Assembly (NCBI RefSeq): GCF_000002425.4
Contig: NC_037253.1
Coordinates: 15,415,884 to 15,479,883, forward strand
Source: Physcomitrium patens
Taxonomy: Eukaryota > Streptophyta > Bryopsida > Funariales > Funariaceae
Length of the DNA stretch: 64,000 bases
Direction of reading: 5' to 3'
Positions 1-64,000 of this stretch are shown here, in pieces. How positions within the stretch are numbered: the stretch's first letter is position 1; each line of letters opens with the position of its first letter. The translations under genes were made by a program, and so were the position numbers. The notes under the pieces were generated by a model that saw nothing but the letters and a program-made list of their open reading frames with translations, was not told the origin of the DNA and ran no database searches.

Positions 1-59
1 AATCTTATTGTTTTACATTAAACATTATTTTAGAACCTATATATTACAAAATCTCTATC

Positions 60-1496
60 TTATTAGATTCAAATGCCTCAAAGTGTTTCTTAGATAAAGA
101 ATTTATTAAAAGATTTAACATGTCTTTAGTAAAGAAAACTAAACTATTCACGTAAAAGTCATAGATGGTCATCCATTGTCTTCTCGAGATATTACTTACA
201 AAATCTTTTTTTATAGAAATAATAATTAATAGTCATAATAGCTTTGTAGTATTTAATATCATTAGAATTCTCTTTAATCCAATTATTTTAAATTTATTAT
301 GATAAAAAAATATAACCTTTGAGTAGATTGGATTTCTTGTACTCTTAAATTTTCTAAAAATATAAGAGTATAGTTAATCAAGTAAAAAATTACAAATCTA
401 GTACAATTAAACCTATGTTTGTAGGTACAAGAGCTTTCTTGCATATTGCAAAAGAAGGATCACCTTATATCATTGATGCCACACCCGTTTCTAATGGTGT
501 AAAAACTTCAAGTGGTATTCCAAGCCAATATTAAGATTTTAAAGATATATTTGAGAAAAAGAATGTAGATATTCTTCCAAAACATTGTCCCTATGATTGC
601 TCAATTGACCTTCAAGAAGAAGCATAATTGTCATTTGGACCAATCTACAATTTATCACAAAATGAGTTGGCCAAACTCAAAGAGTATATTGAAGAGAATT
701 TGGCAAAGATATTCATACGCCATTCCAAATTTCCAGCAGGAGTTCCAATTCTATTTGTGAAGAAAAAAGTTAGATCATTAAAGAAGTGTATTGATTATTG
801 ATGACTCAACAAGATCACCATCAAAAATAGGTACCTACTATGTTTAATATCTTATCTTCTTGATTAGTTGAATGAAACTAAGATTTATATAAATATAGAT
901 CTATAAGGAGTATATAACCTGATACGCATAAAAAAAAGAAATAAATGGAAGACTACATTTCAAACCAAGTATGAATATTTTGAATATAATATCATGTCTT
1001 TTGGACTTACAAATGTACCAGCAGATTTTCAACATCTTATGAATGTTGTTTTTTAAGAATTTTTAGATGATTTTGTTGTTTGTTATCTAGACAACATCTT
1101 AATCTATTCTAAGAATACAAAAAAATATGAACTTCATGTTCATCATGTATTACAAAAATTAAGAGAAGAAGGACTCTATGCCAAGATAAAAAAGTATGTA
1201 TTCTACACTTCTCAAGTTGACTTTTTAGGTTACATCATTTCAAACAATGGACTTATGTTGGATCCTAAGATAGTTTAAACTATTATGGATTAAAAGAATC
1301 CAAAAATAATTTGAGATGTCCAATGTTTTTTGAGATTTGTCAACTACTATCGGATCTTCATCAAGGACTTCTCTCAAATTACAACTCCAATTACATATTA
1401 AACTTGTAAAGACAAACTTCAATAGAATCAAGAAGTAGAAGCAACATTTGAAGCTTTAAAGTTAACCTTCGTTTATGCACCAATCTTGTATCATGT
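60..1496 (+). pseudogene. H protease-RT fragment
   Basis: Conceptual translation with many stops shows the end of an aspartic protease (CFLD followed by a basic stretch, then NPIIL near 290). The pre-RT linker follows at about 420-700 (GTRAFLHIAKEGSPY, then DIFEKKNVDILPKH). The RT core comes next: FVKKK near 755, an altered MPFGLTNAP as MSFGLTNVP near 1000, and the polymerase box as YLDN near 1085-1100. Many stops are TAA or TGA where F and G have CAA, CGA or TGG. The reading stops at the family-B insertion and resumes at 2820. Confidence 0.8.
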
Positions 1497-2819
1497 TGTC
1501 GTGTTGTAGTTCGGCTATTATATGAAAATAATGTAATTATGTATTTAAATTATAATTTATTAAGTAACATGGTGAGAGCCATGTTAGTAGATTTTAGTTG
1601 GTTGTAGAATATAATTTGATTATTACCTTGAAAAGAGATTGTTTAAAAAGATTACTATAGAATTTATATAACTTTAATTTCTTTTTCATAGTGGCTTTTA
1701 AGATTGGTTTTGGTTGATAGTAACTTCTAAATATTTAGAGTCACCTTTGTTAGACATTGGTGACCTTTAAAAACTTATTTTGGTTCTTTTATTTGATATT
1801 TAGAGCATAAATTATGAAAATATTATAAAAAAAAGGATTGAAGAAGGGTTTTGGTAGCAAAGGAAGTAATTAGGGCACCAATATAGATAAATGGAGATGG
1901 ATGATAAAAATCTCCATTCCTATTGGTCAAAAATAATGACCAATGGACTTTGAGGAGGCTGCCTAAGGCCATATTAGGAATTAGGGTTCGTTTTTTGGAG
2001 CCATTTGAACTTTGAAGGCTAGGTTTAGGATTTTGGCTATGGTTTTGATACAAATCTTGTATAATTTGGAGTTTATATGAAGGAGATATAGGCACTCAAA
2101 GTTAAGGTGTTGATTTGGGAGCTACTGTCACTCTTTTTAATATATCGCACGCGTACGGAAGGCAATTGAAGATCAGTGACCATGAATGGAGAGAGCACTT
2201 TTTCGGCTACACTTTTTATATATTGCTTACTGGATTCTAAGTTAAGATAAAAGAGTTATTGGATTTTGAAGTCAGTGCATGTAATCAAAGGGTAGTAAAT
2301 GACCCGATTTACTAGTGGTTGTGTCTTGAACCATATCTTGAGCAATATGACAAGGTTTTGGCTCAAAATTTCAGGAAGTGTGTAAATTCATGTTAGTAAA
2401 ATTTATACATAAGTTTAATGAAATTTGAGTATTGGATTCTTGAGATATTAAGAAAATAGTGCTTATGTGCTTGTAAATTAGGATTTAGATCATCTGTTAG
2501 GATTTCTTAGATGCCAAAAGATCAGGAGTGAAATTATATATGGTTTTCTTTAGGATAAAAGTTAAGGATGAATTCTACTTATCCTATAAATTTGAGACAA
2601 ACTAAATGGCTAGATCAAGCGTTATGAATTTCTAAAGTTTGAGACAAGAAAATCCTTTGCAAGAAAAATATGTTTTGAAGGAATTTTGTTATATTTTGAG
2701 ATTTATGCAAATAAAAAGAATTTTGGAAGCTGAGACAAGATTCATATAAAGGTTTAAGCTAAATTCTTTATAGCTAGATACCCAATGTATTCCCAAATAG
2801 CAAATCACACTATACAATA
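1497..2819 (+). repeat. Family-B solo LTR, copy 1
   Basis: A 1323-bp block that aligns end to end with 59859-61194 and, more weakly and inverted, with 61907-63177. It starts TGTCGTG. Its last four bases are AATA where copy 2 has GACA, all transitions. The two halves of H's RT/RNase H region flank it directly (TTGTATC before, TGACTTCTCC after). The flanking 4-bp repeats are ATGT (1493-1496) and GCGT (2820-2823), consistent with a target of RCGT. No coding capacity was seen. Ends and 4-bp duplication suggest a solo LTR; a non-autonomous element cannot be excluded because no internal region is present. Confidence 0.7.
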
Positions 2820-3207
2820 GCGTTGACTTCTCCAAAGTATTCTTTATGGAAACAAATGCATTGGACTTTGCTTATATATTGTATTATTACAAATACAAAT
2901 AGATGGATAAATTTCATCCAATAGCTTTTCATTCCAAGAATTTTCAGCAACCAAGATTAACTATAAGGTCCAGGACAAAGAGATTCTTGTAATTGTGGAT
3001 TCTTTCAAAAAATGGCATAATTATCTAGAAGGCGCTTTTAGTCCAGTCACTGATTATATAGATTATCAAAACCTTGAATATTTTATGTCAGCTCATATTT
3101 TGAATCATGGCCAAATTCGTTGGAGCATGTCTTTTTTAAGATTTGAGTTCAATATCACTTATTAGTCTGAAAAACAACAAGGTTTATTCAATGCCTTTTT
3201 GAGACAT
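2820..3207 (+). pseudogene. H RNase H fragment
   Basis: Continuation of H's pol after the B insertion, matching the F segment that runs from the RNase H substrate strand to the spacer before integrase. Stops and frameshifts are frequent. Recognisable pieces include the equivalent of DHKNLEYF near 3060-3090 and the QQGLSDAL segment as QQGLFNAF near 3178-3200. It is cut by the family-D LTR immediately after the segment equivalent to SDALSRR. Confidence 0.7.
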
Positions 3208-4946
3208 TGTCGAATTGTAACAAGACTATATGGTGAAAGATGATAATATGGATCTTATTATAGAAGAGCCAAATTAAAAGAAAAAGTAAAAAAATATGGA
3301 TAAAAGATAGGAAGGTAGTAAAACTTTTAGTAATAATGCTGCCCTTTTAGAAAAAATAGCTTCTATTTACTTTGTAGGACCAAAAATAAGGCAAAATAAG
3401 ATAGATTGGAAAAATAAATGATATAAACATCTTTAGGAGGAAGTTAAGAGTAAATTCTAGTAAAAATTACTTAAATAAACTAGATATTGGTACCCGAAGA
3501 GGGCTGGTTAATAACTTGGATCGAAATCAGACCCTGAGGCACAAAATTGAGTACCTATGGCAAATCGCAGACTCTTTGATAAATCGGAGAGTAGGATTTA
3601 ATAGAAGATTGAATAAGGTTTCTATGAGCATTGGATTTGGGTGATTTGGATCTGTATTGACTTTGTAAGAGCTTTACAAAGTCAAGATTTATTTTGGATG
3701 ACTTAGATTTTATGAAATACAATATGGTTTACGTTTTGGGTGATTTCAAGAGTTTTGTAATAGATCTAGAAGTGAAATTTTGTGAGTTCATGGTTGTAGT
3801 TGTGTTTAATATATTTTGTGAATTTAAGCTCGATCTAATGGTTGATTTGAGGATTATTGAGGTTTAAAAGGATCAAGATCTCAATAAGTAGAATTTTAGA
3901 TTTAGTGAGGGTTTTTAAGATTTCTTGCAATCTACTAGTTGGATTGGAATGAAATTTATGTGAAAGGATATAGGACTTATTTTTCTATGTGTATGAGAAT
4001 TTTGAGATCAATCGAACAGTGAAAAAGAGAGATATTGGCTTTGAGAGATTAGCATCAAGGTTGGAGAAAGAGGCCTGCCAATATTCGAACACATTTTTGA
4101 GGTTATCCTCTATTTGATAATTTCGATCCTTTTCAAATTTTTTGTGCTTATTTTTAACTTATTTTTTAAGAAGTGTGCAAAATTTGAGTTAAGATCAATG
4201 ATTTATTCATTAATTATTGAGATTTAAATCTATTATAAGAATTATAAGGATTTGGTTAGGGATTGATTTAGGATTTAGAGTTTGGTTAGGATTTGATTTA
4301 GGATTTAGGATTTGATTTAGAATTTGGTTGAGATTTGGTTTAGGATTTGATTTAGGTTTAGGATTTGATTTAGGATTAGGGTTTGATTAGGATTTGATAA
4401 GGGTTTGATTAGGATTTGATAAGGGTTTGATTAGGATTTGATAAGGGTTTGATTTAGGATTTATTTAGGGTTTGAGATTTGGTTTAGATTTTGGTTAGGA
4501 TTTTATTTAGATTTTAGGATTTTGTTTAGGATTTGGTTAGGATTTGATTTAGAATTTGATTGAGATTTGGTTTAAGATTTGTTTAGGATTTAGGGTTTGA
4601 TTTAGGATTTAGGATTTTATTAGGGTTTAAGATTTAATTAGTTTTGGTCTAAAGTTTGAATGAAGTCCAATAGGATTTTAATTAGAATTAAATTAAGATT
4701 GAAATGAGATGTATTTGAGAGATATTTGTGATCATTTCAATTATTTCTTTAAGATTTCTTATTATTTCTTATTATTTCTTTGAGGTTGTTTTGAATTTGA
4801 TTAAAGCTTGCTTAGCATTATTATGGTCTAATTAGAGTTTAGTTAGTATTCTATTAGAGTTAAGATTTTGTTGTTGCAATTTCTATTCTACCTTCCACAA
4901 GCAGGTGCCCAAAGCATTCTCAAGCAAGACTTCATGTAATACAACA
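3208..4946 (+). repeat. Family-D-like solo LTR with expanded internal repeats
   Basis: It begins TGTCGAATTGTAACAAG, like the D LTRs (TGTCGTGTTGTAAC). Its last 70 bases (TTCTACCTTCCACAAGCAGG ... TGTAATACAACA) match the D LTR end at 24960-25024. It interrupts H between the segments equivalent to LSRR and YFVPKE. The flanking 4-bp repeats are ACAT (3204-3207) and ACGT (4947-4950), again an ACGT target. At 1739 bp it is longer than the 1212-bp D1 LTR, partly because of a TTTAGG-rich array. The middle is too diverged to align by eye, so family membership rests on the ends. Confidence 0.6.
4245..4650 (+). repeat. Degenerate GATTTAGG/GTTTAGGG array
   Basis: About 400 bp built from irregular hexamers to octamers such as GATTTAG, GGTTTAGG and AGGGTTTGATT. 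Includes three perfect 22-bp tandem copies at 4379-4400, 4401-4422 and 4423-4444. The motif recalls the plant telomere unit TTTAGGG but is rarely a perfect tandem of it. It lies inside the D-like LTR and probably expanded by slippage. Confidence 0.8.
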
Positions 4947-6365
4947 ACGTTTTTATCTTGTACCTAAAGAAGGAAATACAACTTTTGATTAATAAAAGAT
5001 GATTTTATTGAAACTGGAATAATTTCATCTTTGAATAGTGAAATCAACATTGAGTATTGATTCAACTTTTTTTAAACAAATTCAATCAAGTATGTCGTCT
5101 AATCTTCAAAATATCATGATATCATGAATACTTCTTCTTAGTCTTGTGATATTTCTAAGTTTGAGTTCAAGAACAACCTACTTTATTTCAAAGGATGCCT
5201 ATATGTGTCAGAAAAAGAAGTACGTTTACGTGTTCTTTAAATACATCATGACTTTTCAACGACAAGATATTTTGGATACAACAAGATTCTAGAGCTAATA
5301 TCTAGGGATTTTTAGTAGCTACAAATGTAAAAAGCTGTAAAAGATTTTGTTCAATCGTGAAACATTTGTTCAAGGTCAAAAAGTCTTTTGTATCAACTTT
5401 ATGGACTTCATCAACCATTACCTATTCCAGAACAATCATGGTATTTTATTTCTATGGATTTTATTATAGATCTTTTAGTCTCAAGATCGTGTAATTTTAT
5501 ATTTGTGATAGCAGATCGTTTTATCAAAATGGTACATTTTGTACCATGTACAAAATCTATCATAAATAAAGAAACTGCCAATCTTTTCTTTGATAATATT
5601 TATTAATATCATGGATTGCCAAAAGTTATTATATCAGATAGGAGGTTTCAATTTATATCAAGATTTTGGAGAACTCATTTTAAGATTTTAAAAGTAGACA
5701 TAAAGCTTTCTTCAGTCTTTCATTTTCAAATTAATAGGCAAATAGAGAGTATAAACTAAGTTTTGGACTATACTTAAGGTGTACCATCAATTATCAACAA
5801 GACGATTGAAGAACCCTCTTGTCATTGACAAAGTTTATTTATAATAATAGGATGCCTTCTTCTATGTAACAAATACCTTTCTTTTCTAATTATGATTATC
5901 ATCCATAACTTGATACTTTTGACTTTTTAAAAGTTGATAATCTTGTGGCAAAAGATTTGGCAAATCATTTGTCACAGCTACATGCAACAATGAAGGTGCA
6001 ATTAAAGGAAATTTAAGATCAAGAAAAGATCAACATACATGTATATCAAAAGAAACAACTACAATTTAATGTAGGTGATAAGATATGGTTGTTTTATTGA
6101 AATATTAAGACTACTTGTTCTTATGATAAGTTGGACTATTGCAAGCTTGGATCTTTTTTTATTTGTAGACAAATCAATCTAGTTGCTTATCGATTATATC
6201 TACCCAACGCAATGAAGATCCATTTTGTCTTTCATGTGTCTCTTCTTGAACCATACAAGACTATGAACATACCAAGAAGAAGGCAAGCTCCACCTCTTTC
6301 TATAGAAGTAGACAATAATGAAGAATTCAAAGTGGAAGAAGTTTTAAATTATTATTTGCTATAAA
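4947..6365 (+). pseudogene. H integrase to start of chromodomain
   Basis: Degenerate reading matching F residue by residue. It starts with FYLVPKEG after the D-like insertion, then the zinc-finger region (HHDFSTTRYFGYNKILELISRD near 5245-5310). The integrase core follows (ISMDFIIDL near 5450, the segment equivalent to ISDRGTQF near 5630, QINRQIESINQ near 5725). The C-terminal domain comes last (FHVSLLEPYKT near 6230-6260, EEVL near 6335). Stops and substitutions are widespread, and the chromodomain is lost beyond EEVLN. Confidence 0.8.
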
Positions 6366-6605
6366 AAAAATAAAGTCCTTGTAAGCCAAGGCATATGTCT
6401 TACAAAGTCAATACATGTTAGAGGTCTTGTAGAGCATTGCCACATAACTCCTAGTTAGATAGTATATATATAGGCAAGAGAGAAGCCCTCTTTACTCTTA
6501 TTAACTTGTTTCTTGCTTCTAGTCTAGATTTAAGAGTCTCTAGTTTCCTTTTCTTTTTTTTTGACAATAGCCATTTCAGTTTTATTTTAATATATATACT
6601 ATTTT
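6366..6605 (+). repeat. H 3' LTR fragment (F family)
   Basis: Matches the reverse complement of the F LTR: AAGCCAAGGCATATGTCTTAC, the TAGTTAGATAGTATATATAGG promoter segment, then CTCTTTACTCTTATTAAC (the predicted transcript start) and the AGTCTAGATTTAAGAGTC stretch. Both ends are missing: the start of U3 is gone with the internal deletion and the end stops near 6605. The transcript-start 11-mer is decayed. Confidence 0.75.
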
Positions 6606-6619
6606 ATTGCTATTTTTTC

Positions 6620-7375
6620 ACTTTTTTTTCAATGTAGATTTTTCAAGTTTATGCATCTTCTTCTAGTTCATATCTTTGGCAACCTTAGATTTCAAACCTT
6701 ATAGAAATTTATCTATCATCTCCGCTTCTGAAATAATGCTGATTTGAAGACATATAAACTTAAATTGGGAGACATAGAGATTTAAATTTTGTAAGATTTG
6801 CCAAGTAATCACATGCTATCTTTTCAACATTGATGGGCCAAAATTGATTCCTAAAATCAGTCTCAAACTCCTTCCAATCACAAAATCGACCTTGAGCTTC
6901 ATAGCTTTGAATTTGATGTCACCACGAAATGGTTGCTGCATCTCTCAAATAGCTGGCTGCATACAAAATTCCTTTAGTGATATTTGCCCTAGATAGTTGG
7001 ATGTATTATTGCATGTTGAAGAGCCATTGACATACGTCTTCTTGTCTTCAAGTCCTAAAATATATACTAGAGTTATTCAATTTCAACCCAGTAAATGTCA
7101 ACTCCTTTGTTTTAGAGGCTTCTATTTTTTTTTGTAAAGTAATTATTTAGCTTAAGAGGTGTTGTATTTGAACCTTCATCTAGGATTTTTCGACTATTTC
7201 TTTTATGATGTAACTTCCTTGCTGAATTCTACTATTATAATGCCTTCTTATCTTCTAGTTGATTTTTTAAAAATAATTCATTGTAGCCTCAACATAGTAT
7301 CCAAAGTAACAATAATAATTAACCTTGAACTAAACAATGGCTATTGACACCTTTATAAAGAATAATCTAACACTT
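6620..7375 (-). pseudogene. K: gypsy gag and leader remnant
   Basis: Minus-strand translation with stops shows a Ty3/gypsy gag core: GILYAASYLRDAATISWWHQ, then FCDWKEFETDFRNQFWP and ACDYLANL, between about 7000 and 6780. This is the usual retrotransposon gag pattern of a W-rich helix followed by a WxxFxxxFRxQF segment. It is a different gag from those of F, C, D and E. The rest of K's coding region and its 3' LTR are absent; K ends near H's truncated LTR. Confidence 0.65.
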
Positions 7376-7387
7376 GCTCTGATACCT
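7376..7387 (-). other. K primer-binding site (initiator tRNA-Met type)
   Basis: The minus strand reads AGGTATCAGAGC, eleven of twelve bases of the TGGTATCAGAGC site typical of plant elements primed by initiator tRNA-Met. It abuts the K LTR fragment that starts at about 7388. This contrasts with F, G and C, which have no such site next to the LTR. Confidence 0.7.
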
Positions 7388-7427
7388 ATAAAACATGACC
7401 AATCTCTCTTAAGAGTCTAAGAATCTT
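7388..7427 (-). repeat. K 5' LTR, fragment left of E
   Basis: Forty bases between K's primer-binding site and the left end of element E. E was inserted within this LTR, so the remainder should lie right of E at 40647 onward. No second K LTR is present to define the full length. Confidence 0.45.
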
Positions 7428-8627
7428 TGTAAGTGCAAATCTCACCCCTCTACCCAAATTACAAGATGGCTTCAATTAAGAGTTGCTTGTAATCCATAGT
7501 GTGAAGTGAAAGATGCAATGAAAAAGAGCAAAAGAAGAAACAACACAAACAAGTGAAATAAATGTATACAAGCAAATACACATTCTAAAACTCGGTCACA
7601 GTTTGTTCACGAAGTTTTCATCTAGTAAAAAGTAAAAAATAAAAGTATATTTTTAGGAATTTAATTTTTTTAAACTTTCCAATGATGTAAGAAATATATA
7701 AATCCGAGTTACTATAAGTAAGTTATGAAGGTTTAAAAATAATAAATAAATAAATAAAAATTAAGTAAAAATATTTTACCTCAAGGATAACTTGCTTATA
7801 GGTCAAGGATTTGAGCCTCACCAAGGCTCACATGTAGTGTATATTAGTTGTCTAAAGAGGCCTTGAGGTCTTAGTCTTATCTTCCTACCTATACACAAAG
7901 TGCTACAACCCATATGGGAATTGTGCACCTTCCTTCTTACAAGGACTAGACTAGTTGCTGGTCCTCCTATTTTCTACCAGTAAAACTCATTTTTTTTTAT
8001 ATTTTTGACTTCACCATGGTACTCAAAAATATCCAATTAGTTTAGGAATTTATTGTAGCCTTTAAATCTTACTCTCTTTCTTCATAATGGCTTCCGAAGT
8101 GGTAAAACTCATTTTTACTAAGATCTTAAATATTGTTTTAAAAATTCCTAAAAAATTATAAATAAATTATAAATAAATTCTAGAAAATCTTATAATATTT
8201 ATATAATACTAATATCTATATAAAGCTATATTTTCCTATCTTTGTGATTTTTGATAATAATAAACATCAATTTACATCCACTATAAATCCTATTTTTTAT
8301 ATCAATAACTAAAATGACATGAGATTCTTTCTCATGATTCTTTTAACTACTAATATTTATAGTTTTTATATATACTATATATAGATAGAAGACCAATAAA
8401 AACATCGGTTTTAATAAATAATCCTTAATATTAAACAATGAATAAAATACTAAATAAACAAAGATAATTGCTTCCAAGACTTACTAAGATTCTATCTCCA
8501 CTACTAACATTTTAATTTTCTATTTCTCAAAGGATTTCTATACTATCCACTATATATTGTGATTTAAAGCATTCAAAATGCATATTTTTATCCTAAAACA
8601 ACAAATGAATTAATTTGATGACTCACA
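7428..8627 (-). repeat. E 3' LTR
   Basis: About 1200 bp, closely matching 39438-40646 along its whole length, with small indels and scattered substitutions. Terminal TGTAAGTG ... GACTCACA. The copies differ visibly, more than the LTR pair of C, so E is older than C, as the nesting also requires. Confidence 0.85.
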
Positions 8628-8867
8628 CATGGCGACCATCTCGGATGACTTATAAAAGAGAAGAACCTAGAACTTACCTTCTAAAATGCTATTGAACATA
8701 AAGAAGATTCTTTTATGAAAGTTCTTATCAACTGTTTAAGACAAGAATGAGTGACTTGCTACTAATTTGAAGGAACTAAAGTAGATTTTGTTCTATAGAA
8801 TTAATCAAGAATGATAAAGAAAATTAAATCTAACTTAAGAATTAATGATTATTTACCTATATATAAA
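8628..8867 (-). other. E 3' untranslated internal segment, left of F
   Basis: 240 bp between E's 3' LTR and F. It continues at 15239 on the other side of F. No coding signal was seen, and no strong polypurine tract is visible next to the LTR. Confidence 0.5.
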
Positions 8868-9419
8868 TGTCAAGGACAAAGACTCGATGAGGGAAAATAT
8901 ACACAAAAAGGCTATCTCGATATAATAAGTCAAAATATAAACAAGTATGTATATTAAAAGGAAACTAGAATGGCTATTGCCACAAGACAAGAAACTAAAG
9001 ACTCTTGAACCTGGACTAGAAGCAAGAAAAGAGTTGACAAGAGTGAAGAAGCCTTCACTCTTGTTTCTATATATACTATCTAACTAGGGACTACGTGGCG
9101 ACATTCTATAGGACCTCCAATATGTGTTGACTTTGTAGGACACATGCCTTGACTTACAAGGCAAGTTTTTCTACGTGTGGGCCACATAGTTAGCTTGATC
9201 TTCAAGCTAACAACATGTGTGGCACATGGCCAACTTGTTGACCACGTTTCTAATCCAAAAAGTCAATTAAAGACACCTATGAAGTCAAAGCAGCATCTAC
9301 GAAGTTTCTAGGAAGCTTCTATATTAAATATTATAGAATTAACTTACTTTTATCTACTTTTACTTACTTCTACCTATTTCTATATGTAATTATTAGCTTA
9401 CATGATTATGGCCGTGATA
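8868..9419 (-). repeat. F 3' LTR
   Basis: 552 bp, nearly identical to 14687-15238. The first element-strand bases are TATCACGG (TG changed to TA) and the last are CCTTGACA. It contains the U3 heat-shock-like units near 9299-9319 (GAAgtTTC, GAAgcTTC), the TATA segment near 9068-9078 and the 11-mer TTGACAAGAGT (plus strand) at 9034-9044. Confidence 0.9.
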
Positions 9420-9435
9420 TTACCCCCCCTTCTAG
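9420..9435 (-). other. F polypurine tract
   Basis: The minus strand reads CTAGAAGGGGGGGTAA immediately before the 3' LTR, the expected plus-strand primer. G has an equivalent purine run (AGAAGGGGGGAGA) next to 48238. Confidence 0.8.
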
Positions 9436-9460
9436 AGACGAATTCCACGAGGAGCGGTCA

Positions 9461-9883
9461 TCATATGTTGAGGAAATCTATGATGCGACGAATTGTATTC
9501 GCCACATACTCTGATCTCTGTACTCTTCGAAGATGATTGATAGGGCCTCTCAACCATCGGTAGTGTCCCATACCAGAGCGGGAAGACCACCCAGTTATTT
9601 GATCATTGTTGAGGCCTTCGTAACTTCCTTCGAATAGAATATTTGGAACACCATCAGGAGTTTTTCCTACCTCTAGCAAAATCACCAAACATCAGGAGTC
9701 CCTTCCCAAATCATGATACCAAACGCATTGTATCTCACCATCTATTCGAGGAAGAACATGTCGTTCTTGAAGATCTTCATCTCGATTGCGTCGTCTTGAA
9801 GGTTGTGATAATCGTAATGTCTCGTCCGGCAGGTCAGCAAACGAAGGTTCTTGAGTTGAATCCGCTGGTTGTTGGCTCTCCAT
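9461..9883 (-). pseudogene. F extra 3' ORF (conserved, unknown function), frameshifted
   Basis: Starts ATG at 9883 (MESQQPADSTQEPSFADLPD) and is read in two frames joined near 9690. The C-terminal part has VILLEVG, DGVPNILFEGSYEGLNNDQ and GMGHYRWLRGPINHL. It aligns with the intact 109-residue ORF of element C at 17675-18004 (VIVFEIE, FAGKFHNEDM, GVGHYRWLQGSMNHL). It lies between the chromodomain stop and the polypurine tract. No known domain is recognised and no membrane segment is visible, so it is not obviously envelope-like. Confidence 0.7.
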
Positions 9884-9977
9884 CTAATTAGCGTCACAAA
9901 TGTAAAGAAGTTACAAACAATGATAAGAAATTGAATGTTATCTTGCCTCAATCTTGTCTCTTTTATAAGAGAGATTT

Positions 9978-12900
9978 TCATCTTGATTTTGATGGATGTC
10001 GTTGATGAAAAACTTTGACTTTAGCTGATGCATTTGTTAGATTCCTAGATGGCTCCCATATGCATTCACTAATATCATATCCGCGCCAATGAACAAGATA
10101 TTCCAGCTTATTTCGGCGCCGCCTTGAGTCTAATATCTCTTCCACCTCAAATTCTTCATTATTATCTACTTTTGTAGGAGGCGGTGGCATTTGTCTTCTT
10201 CTTTGTATATCCACTGTCTTATATGGTTCAAGAAGAGACACGTGGAATAAGGGATGGATCTTCATTGACTCCGGTAGATGTAACCGATATGCAACTGGGT
10301 TGATCTGTTCAAAAACAGAAAAAGGGCCAAGCCTACGATAGTCCAACTTATCACAAGGTCGAGTAGTCTTGATATTGCGACGAAGTAGCCATACCTTATT
10401 ATCCACGTTGATTTGTGGTTGCTCCTTACGAAATAGATTTGCGTTTATCTTTTGTTATTCTTGAGCTTCCTTCAATTACGTCTTCATTATTGCATGTAAC
10501 TCTGACAACCGATTTGCCATATCTTCTGCTGCAAGATTATCAACTTTTGAAAAATTAAAAGTGTCAAGTCGTGGATGATAGCCATAATTGGCAAAGAAAG
10601 GTATTTGTTGCGTGGAAGAATGTACCGTATTATTATAAGCAAACTCTGCCAATGGCAGAAGGGTTGTCCAATCATCTTGTTGGTAGTTGATAGTACACCT
10701 TAAATATTGCTCCAAGACTTGGTTTACGCGCTCTGTTTGTCCATCAGTTTGAGGATGGAAAGCCGAAGATAGCTTTATGTCCACTTTTAAAATCTTGAAA
10801 AGGGTCCTCCAAAATCTTGACACAAATTGAGTTCCCCTATCTGATATGATATCTTTAGGTAATCCATGATAGCGATAGATATTATCAATGAAAAGCTTAG
10901 CTGTTTCTTCACCTGTGATAGATTTTGTACATGGCACAAAATGTGCCATCTTGGTGAAACGATCTACTATCACAAATATAGAATCATAAGATCTTGAGCT
11001 TGGAAGATCTGTGATGAAATCCATAGAAACAGAAGACCATGGTTGTTCTGGTATAGGTAATGGCTGAAGAAGTCCGTAAGGTCGATGACGAGGAATTTTT
11101 GATCTTGAACAAATATCACAAGATTGTACAAAGTCTTTGACTGACTTCCACATTTGTGGCCACCAAAAATCTCTTGATATGAGTTCCAAAGTCTTATTAT
11201 ATCCAAAGTGTCCTACTGTTGGAAAGTCATGACGTGCTTGAAGAACACGTAAACGTGCTTCTCCTTCTGGAACATATAGGCGTCCTTCAAAATATAATAG
11301 ATTATTCTTGAACTCGAACTTAGAAGGATCATGAGACTTGAAAGAATTATTCTTGATATCATAAACAAGAGGTCTGAGGACATACTGGACTGGATTTGCT
11401 TGAGAAAAGTTGAATCAACAGTCAATGTTGATTTCATTGCTCGGAGATGAAATTGCTCTGGTTTCAAGAGGACCGTTCTTTGTTGCTCAAAAGCTGCATC
11501 TACTTCTTTTGGTACAAAATAAGAACGTCTAGATAAGGCATCAGACAAACCTTGTTGTTTTCTTGGCCGATAAGTGATAATGAACTCGAATCTTGACAAA
11601 GACATACTCCAACGAGCTTGATGACGATTCAACACGCGTGCTGACATGAAATACTCAAGGTTCTTGTGATCTGTATACATAGTGACTGGAATAGAAGCGC
11701 CTTCTAGATAATGACGTCATTCTTGAAAGGAATCCACGATCGCAAGAAGTTCTTTATCGTGGATCTCATAATTGATCTCGGCTGCTGAGAATTTTCTTGA
11801 ATGAAAAGCTATTGGATGAATTTTGTCATGTAATCCCATTTGTGATAAAATTGCACCCAAGGCAAAATCTGATGCATCTGTTTCCATAAAAAATGCCTTG
11901 GAAAAGTCAACACGATATAAGATTGGTGCAGAGACAAACGATGTCTTCAAGGCTTCAAATGCTGATTCCGCTTCTTGATTCCATTGGAATTTATCTTTAC
12001 TAGTCAAGCGTGTAAGTGGAGCTGCAACTCGTGAGAAATCTTTGATGAAGATCTGATAGTAATTGGCAAATCCCAAGAAACATTGGACATCTCTTACTGT
12101 CCTTGGAATGTTCCAATCCATGATTGTTTGGACTTTCTTAGAATCCATCATGAGACCATCATTTGAAATGATGTATCCTAAAAAGTCAACTTGAGTAGTG
12201 TGAAATACACACTTTTCCATCTTGGCGTACAATCCTGCATCTCTAAGTTTTTGTAATACTTGACGAACATGTATTTCATGTTCTTCGACGTTCTTAGAAT
12301 AGATCAGGATATTGTCTAGATAGCAAACGACAAAATTGTCTAAGAATTCACGAAATACATCATTCATGAGATGTTGAAAAGCAGCTGGTGCATTCGTGAG
12401 TCCAAAAGGCATGACATTGTATTCGAAATATCCATACCTGGTTCGAAACGCAGTCTTCCATTCATCTCCTTCTTTGATCCGTACTAGATTATATGCTCCT
12501 CTTAGATCTATTTTTGTATAGATCTTAGCTTGATTCAATTGGTCAAGGAGTCCTGATATCAAAGGTAATGGATACATGTTCTTGATTGTGATCTTGTTGA
12601 GTCCTCGATAATCAACACACATTCGTAAAGATCCATCTTTTTTCTTTACAAATAGAATTGGAGCTCCTACTGGAGATTTTGAATGGCGTATAAAATTCTT
12701 CGCTAAATTCTCGTCAATATATGTCTTGAGTTCAACCAACTCATCTTGCGATAAACTGTAAATTGGTCCAAATGGTGGCTGAGTTCCTTCCTTGAGGTCG
12801 ATTGAACAATCATATGGGCGATGCTCAGGAAGAATATCTGCATTCTTTTTCTCAAAAACGTCTTGATACTCCTGATATTGACTTGGAATGCCACTTGAAG

Positions 12901-13076
12901 TCTTTACGTTTTCAGAAATAGGTGCAGCATAAATAGCAAAAGTTGATCCTTCTTTTGCTGCGTGTATAAATGCTTTTGCACCTATCAGTACGGATTTTAC
13001 TATACTAGACTTATAATTTTTTACTTGGTTGATAGAACTATTAATTACGCTCTGGGAAAAGTCAAGTTTATGCGAA
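9978..13076 (-). pseudogene. F pol: RT, RNase H, integrase, chromodomain
   Basis: Continues from the protease after one stop near 13079. The RT segment (13076-11717) has [33 protein letters not shown] and YLDN in place of YLDD. RNase H is interrupted by TGA in place of TGG (W) near 11717 and continues with [12 protein letters not shown] frameshift lies near 11370. Integrase has the zinc-binding CDICSRSK, then MDFITD, ISDRGTQF and GQTERVNQ, which carry the DDE residues. The GPF/C-terminal domain leads to a chromodomain (EVEEILDSRRRRNKLEYLVH, then WEPSRNL). A break at about 10470 separates integrase from the C-terminal domain. It closely parallels C's single 1156-codon pol. Confidence 0.9.
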
Positions 13077-13078
13077 TT

Positions 13079-13465
13079 CTAATCTATTCGAGGGTTATAT
13101 TTTTCTAGCCAGGATAAACCTAAAATAACTGGATTGGACGGGGATTTAATTATGTTAAAAGCTATGTAGCTATCATGACCGTCTATTGTTACTTTTATAG
13201 GATGAGTTTCATGAGTGACATCTCTAGAAGACAAGAGACGACCATCTATGACTTCTACATGTACTGGTTTAGGTTTCTGTACAAAAGGTATTTTACGACT
13301 TTTAACAAATTGTTCATCTAAAAAACATGCTGAGGCTCCCGAATCTAATAAAGTAGAGGCTTTGTAATTCTTAGGTCCTAAATATAAGTCTATTTTAAAA
13401 CAAGGAGAGGGCTCTGAGGAGAGGATAGGATCTTCATTAGGAATTGTACAGGGTTCCAGCTGCAC
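13079..13465 (-). pseudogene. F retroviral-type aspartic protease segment of pol
   Basis: 128 residues with the catalytic LLDSGASACFLDE and the second-half motif NPVILGLSWLEKYNP. The DSG triad is intact here, unlike C. A single stop (after NPRID) separates it from RT. The reading frame is shifted by -1 relative to gag, as in C. Confidence 0.85.
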
Positions 13466-13470
13466 GGTCC

Positions 13471-14457
13471 CTATTGTAGCTGGACGAATCCGTTTTCTGA
13501 CATGTTGTCTTCTTTGACCGTCATACCCCTCATTTTATAGTTGCGTCGTTTCTTTGGACAATGTTGAGCAGTGTGCTTAGGTTCTCCATAATATAAACAT
13601 AATCCTTCTTGACGACGATGAATCTTTTCTTGCTCAGTTAGGGGTTTAAAACGTACCGCGTCAATTTGCATGTCTTTTACTTCCAAATGTATGTTTGGTA
13701 AAGATGTTGATGTTGCCATTGAGTAATAACGTTGAGGTTCCCGTGAATGATTTTCGGATCGAAATTCAAAAAGTCGATTATCACATTTTACCGCAAAATC
13801 GATTGCTTGACTCAAAGTTTGAGGATCAGGTAAGTTGAGCATCAATTTCTTTACTTCGTATTGCAATCCATAAAGAAATTGACTGATGAGTGCAGCATCA
13901 TCCCACTTGATGTCAATTGCAAGTTATCGAAATTGTGAAGCATACACTGTTACAGAGCGATTTCTTTGTCGCAGAATTCGGATCTTATTTGTTGCAACAC
14001 GAGTTGCATCGTGTTCACCATACATAGATCAAAACTCTGCCAAGAAAGCTTCCAAATTGTCCAATATTGGATTTCGTTGTTCAAGAAAAGACAAAAACCA
14101 CGATAATGCAGAACCAGAAAGTAGAGTGCCAATAAACCTGACTTGTGATCCTGGAGTTGGATAGCTTTGCGGTTGAAGTTCAATTGCCAATTGTACTTGA
14201 TTGATGAACCCTCGAAACTTTGATCTCGTACCATCAAATTTCTCAGGTAAGGCAATTCTTGGTTCTTTAGTGCTTATAGGGTGTTGTACAATTGGAGAAG
14301 GAACGTGATTTGTTGTAGATGTTGAAGCAGCTCCGATCATCTCTATATCCCCACTTTCTGCTATTCTTGTTCTTTCCTGTGTTGGTGAATTGAGTTGATG
14401 CATCGTAAGCATTAACTCCCTCATTTGCTCTTGCATTTGTGCCATTGCACTCTTCAT
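13471..14457 (-). pseudogene. F gag with CCHC-type knuckle (broken)
   Basis: The start at 14457 gives a short N-terminal coiled-coil-like segment (MAQMQEQMRELMLTMHQLNS). It is followed by the gag core (EKFDGTRSKFRGFINQVQ, SGSALSWF) up to a stop near 14029. After a break the second half resumes (MQYEVKKLMLNLPDPQTL). Its zinc knuckle reads CLYYGEPKHTAQHC, with the second cysteine replaced by tyrosine. It ends at a TAG next to the conserved CAGCTACAATAGGGACC segment, where pol opens in the -1 frame. The protein would package the RNA and form the particle. Confidence 0.85.
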
Positions 14458-14673
14458 TTAAACAAGCTCTGCCATAATGACACTAAGAAGGAAAATTTGT
14501 TTGATATTGCTCAAGAGAAAAGAAAAGAAAGACTTGATAACAAAGAAGATACTAAGAATAATATCAGTTTAGAAGTGGGTAATCCGCAAACTTCTAATAC
14601 GCTTATGACTTGTCAAGAGAAAGGGGTAATCCACTCTCACTCAAGAAAAACAAAGCTCTGATATTGTAAGTGT

Positions 14674-14684
14674 ACTCTTGTCAA
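14674..14684 (-). other. F self-priming site
   Basis: The minus strand reads TTGACAAGAGT, starting two bases after the end of the 5' LTR (14687). It is exactly complementary over 11 nt to ACTCTTGTCAA in the LTR (14853-14863), where transcription should start. The match ends sharply on both sides. The location is that of a primer-binding site, and no tRNA-complementary sequence abuts the LTR. A partial initiator-Met-like string TATCAGAGCT lies 23 nt farther in. Confidence 0.8.
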
Positions 14685-14686
14685 TC

Positions 14687-15238
14687 TGTCAAGGAGAAAG
14701 ATTCGATGAGGGAAAATATACACAAAAAGGCTATCTCGATATAATAAGTCAAAATATAAACAAGTAGGTATATTAAAAGGAAACTGGAATGGCTATTGCT
14801 ACAAGACAAGAAATTAAAGACTCTTGAACCTGGACTAGAAGCAAGAAAGGAGTTGACAAGAGTGAAGAAGCCTTCACTCTTGTCTCTATATATACTATCT
14901 AACTAGGGGCTACATGGCGACTTTCTATAGGACCTCCAATATGTGTTGACTTTGTAGGACACATGCCTTGACTTACAAGGTAAGTTTTTCTACGTGTGGG
15001 CCACATAGTTAGCTTGATCTTCAAGCTAACAACATGTGTGGCACATGGCCAACTTGTTGACCACGTTTCTAATCCAAAAAGTCAATTAAAGACACCTATG
15101 AATTCAAAGCAGCGTCTAGGAAGTTTCTAGGAAGCTTTTATATTAAATATTATAGAATTAACTTACTTTTATCTACTTTTACTTACTTCTACCTATTTCT
15201 ATATGTAATTATTAGCTTACATGATTATGGCCGTGACA
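14687..15238 (-). repeat. F 5' LTR
   Basis: 552 bp, TGTCACGG ... CCTTGACA on the element strand. It drives the element on the minus strand. It contains a TATA box at 14887-14894 and an imperfect inverted repeat (GACAAGAGTGAAG / CTTCACTCTTGTC) across the predicted start site. Confidence 0.9.
14853..14894 (-). promoter_or_regulatory. F promoter: TATA box and predicted transcript start
   Basis: The element strand carries TATATATA (14894-14887). The 11-mer ACTCTTGTCAA begins about 32 nt downstream of its first T, the normal plant TATA-to-start distance. The 13-bp arm GACAAGAGTGAAG just upstream and CTTCACTCTTGTC across the start form an inverted repeat with a 4-nt centre. The same arrangement is present in G and, with different sequence, in C. 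Confidence 0.65.
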
Positions 15239-15271
<33 letters not shown>

Positions 15272-15799
15272 AGAATCAAAGCTAAAAAAATGATCTTTTT
15301 AGATCCCTCTTTAATATGAGAGGGTTTTACTATCAACCTTCTAAGGCATATATTTCTGTTGGATGTCAAGGTTGGTCTTTTCTTGCACTAACACTACCTC
15401 ATTGGAATAGCCCATTTTTTCCAATCGGATTTGAATCCGAGACACTCACTTGATAAGTTCTTACCTGATCAATCCTTCTATATCATTTGGATGTTTATTA
15501 AGATAAATTCTCATAATTCTTAATATTATTATTATTTTTTTATTTTGTTTTGTTTTTTTTGTTTTTTTTTATTTTATTTTTTTTTGTTTTATTTTATTTA
15601 TTTATTTATTTTTTTGTTTTGTTTTGTTTTTTTTTTTTTTTAAGAAAGTCTCATGAAATACTCGTCTCTTTCAGTTAGAATATCTCTAATTGTTTGGTGA
15701 AAGAACCAAATTGAGAAGAAGACAAGATAATTGAATATAAGTATAGCTTATCTTGAGGACCAATGTTTTAGCTCCTAAATTCCATTTGGTTTTGATAAT
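15239..15799 (-). other. E 3' internal region, right of F, with simple repeats
   Basis: Begins with a (AT)n run at 15239-15262. A long T/G-rich low-complexity block follows at 15530-15642 (TTTTGTTTTATTTTATTTA-like). No coding sequence was seen; it joins E's integrase end to the segment left of F. Confidence 0.6.
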
Positions 15800-17047
15800 T
15801 TTCTACTTAAAAAATTGAATAAGGGTGAATTTAAGGATGAGCCCTTTGACTTTGTGTATGATAAAAATCACACTCTATATTCTTTACATCTATTTCCAAA
15901 TGTTTTGGCTGGAAATTTTTTATTGTTGGATATTTGTACCTAAATTGAATTAGTTAGAAAGACTTCTTTAACCAAATAGGGGCTTAACCATACGGCATCA
16001 AATTTTTTTGGAAAGTCTAATCTCCTAGCATCTTGTAGGAGGACTAACATGTAAGGTGTTAAGATTCTAAGCTTGTGTCGTTTGTCAAAGGTAATTTTTC
16101 TTCTTCTTTGAATTGCTTCTATATCTTAAGCACTTTGTCTTCTAGCTTCATCTAGACCTTCTAATTGTTCCAACCTATCAATTAAAGATTGTTTAATTGA
16201 CAACCTTTCTGTCAAGACAATACAAAGGGAAGGAATTTCAAACTCGATTGGTAGAATTACTTCTATGCCAAAAACTAAGGAAAAAGAGATTGATTGGATT
16301 GTTACTTTAAAGATTGTTCTATAAGCCCATAAGGTTGGTAGAAGCTTTGTATTCCAATCTCAGTTCAATGTTGTTACTATTTTCTTGAGAATATTAATTA
16401 AAATTTAGTTGACCCTTTCTGTATATCCATTGATTTGAGGGTGATAAGGATTAGTTTTTCTATGATCAATTTTAAATTCATTAGTCAATTTTTCTATCAC
16501 TTCATTTAAAAAATGCTTGTCTCTATCACTAATTAGAATTTTTGGACATCCAAATCTAGTGATGATCTACTCATAGAGGAATTCTGTAGCCTGCTTGGCA
16601 TCGTTGGCTTTAACTTTCTTTGCTTGAATCTACTTAATCAAGTATTCAATTGCTGCTACTATGTATTTCATACTACTAGTGGAATTAAGATGAATATCTC
16701 CAATATAATCAATTTTTCATTTTTCAAAGGAAACTAAAAGTAAGGACACATACAGAGGAAGACTCATCTTTAAGTCATTTCTAGCATATCACTGACATGC
16801 ATCACAGGCCTTGATATATCTATGGACATCTTAGAATAATGTGGACTAATATAGCTAATTCTAAGGATTTTTTGGCCTATTAAAGTCCCTAAAAAATGCC
16901 CCTCGCATGCACTATCATGACATGTTAATAGAATGGTAGGAATTTCGTTGTCCATTACACACCTCCTTAATATCCCGTCGATTTGCCTCTAATTATGGCA
17001 AAGTTTCTACTATTGATTCTCACCTTCTTACATTCTAATTTAAAAAG
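15800..17047 (-). pseudogene. E integrase
   Basis: Degenerate minus-strand reading. The zinc-binding domain is near 16960-16770 (MDNEIPTILLTCHDSACEGHF, a form of the usual CHDS.CGGHF). The core and post-core regions follow, with TLWAYRTIFKVT and SFSLVFGIEVILPIEF near 16350-16230. A C-terminal region with IQRRRKITFDKRHK lies near 16110. These motifs are of the OTA (Tat/Athila) type, not the chromovirus type. Several stops are present. The upstream RNase H is missing where A was inserted (17048). Confidence 0.75.
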
Positions 17048-17132
17048 TATAGAATAGGTAAATAAACTTTGTGGTAGTTACTAGTTGGTTATTGATAATC
17101 TTGAGAATTAGATTGATGGCTAGGAAGTTTAG
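17048..17132 (+). repeat. A 5' LTR, part before C
   Basis: 85 bp matching 31652-31736 (TAGAATAGrTAAATAAACTTTG ... GGCTAgGcAGTTTAG). The match resumes at 23422 after element C. The final TTTAG is C's target duplication. Confidence 0.85.
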
Positions 17133-17627
17133 TGTCACGGACACAAAATACAGACTTGAAATCTAACAAGAAGTTCAAGAAGAAGTGGCAAAACTAGATT
17201 AAACAGATGAGTACAAGAACAACACCAGAAAGGTGAGCTAGAACTCCAAGAGATGTGTTGTCGAGACTGAAGAACTCTTCAGCCTCGATCCCTATATATA
17301 CTCCTACTTAGGAAGCTTCTCGAGCTACTTCTATTAACTAGGAAGCTTCTAGAAGGTTCCAGAGGCTTCCTTTCTAGAAGGTTCTAGAAACTTCTCGAGC
17401 TACTTCTATTAACTAAGAAGCTTGTAGAAAGTTCCAGGGGATTCTTTTCTAGAAGCTTCTAGAAACTTCTCTTCTAGAAGGTTCCAGAGACTTCCTTTCT
17501 AGAAGCTTCTAGAAACTTCTCTCTAAAAGGTTCCAGAGGCTTCTCTTCTAGAAGGTTCCAGAGGCTTGTTTTCTAGAAGGTTCTAAAAACTTCTCTCTAG
17601 AAAGTTCTAAGGAAAATGTTCCTAACA
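17133..17627 (-). repeat. C 3' LTR
   Basis: 495 bp, TGTTAGG ... CCGTGACA on the element strand. Contains dense TTCnnGAA units, TATATATA at 17293-17300, and plus-strand TTGTCGAGACT at 17258-17268, an exact 11-nt counterpart of the priming site. Confidence 0.95.
17342..17600 (-). promoter_or_regulatory. Array of heat-shock-element-like sites in C U3
   Basis: Inverted GAA/TTC units in exact 5-bp phase: GAA-TTC-GAA-TTC-GAg-TTC at 17342-17369 and TTC-GAA-TTC-GAA-TTC at 17447-17469, with further groups to about 17600. This is the binding pattern of plant heat shock factors (nGAAnnTTCn repeated). It lies upstream of the TATA box on the element strand and is duplicated in the other LTR (about 23130-23395). 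Confidence 0.7.
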
Positions 17628-17642
17628 TCACCCCCTCCTTTA
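17628..17642 (-). other. C polypurine tract
   Basis: The minus strand reads TAAAGGAGGGGGTGA directly before the 3' LTR start TGTTAG. Confidence 0.85.
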
Positions 17643-17674
17643 GCTTCGAGGTCTCTGAGAAGCAATGTTGTTGA

Positions 17675-18004
17675 TCAGTACCAACGCAAGAAAATGAAGA
17701 TCTGTCGCATAACTTCTACTATGAACTCCAACTGTTGTTCACGAGGCAAGTGGTTCATCGACCCTTGAAGCCAACGGTAGTGGCCCACGCCTTCGACTTC
17801 TGACCAAGCATGAACTTCCATATCCTCATTGTGAAATTTTCCTGCAAACATGCCTTCTGGTTGACCATCGTAAGCAGGCTCGATCTCAAATACGATCACC
17901 AGTGATCGGTTACTCGGTATCCTCCGTTGTCGTCGTGGTACATGTAGTTCTTCATCTCGGGGTCGCCTTCGTGAGCTACTCGGTTGCGATACTCTGACTG
18001 GCAT
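17675..18004 (-). CDS. C extra 3' ORF, conserved protein of unknown function
   Basis: 109 codons, ATG at 18004, 140 bases after the pol stop and 47 before the 3' LTR. The N-terminal third is rich in Arg/Ser (SSSRRRPRDEELHVPRRQRR), which suggests nucleic-acid binding or a nuclear localisation signal. The C-terminal two thirds has VIVFEIE, DGQPEGMFAGKFHNEDM, VGHYRWLQGSMNHL and QQLEFIVEVMRQIFIFL. The C-terminal part is conserved in position and motif with F, G and (decayed) I. No signal peptide or transmembrane helix is apparent. I do not recognise the family; it could be an accessory or regulatory protein. Confidence 0.7.
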   Translation of the reverse strand: MPVRVSQPSSSRRRPRDEELHVPRRQRRIPSNRSLVIVFEIEPAYDGQPEGMFAGKFHNEDMEVHAWSEVEGVGHYRWLQGSMNHLPREQQLEFIVEVMRQIFIFLRWY

Positions 18005-18144
18005 AGTATCTATCTCTTTGCTATCTATATCAAAAGACCAAACTATGATCTATCTTGGAGAAAATAACTACATCAACTATGAATTTTGCTGGTGCTCTCC
18101 CCTTTTTTTATATTGTTGGGAGAACAAGCTTCAGAAAGAAGCTA

Positions 18145-21100
18145 TCATCGAATTGATTTAGGTTTATCGGGATGTCGTTGATGAAACTCCTGTACCTTTT
18201 GTGGCGCATTTGCAAGATTTTCAGCTGGCTCCCACGTTCGCTCATTAATGTCATAGCCACACCAATGAACAAGATATTCTAACTTTCCCCACCTTCGCCA
18301 TGAATCCAATACCTTTTCAACCTCGTATTCTTCGTGGTTCTCGATTTCAATACTAGGTGGCGGACATTGGACTCTTCTAGAAAAAGATGACTCTCGATAA
18401 GGTTCCAACAGAGAAACATGAAAGACTGGATGTACCTTCATAGAAGCCGGTAACTCCAGCCGGTATGCCACTGGATTAATTTGCTTCTGGATGATAAATG
18501 GTCCCAATCTTTGATAGTCCAACTTATCACATGGTCGCTTGGTCTTGATATTTCGTCGAAGAAGCCAGGCTTTGTCTCCAACTTTGAAAGTAGGTGCTGG
18601 ATTCCGAAATCTATCTGCAGACATCTTATAGGATTCTTGAGCAGATTGTAATTGAAGCTTCAACATAGTTTGAAGCTCTGATAGTTGCTTCGAAAATCCT
18701 TCAGCTGCTGGATTGTTATTTATTGACGGACTCAATAAATCAAGCTTCGAATGATACCCATAGTTGGAAAAGAATGGTGTTTGTTGAGTCGAAGCATGGA
18801 GGGTGTTGTTATATGCAAACTCGGCTAGCGGTAGATATGCAGTCCAATCGTCTTGCTGATAGTTGATGCTGCATCGTAAGTACTGCTCCAAGACTTGGTT
18901 CACCTGTTCCGTTTGGCCATCAGTTTGAGGATGAAAAGCTGAAGAAAGCTTGATATCCACCTTCAATATCCCAAAGAGAGATCTCCAAAACTTTGACACG
19001 AACTGGGTACCTCGATCTGATATGATATCATCTGGTAGTCCATAATATCGATACACATTATTGAGAAAGAGTCTTGCTGTGACTTCACTAGACGATGTCT
19101 TCTTACAAGGAACAAAGTGTGCCATCTTCGTAAGCTGATCTACCACGACAAAGATGCTGTCAAATGAGTTTGATGATGGCAAGTCCGTGATGAAGTCCAT
19201 AGAAATTGAAGACCATGGTCGACGTGGAATTGGCAATGGCTGTAGAAGTCCATAAAGGCGATGCCGAGGATTCTTAGATCTTGAACAGATGTCACAAGAG
19301 AGGACAAAATCTTTCACATCCTTCCACATTTGGGGCCACCAAAAATCTCGGGAAATAAGCTCCAAGGTCTTGTTGAATCCAAAATGTCCCGCAGTTGGAA
19401 AATCATGGCGAGATTGAAGAACTCGGAGTCGTGTTAGTCCTTTTGGAATGTACAATCGCTCTTCAAAGTATAAAAGATCTCCCTCCACCTTCAACTTGTC
19501 GTCATTGGTACGTTGCTTGATATCAATGGCTACTGAATCTTTAATGGTCATAGCACGTACCTGGTTTAGGAAGTCAACATCAAATGATACAATAGTAGCA
19601 CAAAGTTGAAATCTCTCTGGCTTCAATAACGTTGTACATTGTTGATCAAACGCTGCTTCTCCAGCCTTTGGTGCAAGATACGATCTCCTTGATAAAGCAT
19701 CGGATAGTCCTTGCTGCCTTCCAGGTCGATAAGTGATAACAAAATCGAATCTAGATAGCGATATATTCCACCGAGCTTGACGTCGATTTAAAACTCGAGC
19801 CATCATGAAATACTCCAAATTCTTGTGATCCGTATATACGGTTACTAGATATCCAGCTTCTTCAAGAAAGTGATGCCATTCTTCGAAAGAATCCACTATA
19901 GCAAGAAGTTCCTTATCGTGGATCTCATAATTGATTTCAGCAGCAGAGAACTTCCGAGAATAGAATGCAACTGGATGGAGCTTCTTATCTTCACTCATTT
20001 GTAAAAGAACAGCTCTCAAAGCAAAATCTGAAGCATCATTTTCTAAATAGAAGGCCTTTGTAAAGTCCGGATGTACCAAAATTGGAGCTGTAATAAATGA
20101 TGTCTTCAAATCTTGAAACGCCTTCTTCGCCAAAGGTCCCCATTCCAACTTATCCTTGCATGTTAATCGAGTGAGACGAGCAGCAACTTGAGAATAATTC
20201 TTGATAAAGATCCGATAGAAGTTAGCAAAACCAAGAAAGTATTGTACGTCTCTAACCGTCTTTGGAACCTCCCAAGACATGATTGCTTCTACTTTCTTGG
20301 GGTCCATCTTCAAACCTTCTGTAGTCACAATGAATCCCAAAAATTCCATCTCCGTCTGGTGAAATAAACACTTTTCTAATTTGGCATATAGTCCTCGCTT
20401 GCATAGTTTCTCCAAGACCAAACGAACATGCTCTTCATGCTCTTCCTCGTTTTTAGAGAATATTAGAATATCGTCCAAGTAGATGACAAAAAAATCGTCG
20501 AGGTGTTCTCGAAAGATGTCATTCATCATATGTTGGAAAACCGCTGGAGCATTGGTAAGACCAAAAGGCATGACATTATATTCGAAATGACCATACCTTG
20601 TACGGAATGCTGTCTTCCACTCATCTCCTTCCTTGATTCGTACGAGATTATAAGCTCCCCTTAGATCAATTTTTGTAAAGATCTTTGCACGTCCAAGTTG
20701 TTCTAAGAGACTAGAAATCAAGGGTAATGGATAACGATTTTTCTTTGTCATCTTGTTGAGGCCTCGATAGTCCACACACATCCATAATGATCCATCTTTC
20801 TTCTTCACAAATAAGATGGGTGCTCCAGCTGATGATTTTGAATGACGAATGAAGTTCTTGGCTATATTCTCGTCGATGTACTTTCGTAACTCTGCCAACT
20901 CCGTTTGCGATAGATTGTAGATTGGGCCAAAAGGTGGTTGTGCTCCTTCTTGTAAGTCTATGGCACAATCATATGGTCGGTGTTCCGGTAGTATGTCGGC
21001 GTTCTTCTTTTGAAACACGTCTTCAAAATCTTTATATTGCTCCGGTATACTTGCTGTTGAGATCTTCTCCTCGGTAGTTGGAGCCGCACAAATGACAAAT

Positions 21101-21668
21101 GGAGTGCCTTCCTTAGATGATCTTATAAACGCTCTTGCTCCAATGAATAAGGATTTTTTTTTTCGAGGTTTTTTACTAGGTTTTTTCTTGGGTGGTTTTG
21201 TGGGAAAAGTCATCTTCCGCAACCTCCAATCTATCAATGGATTATATTTTTCCAACCAAGAAAGACCAAGAATAATAGGATTTGATGGGGTTCTAATAAT
21301 ATTAAAAATAATATGACTACTATGGTCTTTAAATGTTACTTCTATAGGTTTTGATTCATGGGTGATGCTACCAGACAATAAAGGTCGCCCATCTATGACC
21401 TCAACATGAACAGGTTTTGATTTTTGTACTAAAGGGATCTTATGACGCTTTGCAAATTCTTCGTCTAAAAAATAAGCAGATGCTCTTGAGTCTAGTAGTG
21501 CTAAGGTTCTCAGTTTTTGAGGGCCGATAAACAGAGGGATTGTAAAACAAAGTGCAGGTTGGGCAGAAAGAAAGGAACCTGATTGTTGTTGGGATATTTC
21601 ATTGTCCAGCCGCACGGTTCCTACTGTGGCTGGGCATCCTCGTTTTCCTGAACAAATACTCCCCTAGT
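18145..21668 (-). CDS. C pol polyprotein (PR-RT-RH-IN-chromodomain)
   Basis: A 1156-codon reading counted from a GTG at 21615. It has no ATG of its own and is open to about 21668, overlapping gag by about 45 nt in the -1 frame. Protease: LLDSRASAYFLDEEF (residues 40-54), with R where the catalytic triad DSG has [11 protein letters not shown] at 281, MPFGLTNAP at 349, YLDD at 379-382. RNase H: DASD at 527-530 and SDAL at 638. Integrase: H737, H743, C774, C777 zinc site; D807, D867, E903 with the 35-residue spacing. C-terminal chromodomain at about 1090-1150 (YEVEKVLDSW, LEYLVHWCGYD, TWEPAENL), which should bind methylated histone tails and target insertion. Confidence 0.95.
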
Positions 21669-22646
21669 CTTGACTATGCCTCGATTTTGCTTTTTGGGGC
21701 AGTTTCCGACTTTGTGGCCTTCTCCACCGCAATACAAGCATAAATTTTCTTCCATACATCGCTTTTTTTCTTCTATAGTAAGAGATTTGATACGTACCAC
21801 ATCAATTTGCATGTCTTCCACCTTTGAATGCGAATTCACACTGCTTGCCGACATAGTTGGAGCATGGCGAATTGTATGTTGTTTTGAGCGTTGGTCTTGG
21901 CGACGTTGGAATAGGCGATTATCACACTTCACAGCTTGGCTAATGGCTTCATTGAGCGTTCGTGGATCAGGAAGAGTTAACAGCAAATCCTTCACATCAT
22001 CTCTTAAATCCCAATAGAATTGACTCATCAACGCTTTTTCATCCCAATTGATGTCGCATACTAATTGCTTGAAATCCGAAGCATAGACTGATGTAGAACG
22101 CATCCCTTGTCGTAGCGACCGAGTCTTTGTTGTAGCCCATCGAACCTTATCGTGTTCACCAAATGCTTCCACAAATGCTTCCAAAAAGGTTTCGAAGTTG
22201 TTTAATATGGATGATCGTTTCTCAAACAAAGGAGCAAACCATGATAGAGCTTGTCCCGTAAGTAAGGTTCCAACAAGCCCAACACGTGACTCCTCCGTTG
22301 GATATTGTTCGAGCTGTAAAACTGTTATCAACCTGATTTGATTGACGAATCCTCGAAACTTAGAACGTGTTCCATCAAACTTATCTGGAAGGCTAACTCG
22401 AGGCTCCTTATGTTGTAGAACTAGTGGTTCTTGTTGAACCTGAGGTAAAGTTGTTTCTCCAAGTACCGAAATTTGAGGCTGGTGTAGTTTAGATTGTACT
22501 ATCCCAGATACTCCATCATTATGAAGCCTTGCCACAACTCCTTCAATCTCTGTAGTTCTTTGTGATAACGTAGCGAGGGCATTCATAATAGCATCTAACT
22601 TAGACTCCGAACTTTCTGTCATACTAATGTCTTGACCTCCGGCCAT
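21621..22646 (-). CDS. C gag
   Basis: 341 codons, ATG at 22646, uninterrupted. The N-terminal helix (SKLDAIMNALATLSQRTTEI) is coiled-coil-like. The gag core has DKFDGTRSKFRGFVNQIR and GQALSWFAPLFEKR at about residues 113-170. A CCHC knuckle CLYCGGEGHKVGNC lies near 305. It ends at a TAG inside the segment CAGCCACAGTAGGAACCGTG, shared with F, where pol is open in the -1 frame. Forms the particle and binds the RNA. The decayed gag L at 55770-56811 is a relative. Confidence 0.95.
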   Translation of the reverse strand: MAGGQDISMTESSESKLDAIMNALATLSQRTTEIEGVVARLHNDGVSGIVQSKLHQPQISVLGETTLPQVQQEPLVLQHKEPRVSLPDKFDGTRSKFRGFVNQIRLITVLQLEQYPTEESRVGLVGTLLTGQALSWFAPLFEKRSSILNNFETFLEAFVEAFGEHDKVRWATTKTRSLRQGMRSTSVYASDFKQLVCDINWDEKALMSQFYWDLRDDVKDLLLTLPDPRTLNEAISQAVKCDNRLFQRRQDQRSKQHTIRHAPTMSASSVNSHSKVEDMQIDVVRIKSLTIEEKKRCMEENLCLYCGGEGHKVGNCPKKQNRGIVKTRGVFVQENEDAQPQ

Positions 22647-22913
22647 TCTAAAAGAAGGAAAAAAATGACCCTATAAGAGGCAATATTGGTTTATAGGAGG
22701 GTAATCCACAACCTATAAAATGCCTTAAGAATTTCAAGAAGAGGGATAATCCACTCTCTCCAAGAAGAATAAGACTCCAATATTGTAACAGAAGAAGTAT
22801 CAGTTTAGAGGAAGGTAATCCGCAACCTCTAAAAAATGCTAGTATACCTTCAAGTAGAGGGGTAATCCACACTCTACTAAGAAAGAACTAGCTCTGATAT
22901 CTCAAGTTAGTGT

Positions 22914-22924
22914 AGTCTCGACAA
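22914..22924 (-). other. C self-priming site
   Basis: The minus strand reads TTGTCGAGACT, beginning two bases after the 5' LTR end. It is exactly complementary to AGTCTCGACAA in the 3' LTR (17258-17268) and with one mismatch to the 5' LTR (23052-23062). It differs from F's site at three positions, each compensated in its LTR partner. A TATCAGAGCT string occurs 27 nt farther inside. Confidence 0.8.
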
Positions 22925-22926
22925 AC

Positions 22927-23421
22927 TGTCACGGACACAAAATACAGACTTGAAATCTAACAAGAAGTTCAAGAAGAAGTGGCAAAACTAGATTAAACAG
23001 ATGAGTACAAGAACAACACCAGAAAAGTGAGCTAGAACTCCAAGAGATGTGTTATCGAGACTGAAGAACTCTTCAGCCTCGATCCCTATATATACTCCTA
23101 CTTAGGAAGCTTCTCGAGCTACTTCTATTAACTAGGAAGCTTCTAGAAGGTTCCAGAGGCTTCCTTTCTAGAAGGTTCTAGAAACTTCTCGAGCTACTTC
23201 TATTAACTAGGAAGCTTCTAGAAAGTTCCAGGGGATTCCTTTCTAGAAGCTTCTAGAAACTTCTCTTCTAGAAGGTTCCAGAGACTTCCTTTCTAGAAGC
23301 TTCTAGAAACTTCTCTCTAAAAGGTTCCAGAGGCTTCTCTTCTAGAAGGTTCCAGAGGCTTGTTTTCTGGAAGGTTCTAAAAACTTCTCTCTAGAAAGTT
23401 CTAAGGAATATGTCCCTAACA
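22927..23421 (-). repeat. C 5' LTR
   Basis: 495 bp, about 98% identical to the 3' LTR. It drives the element on the minus strand from TATATATA at 23087-23094; the predicted transcript start is near 23062. Confidence 0.95.
23052..23094 (-). promoter_or_regulatory. C promoter: TATA box and predicted transcript start
   Basis: TATATATA on the element strand, followed about 33 nt later by AGTCTCGATAA (AGTCTCGACAA in the 3' LTR). The hairpin-like inverted repeat GAGGCTGAAGA/TTCAGTCTC spans the start, as in F although the sequence differs. Confidence 0.65.
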
Positions 23422-23812
23422 TTTAGTCGATAACAGTAAGTTGTTAGTGGTATAAATGGTTAAGAATTCAAAGGGTCATAATCTTTGGAATCCGCTGGCC
23501 GACAGATCATCTTTTTGGTATGATAAAGAGGTTGAGGAAAGAGAGATCGTGGCAAGACTATGAGAGTCGTAAGTCGAGAGCTAGACTTTGAAAGTCATAA
23601 GTCGAGGCAAGCTTGGTGCTACCTCTTTTTATTTCTTTGTTGTTGACGAATAATAGATAGTTTTTGAATACTGAGAAGTTAGTCTAGAGTGCTAGACCAT
23701 GATAGTCGTAAGCCAAGATATTGAATTCTATGTGATGAATTGAGAAATTGAATACAATAAATAAAGAAGAGATCAGTAATTGAACATATAACAATCGAAA
23801 GAGAATAAGCGG
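23422..23812 (+). repeat. A 5' LTR, part after C
   Basis: Continues the match to 31732-32127 (GGTAACAGTAGGTTGTTAGTGG-like through CAATCGAAAGAGAGTAAGCGG). It stops where D1 begins at 23813. Confidence 0.85.
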
Positions 23813-25024
23813 TGTCGTGTTGTAACACGAGTATACTGTGAAAATATAAAGAAAGAGGACTTTTATTAATGTTCAATTACCTCGAATATTGGGAGTAACG
23901 ACCAATTCTAGAGCAAATACTGAGAGGCCAGGGTCAATCACCCCGTTACAGTCAGTCGGGGCATACTGAAATACTCCGTTCGATTCCAATAATGGGAGTC
24001 AGCAGAAAGGAAAAGGACCAATTCAACGACGGGTGAGCCTGGTTCGAAGAGCCAATTGGATCCAATTTCAAGACATCCAATCCAGATCCTAGTACGGGCC
24101 TCTTATCCAATATGAGACCTGACTTAGTCGGGCAACCCAATGCGGTCCAATTACGAGAACATCCAGGTCTTACTATGGGCCTCTTAGCCAAAATGAGACC
24201 TGAATTGGTGGGGCGACTCAATGTGGTCCAGATTACGGGGCTCCGATTTTGTTTCAGGCTGTTCCGTCCTTTGTGCCATTTCGGAAACGTCCTTTCGATA
24301 AAAAGATCTCTTAAAGGTAAAAATGGAGGAGAAAGCTCTAATGACTGAGCCAATTCCGGATCCAAGACGGAAGATTGAAAAAATTCAGAGGCTAGGGTTT
24401 GAGAGAAGGGAGAATTAGGGTTAAAGGAGAGGATAGATTAAGAAATGAAGGGGAGAGAATAAGGTTTTGGGGGGAGAAGGGTCAGAGAGCTAGCTTCATA
24501 CTTTGGATGAAGAAAAAAGATAGAGAATTGGGATTTTTTTTTCTTCATAGGGTTTTGGGAAGACTGAGGCAATCGTTGCTGAAGTTAGTGTTGTACTGGT
24601 GAATCGGGATTTTAATGAAGTGGGTGTGATTACTCTTGACTATTTTGTGAAATCAAGTAACGTCTATGATGAAGAATTAAAAGGGTGTCTATAGGATTGA
24701 GTATGCAGAGTGAATGAAATTTATTGGATTAATCTAACAAGACAGTTAGTGGATACAAGGTCGTGAGTGTAAAGCGGTAACGGAGATTAGCAGATTGGGT
24801 TGTTCGGGGTTCTTTGTAACATCTAGAGACCTACCGGCTGGGGCAAAAAGGATTTCGATGAGCAGTCGAAGGACATCCGTATAGATCTACGATATATTCA
24901 TGCAATCATTTATATTCTAACAGTCAAAAACCGATAGACTGCTTGAATATTAGCAAATCTCTATACTACCTTCTACAGCCAAACGCCCAGGACGTTCTCG
25001 AGCAGGAAAGTACATAATACGACA
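23813..25024 (+). repeat. D1 5' LTR
   Basis: 1212 bp, TGTCGTGTTGTAAC ... AATACGACA; the ends form a short inverted repeat TGTCGT/ACGACA. U3 contains 2-3 imperfect ~75-bp tandem units (GGCCTCTTAgCCAAaATGAGACCTGA type) near 24090-24240, matching repeated units in D2's LTR. Confidence 0.85.
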
Positions 25025-25028
25025 AAAG

Positions 25029-25046
25029 TGGTGAACCCGATGTGAA
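25029..25046 (+). other. D1 candidate primer-binding site
   Basis: TGGTGAACCCGATGTGAA begins four bases after the LTR. D2 has the same string with one change (GACGTGAA). The leading TGG and the conservation suggest a tRNA primer. I do not assign the tRNA. Confidence 0.5.
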
Positions 25047-25094
25047 AGCTTGAGGTAGAAGGTATTTGATTTCATTTGATTTTATTTTTATTTT

Positions 25095-27344
25095 ATGGAA
25101 AATAAAAATAAAAATTTTGAAGGATCTTTGGGAGGAGTTTCTGGTGGAGGTTCTTCTAAAAGACAAGGTAGGCACATGGTTTTGTCTATTGCTAGTATGT
25201 TTCAAGCCTTCTCATTATCAATGCCGCAATAATAAAGCAATGATCAAAAGGAAGCTTTGGCAACCAAAGCATTGCAAGCAGTGGTCAATAAAATTGATCA
25301 ATTTGATGGAAGGAATATTTCAAGGTATTTAAGATGTTATGTTTGTGAAATGGAATTAAATTGGGTTTCTGAGAAGAAAATGGTTGAATTATTTGAACTT
25401 GTCACGATACCGGAGATAAGAGACCATATTACATCGATTACGGATCGTTATGGGAATTTATGGGAGGTTTTTTCACATGCATTGAAAGACGAATATTTCT
25501 TGGAAGATGCTGATCGCGTTACTAAGAAGTTGTTTCTGGAATGGATTGAACGGCTTAATAAGAATTTGCAAGCAATAGAGGTACTAAGGAAATTTGAGAG
25601 GCAGTACTCTCAATTATCGAAGGTAGAAAAATTGACATTGGATCCGAACAAAGTTGATCTATTTCTTCAAGCTGCTAATCGAGAATTGCAAGGAAAATTA
25701 GAACTCCTTCTTGAAGACAAAGAAGAAGATGAAGGATTGACAACAAAGTGGAAGAACGTTGAAGATGCGGTGGGGTTGCTTACAAAAAGAGGAAGAAGGA
25801 AGGATAGGAGCAATATTTCGAAAACAGTACAAGCATCCAAAGCTCCAGTACGTACAACACCACCAAAAATGCCTACAGTTCAACCTTCAACATCCTTATC
25901 AAAGAAATCAGATATGGGGATGGAAGAAATTATACGAGAAATGCGAGATCTTCAAATCAAATTGGCAAGACTTGAAGAGAATACTTCTACAAACAATTTA
26001 AAGAATGTTTCAAAACAAGAATATGTACAAAGATGCATTTGGTGTGATGATGCTTCACATACTAGAAAAGATTGCAATGAATTTAATAATATGATACGGC
26101 AAGGAATTATTTGCTGGAAAGATGGGAAGGTAGCATTAAAAGATAGGGAGGATCTTCTTCAAACCAATTTTAGTAAGGGAAGAATGAGAGCATTAGTTCA
26201 AGATTACTTAAAAGAGCATGAAACAGTAGCACGAGAAAATGCAAGTTATGGTGCTAGAGTAGATGATGAAATTGGTGGAAGTACGGAAACTAGTGAGTTT
26301 TGGGCTTCTGCAGTTTCTACAATGCAAGAAGGGAAATTACCTCGAGAAGCATTATTGAGGACTGCAGCTACAATACGAGGAAGAACAGGTTGGGAGGATC
26401 CCGTTGAGTCTCTTTCAGTTCATGCATATATTGCTAAGAGCCAACATGAAGCTTTGATGGAAGAAAAAAGACGAGGAAATTTTGATGATACGAGAGAAGG
26501 AAATTCTTCTAAGAGGTAAACTTGAGGAGACAAGGCTCGGGAGGCAGCTTCATAAGAATTGCGTGTAAATGATACCTCAGCATCATTAGAAGAAAAAACA
26601 AGGGAGACAAAAGATAAGGGCAAATCAATTGCTTATAAGCTACTTTCTGACATTGAAGCGGCAACAAATTTGAAAGGGGTGTTGGAAGAACGTATATTAA
26701 ACGCTAAGGTGGAATTCACATTGAAAGAAGTCTTGGGAATTGCAAAGAAGGAGTTTCATGATGTTATCATTGACAGCATTAAGCGAAAGAGGCAATTAAT
26801 GAGCGAAACTGGAATGAGTCATGCTATTGATGCAAGAATATGTAGAGATGAAGAAGAGGTTGATATTGGTTACAAGCAACCAACAAATGAAAAGAATGGG
26901 TATAATCAACGAGTACGTTTTGAAGATTATAGTGATAAGGAAATGGAAACTTTGAGCCATTATACTCGAAAGCATTGGGCAAGAGCAACTACTGAGGTAT
27001 TAGTGAAAGTAGGAGATATAGAAGAACCAATTGTTGGTTTAGTCAACCATGGTTCTGAAATAAATCTCATGTCTAAAGATCTTTATAAGAAGCAAAAATG
27101 GCCAATTGATGTGGAATATAGATGGGCAATACTAGCAACTAATAACACATGGGGCGAATTATATGGAGCTTGTCTAGATGTCAAAATTTGGATTGGGGAT
27201 GTTGCGACGAAGCAACATTTCTTTGTTCAAGATACAACATCTTATCCGTTGATTTTAAGACAACCTTATATTATGGCAATACGGATGGAAACAAAATTAC
27301 TTGATGCAAAGGTACGTAGCAAAGATGGGAGGAAAGCTGTATAA
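25095..27344 (+). pseudogene. D1 gag-protease, one frame with five stops
   Basis: ATG at 25095 (MENKNKNFEGSLGG). One frame of 749 codons is broken by TAA at 25230, 25233, 26517 and 26553 and TGA at 26523; all fit C-to-T changes of CAA/CAG or CGA, and D2 keeps glutamines at the first pair. Gag helices occupy about residues 60-250. A knuckle-like CIWCDDASHTRKDC lies near 315, and a basic/acidic linker follows. The protease domain is near 640-725 (EPIVGLVNHGSEINLMSKDL, YPLILRQPY), with N-H-G where an active protease has D-T/S-G. Related gag-protease proteins occur in mosses, lycophytes and conifers as far as I recall. No RT is attached. Confidence 0.75.
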
Positions 27345-27452
27345 TTTCTAACAATACCTCCTAACCATGAACGGAATCGAGATAGGTTGAGGGAGAAACC
27401 ATTGCCAAAGATTGTTGAAGGATTTAAGGATTTTGGAGAAGTACCACTATAA

Positions 27453-27709
27453 AGCAAGATTATGGAGGTACAAAAGAGGAGGTACTCTCGCGAGATGAAG
27501 GTGCCTTTGATGCGAGTTTTATTGATATTTTGGAGAATGGAAATATTGTGTATAAAAAAATTGATGATTTTAAAAGAAAAGAAAGAAAAATATTATATGA
27601 TATTGAAAGAGAATTATGCAAGTTAGGTATGCAGCAAGAAGATGAAAGTGATTTGGATAATGAAGGTGACGAAGACGAACTGGACAATGACATAGAAAAT
27701 ATATTCTAA
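27453..27709 (+). pseudogene. D1 acidic C-terminal ORF
   Basis: After a frame break, a short reading continues (SREDEGAFDASFIDILENGN, then DESDLDNEGDEDELDNDIEN) up to TAA at 27707-27709. The tail is strongly acidic. It probably was the C-terminus of the gag-protease product or a remnant of the region before a lost RT. Confidence 0.5.
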
Positions 27710-27771
27710 ATCAAACAGCAATTGGATAAATAAGTGTATACCGGAGGATGCACAGGTTCAGAGGGGGTGGA

Positions 27772-28699
27772 TGTCATGTTGTAATACGAGTATACTGTGA
27801 AAATATAAAGAAAGAGGACTTTTATTAATGTTCAATTACCTCGAATATTGGGAGTAACGACCAATTCTAGAGCAAATACTGAGAGGCCAGGGTCAATCAC
27901 CCCGTTACAGTCAGTCGGGGCATACTGAAATACTCCGTTCGATTCCAATAATGGGAGTCAGCAGAAAGGAAAAGGACCAATTCAACGACGGGTGAGCCTG
28001 GTTCGAAGAGCCAATTGGATCCAATTTCAAGACATCCAATCCAGATCCTAGTACGGGCCTCTTATCCAATATGAGACCTGACTTAGTCGGGCAACCCAAT
28101 GCGGTCCAATTACGGGAACATCCAGGTCTTACTATGGGCCTCTTAGCCAAATGAGACCTGAATTGGTGGGGCGACTCAATGTGGTCCAGATTACGGGGCT
28201 CCGATTTTATTTCAGGCTGTTCCGTCCTTTGTGCCATTTCGGGAACGTCCTTTCGATAAAAGGATCTCTTAAAGGTAAAAATGGAGGAGAAAGCTCTAAT
28301 GACTGAGCCAATTCCGGATCCAAGACGGAAGATTGAAGAAATTCAGAGGCTAGGGCTGAGAGAAGGGAGAATTAGGGTTAAAGGAGAGGATAGATTAAGA
28401 AATGAAGGGGAGAGAATAAGGTTTTGGGGGGAGAAGGGTCGGAGAGCTAGCTTCATACTTTGGATGAAGAAAAAAGATAGAGAATTGGGATTTTTTTTTC
28501 TTCATAGGGTTTTGGGAAGACTGAGGCAATCGTTGCTGAAGTTAGTGTTGTACTGGTGAATCGGGATTTTAATGAAGTGGGTGTGATTACTCTTGAGTGT
28601 TTTGTGAAATCAAATAACGTCTATGATGAAGAATTAAAAGGGTGTCTATAGGATTGAGTATGCAGAGTGAATGAAATTTATTGGATTAATCTAACAAGA
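27772..28699 (+). repeat. D1 3' LTR, truncated
   Basis: Begins TGTCATGTTGTAATACG after the polypurine run AGAGGGGGTGGA and matches the 5' LTR from 23813 to 24742 almost base for base. It ends abruptly at CTAACAAGA, where the sequence turns into inverted D2 gag. About 283 bp of LTR are missing. Confidence 0.85.
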
Positions 28700-28948
28700 A
28701 TGCTTTGGTTGCCAAAGCTTCCTTCCGATCATTGCTTTGCTGTTGCTGCATTGATAATGAGAAGGCTTGAAACAAACTAGCAATAGACGGATCCATGTGC
28801 ATACCTTGTCCTTTAGAAGACTCCCCACCAGAAACTTCTCCCAAAAATCCTTCAAAATTTTTATTTTCATTTTCCATAAAAATAAAGATAAAATCAACCG
28901 AAATCCAATACCTTCTACCTCAAGCTTTCACGTCGGGTTCACCACTTA

Positions 28949-30377
28949 TGTCGTATTACGTGCTTTCCTGCTCGAGAACGCGCCGGGCGTCTGGCTGTAG
29001 AAGGTAGTATGGAGATTTGCCGATAGTCAAGCAGTCTATCAGTTTTTGACTGCTGGAATATAAACGACTGCAACAATGTACCGTAAATCTATACGGGTGC
29101 TCTTCGACTGCTTGTCGAAGTCCTTTTTGCCCCAGCCGGTAGGTCTCTAGACATTACAGAGAACCCCGTATAACCCAAACTGTTAACCTTCAATACTGCT
29201 TTGTACTTACGATCTTGTATCCACTGACTGTCTTGTTAGATTAACCCAATAAATTTCATTCACTCCGCATACTCAATCCTATAGACACCCTTTTAATCCT
29301 TCAATCACAGACGTAACTCGATTTCACAAAATAGTCAAGAGTATTCAAACCCACTTCATTTAAAAATCCCGATTCACCATTACAACACTGACTTCAACAG
29401 CGATTGCCTCAGTCTTCCCCAAAACTCTACGAAGAAGAAAAATCCAAATCCTATGTCTTTCCTTCACCGACCCGAAGCATGAAGCTCCTCTCTCTAATTC
29501 CCTTGATCTTCAAAAACCTCCAATAAAAAAACCGAACTGGTAACCTTGCAGAAGCGTGAAAAACTCGCTTCTTTCCATGATTTCCCTCAAAAAAAAACCT
29601 CCCCCCAAAACTATATCCCACCTAACCTTATCCTCTGAATTTCTTCAATCTTCCGTCTTAGATCCGGAATTGGCTCCCACCTCAAGCTTGGATCCGAAAT
29701 TGGCTCTCACCTCAACTTGGATTCGAAATTGGCTCTCGCCGCCAAGCTTTCTCCTCCGTTTTTACCTTTAAAAAATCCATTTACCGAAAACAACGTTCTC
29801 TGAGACGGCACAGAGAACAGGACAGCCTGAAACAGAATCGAACCCCGTAATCGGGACCACATTGAGTCGCCCGACCAATTCAGGTTCTATATTGGTAAAG
29901 ATGCCCGTAGTAACCTGGATGTTCCCGTAATTGGGTCAAATTGGTCCTCGCGTCAGATTGGCTAAGACCCGTAGTAAGACCTGGATTTCCCGTAACTGGG
30001 TCAAATTGGTCCTCGCGTCAGATTGGCTAAGACCCATAGTAAGACCTGGATTTTCCGTAACTAGACTGCATTGGGTTGCTCCACCAATACAGGTCTCATA
30101 TTGGGTAAGAAGACCCGGATTGGATTATCGAAATTGGATCCAATTGGCTCCTCGAACCTGTCGTGTGAATTGGTCCTTGTCTTCCTGTTGACTCCCGTTA
30201 TTGGAATCGAATGGGGCATTTCAGTATGCCCCGGCTGACTATAACGGAGTCACCGAACCTGACCACTCAGTATTTGTACTGGAGTTGGTCGATGCTCCCA
30301 ATATTCGAGGTAACTGAATATTAATAAAATTCCCCTTTCTTTTTATTTTCACTGTATACTCTTGTTACAACACGACA
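28949..30377 (-). repeat. D2 5' LTR
   Basis: TGTCGTGTTGTAACAAGAG ... AATACGACA on the minus strand. Longer than D1's because of extra tandem units in U3, including two near-perfect 65-bp copies at 29927-29991 and 29992-30056 with diverged units on each side. Confidence 0.8.
29850..30125 (-). repeat. 65-78 bp tandem units in D2 U3
   Basis: Units share GTAAcTGGGTCAAATTGGTC and GTAAGACCTGGATT. The starts at 29927, 29992 and 30057 are exactly 65 bases apart, and outer units are degenerate. They correspond to the ~75-bp repeats in D1 U3. Confidence 0.75.
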
Positions 30378-31075
30378 ACGGTTTAGTTGTCCATGAGAAT
30401 TGATTAGTAATCGAGGAATTTATTTTATAAATAGTACAATGAAATACTCACGGCTAAATATGAGATAAAACATCGGAAGACTACACCGTATCACCCTAGA
30501 GCCAATGGATAAACGGAAAAGACTAATGGAATTTTATGTAAAATCTTAACAAAAATAATTTCAAGAGCAAGAACAGATTGGGACACTAAGTTATTCACAG
30601 CTTTATGGGCATACCATACTGCATATAAAGTTACTACTAATACTATCTCTTTCCAATTGGTTTATGGCTAGGAAACAATATTACCTATTGAATTGGAAGT
30701 TCAAAGTTTACGAATTGCTGTACATACTAGATTAGGAGATTAGGATTCATTACGGCACCGTTTAGAAGAATTAAAAAAATTGAATGAAACTAGAGCCAAT
30801 ACATTATTGATCATGGAAACTACACAAAAACGAAAGAAGACTTATTATGATAGTAAGCTTAGACTAAAGGCTTTTATGCCAAATGATTTGATACTTCTTT
30901 ATGATAGTCGATTTAAAAAATTTCTAAAAAAATTTCAAATTTGATGGCATGAGCCATATTTAGTTATTGACGAATTTCTAAATGATTCAATACAATTGGA
31001 AGATTTTATGGGTACTAAATTTACAACACAGATCAATGGCAATCGGCTTAAATTTTATTACACATAAACGCGGGA
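30378..31075 (+). pseudogene. A integrase, C-terminal part
   Basis: Plus-strand reading with stops: TTPYHPRANG followed by a stop where QTE begins, then SRARTDWDTKLFTALWAYHT, TISFQLVYG, ETILPIELEVQSL. A KKTYYDSKLRLKAF and NDLILLYDSRFKKF tail follows. These are gypsy integrase post-catalytic motifs, closer to E than to the chromoviruses F and C. No chromodomain follows. The first two catalytic acidic residues lie in the deleted part. Confidence 0.75.
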
Positions 31076-31084
31076 CGAGTTTTC

Positions 31085-31605
31085 TGTTACAAAAGGGAGA
31101 GTCGACCCAATTGATTGGACCATAGTAAGAAGTAGGAGGGGGGCTCTTGACAAGCATCGTATTTTCTTTTGTGATTAAAGAAAAAATGACAAACATGGTA
31201 TGAGAAAGCAAGGTTAGAGACCGATTGGAAGGAACGGCAAGAACGGCTACAAGTAGATGTTGCGATGTTGCAGACTAAACTAGCTGCATTAGCGAAGGAG
31301 GCCAATAATTTAAGACGGACCAATATACGAGTTTCAGCGACAACACCTTCAGAGATACCTTTGAAATCGATAGAAGAATGGCAGAAGATGTTGGAGGAGT
31401 GTGACAACCAAATTACTTGACGTAAGTCTGAGGTACGGAAATTGGGTTTGTTGAATGAAGATCTGACAGCGCATTTGGATGGAAAACCCTCGAATATCGA
31501 GGCAGATGACGAAGATATAAAGAGGAAAAGGTCACCAATTTAAAGGGTGATAAGCCAACACCATCAACTGAAGAAGCCAACACTGCTACGTCTTTATAAG
31601 TTGAC
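31085..31605 (+). pseudogene. A coiled-coil ORF downstream of integrase
   Basis: Broken reading (RLQVDVAMLQTKLAALAKEA, then SIEEWQKMLEECDNQIT, a stop, and KSEVRKLGLLNEDLTAHLDG) with heptad-like Leu/Ala spacing. It sits between integrase and 3' LTR. The second A copy (63413-64000) has a similar coiled-coil-rich reading in the same position, so it is an element gene and not flanking DNA. Function unknown. Confidence 0.55.
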
Positions 31606-31651
31606 GCTAAATAATGTTTGTGAGGATGGTGCATAATTAGGAGTGAAGCTA

Positions 31652-32347
31652 TGTAGAATAGATAAATAAACTTTGTTGTAAGTTATTGGTTGGTTATTGA
31701 TAACCTTGAGAATTAGATTAATGGCTAAGCAGTTTAGTTGGTAACAGTAGGTTGTTAGTGGAATAAATGGTTAAGAATTCAAAGGGCCATAACCTTTGGA
31801 ATCTACTGGCCGACAAATCATCTTTTTGATAGGATAAAGAAGTTGAAAAAAGAGAGATCGGGGCAAGACTATGAGAGTCGTAAGCCAAGAGCTAGACTGA
31901 GAGTCATAAGCTGGAGCAAGCTTGGTGCTACCTCTTTTTGTTTCTTTATTGTTGACGAGTAATAAATAGTTTCCGAATATTGAGAAGTTCGTCTAGAGTG
32001 CCAGACTGTGATAGTCATAAGCCAAGATATTAAATTTTGTGTGATGAATTGAGAAACTGAATACAATAGGTAAGGTAGAGATCAATAATTGAATATATAA
32101 CAATCGAAAGAGAGTAAGCGGGAGATGAATTGATAAGAATATGGAAGTATTGTTGAATTGATAGTCATAGAATGGATTATGTGTTGAATTAAGATGGAAG
32201 TAGAAAGCCTTAGTATTTTGTAGTTTGATAATTGATTTCAAATAGTTAGAATACAGTGAATTATGACACTAACAGACCCAGTTTATATAACTAGTCTTTC
32301 CTCGTGTTCGAACCCACCTCTATTAGTTCAATTGCTTTGGTATATTA
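31652..32347 (+). repeat. A 3' LTR (first copy)
   Basis: Begins TGTAGAATAGATAAATAAAC after GGAGTGAAGCTA. It matches 17048-17132 plus 23422-23812, then continues with sequence found in the solo LTR at 50805-51581 (inverted). The last ~20 bases expected (GACAATCACA) are missing where E resumes. Confidence 0.8.
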
Positions 32348-33373
32348 AAGCTTGAAGACAAGGAGAACAACAGAAAGATAAGAAGGCAAGGCTTGGATTG
32401 TCAAAAACTTAGCATAATTTTGTATGACTTCTTGATACCATTCTATATGTCACAATGTCCTTTCTACTTCTTTTACCGTGGTAGGAGGTTTGAAGTCTAT
32501 AATAACTTTGATCTTTTTTGGATCGGATTTTCTATCCTTTTTCGACACCACATATCCTAATAGAACCCCTTTTTGAACTGCTAGGAATATTTTGTTAGGA
32601 TTTAGTGCAATCTTGGCCTTTCAACAATATTGAAGACTAGTTTGGATACATTCCAAATGTTTTGTCTTAGAAGACTGGGTGCTAAAGTCGTCCATAAACA
32701 CTATCATTGACTTGTATAGAAGGTCAAAGAAAACATAGGACATAGCCCTTTGAAATGCTGTTGGAGCATTACAAAGTCCAAAAGTCATCACTACATAAAT
32801 AAAAGCACTCCATAGTGTACTAAAAGCAGTTTTGTGACAATCCTCTTGAGTTATGGATATTTGATTATATTCCGAATATTCATCCATAAATATATAAAGT
32901 TCATGACCTGCCACTTCTTCTAAAATGGCATTAATAAAATAGAAAGAAAAATGATCTTTTTGAGTGCACTTGTTAAGTTTCCTATAATCTATGCACACTC
33001 AAAGTTTTCCATTCTTCTTTTTGACTAAAACTAAAGGTGAAATCCAATCCATAATTTCTACAGGTTGAATAAATCTTGCTTGGAGGAGTTTTTATAATTC
33101 TAACTTGACAATTAATTAGAGATTGGGATTCATTTTTCTTTCTTTTTGTCTCATAAGAATTAAATTGAGGAGAAAAAGGATTCTATATTGGGCTGCTTCT
33201 GGAGGTATGTCCTTAAGATCTTTATAAGACCATGCAAATACATTCCTATACTTTATAATTAACAACTTATAACTTGTCAACTCATCTTCTATCAATTGAA
33301 TCTCTACTTTGATGAGTTTTGGATTCTCTTTCTTTAAAGATACATCCATTAATTTATAATCAAGGTTGTACAC
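32348..33373 (-). pseudogene. E reverse transcriptase
   Basis: The minus-strand region upstream of RT (YRNVFAWSYKDLKDIPPEAA near 33270) leads to the RT core: CIDYRKLNKCTQKDHF, AGHELYIFMDEYSEYNQISI, MTFGLCNAPTAFQRAM, then the polymerase box FMDD near 32690. The connection region includes PTTVKEVERTLW near 32480. The NAPTAFQRAM and FMDD forms are typical of the OTA clade. The frame is broken between 33116 and 32998 and again near 32620. RNase H, expected next, is missing at the A junction. Confidence 0.85.
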
Positions 33374-33989
33374 ATGAGCTTATTCTATAGGGCCTTTATA
33401 CCAATCATTTAGAATTTGTGGATAAATAATTATATTATTTCTAGTTATAAGACCATTAGAAGTTTGTTTAAATTATAAGGGTGGAATAAAATTACCTTCT
33501 TCTATTAATTCATCTAATTCATGAACTTGAGTGCTATCAAAGTTTAATCCAAAGACATCTTTAAAATTGATGTAATCTACCAAAGTTACTAAATCTACTT
33601 CTATTTCATTTTTTTCTAAGTGACAAAATTATCTATGAAGTTAACACTTACAACCTCACTTCTACTTGAAGTAGTATGAGTTTTCAACCATTGGATGAAT
33701 TTTCCATCATCTTCCCAATCATACAATCCTGGATCCATATAACTTAATAGGATAGGTTGAATTACATTAGAATAAGCCAATTCCTTTGTTCCTAAATTGA
33801 AAAATCTCACTTTTTTTTCTTTTAATTCATTCTATGGTTGTGGGTTTAGAATCTCATCTTTTGAATAGTGAGATGAATTTTTTTCTAAAAATAATCCATG
33901 GGATTGAATGAAGATTTTTGTGAGGTTTTTTAGTAGACCATAAATAATATGGGATTTTTTACTACCTCAATCAATCTTTGCACTTGTTG

Positions 33990-34250
33990 CCCTTAATCAT
34001 GGTCTACCTAGAAGCAATGGATATGAATTTTTGTTAAGATGCATGTATATAACATAGAATGTGAGGGAATACTCTTCACTCCCTATCATCATCCTACAAC
34101 CAATATTTTGCTCCAAAGAAGTATCTTGGCTTTGATTAGCCATATTAATCACACAGGGAGAGGATCCAACGATACTAAGTCCTAATTTTTCCATAGTTCT
34201 TACTGGCATAATATTTAATCAACTACCTCCATCTACAATGATATAAGGTA
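33990..34250 (-). pseudogene. E aspartic protease
   Basis: The catalytic segment VDGGS is followed directly by a stop and then LNIMPVRTMEKLGL. The second half has YSLTFYVIYMHLNKNSYPLL and LGRP. This is a gypsy protease of OTA type. It lies 0.6 kb upstream of the RT segment in element order. Confidence 0.75.
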
Positions 34251-34477
34251 TGATTTTATCGATTATAGATACTTCTAACTTGATTGCCTTTACCTCTTAA
34301 ACTACTTGAATCGTTCTAAAATAGGCTTGAACTTTTTCTTTGGACCTTTGGTGTCTCTTAATAGGCAAGCTTATTTTAAAGTTTTTTTTTCATTATTGGA
34401 AAAACCTCCAATAATTGAGCAATAGTTATATCAGCATTGATTTTGTTCAAGTCTTCTCATAAATCATAAGACTTCCT

Positions 34478-34478
34478 T

Positions 34479-34516
<38 letters not shown>
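34478..34516. repeat. Poly-T tract in E
   Basis: Near-uninterrupted run of about 39 T, an obvious slippage site. Confidence 0.9.
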
Positions 34517-34521
<5 letters not shown>

Positions 34522-35559
34522 AATGAGATACCACCTTTTAGTTTAGGAATCCTAAGACCTTTCCATTCTTTTGTAGAGGAGAATTCTTCTACAAGGATTT
34601 TTTTTCTTTTCCTATTTTAGTTTTTTGAGTGGTAGTAGATTCTAAATTATGGGACATTTTTTTTGCTTTCCTCACATTATCCATTGCTTCTCTTCTAACT
34701 TTGTTTAAATTAGAAAAATGGTGAGAGTCTTTTAAATTTTTCTCTCTATCTATTGACGTAGGAGGGGGAGGACTGATATATATAGACCTTGTGATGATTG
34801 CTAAGGCTGGCATATTAGGAAACTTTTTATCTTTATAAGGTGTTCTTTCATGAGAAATGTAATGTGTTTGAGAAGACAATGATTGATCTCTAAGACGTTG
34901 AGAACCTTGTTCTTCAGTTGATATTTCCAAATACTTTACATCTTGTGGATTTCTTCCCTTGTTTTGTTAGACATATTAAGGTTGATTTATGTTTAATGAA
35001 ACAAATCCTCTCTATATATTTAAACTTGAAGGGAGGTGTTGGATTTCATGATTATTATTATAATCATAGAACATATTAGGAGGTCTTAAGGTATTTTCTG
35101 GATTTAGATTTCTTGTCTCCTTCAATTGGTCTTGGGCTTGCTGTTGATAATTTTTTTGTGAAAATTTTAAAGGAATCACCTTCTCAAGTTGCCTACACAT
35201 ATTTATAGGATGATTTCTCCTACAATTTCTACATACTATCCTATTTTCTATCTAATACTATTTGATAGATGTCTTTTTCCGCAAAAGTAGTGTACCTCGT
35301 GTTATTGTCATTGCAGGTTCTTAAAGCCATAGTTGAAATTTTCTTGAGGTTGGAATTAGGAATTTGAATCTACCATACGTTGGTTTCGATGAAGTGGAGC
35401 ATATAATTGTGGCCCTCTTTGATTTTATTGGTGATTTTGTTGGTTTGAGTAAAAGTAACTTGTATGCTCTGATTGACCACACTGAGTGCAACAAAGTCGT
35501 GAGGTGTGCCTATCGGATTCTATAGGAGGTGGAACTTGGTTTGGATTTTGATTTTTAAT

Positions 35560-36462
35560 TAAAAGAGTCATTTATTCTTACATAACCTTCATTTGTTGGG
35601 CAAGTTCATTTTGAAATCCTTGTTGGCTTTGAAAGACTTTGTTCTTAAAGTCCTCCTTCCATTTATTCCTATCTTTTGGATATTTTAATTTGAAAAGGTT
35701 GGGAAGTAATCTAACCTCTAAAGGTGTTGGATAGTGGTGTATAGGTAGAAATTGAATTTTCTCAATCCCATATGAATGCCTTTGGAAATTTCCTATGTTT
35801 TGAACATGTATTGGAATGAAGCTTGGTATTCTATAATCTTCCTTTCTCCATATTTGTTCTTGCTGCTTATCAATATTTTCAATCACTCGAGCTAATTTTT
35901 TGGCCTCTTCTAAATTATCTACTCTTTTCTTAAAGATCTCTCAAATTATTCCCTCACTATTAAACTCTTGAATAAAAAAATGGGTGAAGATATCATCCGT
36001 AAAAAGAGTTTTCACGAATTTGGTATTTACAAGCTCAAATTGTCAAATGTATTCAATGATTTCTTTTCCTTTTCCTTACCTCAAAGAAAAAAAGGCTGTA
36101 AGAACATTGATTTGCCCTACTTCTCACCTAAACTTTTCTAAAAATATTCTCAAAAGCATGTCCCAGTTCTTAAAAGTTTGAGAGGGATGGTTTCTATACC
36201 ATTCATAAGCCCCATATTGTAAGATACTTAAAAACCACACAAGATAATAATCCAGATAGGTTATTAAATACGTCATGAGAAGTTTCATGAATCTCTTCAC
36301 GTGTGCCAATAGATCATCGTTTCTAGTTCCTTTAAATATAAGGAGGTTGTGGGGCATAGGAGCTGCTTGCAATCCCTCTTGAATTACAAAGGACAAACCT
36401 CTTGGCTGAACCAAGGGATTTATAGGTATAGAATTTGGAGAGACTTCTCTTCCACAATCCAT
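35560..36462 (-). pseudogene. E gag
   Basis: ATG at 36462 (MDCGREVSPNSIPINPLVQP), then the retrotransposon gag core: FKGTRNDDLLAHVKRFMKLL, ILQYGAYEWYRNHPSQTFKN, W..LLRIFLEKF, then a stop. A second part (35886-35578) is rich in His/Pro/Phe. Possible knuckles follow near 35490 (CTQCGQSEHTSYFC-like) and 35225 (CRNCRRNHPINMC-like). Several stops and frameshifts are present. Confidence 0.7.
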
Positions 36463-37613
36463 TGAAGAAGAACTAGGTCTTGATTCTTTTCCTACTTGAT
36501 TTATTCCTTAAGAAAAATTAAGAGATTTTCAATCCAACCTTTCTTCTCCTACCACTTGGTTACGATTTAATTCCAATGGATTGATTACAAATATGTCTTG
36601 TGAGGTTATAGGTAAATCTCCTTCATCCAACCATTAGACCTTAATTCTTCTAATTTTTGGCATGGATTTTTTAATAGCCTTCTCCGGGTTTTCAATCGGT
36701 GGGACTAATTTAAGTTGTCTAAATCTAGTGGAATGGTGCATCTAACATGACTATAGATATAATGTTCATCTAGACTAATAATTTAAACATATCTATCTCT
36801 ACAAAATCTAGTTAAAATGTTTTGACTTTTTCACCTATAACCCACTTATAGTATCTTCTGACATATAAGGAAAACAAAATAGAAACAACTAAAGGAGAAA
36901 TGCTTGCTTAAGTATCACCCCAAGCAAGACTATTCTTAATTTTAATTATTATATAGAATTAATATTGTGTAGGAGTGACCTTAAGCAATCTTAATTGTGA
37001 AAAAGAATTCTGTACAGGGACGGCAAGGAGCCCAAGCTCTCATTTTTTCTTACTTTTTCACAATAAGATAGTTAAGGAATTACCTACTATAACAATTAAC
37101 AACAAAGATTATATTACAAAAATAATTCCTTGGAAACAATTCATACCACATTGAAGAAGAACTAACCTAGTTACATCTCCAGCTAACCTATCACTTATTA
37201 ACAAACTTTCGGAATACATAACTTCTTTCCTAGCTGATCTCGACTATACGTTCTAAGTATGGATTTAAGGTTTAAGGATAATGGATTAAAGGTTCTATCT
37301 ACCTTCTCCCATCCACATCTACAAGAGAGATTGGAGACTTACCTCTCTTGCATCTTCTTCCTAGATTCTATCTTCCAACTCCTACCTCCCACTCTTTGTA
37401 TTCAAGCAACTTTTTAAAATTTCAAAAAAAGAATAATTGACAAAGTTTAAGGACTTACTTGGTTACAAGCTATTAATATTTTCTTCTTTTCTTCTTATTC
37501 TCCTTTTCCTCAAACCACAATCTATTTTAGAAAAATAAATTTGAAACTAAATAATTTTTGTTAAAAATATATTCACCTTGGATTATGATTTAAACTTATT
37601 GGTCTTTTCTTCT

Positions 37614-37648
<35 letters not shown>

Positions 37649-38659
37649 CTTCTAAATTCCTTCTATCTAATCCTTCTACCTATTTCTTCTTCTTGAATCT
37701 CTTCTTCTTTTGTTGATGAAGAATTTTCTTGAATTCTTCTTAAGCTCCTTCTATACTACTCTTGTAAATAGAAGGGATTTGAGGAGTGGAGGGAGTGATT
37801 AAATCTCCCTACCACTAGAGAAAGGCCCTCCATTAGAAATTTACAAGGATGCAAAGAGATGATAAAAGAGGTGGAAGGAGTGATTAAATCTCCCTACCAC
37901 TAGAGAATGGCCCTCAACTAGAAAATTTACAAGGAGAGGGAGTAATGAAACCTTGACGACGAGCTCTACCCTTGATGCTTTGGAAGTGATAACCAATCCT
38001 AAAAAATCCACTACATAATGCTAGTACTAACATTTAACTACTCAAATTCTACTTAGGATTAGAATTAACACTATTGCAAAGAAATAAATTAATGAATAAA
38101 TGAAAAATATACTAACTTACTTCAATACATAAAATTATCATACATAAAAAAAAATTAAAATTAAAATAAAATAATTAAAAAATTAAAAAATTAAAAACTA
38201 AAAATAATAATATTAGTAAATAAAAGTAAAAGTAAGAATTAATATAAAATGATAAGTAAAAGTCAAAATAAAATTTTAAATAAAATAGAATAGAAGTAAA
38301 AATAAAATTAAAAATTAAAATTTAAAGTAAATTAAAAGTAAAAAATAAAAATAAAATTAAGAGTTAAAAACCAAATAATATTAATTAAAAATTAATGTGA
38401 AATTAAAAATTAAAAGTAAAATTAATATTAATATATTTTTTTATTAAAATAATTAATTTATTTTAATAATATTATTTTATTTTTAATTTTAATTGATTTC
38501 AATATTTTTATTTTTATTTTTATTATTTATTTTTTTATATTTTCAATTTAAGTTTAAATTTTTTTTTATAGTTTGATATAATTAAAAAAAAATTAAAAAC
38601 AAAGTTTACAAGTATAACATAAAATCAATAATGTAAATGAGTGAAAAGATAGAAATCAC

Positions 38660-39230
38660 TTACCTCAATTGTATTCCGCTTAAGGCAGCAATCCCTCTCT
38701 ACTCCAAAAATCGCCAAAATTTTAATTTTGATTCAATAGCACCAAATTTTGTACCACTAAAATTTCAACCCAAAGGTTCTTGTACTCGGAATTTTCCAAT
38801 ATTAAATTTTCACCAGGCACTAAGAAATGCCTTTCTTAACATGAGGTACATGAAACTGCCAAGGCAGTGAACCCCTTTCTAGTCTAAAACTCACTATAAA
38901 TTCGTATCAATTCCAATTTGAACGTGCAATAGCTTTTTGAAAAGCTAACATCAACATACACAACTTCAAAAAGTTTCACTATCAAATATGTAACCTATGA
39001 AAACAATTTGATGAAAACCTGAGAGCAACTTGGAGTACACAAAACTGCCAAGGTAGTGAATCCCCTTCTAATAAAAAATCTACTAAAAATTCAATTTTAG
39101 TCCAATTCAAACGTGTAATAGCTTTTTAGAAAGTTCACATCAAGATACACAACCTAAAAAACTTTGAAGTTCAAAAACGAAACAATTAAAAACTGATTGA
39201 CGAAAATCCGAGAATAAATCAATAATCAAT
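38660..39230 (+). repeat. Degenerate ~185-bp tandem repeats in E leader
   Basis: The second and third units start near 38854 and 39043 (189 bp apart) with AAACTGCCAAGGyAGTGAAyCCCCTTCTA, and the first near 38673 is weaker. Each contains CAATTymAACGTGyAATAGCTTTTT. Confidence 0.6.
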
Positions 39231-39409
39231 TCAACAATGAAATTTTTACTATCTTGTAAAGTAAGAAATATAAATGCTTTGGTTCCACTAATAAAGAAGA
39301 GATGTAGAACACTTATCAATGATGAAAAGCTACTTGAATTTCTCACTCAACAAAACCAAGTACAATCAATTACAATAAGCAACTTCACATCCACACACAC
39401 CTATTGGAA

Positions 39410-39437
39410 GCACCATCTCCGAGCAAACGCACCAAAA
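39410..39437 (-). other. E primer-binding site region
   Basis: The minus strand after the LTR reads TTTTGGTGCGTTTGCTCGGA, a decayed form of the TGGCGCCGTTGCCGGGGA segment that follows the 5' LTR in plant Tat/Athila elements (tRNA-Asp type). Confidence 0.7.
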
Positions 39438-40646
39438 TGTGAGTGTAAATTTCACCCCTCTACCCAAATTACAAGATGGCTTCAATTAAGAGTTTCTTGT
39501 AATCCATAGTATGAAGTGAAAGATGCAATGAAAAAGAGCAAAAGAAGAAACAACACAAACAACTGAAAGAAATGTATACAAGCAAATACACACTCTAAAA
39601 CTCGGTCACAGTTTGTTTACGAAGTTTTCATCTAGTAAAAAATAAAAAGTAAAAGTATATTTTTACGAAGTCAATTTTTTAAACTTTCCAATGATATAAG
39701 AAACATGTAAATCCGAGTTACTATAAGTAAGTTATGAAGGTTTAAAAATAACAAGTAAATAAATAAAAGTTAAGTAAAAATGTTTTACCTCAAGGATAAC
39801 TTGCTTATAGGTCAAGGATTTGAGCCTCACTAAGGCTGACATGTAGTGTATATTAGTTGTCTAATGAGGCCTTGAGGTCTTAGTCTTATCTTCCTACCTA
39901 TACCCAAAGTGCTACAACCCATATGGGACTTGTGCACCTTCCTTCTTACAAGGACTACACTAGCTGTTGGTCCTCCTATTTTCTACTAGTAAAACTCATT
40001 TTTTTATATTTTTGACTTCGTCATGGTACTCAAAAACATCCAATTAGCTTAGGAATTTATTGTTTCCTTTAAAACTTACTCTCTTTCTTCATAATGGCTT
40101 CCGAAGTGATAAAACTCATTTTTACTAAGATCTTAAATATTGTTCTAAAAATTCCTAAAAAATTATAAATAAATTATAAATAAATTCTAGAAAAACTTAT
40201 AATATTCACATAATACTAATATCTATGTAAAGCTACATTTTCCTATCTTTGTGATTTTTGGTAATAATAAACATCAATTTAAATCCATTATAAATCCTAT
40301 TTTTTATATCAATAACTAAAATGACATGAGATTCTTTCTCATGATTCTTTTAACTACTAATATTTATAGTTTTTATAAATATTATATATATATATATATA
40401 TATATAGAAGACCAATATAAATATTGGTTTTAATAAATAATCCTTGATATTCAATAATAAATAAAATACTAAATAAACAAAGATAATTACCTCCAAGACT
40501 TACTAAGATTCTATCTCCACTACTAACATTCTAATTTTCTATTTCTCAAAGGATTTCTATACTACTCACCATATATTGTGATTTAAAGCATTCAAAATGC
40601 ATATTTTTATCCTAAAACAACAAGTGAGTCAATTTGATGACTCATA
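39438..40646 (-). repeat. E 5' LTR
   Basis: 1209 bp matching 7428-8627. A (AT)n tract is expanded at about 40383-40406. Flanked on the right by TTCTT, the partner of ATCTT at 7423-7427. Confidence 0.85.
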
Positions 40647-41035
40647 TTCTTCTAATCGACAACAACATAAAACCTCATTATAAAATAGAACAAAATAGAC
40701 CAGAACAAAATTAAATAGAATTAAAAAATATAGGACATAAAAGATAAAATTATGTAAATAAAATAAAATAAAACAGAACTAAATAGAAAGATACAAAACG
40801 AAACTTTACTAAGAGGGAAGGTCCAAAGCCATATCTGATCAAATGCTCCAAAAGGCCTTAGTTAGTCTTATTTATATTTTGTTCTATTATCCTGGAATTT
40901 TTATAATATTATTAAATGATGGATCCCACTTAGATAACTACTCTAATCTCTTTTTAGAAAGTTCTATGGTGGATCCTATATAGTCCACTAACCTAGCCTT
41001 AATTCTAGAAACTTCTATAATTTTTCAACCATGGT
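40647..41035 (-). repeat. K 5' LTR, fragment right of E (probable)
   Basis: AT-rich sequence between E and fragment I with no coding signal. By position it should be the rest of the K LTR into which E inserted. No second copy exists here to confirm it. Confidence 0.35.
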
Positions 41036-42401
41036 TCAGACTATTTATTCCTATGTGTCAATAATATAAATATTTTATCTACACTCTATTACATCATATG
41101 TTTTTTCTTAAGCCATATAAGACAATAGATATACCAAAAAGATGACAACTCCCACCTCTTCCTATAGAAGTAGATAATAGCTAAAAGTATGAAATTAAAG
41201 AAGTCTTAGACTGAAGGCGGTGCCAAAATAAGTTAGAATATCTTGTTCATTGGTACAAATATAATATTAGTAAATAAATATAAAAGCTAATTAAAAATCT
41301 TATAAATATAATAAATAAAGTTGATACTTTTTATCAAAATTAAGATCAAGGATAAGAAATCTTTGATATAAAAGAACTACAGTTCAAGAAAGATTGCATT
41401 AATCTTCTATTCTTATTTGCAATTTTTTATATATTTGTGGACCTAAGAAGATAGAGAGCCATTAGCCAATAAATTCAACTCAAGAGTTATTATTTGTGGA
41501 CTTATTAGACAAAAGATTGTGATTATTGCAACCTTTAAGACAATATAATCTAAATGAAGACCTTCAAGAATGATATGTTCTTCCTTGAATAGATGGCAAG
41601 ATATATTACATTTTATATTACAATCTTGGAAGAGACTTTTGATGTTTGATAATTTTATTAGAATTAAGAACGATTTTTGAGGATATTACAAATATTTTAT
41701 TTAAAAAGAGTTATGAAGGCCTCAACAATGATTAAATAATAGGATGATTATCTCTCCATATAATAGGTCATTATCAATGGTGATGACGACCTATCAATTA
41801 TCTTGATAGATAATAAAGATTAGAGTATAGAACAAATATAATTTTCCGCATTTTAGATTTCTTCAACATGTAATCATTATTCGTTGTAGAACTTGTTTCC
41901 AAAAAGAAAAGTAATGTTACAAACATATATATTTATTCCATAATTACTATGATATTATAAATAGATAAAAATAGGCTAATTTGATAATATTCTTATAGAA
42001 AAACTTTCTAATAGCTTTGTAGACGTGGTTTCATCTTTATACATGTTTGTAGGTAATTGGTAGATTAGAAACTTGGCCAATAAGTTAATCATGTATTGTA
42101 TGTATTGATATCTTGTTGTACAAGCTAATAAAGTGGCGCATATATAAGAAACTTTCTTTGCAAGTTAAGATACATATCTTATAAATTAGACACATGTCAA
42201 AAGAGCTGTAAAATATTGCCACATAGCTTCTAATTAGATAGTATATATGGAGGCAAGAGTGATGCCTTCTTCACTCTTATCAATCCCTTTCTAATCCTTA
42301 GTCTTATTTCAAGATTTTTTAGTCTTCTTGTCTTTGATAATAGCTACTTTAGTTTTATATTATACTATCTTTGAATAATTTTCTAGCCTTTTCAAGTGAC
42401 A
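41036..42401 (+). mobile_element. F-family fragment I: chromodomain, extra ORF, 3' LTR
   Basis: Plus-strand 3' end of an F-like element. The end of integrase (KPYKTIDIPKR near 41110) leads to a chromodomain (VLD near 41205, NKLEYLVHWYKY near 41225). Sequence matching F's extra ORF follows at 41450-41880, including the NQQIQLKSYYL-like start and the LNND segment. A purine run and LTR 41915-42401 (TGTTACAAACAT ... AAGTGACA) complete it. All reading frames are destroyed. The 5' part is absent at the K junction. Confidence 0.75.
41915..42401 (+). repeat. I 3' LTR (F family)
   Basis: 487 bp. Contains TAATTAGATAGTATATATGG and CTTCTTCACTCTTATCAATC, the counterparts of F's TATA box and transcript start. 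Confidence 0.75.
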
Positions 42402-43180
42402 TAAGAGTGTATTGATCTAATAGTTCTTTGAGATTCATGTCGTTAATAATACTTGAGTTTAAGAAAAACCTTCTTTGCTTATTGTGGTTGAATAGTTGTT
42501 TGCAAAACTCTAGATAGACTTTGTATATTATATAGGTACTTACTTTGCTTACAATTGTGCAACATATGCTTGGAGATCAAGTAGATTGTATTTGAAAACA
42601 TGAAAGTAGTACCATCTTCTTTTTCTTATTGAAGTATTATAACTTTCTTGCTTAATAAAAAATCATAATATAAATTTCTTTATCACCTCCAATGAATTGA
42701 TTTCACATCTTTTACTATGAGCTTCAAATCACACAATATAAATATACAATATCCTTATGTCTTTTGTATTTCAAGAATAAAGGCAATTTATGTAAAGTGT
42801 CAAATCTACATCTAAGTCAAAGTCATAAAAATGCTCACAATGAAGTCAAACTTCCGATTTATATTTGCAATGTTTGTAATGAAAACATTTAGAAAAACTG
42901 TGTACTATATTTTTATTTTAGCAAAACATGATCAATTTCTAATAGGGCTGTTTTAGAATTCAAAAATTTAATAAAAGTATAACCAATAGTAATGTTATGT
43001 GAACTGGACATTTGTAGAGAAATATTAGGACAAAAGATTAGGATTGGAATACTCCAGAACAATCACAAGCAGGGTTCTTATTTTATTTTATTTTAATATT
43101 TGCATGATTTTAACAACATTATGATGATGACATAAATAATATATAATGGTAAGAATAATAATAATAATAATAATAATATT
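42402..43180. other. Intergenic, AT-rich; nothing recognised
   Basis: No ORF, LTR end or RNA gene found. It ends with an (AAT)n microsatellite at about 43153-43179. Probably ancestral host DNA upstream of NFS1. Confidence 0.6.
43153..43179. repeat. (AAT)n microsatellite upstream of NFS1
   Basis: About nine perfect AAT units at the edge of the AT-rich host DNA. Confidence 0.9.
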
Positions 43181-44029
43181 ACAGTTATATACCTTCTTCA
43201 TACTGGAAACTTCTTTCAAGACTTTCAATGTTGTCTCCACCACTGCACATTTGTCCTCAGTAGTATGTACACGTGTCCTTCCTTCATCACCATAATGCCC
43301 TCCCTACCTGGAAGCATGGGGAAGGGAACTATTCCCGTGACGTCATAACTTTTACTTCCACTGCTTGTTTGTTCATGACAAAAGAGCCACCGCAAATCTT
43401 CTACCCCCCACCAGTTGCGACCAAGGTGGACGTGGGGTTGGTCTCGGTAGGAGAGGGCATTCCGGCCTGGAATGGTCGGGGGGCCCACAGCGGCAGAGGA
43501 GGAAATGCAGCAGCAGGACGGGGGAGCGCAGGAGGGAAGGGGGAGTCCCACCGATGGAGTGGAGCGGTTGTGGTGGTGGTGACTGGTGAGACCACCGGGA
43601 ATAATCCCCCACCTTCCACACCTTTTCCCTTAGTGAAACTGACCTCTCCCTCTGGCTCTTGAATGTTCCGAAGACTTGTTGTACTTGACTCCTCTGATTC
43701 TCCTGCATCATCATTCAGCTGATTGCGGTTCGGGACCAGTTGCACAAATTTCCTTGGGACAGCCAGCCAGCCAGCCATTCAGGCAGGCCTCGCCGATTCT
43801 GGTTCCGTTTATCTCGTTGCCTCGGGGCTGGTAGTAGCAGTATCTTTTCAACCCCTCTCTGTGATCTGTCTTTCTACTTCACACACAACTATCGTTGCTG
43901 TCTTGTGCGAATCCTTTCGGTATCGTTGGTGGACCGGATACGTCACGATTCTTCTTTTATTATTCACTTATTCCTTACCTACGCCTCATTTCTGCATCGC
44001 CTCTTCTCTCTGCTGTTGTTTCTGTCACC
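43181..44029 (+). promoter_or_regulatory. NFS1 promoter and 5' leader region
   Basis: Composition changes sharply to GC-rich with CT-rich tracts (CTTCTCTCTGCTGTTG) and GC/GGT-rich blocks around 43430-43600. Overlapping readings in all frames here are by-products of that composition. No clear TATA box was identified. An in-frame open stretch extends upstream of the ATG to 43895 but has only a TTG there, so it is leader. Confidence 0.5.
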
Positions 44030-45457
44030 ATGGCGTTCTCAGTGTCTCGCTTCTTGCCCATTCTATGGCGCGCCCGAGCTGCCGCAGCTGCTTCTTATTT
44101 CCCCTTCTCTTCAGCTGCCGTTGGTGCCGGTGCTGGTTTTGCTGCTCCCTCCCGATCAAACTCCACGGCCGCTGAGGTTGTAGCTGACGAGGAGCATGTG
44201 GCTACAACTGCCCCTCCTGCTGTTATGATTAAGGGCGTTAAGATGGCGGGGCGCCCGCTCTACCTCGATATGCAGGCGACTTCTCCTGTTGATCCCCGCG
44301 TTCTTGATGCAATGTTTCCCTACTATATCGACCAGTATGGAAACCCTCATTCCCGTACGCACATGTATGGATGGGAAAGTGATGATGCGGTGGAGAAGGC
44401 CCGGGAGCAAATTGCCAAGCTCATTGGTGCCAATCCTAAGGAGATTATCTTTACATCAGGCGCTACTGAAGCTAACAATATAGCACTTAAAGGCGTGATG
44501 CATTTCTACAAGGAGAAGAGAAAGCACGTCATCACCACGCAGACAGAGCACAAGTGTGTCTTGGATTCCTGCCGTCACCTGCAACAGGAGGGATTTGAAG
44601 TCACATACCTGCCGGTCAAGAAGGATGGCCTAATTGATTTAGATGAGCTCAAAGCTGCTGTTCGACAGGACACGGGTATCGTATCAGTTATGACTGTTAA
44701 TAATGAAATCGGTGTCATTCAACCTATAGCAGAAATTGGAGAATTGTGTAGGAAGAACAAGATTTTTTTTCACACAGATGCTGCCCAAGCTGCTGGAAAG
44801 ATCAGTATAAACGTGGACGATTTGAAGGTGGACTTGCTGTCCTTGAGCGCGCATAAAATCTATGGACCCAAGGGAGTTGGAGCTCTGTATATGCGCAGGA
44901 GACCTCGCGTTCGCGTGGAAGCACAGATGAGCGGGGGCGGACAAGAAAGAGGCATTCGAAGTGGGACTGTTCCGACCCCTTTGGTTGTTGGGTTGGGCGC
45001 TGCATGCGAGATTGCTATGGAGGAAATGAAGCACGATGAGAAACACGTTAAGGCACTTACCGATCGGCTGTACCAGGGAATAACGTCCAAACTGGATGGC
45101 GTAATCCTCAACGGCAGTGAAGAGCATCGGTATGCAGGCAATTTGAACTTGTCTTTCGCTTGTGTGGAAGGAGAGAGCTTGCTTATGGGACTAAAGGAAG
45201 TAGCCGTTTCCAGCGGAAGTGCTTGCACTAGTGCAAGTCTCGAGCCATCGTATGTATTGCGAGCTTTGGGAGTAGAAGAAGATATGGCTCACACCTCCAT
45301 CAGGTTTGGAATTGGTAGATTCACGACAAAGGAGGAAGTCGACAAGGCCATTGCCCTTACCGTTGATCAGGTGACTAAGTTAAGGCAGATGAGTCCTCTA
45401 TGGGAGATGGTACAGGAGGGCATTGATCTAAAGAGAATTCAGTGGGCTCAACATTGA
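44030..45457 (+). CDS. NFS1: Mitochondrial cysteine desulfurase (NFS1/IscS type), intronless
   Basis: 475 codons from ATG at 44030 in the context CACCATGGCG; it is the first in-frame ATG. Converts L-cysteine to L-alanine and passes persulfide sulfur to the ISCU scaffold for Fe-S cluster assembly in the mitochondrial matrix. Residues 1-60 form an Ala/Ser/Arg-rich presequence ([20 protein letters not shown]). The class V aminotransferase fold follows: GNPHSRTH near 105, SGATEAN near 142, the PLP-stacking His in TEHK near 175, DAAQ near 250, the Schiff-base Lys276 in [10 protein letters not shown], and catalytic Cys399 in [13 protein letters not shown]. The C-terminal [13 protein letters not shown] contacts ISCU in homologues. 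Length matches plant NFS1 (about 450-475). No frame damage was seen, and flanking TEs stay outside it. Confidence 0.97.
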
Positions 45458-47679
45458 TGAACGATGGCGTTGACGTAATATGTTAACCAAGTTTATGTTT
45501 TATTGTTTACCTTGTATTTAAATACCTCATGATCTTGGTTGAGTTAAACAACTAATTAAGCTCTCCATGTAGATATGACTTTAAAAAGTAGGTACTGGAG
45601 GAGTCATTCATTAAAACTTGTAAGATATTGAGCCTTTCCACCGAGCAATTGGGAATGCAACGACAAGGGTGCTTCTCTGTGTTTTATAGACTATTCTGTC
45701 TGGGTATCCACGAGATTCTCTTAAATGGATTTGCAGTGAATAAAACGTCAGCTTAGTGACATTGGGGGTGTATGGTGCCTCTTATCCAACATTGAAATTT
45801 TCGTTGTCTTACTGGTAGTTGTTCGGTTAATCTCTGTTGTGTTGGGGTGATAAATGCATGTGTAATTACAGTGAAAACGGCTCATTGATGGTTGTTGGTG
45901 ATTGTTTGAACACTGCCGGGCTATATCATGTGCAGATTTTCTTGTTTTGCGTATCCGGTTTCCTATCTTTTAGATTGTTTGTTCTCAACTTTGGGTTGAA
46001 AGTTGATGAAATATCACTCTTGCATTTCTTCACCTTCTTTTGTTTTGTTTTATTTCTTTTAGCCAGTTTGATTCTTTATGCAGAGACCCTAAAACTTTTG
46101 CACTCAACCAACCATGAGCACCCATGGGATAAGGTAAATCAAATACAATCAAGTCTTAGGATGCAATATATAACAAAATATAATGAAAACTTTAGATGTG
46201 TGTATGCTGTGATTTGAAAGAAAAAGAATTGTGATGTTAAATATGAGTAGAAATTATTGAAATTCTATACTAATCAATTTAATTCCCCTTCTATTGTATA
46301 GATTTTTATTATCTTTTAATCATCTTTTGCAAGATAAAATTTATAAAATTTATGAAATTTATAAAATATTCATGAGTAATATATAATTATCTTTTATTTT
46401 AAAAATATTTAAAATATATTCATTTTTTAATTTGTTTTATGATATGAATGTATACATACATACATATATATACACATGTATACACACACATATACATATA
46501 CATATATATATACATATAATTGATGATATTTATAAAAATAGTAATTATTATTTCTGAGAATAATCATAAATTTCTTATAAGTTTCAATATCTGCTATGAA
46601 AACACTATTAAACCACTATATTAAAAAATTGTGATTTATGATAATTTATTGCTATCAATCAATTTTGAAGTTTTATGCTTATCATATCATTTTGCAGGAT
46701 GATTTTTTATTTCAAATATATTTTTTTCTTTGCACATATTTTATTTATATATGCATGCAACAAAATATTATAAAAATAATCATTAATAAAATTATTTTTT
46801 GAAAGTATTATAAACATTACTCAAAAATATCTTAAACTTTACATTTGTTATGAATAGAGAAAATTAGTATCAAATCACACTTAAGTGGTATGACCACCTA
46901 TATTATTCACTATCCAAAGTAATTCTTTGACCTCCCTTTGATATCTTATGGTTTTATTTAGAATGGCAGCAATAAGATAGGGACATCTTTTTACTAATAT
47001 TGTCTATTTCAAATCATTATGATAGAAAATTTCATATTAAGTTGACCACCTCAAGGATTTAAAAAAATATAAAAAGTTCATTAGCTTGTAGTCTTAATAA
47101 TTATTATATTAATTCATAAAATTTGAAATACCTTTACTGATATTTATAAAAATAAAAAATATTAAATCTCTTATATATTATATAAAGTCATAAATTAAAT
47201 TGATATACTTATCTTTTACTTCTAAAAAATATTTTTTATGAAATATTATATATAATAATATTTAATTAAAAATATTTTAAAATTAATTTCAATCTATTTA
47301 TTAATATTTAGTATTAAAATTATATTCTTCAAAATATATGATATTCTTGAAATATTATACCACCTTAATGCCTTTTATTACTACCATCTTTAATAATCTA
47401 TAAACTTTCATTGATGCCTTTAAAAATAGCTTATTTAACACTATATATTTAAATGAGTGATAATCAAAGACTTGAATCTAAACAAATCCATTAATATATA
47501 ACACATTCATATACCATTAAGAAAAAAAGAAAAAAAACTTTATAAAAATATATATAGATATTAGATAGCAATAAATTAAAACAACCATTGCCAAAAAAAA
47601 ATAAAATTAGAGTTTTGAACCAAAATTAAAGTATAAACAAGACTTTGATATTATTAATGATGATCTTTGTCTTGCTATT
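45458..47679 (+). other. NFS1 3' region and AT-rich intergenic DNA
   Basis: A polyadenylation-like AATAAA lies at 45739-45744. A 126-codon reading at 45837-46217 is hydrophobic and AT-driven, with no support as a gene. From about 46250 the sequence is extremely AT-rich, with (TA)n/(CA)n simple repeats at 46448-46515. No transposon ends were recognised. Confidence 0.55.
46448..46515. repeat. Compound TA/CA microsatellite
   Basis: Alternating TATACATACATACATATATA and ACACACATATACATATAC runs. Confidence 0.85.
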
Positions 47680-48238
47680 TGGCAAAGACAAGAACATGAT
47701 AAAGAAAAATAAACAAGTAAGACTTCTCTCATAGAAAGATGACAAAATAGAAACAACTTGATATATATATTAAGAAAGAAACTAGAATGGCTATTGCCAA
47801 AAGCCAAGAAAACTAGAGATCTTTGAAACTAGACTGGAAGTAAGAAAGGAGTTGACAAGAGTGAAGAAGGCTTCACTCTTACTTCTATATATACTATCTA
47901 ACTAGGGGCTATGTAGTGACGTTCTACAGGACCTCCAATATGTGTTGACTTTGTAGGATACATGCCTTGACTTACAAGGCAAGTTTTTCTACATGTGGGC
48001 CACATAGTTAGCTTGGTCTTCAAGCTAACAACATATGTGGCACATGGCCAACTTGTTGACTATGTTTCTAATCCCAAAAAGTCAATTAAAGATACCTATA
48101 AAGTCATAGCAACATCTATGAAGCTTCTAAGAAGCGTCCATATTAAATACTATAGAATTAACTTACTTTTACCTACTTTTACTTACTTTTACCTATTTAT
48201 ACATGTAATTATTGGCTTATATGTGTATGTCCGTGACA
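47680..48238 (-). repeat. G 3' LTR
   Basis: 559 bp, TGTCACGGACATAC on the element strand; the far end is decayed (TTTGCCA for CCTTGACA). Contains plus-strand TTGACAAGAGT at 47852-47862, the exact partner of G's priming site. Confidence 0.85.
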
Positions 48239-48269
48239 TTTCTCCCCCCTTCTAGGCACGAGTTCCACA

Positions 48270-48715
48270 AGGAGCGGTAATCATATATTGAGAAAATCTA
48301 TGAGGCGACAAATTACATTCGCCACATACTCTGATCTTTGTTCTCTTCGAAGATGATTGATAGGGCTTCTCAACTATTGGTAGTGTTCCATACCATGATA
48401 GGAAGACCACCCAATTATTTGATCATTATTGAGGCCTTTATAACTTCCTTCGAATAAAACATTTGGAACACCATTAGGAGTTGTTCCTACTTCTACTAAA
48501 ATCACCAAATATCAGGAGTCCCTTCCAAGGTTGGAATACCAAACGCGTTGTATTTTGCCATCTATTTGAGGAAGAACATGTTATTCTTGAAGATCTTCAT
48601 CTCGATTACATCGTCTTGAAGGTTGTGACAATTGTAATGTCTCATCTGATAGATCAGCAAACAAAGGCTTTTGAGTCAAATCCGTTGGTTGTCGGTTCTC
48701 CATCTCCTGAGCATC
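48270..48715 (-). pseudogene. G extra 3' ORF, degenerate
   Basis: Same position and motifs as in F: GVPNVLFEGSYKGLNND, an altered GMEHYQ for GMGHYR, and INHLRREQRSEYVANVI. Stops and frameshifts are present. Its N-terminal half parallels F's 9883-9692. Confidence 0.65.
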
Positions 48716-48905
48716 ACAACTACAAAGAAGCTACAAACAAGGATTGAAAGTAGAATGTTATCTTACCTAGATGTTGTTTCTTTTATAAAGAAGGTTTACA
48801 ACTTGATTTTGATGGATGTCGTCAATGAAAAGCCTCCACCACCTTTGCTGCATTTATAAGATTTTTTACTGGCTCTCATGTGCATTCACTAATTTCATAT
48901 CTACG

Positions 48906-50804
48906 TCAATGGATAAGATATTCTAATTTATTTTGGTGCCGCCTTGAATCTAAGACTTCTTCCACTTCAAACTCTTCATTATTGTCCACTTCTATATGAA
49001 GAGGTGGAGCTTGTCTTCTTCTTAGTATGTCCACTATCTTATATGGTTCAAGAAGAGACACATGGAATACTGGATGGATTTTCATTGACTTCGATAGATG
49101 TAAACGATATGCAACTAGATTGATTTGTGCAAAAATAGAAAATGGTCCAAGCCTTCCATAGTCCAACTTGTCACAAGGATGAGTGGTCTTGATATTGCGA
49201 TGAAGTAACCATACCTTATCACCTATGTAAAATGGTAGTTGTTCTTTTCGATAGACATTCGCATTGATCTTTTGTTGTTCTTGAGCTTCTTTTAACTACG
49301 CCTTTATCATTGCATGTAGCTCTGACAAATGAATTGCCAAATCTTTCAGAGCAGGATTATCAATTTTTGAAAAGTCAAAAGTATCAAGTCGTGGATGATA
49401 ACCATAATTAACAAAGAAAGGTGTTTGTTTTGTAGAAGAATGTACCGTGTTATTGTAAGCAAACTCTGCCAATGGCAAAAGAGTTGTTCAATCATCTTGT
49501 TGGTAGTTAATGGTACATCTTAAATACTACTCCAAAACTTGATTAACACGCTCCGTTTGTCCATCAATTTGAAGATGGAATGCCGAAGATAGTTTTATGT
49601 CCACTTTTAGAATCTTGAAAAGAGTCTGCCAAAATCTTGATACAAATTGAGTTCTCCTATTTGATATAATATCCTTGGATAATCCATGATAGCGATAGAT
49701 ATTTTCAAGAAAGAACTTAGTTGTTTCTTCACTTGTAATAGATTTTGTACATAGTACAAAATGTGCCATCTTGGTAAAACGATCTACTGTTATGAATATA
49801 GAGTCATAAGAACCTGAGATTAGAAGATCTGTGATGAAATCCATAGAAACACAAGACCATGGTTGTTCTGGAATGGGTAATGGCTGAAGAATTCCGTAAG
49901 ATCGATGACGAGGAGTTTTTGATCTTGAGCAAACATCACATGCTTGTACAAAATCATTGACTGCTTTTCACATTTGAGGCCACCAAAAGTCCATACATAT
50001 TAGTTCAAAAGTTTTATTGTATCCAAAATGTCCTGCTGCTGGAAAGTCATGATGAGCTTGAAGAACACGTAATCGAGCTTCACCTTCTAGAACATATAGG
50101 CATCCCTCAAAATAAAGTAGATTCTTCTTGAATTCAAACTTGAAAGTATCATGAGACTTTGAAGGATTTCTCTTCATATCACGAATAAGAGGATCAGAAG
50201 ACATACTTGATTGAACTTGCTTAATGAAAGTTGAAACAACAAATAGTGTTGATTTCATTGCTCGAAGATGAAGATACTCTGGCTTCAAGAGAATTATTCG
50301 TTGTTGATCAAAAGTAGCATCTCCTTACTTTGGTGCAAGATAAGATCATGTCTAGAGAGTGCATCTGAAAAACCTTGTTGTTTTTCTGGTCGATAAGTGA
50401 TCTTGAATTCAAATCTTAACAAAGACATACTCCAATGAGCTTGGCGACAATTCAAAATACGTGCTGACATAAAATATTCAAGGTTCTTATGATCCGTATA
50501 TACTAAGATTGGACTAAAAGCACCTTCTAGATAATGGCGCCATTCTTCAAACAAATCCATGATTGCAAGAAGTTTTTTGTCGTAGATCTCGTAGTTGATC
50601 TTGGCTGCTGAAAATTTTTGGAATGTAAAGCTATTGAGTGAAGTTTATCATCTGTTTTCATTTGTAACAATACATCAGTTAAAGCAAAGTTTGATGCGTC
50701 TGTTTCCATAAAAAATGGCTTAAAAAAATCGACGCAATACAAGATTGGTGCTGAAATAAAGGCTGTCTTCAAAGCTTCAAATGCTACTTTTGCTTCTTGA
50801 CTCC
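48906..50804 (-). pseudogene. G RNase H, integrase and chromodomain
   Basis: Minus-strand pieces: RNase H (FMETDASNFAL near 50715, [15 protein letters not shown] near 50480), the zinc-binding region (AHHDFPAAGHFGYNKTFELI near 50050), integrase core (MDFITDLLISGSYDSIFITV from 49844, QIDGQTERVNQVLE near 49560), then FHVSLLEPYKI and EFEVEEVLDSRRHQNKLEYL at 49070-48910. The frame is interrupted many times, and the chromodomain is cut by a stop after HLEYLIH-type residues. Confidence 0.85.
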
Positions 50805-51581
50805 TGTGATTGTCGTTTTACTTATTCCAAAAGAAACCTCCCAGAATAAACTCATATAGGAAAATTCAAACACCAAGAAAGACTAAGTGCATGAGTTTCA
50901 CTTGTTAGGATTACACAATTAATCTTATTCCAAACCACTAAAATACTAAGAAACACTAGAATACTTCCTTCCAGTAATAATACTCCTTTATCAACTGATA
51001 ACCACAATGTGCAATCCTGCACTCTCAAAAGATCACTCAAAACTCAATAAATTCCATCCAACAACAGGAATAATAGACTTTACTCCAACCAATTTGAATT
51101 CACAAAATTCCTGTAATCATAGACTTCCTCTATCAAAACACACATACACAACTCTCAATAAACAACAATCATAATCTTCCATCCATAATCAATCTTCCAA
51201 TAACTTCTCATATAATTCAATCACTCAATACTCCAATTACATAATCAATAACTCATAAATCAATCTCTGATTTATTCCATAGACTCACTTCTCAGTATTC
51301 AGAAACTATCCATTATTCTTCAACAACAAAGAAAACAAAAGAAACAAAGAGGAAGCACCAAGCTTAACCCTGACTCATGACTTTCACAGTCTAGCACTTT
51401 CTTCCTGTCTCCCATCCTCTTTATATTATCCCTAGATACCAACTCCTAAACTATAGATAATAACTACTTTTCTTAACTATTCATCCATTCTACGTATTGA
51501 ACCACCTTTTCAGTAGTTATCTATCCCTATTTATATTATACACTAGATATCTACATTCTGAAAATAACTACTTATTCTACA
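50805..51581 (-). repeat. A-family solo LTR in G
   Basis: 777 bp. On the minus strand it begins TGTAGAATAAGTAG and ends GACAATCACA. Perfect 5-bp duplications ACTCC at 50800-50804 and 51582-51586 sit exactly where F has a continuous pol sequence. Internal matches to 31652-32347 and 61265-63304 include GTTAAGCTTGGTGCTTCCTC. Confidence 0.9.
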
Positions 51582-53068
51582 ACTCCATTGAAGTTTGTCT
51601 TTGTAAGTCAAACATGTAAGTGGAGCTGCAACTTGAGAGAAGTCTTTGATGAAGATCCGATAGTAGTTGCCAAATTCCAAAAAGTATTGGACATCTCTTA
51701 CCGTTTTTGGGATCTTCAATCCATAATAGTTTGAACTTTCTTAGGATCCATCATAAGTCCATCATTTGAAATGATGTATCCTAAGAAGTCGATTTGAGTA
51801 GTGTAAAATACACACTTTTCTATCTTGGCATAGAGTCATGCATCTCTTAGTTTTTGTAATACTTAGCGAACATAAAGTTCATGTTCTTCTAGGTTCTTAG
51901 AATAGATTAAGATGTCATCTTGGTAACAGACAATAAAATCATCTAAAAACTCCCGAAAGACATCATTCATTACATGTTGGAATGCTACTAGTAAATTTGT
52001 AAGTCCAAAAGGTATGACATTCTATTCAAAATGTCCATACCTTGTTCGAAATGCAATCTTCCATTCATCTCCTTCTTTCATGTGTATCAAATTGTATGCT
52101 CCCCGTAGATCTATTTTTATATAGATCTTTGCTTGATTGAACTGATCAAGAAGTCCAAATATCAAAGGTAGCGAGTACTTTTTTTTTATAGTGAATTTGT
52201 TGAGTCCTCGATAATCAACACACATCCGCAATGATCCATCTTTTTTCTTCACAAATAAAATTGGAGCTCCTGTTGGAGATTCGGAATAGCGTATGAAGTT
52301 CTTCGCCAAATTCTCTTTAATTTACTCCTTGAGTTCAGCTAACTCATTTTGAGATAAATTGTAGATTGGTCCAAATGGCGGTTGTGCTTTTTTTTGAAGG
52401 TCAATTGAGCAGTCATAGGAATGATGTTTTGGAAGAGTATCCATATTCTTTTTATCAAATATATCTCAAAAATCTTGATATTGGCTTGAAATGTCACTTG
52501 AAGTCTTTCTACCAATAGAAACAGGTGTGGTATAAATGACACAAGGTGATCCTTCTTTTGCAGCATGCAAGAAAGTACTTACATCTACAAATATAGGTTT
52601 AATTATACTAGACTTATAATTTTCTACTTCATTAACTACACTCTTAGTTATACTTTCAGAAAAGTCAAGACTACGAGAAGTCCAATCTATTTTAGGATTA
52701 TATTTTTTTAGCCATGATAAACCTAAAATGACTGGATTAGAAAGAAATATAATGATATTAAATATTATAAAGCTACTATGATCATTAGTTGCTATTTCTA
52801 TATGAAGGGTTTCATGAGTAACATCTCCTGAAGACAATAGATGACCATCTATGACTTCTACATGAATAGGTTTAGTTTTCTTTATTAAAAATATGCTATG
52901 TCTTTTAGCAAATTTTTCATCTAAGAAACATGCTGAGGCTGTTAAATCTAATAAGTTATATGCTTTGAGATGTTTAGGTCCTAGAATAACATTTATCGTA
53001 AAACATGGAGAGGGTTCTGAGGAGAGGATAGGACCTTTACTAGGCGTTGTATGAGGTTCCAACCACAC
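51582..53068 (-). pseudogene. G protease and reverse transcriptase
   Basis: Protease from 53068 (MWLEPHTTPSKGPILSSEPS) with LLDLTASACFLDE, in which the catalytic G of the DSG triad is lost; NPVILGLSWLKKYNP follows. RT 52309-51590 has [20 protein letters not shown] and YQDD-like sequence near 51925. Stops and frameshifts separate the pieces. Confidence 0.85.
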
Positions 53069-53079
53069 GGTCCCTATTG

Positions 53080-54063
53080 TAGCTGGACAAATTTATTTTC
53101 TGACATTCTATCTTCTTTGAGTGTCGTACTACTCATTTTATAGTTGCGTCACTTCTTTGGACAATGTTGAGCATTGTACTTAGGTTTTCCATAATATAAG
53201 CACAATCCTTCTTGACAACGATGAGTCTTTTCTTGTTCAGTAAGAGGTTTGAAACGTACTACATCAATTTACATATCCTTTATTTTTGAATATATGTATT
53301 GAAGAGGTGTTGGTGTTGCCATTGAATTATAGTAACGTTGAGGTCCACTTGTACGGTTCTCAGATTGAAATTCAAAAAGGTAATTGTCGCACTTCATAGC
53401 AAAGTCAATTGCTTGACTTAATGTTTGAGGATCAAGTAAGTTGAGCATTAATTTTTTTACCTCATATTGTAATCCGTAGAAAAATTGGCTAATAAGTATA
53501 GCATCATCTTACTTAATATCAATTATAAGTTGTCAGAATTGTAAAGCATACAACATTATTGATCGATTACCTTATTATAAAATATGGATCTTATTGGTTG
53601 CAACATGAATTGCATCATGTTCTCCATACATGGATCGAAACTCCACCAAAAAAGCCACTAGATTATCTAAGATTGGATCTTGTCGTTCAAGAAAAGATGA
53701 AAACCATGATAGTGCTGAATTTAAAAGAAGCGTACCAATGAATCTAACTTGCGATCTTGGAGTTGGATAGCTTTGGGATTGAAGTTCAATCACAAATTAT
53801 ACTTTATTGATAAATCCTCAAAACTTGGATCTGGTACCATCAAACTTCTCGATTAGGATAATTCTTGGTTCTCTAATATTGAAAGGACGTTCTACCATAG
53901 GAGAAGGGACATGATTTGGTGCAGATGTTGAAGCAGCTTCAATCATTTCTATATTTTCACTTTCTGCCAATCTTATTGCTCCTTGTGATGGTAAATTGAG
54001 TTGATGCATCGCAAGCATTAATTGCCTCAATTGCTCTTGCATTTGTGCTATTGTACTCTTCAT
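53080..54063 (-). pseudogene. G gag
   Basis: Starts MKSTIAQMQEQLRQLMLAMH at 54063 and is related to F gag throughout (EKFDGTRSKF, LNSALSWFSSFLERQDPIL). Several stops; the knuckle region near 53200 is decayed. Confidence 0.8.
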
Positions 54064-54280
54064 TTTAGTAAGTTCTGCTATAATAACACTTAAAAAAGAA
54101 AAAATATCTAATATCACTCAAGACAAATAGAAGAAAGGACTTGAGAACAAAGAAAATATTAAAGACAATATCAGTTTAGAAGAGGATAATCCGCAACTTC
54201 TAATATGCTTGTGTCTTATCAAGAAAAAAAGATAATCCACTCTTAATTAAGATTAGACAAAGCTCTGATATTGTAAGTGC

Positions 54281-54291
54281 ACTCTTGTCAA
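54281..54291 (-). other. G self-priming site
   Basis: The minus strand reads TTGACAAGAGT two bases after the 5' LTR, the same as F. It is an exact complement of ACTCTTGTCAA in G's 3' LTR and has one mismatch to the 5' LTR (54466-54476, TTGATAAGAGT on the plus strand). Confidence 0.75.
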
Positions 54292-54293
54292 TC

Positions 54294-54851
54294 TGTCAAG
54301 GATAAGAACATGAGAAAGAAAAATAAACAAATGAGACTTCTTTCAAAGAAAGATGATAAAATAGAAATAACTTGATATATATATTAAGATAGAAACTGGA
54401 ATGGCTATTGCCAAAAGCCAAGAAAACTAGAAACCCTTGAAACTAGACTAGAAGCAAGAAAAGAATTGATAAGAGTGAAGAAGGCTTCACTCTTGTCTCT
54501 ATATATACTATCTAACTAGGGGCTATGTGGTGACGTTTTACAGAACCTCCACTATGTGTTGACTTTATAGGATACATGCCTTGACTTATAAGGCAAGTTT
54601 TTCTACGTGTGGGCCACATAGTTAGCTTGGTCTTCAAATTAACAACATGTGTGGCACATGGCCAACTTATTGACCACATTTCTAATCCAAAAAGTCAATT
54701 AAAGACACATGTAAAGTCAAAGTAGCATCTATAAAGCTTCTAAGAAGCTTCCATAGCAAATACTTTAGAATTAACTTATTTTTATCTACTTTTACTTACT
54801 TCTACCTATTTATATATGTAATTATTGGCTTACATGTGTATGCCCGTGACA
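54294..54851 (-). repeat. G 5' LTR
   Basis: 558 bp, TGTCACGGGCATAC ... ATCCTTGACA on the element strand, with TATATATA and the inverted repeat across the start as in F. Confidence 0.85.
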
Positions 54852-55179
54852 CTTTCATATGATTGCAAATAAGACTACCATGTGGAAGTTTTATAGAAAT
54901 CAAAATACTTTTAAGCTAAAATTCTAAGTTGTAGGATACTTCTCTAATTATTTTTTTAAATATAAAAGAATTATAAAATATTTTTTTTACTTTCAAATGA
55001 CATATCTATAAGCATATATAGATTTAATTCATGTCTATAAAGATTTTCTAATTTGTTTTTAAAAAACATCTTACTTAATTAACATATTATTACTAGGTTC
55101 TATTTACTTGAATACCATAGATATCTATTACAATGACAACTGCACATTATTATAAATATTTTATAAAGATACAATAATT
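54852..55179. other. AT-rich DNA between G and L; nothing recognised
   Basis: No ORF or repeat end identified. It may include the diverged start of L's LTR. Confidence 0.5.
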
Positions 55180-56811
55180 ATTTATTGTTATATTAAAATC
55201 TTATTTTTTATTATGAATATCTAATAAGAAGATTGTAAAAATATTTTTAAAATATTATATTAGATTTTATTAGATTTTATAAGATTTTTAAAATATTCTA
55301 TTAGAAGTTCTAAAAGATTTTCAAAATATTTTGGTAAATTATAAGAAGTTCTAGGAAGATTAAAGAAGTTATCTAAAAAAGATCCTAAAATTTCTTTGTT
55401 TCCAAAAAACATGTGAACTTTTCAAAAAGCTTTCAAATACTTAATATATATTAAAGTCAAGATTGACGGGATCTTCAATCTTAACAATACATCTCTTAGA
55501 GGTCTAGTTCATCCTTCTTAGTGTTGATCTTGTATTCATGTAGTTTAATCAAGTTTATACTAACTTTTTTGTTGAAATTCTTTTGTTCAACTTCTTATTT
55601 GGTCTTTTATATAGTATATTTGTGATAATTTGTCAAAATTATCTTCTTATTAATATTAGAGCTTAATTCTTCTTGATAGAGAATAGATTATTTTTTTTCT
55701 TGAAAGCATTTGCGTCCTCTAGAAGTTACAGATTATCTTCTTCTAATATGGTATTGTTATTTTTTTTTCTTTTAATATGGCTAGATATAAAGGTGTTGGT
55801 ATAATTGAATCTATTAGGTCCAAATTAGATGCTATTATAAACACGTTGAATGCTTTATCTTGTAGAACTATTGAAATTGAAGAATTTTTTGTAAGATTTT
55901 AAGGTAATGCAAGACCTAGAGCAATGTAGCCTATAATGAAACTATTTTGTCAAGCCTCTATATCCAAGGAGGCAATAGGAGCTATATATCAATAAAAACT
56001 TCATGTATTTAATAACATAAAGAGCCTCAATTTAGTCTTTTAAAATTTTTTAATAGTATACGCTCCAAATTTGGAGGATTTATTAATCAAATTTGATTAA
56101 TAGATTTTTTTAAAATTTGAGTACTATTCAACAAAAGAATTGTAAGTTGGTTTCATTGAAACCTTCTTCACAAGATAAATTTTTTCTTAATTTGCTCCTT
56201 TATTTGAAAAAGACTTGTAATCTTGAGTAACTTTGGGACTTTTTTAAAAGATTCTATGGAAGAATTTGGAAAATATGACAAGATCCAATGGACGACAACA
56301 TAGATTCCTTCATTATGTCAAAAATTATATATTACATCAATTTATATATATAATTTTAGATAATTAGCTTATAACATCAATTGAAATGAATAAGCTATTA
56401 TAAACCAATTCTATTGGAGATTAAGAGATAATATAAAAGACCTATTATTATCATTACATGATCTTCAAATACTCAATGAAGCCATCAATCAAGATATAAA
56501 GTATAATAATTAATTATTTCAATATCATGAAAATCAATGCTTATGGACTTTGACAAAATAATGTATTAAAAATTTGTACTCTCTTGCTTCAACAAATACA
56601 TTGCTTCTATACTTTGGAATTGATAGAATGCAAATCAATACAATACAATTCAAACTTATTGCAAAGAAAAAGAAGAGTTAATTTGAATAAGGCCTATGCT
56701 TGTATTGTGGTGAAAGACGCTACAAATCTAGGAATTTGTTGAAGAAATAATTTACAACCAAGATTAAGAGTGCAATTTTTTGAAAAAATGAAGAGGCTCA
56801 ACCATAATAGG
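55180..56811 (+). mobile_element. C-family remnant L: 5' LTR and gag
   Basis: A plus-strand LTR end at 55627 (TTTGTGATA) matches C's LTR end. A two-base gap and a decayed priming site TTGTCAAAATT (55630-55640) follow. The U3/R part has CTTCAATCTTAACAATACATCTC where C has CTTCAGTCTCGACAACACATCTC. The LTR start is too diverged to place. Only gag follows, then copia element M begins. Confidence 0.65.
55770..56811 (+). pseudogene. L gag
   Basis: Degenerate: RSKLDAIINTLNALSCRTIE matches C gag's N-terminal helix, then RSKFGGFINQI and APLFEKDL-like segments. Numerous stops, mostly TAA/TGA at former Gln/Arg/Trp codons. Confidence 0.7.
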
Positions 56812-57168
56812 TATTGAAGAATAAGCACTTTGAGTCACAACACTTAGCATCAGCTAAGTTGCACACAAAAGGGAGTATGGAGTAAGATAGTTCTTACTTC
56901 CAACACTTCTTACTTATAGGTGGTAGTTGCCAACTAATGAGGTAATTTCTATTAATGTTACATCCATTTCTACTTCATTAAACTAAACCCTAGGTTCTTT
57001 CTTAATCTAGTTGCTACCTACAAATCCTAGCTGCTACCTATAAATCCTAGTCACCACCTGTAAATCCTACAAGCCACCATAATAACTTCTTTATACTCTT
57101 TTGCCTCCTTTTGATCATTAACAACTTACCTAAGGTAATACCTTTTATTAAGTAACTTATTTCAACAC
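56812..57168 (-). repeat. M 3' LTR (probable)
   Basis: About 357 bp. Begins TGTTGAAATAAGTTAC after the purine run on the minus strand; the far end TTCAATA is placed where L gag stops. Contains three short repeats of the GCTACCTAYAAATCCTAG type near 57010-57070. Confidence 0.55.
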
Positions 57169-57200
57169 TCCCACTTTGCTATTGGTCAAAGGACTTTCAA

Positions 57201-58612
57201 TCATAATGCCTTTGTCAACATGTGGTATCTATCCTTTACTAATGCCTTTGTCAACAAATCAGCAAGGATGTCTTTCATTGCACAATACTTCATATCAATT
57301 ACTCTCATTTCAATCTTCTCTCTTATGAAGTGATATTGAATGTCAATGTATTTTGTCCTTAAATGATGCTTGAGATTCTTTATAAATACAAGACATCTTT
57401 CATTATTACACTCCATTGGAGTTGCTTCCATTTGCACATCTCCAATATCTTCTAAAAGTTATCTTAGTCATATTGCCTCCATTGCACTATGGCTTGCTAT
57501 CATGTACTCCACCTCTATTGTTGACTTTGCAATTATTGGTTGTCTCTTGCAATTCCATGATATAGCTTCTATTCCAACAAAGAACACATACCTTATTATT
57601 GATCTTCTATCTTTTGCATCTCCAGCCCAATCCGCATCACAATACTATGTAAAGTAATGTTATCACCTCCAAGGTACAATTTGAAGTGCAAATTATATTT
57701 TAAGTACCTCATGATCCTTTTGATGGTTGTCCAATGAATTGATCCAGCCTTTGACATGTGTTGACTCACACCACTCACCGCATATGCAAGATCCATCCTT
57801 GTGCCAACCATTGCATACATTAGTGATTCCACTGCTACCTTATATAGAAGTCCTTGCATTTGACCTTAAAATTTAGCAAATTCTTCATCCGTGAACTTTA
57901 TTAACTTCAAATTGGCTTCCAAAGGTGTTCCAATAGGCTTACAGTGCTTTATATTGAATCGTTTCAACACCTCTTCAATATACTTGTTTTGGTTCATTAT
58001 AATAGTCTTCTTAAGACAATCTCTTATAAACTCCACTCCTAAACAATGGTTAAGTTCTCCCAAATCACTCATCTCATATTCTCTTTGTAACTTTGCTTTC
58101 AATCAATCCATCATCTTCATAGCATTGATTAAGATAATTAAATCATCAACATATAAGATGACAATCAATATGAATTCATTTGATTGCATGCCATATAATG
58201 AATGATCACCCTCACTCCTTACAAATCCTTTAGTCACAAAGAAAGTATCAATGCATGGGTACCATGCCCTTAGAGATTGCTTTAGTCCATGCAAAGATTT
58301 CTTCAACTTACAAACAAGATATTGATTGCCATCTTCAACAAATCCTTGAGGTTGATCCATGTAGATGTATTTTTATAAGCTTCCATTTAAGAATGCCGTC
58401 TTCACATCCATTTGATGCATCTCCAAGTCTATTGCTGCCCCAATTGCCACAATGATTCTAATAGTGGTGAATTTGGCCACAGGAGCAAATGTCTCATTAA
58501 AATCAATACCAGCAACTTGTGAGTATCTTTTAGCAACCAATCTAGCCTTGTATCTTATAATATTACCCATTGCATCCCTTTTGGTTCTAAACACCCACTT
58601 ACAATCAATTGA
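57201..58612 (-). pseudogene. M reverse transcriptase and RNase H
   Basis: RT reading from about 58600 ([33 protein letters not shown]) with the copia polymerase box YVDD in LYVDDLIIL near 58150. Then GLKQSLRAW, LNHCLGVEF and PIGTPLEANLK. RNase H covers 57859-57201 (LLYKVAVESLMYAMVGTRMD, DILADLLTKAL at the end). Broken by stops near 58360, 58103 and 57866. Confidence 0.85.
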
Positions 58613-58780
58613 AGATTAATTTGGTGGAAGTTGAGTCAATTGCCATGTTTCATTGTTCATGAATGATTTGTATTCATCTTCCATAGCATTCTCTCACATA
58701 ATAGCACCCGTGGACTTCATTGCATTATACAAACTTAATGGATCAGTAAGAAAAGTAACATTGGCATGTTCTTCACTAAT

Positions 58781-59858
58781 CTAAGGAAATATAAGGTCCT
58801 TCCACCATCCACCACGTGGTTTTCTTCCTCTCAAAAGATATCTTCTTTCATTTGGAGAAGCATCATCTTCTTGTACTTCATAGTCTCTTCTAAGCTTCTT
58901 CTTCCTTAAATCTTGTCTTTTCTCACTTAAAGGTTGATACTCCTCATCATCATCATTATCATCAATATCTTCATTGTATTCATTGCTGGTTCTAACAATC
59001 AAAGACACACTATGGACTACCTTCTTTGGCACTTCACCTTGATTTGCATTTTGGACATCTTCATTGTCACCATCATCTTCTTCTTCTTTCTTTGTTGAAA
59101 TTGATGATGTGTCTACAAATACACTATTATTCCTACTTGGACACATCTCCAAGTGCTCAAAAGTACTCTTATGCTCCAAAAACTCAACATCATGACTTTT
59201 GATGATTTTCTTGGTTCCTAAATACATTAGCCTATATGCCTTTGTACCTTCACAATATCCACATTTTGTACTCTTTGCATCAAATTTGGACCTCATGCAA
59301 TTTGATACCTTTGCATAAGTAATGCATCTAAAGATCTTCATGAGTGAAATAGAAGGTTTCTTGCCACTCCAAGCTTCTTGTGGAGTCATTGATGTAAATG
59401 CATTTCTAAGGCACCTATTCCTTACATATACTAAAGTAACCATGGCTTCAGTCCAATACTCATGTCCAAGGTGTTGTGCATGAAGTATACTCCTTGTCAT
59501 CTCTACAATAGTGCGATTTACTCTTTCAACAAGTTCATTTTGTTCCAGAGTGTAAAGTGTAGAGGTTTGTCTTGCAACACCTTGAATCTTCAAGAGTTCA
59601 TGAAAATGCTTTGACATATATTCACCTCCATTGTTCATACATAATACTTTGATCTTATACTCACATTGTTTTTCTACAAGAGCTTTAAACTCCTTTAACC
59701 TTGAAAAGCACTCACTCTTAGCTTTAATGATATAAATCCACATTTTTCTTGAAAAATCATTAATGAATATTACAAAGTACTTTGCTCTTCCAATTGATGG
59801 TATCTTCATTGTTCCACAAATATCATAATCCATAATTTCCAATAATTTGTTTGCGCAT
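58781..59858 (-). pseudogene. M integrase core and C-terminal region
   Basis: Reading of about 360 codons: YDICGTMKIP, FINDFSRKMWIY, MNNGGEY where active copia integrases have DNGGE, TLEQNELVERVNRTI, the GKKPS-type C-terminal domain, and an acidic stretch (DDNDDDEEYQPLS). The second catalytic Asp is replaced by Asn. The first residues before CANKLLE lie beyond the B insertion. Confidence 0.85.
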
Positions 59859-61194
59859 TGTCGTATTGTGGTTCGAATACTATATGAAAATAATATAATT
59901 ATGTACTTAATATATAATTTATTAAGTAACATGGTGAGAGCCATGTTAATAGATTTTAGTTGGTTGTAGATTATAATTTGGTTATTATCCTGAGAAGAGG
60001 TTGTTTAAAAAGACTACTATAGAATTTTTATAACTTTAATTTCCTTTTGATAGTAACTTTTAAGATTGGTTTTGGTTGATAGTAACTTCTAAATATTTAG
60101 AGTCACCTTTGTTAAACATTAGTGACATTTGAAAACTTATTTTGGTTCTTTTATTTGGTGTTTAGAGCATAAATTATGAAAATATTATAAGAAAAAGGAT
60201 TGAAGAAGGGTTTTGGTAGAAAAGGGAGTAATTACGGCACTAATATAGATGAATGGAGATGAATAATGAAAATCTCCATTCCTATTGGTCAAAAATAATG
60301 ACCAATAGGCTTCTTAAGAAGGTTGCCTGAGGCCATATTAGGGATTAGGATTAGTTTCTCGAAGCCATTCGAATTTTAAAGGCTAAGGTCAAAAGGTTTA
60401 GGTTTTTGGCTATGGTTTTGGTGCAATTTTTGTATCATTGGGGGTTTTTATGAAGAAGTTATAGGCACTCAAAGTTAAGATGTAAATTTTGGACCTACTA
60501 TCACTCATTTGGACATAACGCATGCACACAGATAGCAATTGAGGATCGGCAATAGCGACTGGAGAGAACACTTTTGCAGCTATACTTTTTATATACTATT
60601 TATTGAATTTCAAGTTGGCATGAAGGAGTTATTGGATTTTGAAGTCAGTACATGCAATCTAATGATAGTAAGTAAACCGATTTACTAGTGGTTGTCTCTT
60701 GAGCTATATCTTGAGCGATTTGACAAGGGTTTGGCTCAAAATTTCAAGAAATGTGTAGTTTCATGTTAATAAACTTTGTGCATAAATTTTATGACATTTG
60801 GAGTTTGGATTTTTAAGATATAAGGGAAATAGTTTTTCGGGTGCTTGTAAATTAGGGTTTAGAGTGCCTGCTAGGATTTCTTAGATGCTAGAAGATCGGG
60901 AGGGAACTTATAGTTGGTTTTTTTTGTGATAAAATTTAAGGATCAATTCTACCTATTCTGTAAATTTGAGATAAACTAAACAGTTAGATCAATAGTTATG
61001 ATTTTCTAAATTATGGGGTAAGAAAACCTTTTGCGGAAAAAATATGTTTTGAAGGGATTTTGTTATATTTGGAGTTTTATACAAAAATAAAGGAGTTTTG
61101 GAAGCTAAGACAAGAATCATATAAAGGTTTAAGCTACACTCTCTACAGCTAGATACCTAGTATATTCTTAAATAGCAAATCACATCATATGACA
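59859..61194 (+). repeat. Family-B solo LTR, copy 2
   Basis: 1336 bp, TGTCGTATTG ... ATATGACA, splitting M's integrase region between ...RVVTR and ANKLLE. Flanking 4-mers are GCAT (59855-59858) and ACGT (61195-61198). Rejoining at ACGT restores a continuous copia reading, so the target was ACGT and the left copy has since mutated. Confidence 0.75.
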
Positions 61195-61262
61195 ACGTGT
61201 TACAACTCTATTTAGAAATGAACACTTTTGTTGTTTGCCTTGTATATAACCTTCACAAGCAT
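61195..61262 (-). pseudogene. M GAG-pre-integrase fragment
   Basis: Minus strand HACEGYIQGKQQKCSFLNRV, the zinc-binding tail before copia integrase, with Y at the second cysteine of CxxC. It continues into 59858 across the B insertion. Confidence 0.75.
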
Positions 61263-61264
61263 GT

Positions 61265-63304
61265 GTATGATTGCTCGTTTTACTTATTCCAAATTAATCT
61301 AATGGAAATAAACCGATATGAGGGGATTCGAACATGAAGAATGACTAGTTGCTTAAGCATTCACGTTAGGGTCACATAATCAATTACCTCCTGAATGTAT
61401 CGTCTCTATTTCTAATATGTGAACATACAAGGAAACTATAATCTCCTCCTTCACCTTATCGGTCTCTTCCTTACAGCAATTCAATTATATCAATAATTGC
61501 TATTTCCACCAATATATTCACCTTCATAATCTCCGACTGTAATACTGTGCCCTCACAGCTTTCAACACACAATTACTTGCATTCCAATCACTGGAATTCT
61601 TCACACAGAACTACCATTCATATTATGGTATTTTACACAAACATAGACTCATTCTCTCTGCTGAACTACAATCAGATTTCAGCATTTAATCTTTTTTCTT
61701 CTCAAATAATATCAATCACATTTCCATTCCATAATTCACTTCACAATATTCAAAAACTCTCAATCCTCTTATTCAAAGAAAATAACAAACAAAAGAAAAG
61801 AGGTAGCACCAAGCTTACCCTGGCTCACAACTATCACGGCGATGGCACCTTAATTAACTTCTACAACTTTTCAAGACTTTCTCCTGATTCTCCACATTCT
61901 AATCGTTGTCGGGGTAGAGAGGTATTGCCTCAAGAAAGCGCTGGGCTTCTGGCTGTCACTAATTGCTCAATCAAGCTTAAAAAAAAATAAATCCTAATTT
62001 TATATATATAAGTTCTCCTTTTGGGACAATTACACCAAATACTTAAGTCTTAAATAACCAACAATACCCAAAATATGGTAGAAGTACTCTAAAACCTTAT
62101 ATATCCTTGTGTGGAAATTCTTTCGAACCTCAACACCTCATAAATCTTGATCTAACCGTCCAAACAAGATCAAAATTTACATTAAGTACTGATATGTTGT
62201 TATTAATTTGTACAACAAATTTTAACCACAAATTCGTTGCGGTTCTTGAGATATCTTCAAAACCCTAACAGTCGCTTCAAATCCTAATCTTTATATACCC
62301 ACGCACAATTTTCTTCATATCTCACAAACCATAAGTTCAAATGCCACGAAACTTATATAGATAGCTTCTTAACACAAATTTTTACATTCTCCCAAAGTTT
62401 GAGCCAAAATTTCGTTCGAAAACTCATGTTATGGCTCCTAACACTACTTTGAACAAAAACGCTCACTTACTGCCTTTGATTTGAATGCGCTGTCTTTAAC
62501 TCCCTATAACTCCTTCACATAAACTCCAAATGCAAAATCTCCTTCGCAAAAGATGTATGTCTTGAAGTATCCCTTCCAGCCGCACCTTACGATCTCCAAA
62601 AGCTTCCGTAAGACTCCTCTTAAACTCAAAAGAGTAACAGTAGGTCTCAAATTGACATCTTAACTTCAAACGGCTATAACTTATTCACTCTAACTCCAAA
62701 TCCTATAAAATTTGCACAAAAATTGTAGCCAAAATCCTAAACTTCACAATCCTTGCCTCTGATTTCCTAATGGCTTCTTTGAAGTCGCCGAAATCCTTAT
62801 CAAGGTCGCGGGCAGCCTCCTAAAAGCCCATTGGGCATGGATTTCGACCAATGGGGATGAAGATCCTTATTTCTACCTTAATCCAACCCTGCCTTGGTTT
62901 CATCCCTCCCAATTAACCTCCTATTAGTTTAAATATTCATCTTTAGGCCCCTATCTCCTCTCAAGGCTTCATACTTAACATTAAGGTTCTATAACTTTTA
63001 TATACTATAATCAAACTAAGTAAGGAAAACAAAATAAAGTTTTTTTTTTTTTTTTTTTTTTTTTTTACCAAATCTTTTTAATTTAATCTATTAATCACTT
63101 TAACACACATTTAGATTTATTAACATATAATATTTTTTAACTAATTTTTACATACTATAAGTATTTATAGTATGACATCGTAATTTTATAATTAACCACT
63201 TTTAATAATTAAATCACTCATCCATCCTCTTGAATTTCTAATTATATGGACTATTAATATATTTTACTAATATCTTTCAAAAATGAATTAATATCTATTC
63301 TACA
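61265..63304 (-). repeat. A 3' LTR (second copy), split by family B
   Basis: Starts TGTAGAATAGATATTAATTC at 63304 and ends near GCAATCATACA at 61265 on the minus strand. The distal half (61265-61902) matches the solo LTR at 50805 (CGTTTTACTTATTCC, AGCACCAAGCTTaCCCTGrCTCA on the plus strand). Without B it is about 765 bp, against 777 bp for the solo LTR. Confidence 0.75.
61907..63177 (-). repeat. Family-B solo LTR, copy 3
   Basis: 1271 bp on the minus strand, TGTCATACTATAAATAC ... CCCCGACA, diverged from copies 1 and 2 but sharing ordered landmarks such as ATCTTCATCCCCATTGGTC and GGAGGCTGCC. Perfect 4-bp duplications TCGT at 61903-61906 and 63178-63181. Contains a poly-T at about 63041-63066. 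Confidence 0.7.
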
Positions 63305-63412
63305 TAGCCCCACTCCTATCTGTACAACGTCCTCGCAAACACTCAATTGATACCTATCTAAAAATTATCTTACAAAACTTTAGAAAAATTTCGATCCCTC
63401 TGGCCTATCTAA

Positions 63413-64000
63413 TTAATCAATTGCCACAGTATCTGTTATTGGTTCTATCGATTCCGGTTCCAACTGCAAATCTTTGTCCTCCTCCCATCCTTCCATCGGC
63501 TCTTGCCTCAACTGAACTGAAAGTTCTTCATTGTACTCGCCCAGTTCACGGACCTGAGCTTCCAATTTCAGGATTTGGACATCTTTCAATTCCAATTGGC
63601 AATGAAAGTGATTCCTCTCTTCTCGAACTTTGGGAATTAGCAACGTCGATACTTGTGCTTGACCAATATTAACTAAATCCTCTGCCAATCTTGTCACCTC
63701 GACGTTCAAGGCTTCAATTTTAGCCCTTAATTGCTCCGTTTCACATCTGTATTAGTCACTCAATACCAATTTCTCTTGCGCCAATAACTCGACCTTTTCA
63801 CATTCTATTACCAACTGACCCTTCGCTTTTGTCAGTTCTAAAATTGAATGACTGTGAGCTCGAAATAGTTCTTACCTGTGGGTCTCTACTATGCGTTCTC
63901 TTTCTTTGTCCCAAATGTTTTGCTCCAATAGCAGCTTGGATTTCGCATTCGCTTGGATGATCCGTTCTTGCTCTTCAATTCTTCAGGTCTACTTCGATAT
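63413..64000 (-). pseudogene. A (second copy) coiled-coil ORF
   Basis: Minus-strand reading with two or more stops upstream; the last 98 codons are open (start 63709: MNVEVTRLAEDLVNIGQAQV ... LELKDVQILKLEAQVRELGE, then an acidic Glu/Asp-rich end). Upstream, LELTKAKGQLVIECEKVELL continues the heptad pattern. Long alpha-helical coiled coil, no enzymatic motif. It is the counterpart of 31085-31605. Confidence 0.65.

What the first reader, a model, noticed from the sequence alone, without database searches (positions are those of the whole stretch)
14674..14863. Plant chromovirus F appears to self-prime reverse transcription, as Tf1 does
Seen: TTGACAAGAGT starts 2 nt after the 5' LTR on the element strand. 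It is perfectly complementary over exactly 11 nt to ACTCTTGTCAA in the LTR, with mismatches on both sides. That LTR 11-mer begins about 32 nt after the first T of TATATATA, where the RNA should start. Known: fission-yeast Tf1 and related chromoviruses prime with the first 11 nt of their own RNA. Inference: F uses the same mechanism. G has the same site, and its 3' LTR keeps the exact partner.
Basis: partly seen in the sequence, partly recalled or inferred. Interest (0 to 1): 0.92.

Follow-up and report, generated by a model that had tools for sequence, protein, structure and literature searches.

The report
Moss retrotransposon primes its own copying
A family of moss jumping genes appears to start copying itself with the first 11 letters of its own RNA instead of borrowing a cell tRNA; this was already predicted for its group, but comparing relatives gives strong support and shows a matching hairpin that may stop the wrong end of the RNA from being used.

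Summary
F has TTGACAAGAGT 2 nt inside its 5' LTR, the exact complement of ACTCTTGTCAA 31 nt after TATATATA in both LTRs. The reading holds. Relatives keep the geometry with different 11-mers: over F, G, H and eight contigs the R x PBS helix pairs in 105 of 110 cells, 29 of them changed on both sides (each 0 of 500 shuffles as high). One relative, L002, fails. In the window's own genome 18 of 20 fetched young F copies match exactly. No TGG, as a tRNA PBS would need, lies near the LTR. The host looks like a moss and the element like the Tcn1 clade, for which self-priming was already predicted (PMC6317226). The addition is a 12-13-bp hairpin across the U3/R border in 9 of 11 elements. It changes together with the primer and covers 8-9 of its 11 bases. 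In full-length RNA only the 3' copy of the primer can carry it. I propose that it keeps the wrong copy of R off the PBS; that is inferred, not tested.

The parts
14687..15238 (-). 5' LTR of F (begins TGTCACGG, ends CTTGACA in element sense)
14887..14894 (-). TATATATA of the F promoter
   Evidence: R begins 31 nt after its first T
14853..14863 (-). start of R: ACTCTTGTCAA, inferred first 11 nt of the RNA (self-primer)
   Evidence: start site inferred
14855..14884 (-). U3/R inverted repeat: 13-bp stem, 4-nt loop; 3' arm covers -4 to +9
14674..14684 (-). PBS TTGACAAGAGT, complement of the self-primer
14685..14686 (-). 2-nt spacer between LTR and PBS
14561..14664 (-). leader RNA domain, predicted three-way junction (ATATCAG ... 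CTGATAT)
8868..9417 (-). 3' LTR of F
9034..9044 (-). exact partner of the PBS in the F 3' LTR
11717..13078 (-). F reverse transcriptase / RNase H reading frame (piece)
10476..11414 (-). F integrase piece
9978..10454 (-). F SH3_Tf2-1 + chromodomain piece
22914..22924 (-). H PBS TTGTCGAGACT
23052..23062 (-). H 5' LTR partner AGTCTCGATAA (one change, G-U wobble)
17258..17268 (-). H 3' LTR partner AGTCTCGACAA (exact)
18145..21663 (-). H pol, open frame of 1172 aa with protease, RT, RNase H, integrase, chromodomain
54281..54291 (-). G PBS TTGACAAGAGT
54466..54476 (-). G 5' LTR partner ACTCTTATCAA (one mismatch)
47852..47862 (-). G 3' LTR partner ACTCTTGTCAA (exact)

Best explanation
F, G and H are chromoviruses of the Tf1/sushi type (Tcn1 clade) in a moss that start minus-strand DNA synthesis with the first 11 nt of their own RNA. 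The RNA begins at the A 31-32 nt after the TATA box. Those 11 nt fold back onto the PBS 2 nt inside the LTR, RNase H is expected to cut after nt 11, and the 3' OH primes copying of U5-R. Because the PBS of the next DNA copy is templated by the primer, PBS and R change together. Shown here: sequence, geometry, covariation, phylogenetic placement. Inferred: the start site, RNase H release, use of the primer.
For: Exact 11-mer at the stated place. Covariation over 11 elements, 10 distinct rows: 105 of 110 cells paired, 29 cells with both sides changed, covariation score 0.713; 0/500 shuffles reach any of these three; slid registers pair 32-46%. Every site with an exact hit in the blind scan of 46 loci (some are the same contig twice) plus the window has the 2-nt offset, with 31-34 nt to TATA. 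Young F subfamily: 18 of 20 fetched copies exact; H-like: 20 of 38 exact, 12 with one mismatch, 3 with two, 3 without a site. Free minimum-energy folds of R-to-PBS RNA contain the full 11-bp helix in 7 of 10 elements and 9 of its 11 pairs in F. RT tree: F and H lie among fungal, vertebrate and unnamed rows, six seed-plant rows apart at 100/99. Aromatic-cage chromodomain residues in F and H (by eye). No TGG in the first 30 nt after the LTR in F, G or H.
Against: L002 fails (4 mismatches). G and H have one mismatch each with their own 5' LTR, the copy that should supply the primer; both 3' LTRs are exact, so later mutation is likely. Two measures are weaker: the 8 of 11 doubly changed pairs were reached by 17/500 shuffles and the 14 further pair types by 64/500. 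Free folds of G and H contain none of the helix. 3 of 38 H-like and 1 of 20 F-like stretches gave no site. No RNA data. CpG decay may account for some changes.
Confidence: 0.93

Rival explanations
1. A tRNA 3' end primes, at a site beside the LTR or at the TATCAGAGC motif about 20 nt further in.
For: TATCAGAGC equals 9 of the 12 nt of the usual plant tRNA-iMet PBS TGGTATCAGAGC (recalled) and occurs in F, G and H.
Against: The TGG that would pair with CCA is missing. The motif is absent from L001, where the leader reads ATATTGGAGTC and its partner changes to match (CTGATAT to CCAATAT), so it is better read as one arm of a leader stem. The only iMet-type PBS with at most one mismatch in the window lies elsewhere, at 7376-7387. 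Host tRNA 3' ends were not at hand for a full comparison.
Confidence: 0.03
2. An internal piece of a tRNA (half-tRNA) primes.
For: Known in some plant Ty1/copia groups (PMC6317226, passages).
Against: Five different 11-mers are used at the same place and each matches the element's own R, L002 excepted; a host tRNA piece would not track R. Host tRNA genes were not available to scan (one search found none in the window).
Confidence: 0.02
3. The match is a by-product of the palindrome at the promoter: PBS and LTR merely share a repeated motif.
For: The U3 arm has the PBS sequence in sense orientation (6-9 of 9 positions identical in the 12 rows compared).
Against: L006 has the R/PBS match without any such palindrome. 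The R/PBS helix is 11-12 nt, starts 31-34 nt after TATA, and sits 2 nt from the LTR.
Confidence: 0.02

Closest known systems
Tf1 of fission yeast and the Tf1/sushi group
   Same: Chromodomain Ty3/gypsy elements; PBS complementary to the first 11 nt of the RNA (PMC7175516, PMC10085805, passages)
   Different: A second duplex of the Tf1 'pretzel' is visible by eye in four relatives (L004-L007) but not clear in F or H. The U3/R hairpin was not found described in the papers searched; Tf1 DNA could not be checked here.
Tcn1 clade of mosses and club-mosses (PMC6317226, PMC2864245)
   Same: Host group, chromodomain type, fungal-like RT, self-priming predicted for the majority of the clade
   Different: The passages I saw give PBS type by clade; here element-by-element covariation is shown. 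For SM-Tcn1 of Selaginella neither tRNA priming nor self-priming was found (PMC2864245). No named Tcn1 sequence was compared.
RLG1, the most abundant element of Physcomitrium patens (PMC7466625, passages)
   Same: Chromodomain gypsy element, very abundant; the own genome's size and matches on contigs C1-C27 fit that moss (recalled)
   Different: Identity with RLG1 was not tested against its sequence.
TAR lineage of plant Ty1/copia (Houba, Osr-1)
   Same: Self-priming predicted (PMC6317226, passages)
   Different: Ty1/copia, not chromovirus

Membership tests
Tf1/sushi self-priming chromoviruses | PBS beside the 5' LTR complementary to an 11-nt sequence at the expected RNA start | tested here: met
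Tf1/sushi self-priming chromoviruses | RNA starts exactly at the primer sequence | not testable with these tools
   only the distance to TATA (31-34 nt) supports it
Tf1/sushi self-priming chromoviruses | RNase H releases an 11-nt primer | not testable with these tools
   biochemistry needed
Tf1/sushi self-priming chromoviruses | three-duplex 'pretzel' fold (PMC10085805) | tested here: inconclusive
   central duplex in the free fold of 7 of 10; a second duplex (R after the primer with the LTR end) seen by eye in L004-L007, not clear in F or H; the third was not looked for
Tf1/sushi self-priming chromoviruses | RT groups with fungal and vertebrate elements | tested here: met
   careful tree; quick tree, with long branches. 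The vertebrate rows are unnamed as to element; 'sushi' is my label
Tcn1 clade | group I chromodomain with aromatic cage residues | tested here: met
   read by eye in the translations (Y or F, W, Y); chromo domain
Tcn1 clade | RT nests with named Tcn1 references | not tested
   no named Tcn1 sequence was at hand; a chytrid row lies in the same starred clade
seed-plant chromovirus clades (Tekay, Reina, Galadriel, CRM) | tRNA PBS and group II chromodomain | tested here: not met
   six seed-plant rows apart at 100/99, though no named member of these clades was in the tree

The most novel reading that the evidence does not exclude
A self-primed element has a built-in hazard: its PBS can pair with every copy of R, not only the 5' end. 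In these elements a covarying U3/R hairpin covers 8-9 of the 11 primer bases, and only copies of R that carry U3 can form it: the 3' end of the genomic RNA and the plus-strand strong-stop DNA. The 5' end of the RNA cannot. The hairpin would keep the PBS for the correct end, protect the 3' R from RNase H, and prevent fold-back of plus-strand DNA. This would be an undescribed part of self-primed reverse transcription.
Probability: 0.4. Interest if true: 0.72.

Novelty: new variant of a known kind. Interest (0 to 1): 0.5.

Why it matters
It gives covariation evidence for self-priming in land-plant chromoviruses, element by element; the published passages I could read predict it by clade. The host appears to be a laboratory moss whose main chromodomain retrotransposon is reported to be transcribed (PMC7466625, passages), so the start site could be tested with existing RNA data. 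The U3/R hairpin, if it works as proposed, would answer how a self-primed element tells its 5' R from its 3' R.

Tried and rejected
TATCAGAGC as a relic of a tRNA-iMet PBS: set aside, because it is better read as one arm of a covarying leader stem.

Seed-plant origin: rejected after the RT trees and the NFS1 gene. A first guess of a lycophyte host, from the best named NFS1 hit (Diphasiastrum, 85%), was dropped after the NFS1 tree put the window among liverwort, moss and unnamed rows (SH-aLRT 88) and the own genome showed matches on contigs up to C27 in about 470 Mb. The identity of the moss is not proven.

Viral-contig scans gave no relative. Rfam gave only two sub-threshold matches. L012 (10-nt match, same offset) and L024/L026 (one mismatch, opposite strand to pol) were not counted. 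L003, L008, L010, L011, L013, L014 and L016 gave no usable R/PBS pair. For L002 the R register was set wrongly at first and corrected; it fails in each. L094's double change was not used as proof, because the changed site is a CpG. Some H LTR bounds in scripts are one base off those given here.

Full report
1. THE OBSERVATION. Element F runs on the minus strand, with 5' LTR 14687-15238 and 3' LTR 8868-9417 (97.1% identical). Directly inside the 5' LTR the element strand reads ...CTTGACA|GA|TTGACAAGAGT|AC.... The 11-mer is the exact complement of ACTCTTGTCAA, which begins 31 nt after the first T of TATATATA in both LTRs. In F the match stops on both sides. The word occurs five times in the window against 0.07 expected. 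A dinucleotide-shuffled 5' LTR gave an equally good partner in 2 of 1000 cases, without asking for the right place. G has the same PBS; its 5' LTR partner has one mismatch and its 3' LTR partner is exact.

2. A SECOND CASE IN THE WINDOW. Element H (5' LTR 22927-23421, 3' LTR 17133-17627, TTTAG on both flanks; LTRs 98.4% identical) has an open pol of 1172 aa and is 70% identical in DNA to F in two 300-nt blocks. Its PBS is TTGTCGAGACT, again 2 nt after CA, and its 3' LTR carries AGTCTCGACAA 32 nt after TATA. Its 5' LTR copy has one change that leaves a G-U pair. F and H differ at three of the 11 positions, and all three are compensated.

3. RELATIVES. A search of prokaryote genome contigs for relatives of H pol returned 16 loci. 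I take them for eukaryotic contigs binned into bacterial genomes. Nine (L002-L007, L009, L013, L015) come from one Trichormus (Azolla symbiont genus) record, so a fern host is likely but was not tested. In eight of the 16 both R and PBS could be read: L001, L002, L004, L005, L006, L007, L009, L015. Seven are exact: AGTCTCGACAA (L001), AAGGCGAACAA (L004, L005, L009, L015), AAGGTGAACAA (L007), CTCTTGATCAA (L006). L002 has four mismatches. In a blind scan of 46 loci (L017-L046 repeat some of the same contigs) and the window, every exact hit belongs to these sites or F and includes the 2-nt offset; other registers appear only where the match runs to 12 nt. Over 11 elements (F, G and H with their own 5' LTRs, L002 included; 10 distinct rows), 105 of 110 cells pair, 29 cells are changed on both sides and the covariation score is 0.713, none of which any of 500 shuffles reached. 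Eight of 11 pairs have a double change (17 of 500 shuffles reach that), with 14 further pair types (64 of 500). Sliding the register drops pairing to 32-46%. Related rows make this fewer than 10 independent events. R ends in CAA in all rows but the H 5' LTR (TAA).

4. COPIES IN THE SAME GENOME. The own genome (470,438,890 bases, 101 contigs) answered two searches. The H query gave 65,027 first-look candidates, of which 39 were scored. P0038, whose RT region is 96% identical to F's, gave 66,387, of which 41 were scored; all 41 are 99-100% identical to it and 38 have no internal stop. F looks like an older copy of a family with many young members. From 901-base stretches upstream of pol, 20 of the 41 young F copies were read: 18 exact, 1 with one mismatch, 1 without a site in the stretch. 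Of the 39 H-like copies, 38 (all but H itself) were read: 20 exact, 12 with one mismatch, 3 with two, 3 without a site. One H-like copy (L094) shows a double change that keeps the pair, but the site is a CpG and two deaminations could do this.

5. WHAT IT IS. Pfam finds RT, RNase H, integrase, SH3_Tf2-1 and chromodomain in F and H. The chromodomain keeps aromatic residues at the cage positions (by eye). In RT-RNase H trees F and H sit with a chytrid row and unnamed metagenome rows inside a group that also holds vertebrate and other fungal rows, apart from six seed-plant rows (100/99; one search agrees, with long-branch warnings). No named Tcn1 or sushi reference was available. NFS1 (44027-45454, +) has its best named hit in a lycophyte (85%), but in a tree it lies among liverwort, moss and unnamed rows. 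Matches on C1-C27 (26 of these 27 contigs are listed, C12 is not) in 470 Mb fit the moss Physcomitrium patens (n = 27, recalled). So F is best read as a Tcn1-type element, and published work already predicts self-priming for the majority of that clade and for no other group of plant chromoviruses (PMC6317226, passages). An older paper found neither tRNA priming nor self-priming in the Selaginella element (PMC2864245, passages).

6. MECHANISM. The RNA 5' end pairs with the PBS, RNase H frees 11 nt, and DNA synthesis starts. This is the Tf1 mechanism as described in PMC7175516 and PMC10085805 (passages; the three papers on Tf1 that I asked for were not held). Folding R-to-PBS RNA without constraint gives the full 11-bp helix in 7 of 10 elements, 9 of 11 pairs in F, and none in G and H, whose 5' LTR copies carry changes (L002 not folded). 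In L004-L007 the sequence after the primer also pairs with the LTR end (read by eye), as in a flanking duplex of Tf1; in F and H this is not clear.

7. THE U3/R HAIRPIN. Between TATA and the RNA start lies the other arm of an inverted repeat: in F GACAAGAGTGAAG-GCTT-CTTCACTCTTGTC, where the 3' arm covers -4 to +9. In 9 of 11 elements there is a 12-13-bp stem with a 4-nt loop and a 3' arm that begins at -4 or -3; L006 and L002 lack it. Over those nine (the two misses dropped; G-U counted), 106 of 108 cells pair and 10 of 12 pairs have double changes; 2000 shuffles reached at most 87. In the genome copies (best of four registers, G-U counted) all 12 pairs form in 19 of 20 young F stretches, and at least 10 of 12 in 33 of 38 H-like stretches. 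Predicted energies of the hairpin (-13.3 to -23.0 kcal/mol over 12 rows, both LTR copies of F, G and H) exceed the primer:PBS duplex (-14.1 to -16.2; -8.2 for the mismatched G 5' LTR) in 11 of 12 rows; the exception is the G 3' LTR copy (-13.3 against -14.4). Because the 5' RNA end lacks U3, only the 3' R can be locked. I read this as a guard that keeps the PBS for the right end. Other readings are a DNA or promoter palindrome, or a small-RNA source. My searches (listings, and the passages cited here) showed no description of it, but most subscription papers are not in that library.

8. LEADER DOMAIN. About 9-17 nt after the PBS, F, G and L001 carry one copy and H two of a domain closed by ATATCAG/CTGATAT or ATATTGG/CCAATAT, enclosing two stem-loops. 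Of 38 predicted pairs, 12 have double changes in five sequences; some others are broken in one or two sequences, and I had cut the pieces at the closing arms.

9. VERDICT. The finding is real and correctly read. Its core was already predicted for this clade. The covariation test and the hairpin are the additions.

Noticed in passing
window 14561-14664 (-), 22640-22926 (-), L001:279-470: Structured leader RNA, predicted three-way junction with GGATTACC-type loops, duplicated in tandem in H; possibly a packaging or translation signal.
   Followed up: partly
L002-L007: Elements of the same RT clade on contigs binned with Trichormus, possibly from the fern Azolla; an earlier PCR survey found no Tcn1 elements in ferns (PMC2864245, passages).
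   Followed up: partly
L012:4812-4975: A more distant chromovirus, beside a basidiomycete row in the tree, shows a 10-nt R/PBS match with the same 2-nt offset and a hairpin overlapping the primer.
   Followed up: no
window 44027-45454 (+): Uninterrupted mitochondrial-type cysteine desulfurase (NFS1) frame inside a retrotransposon-rich stretch.
   Followed up: partly
G000: 41 near-identical F-family copies listed, 38 without internal stops, which suggests very recent activity.
   Followed up: partly
window 6377-6557 (+), 42149-42335 (+): Older LTR copies of the same family on the opposite strand, with changed primer sequences ACTCTTATTAA and ACTCTTATCAA.
   Followed up: no
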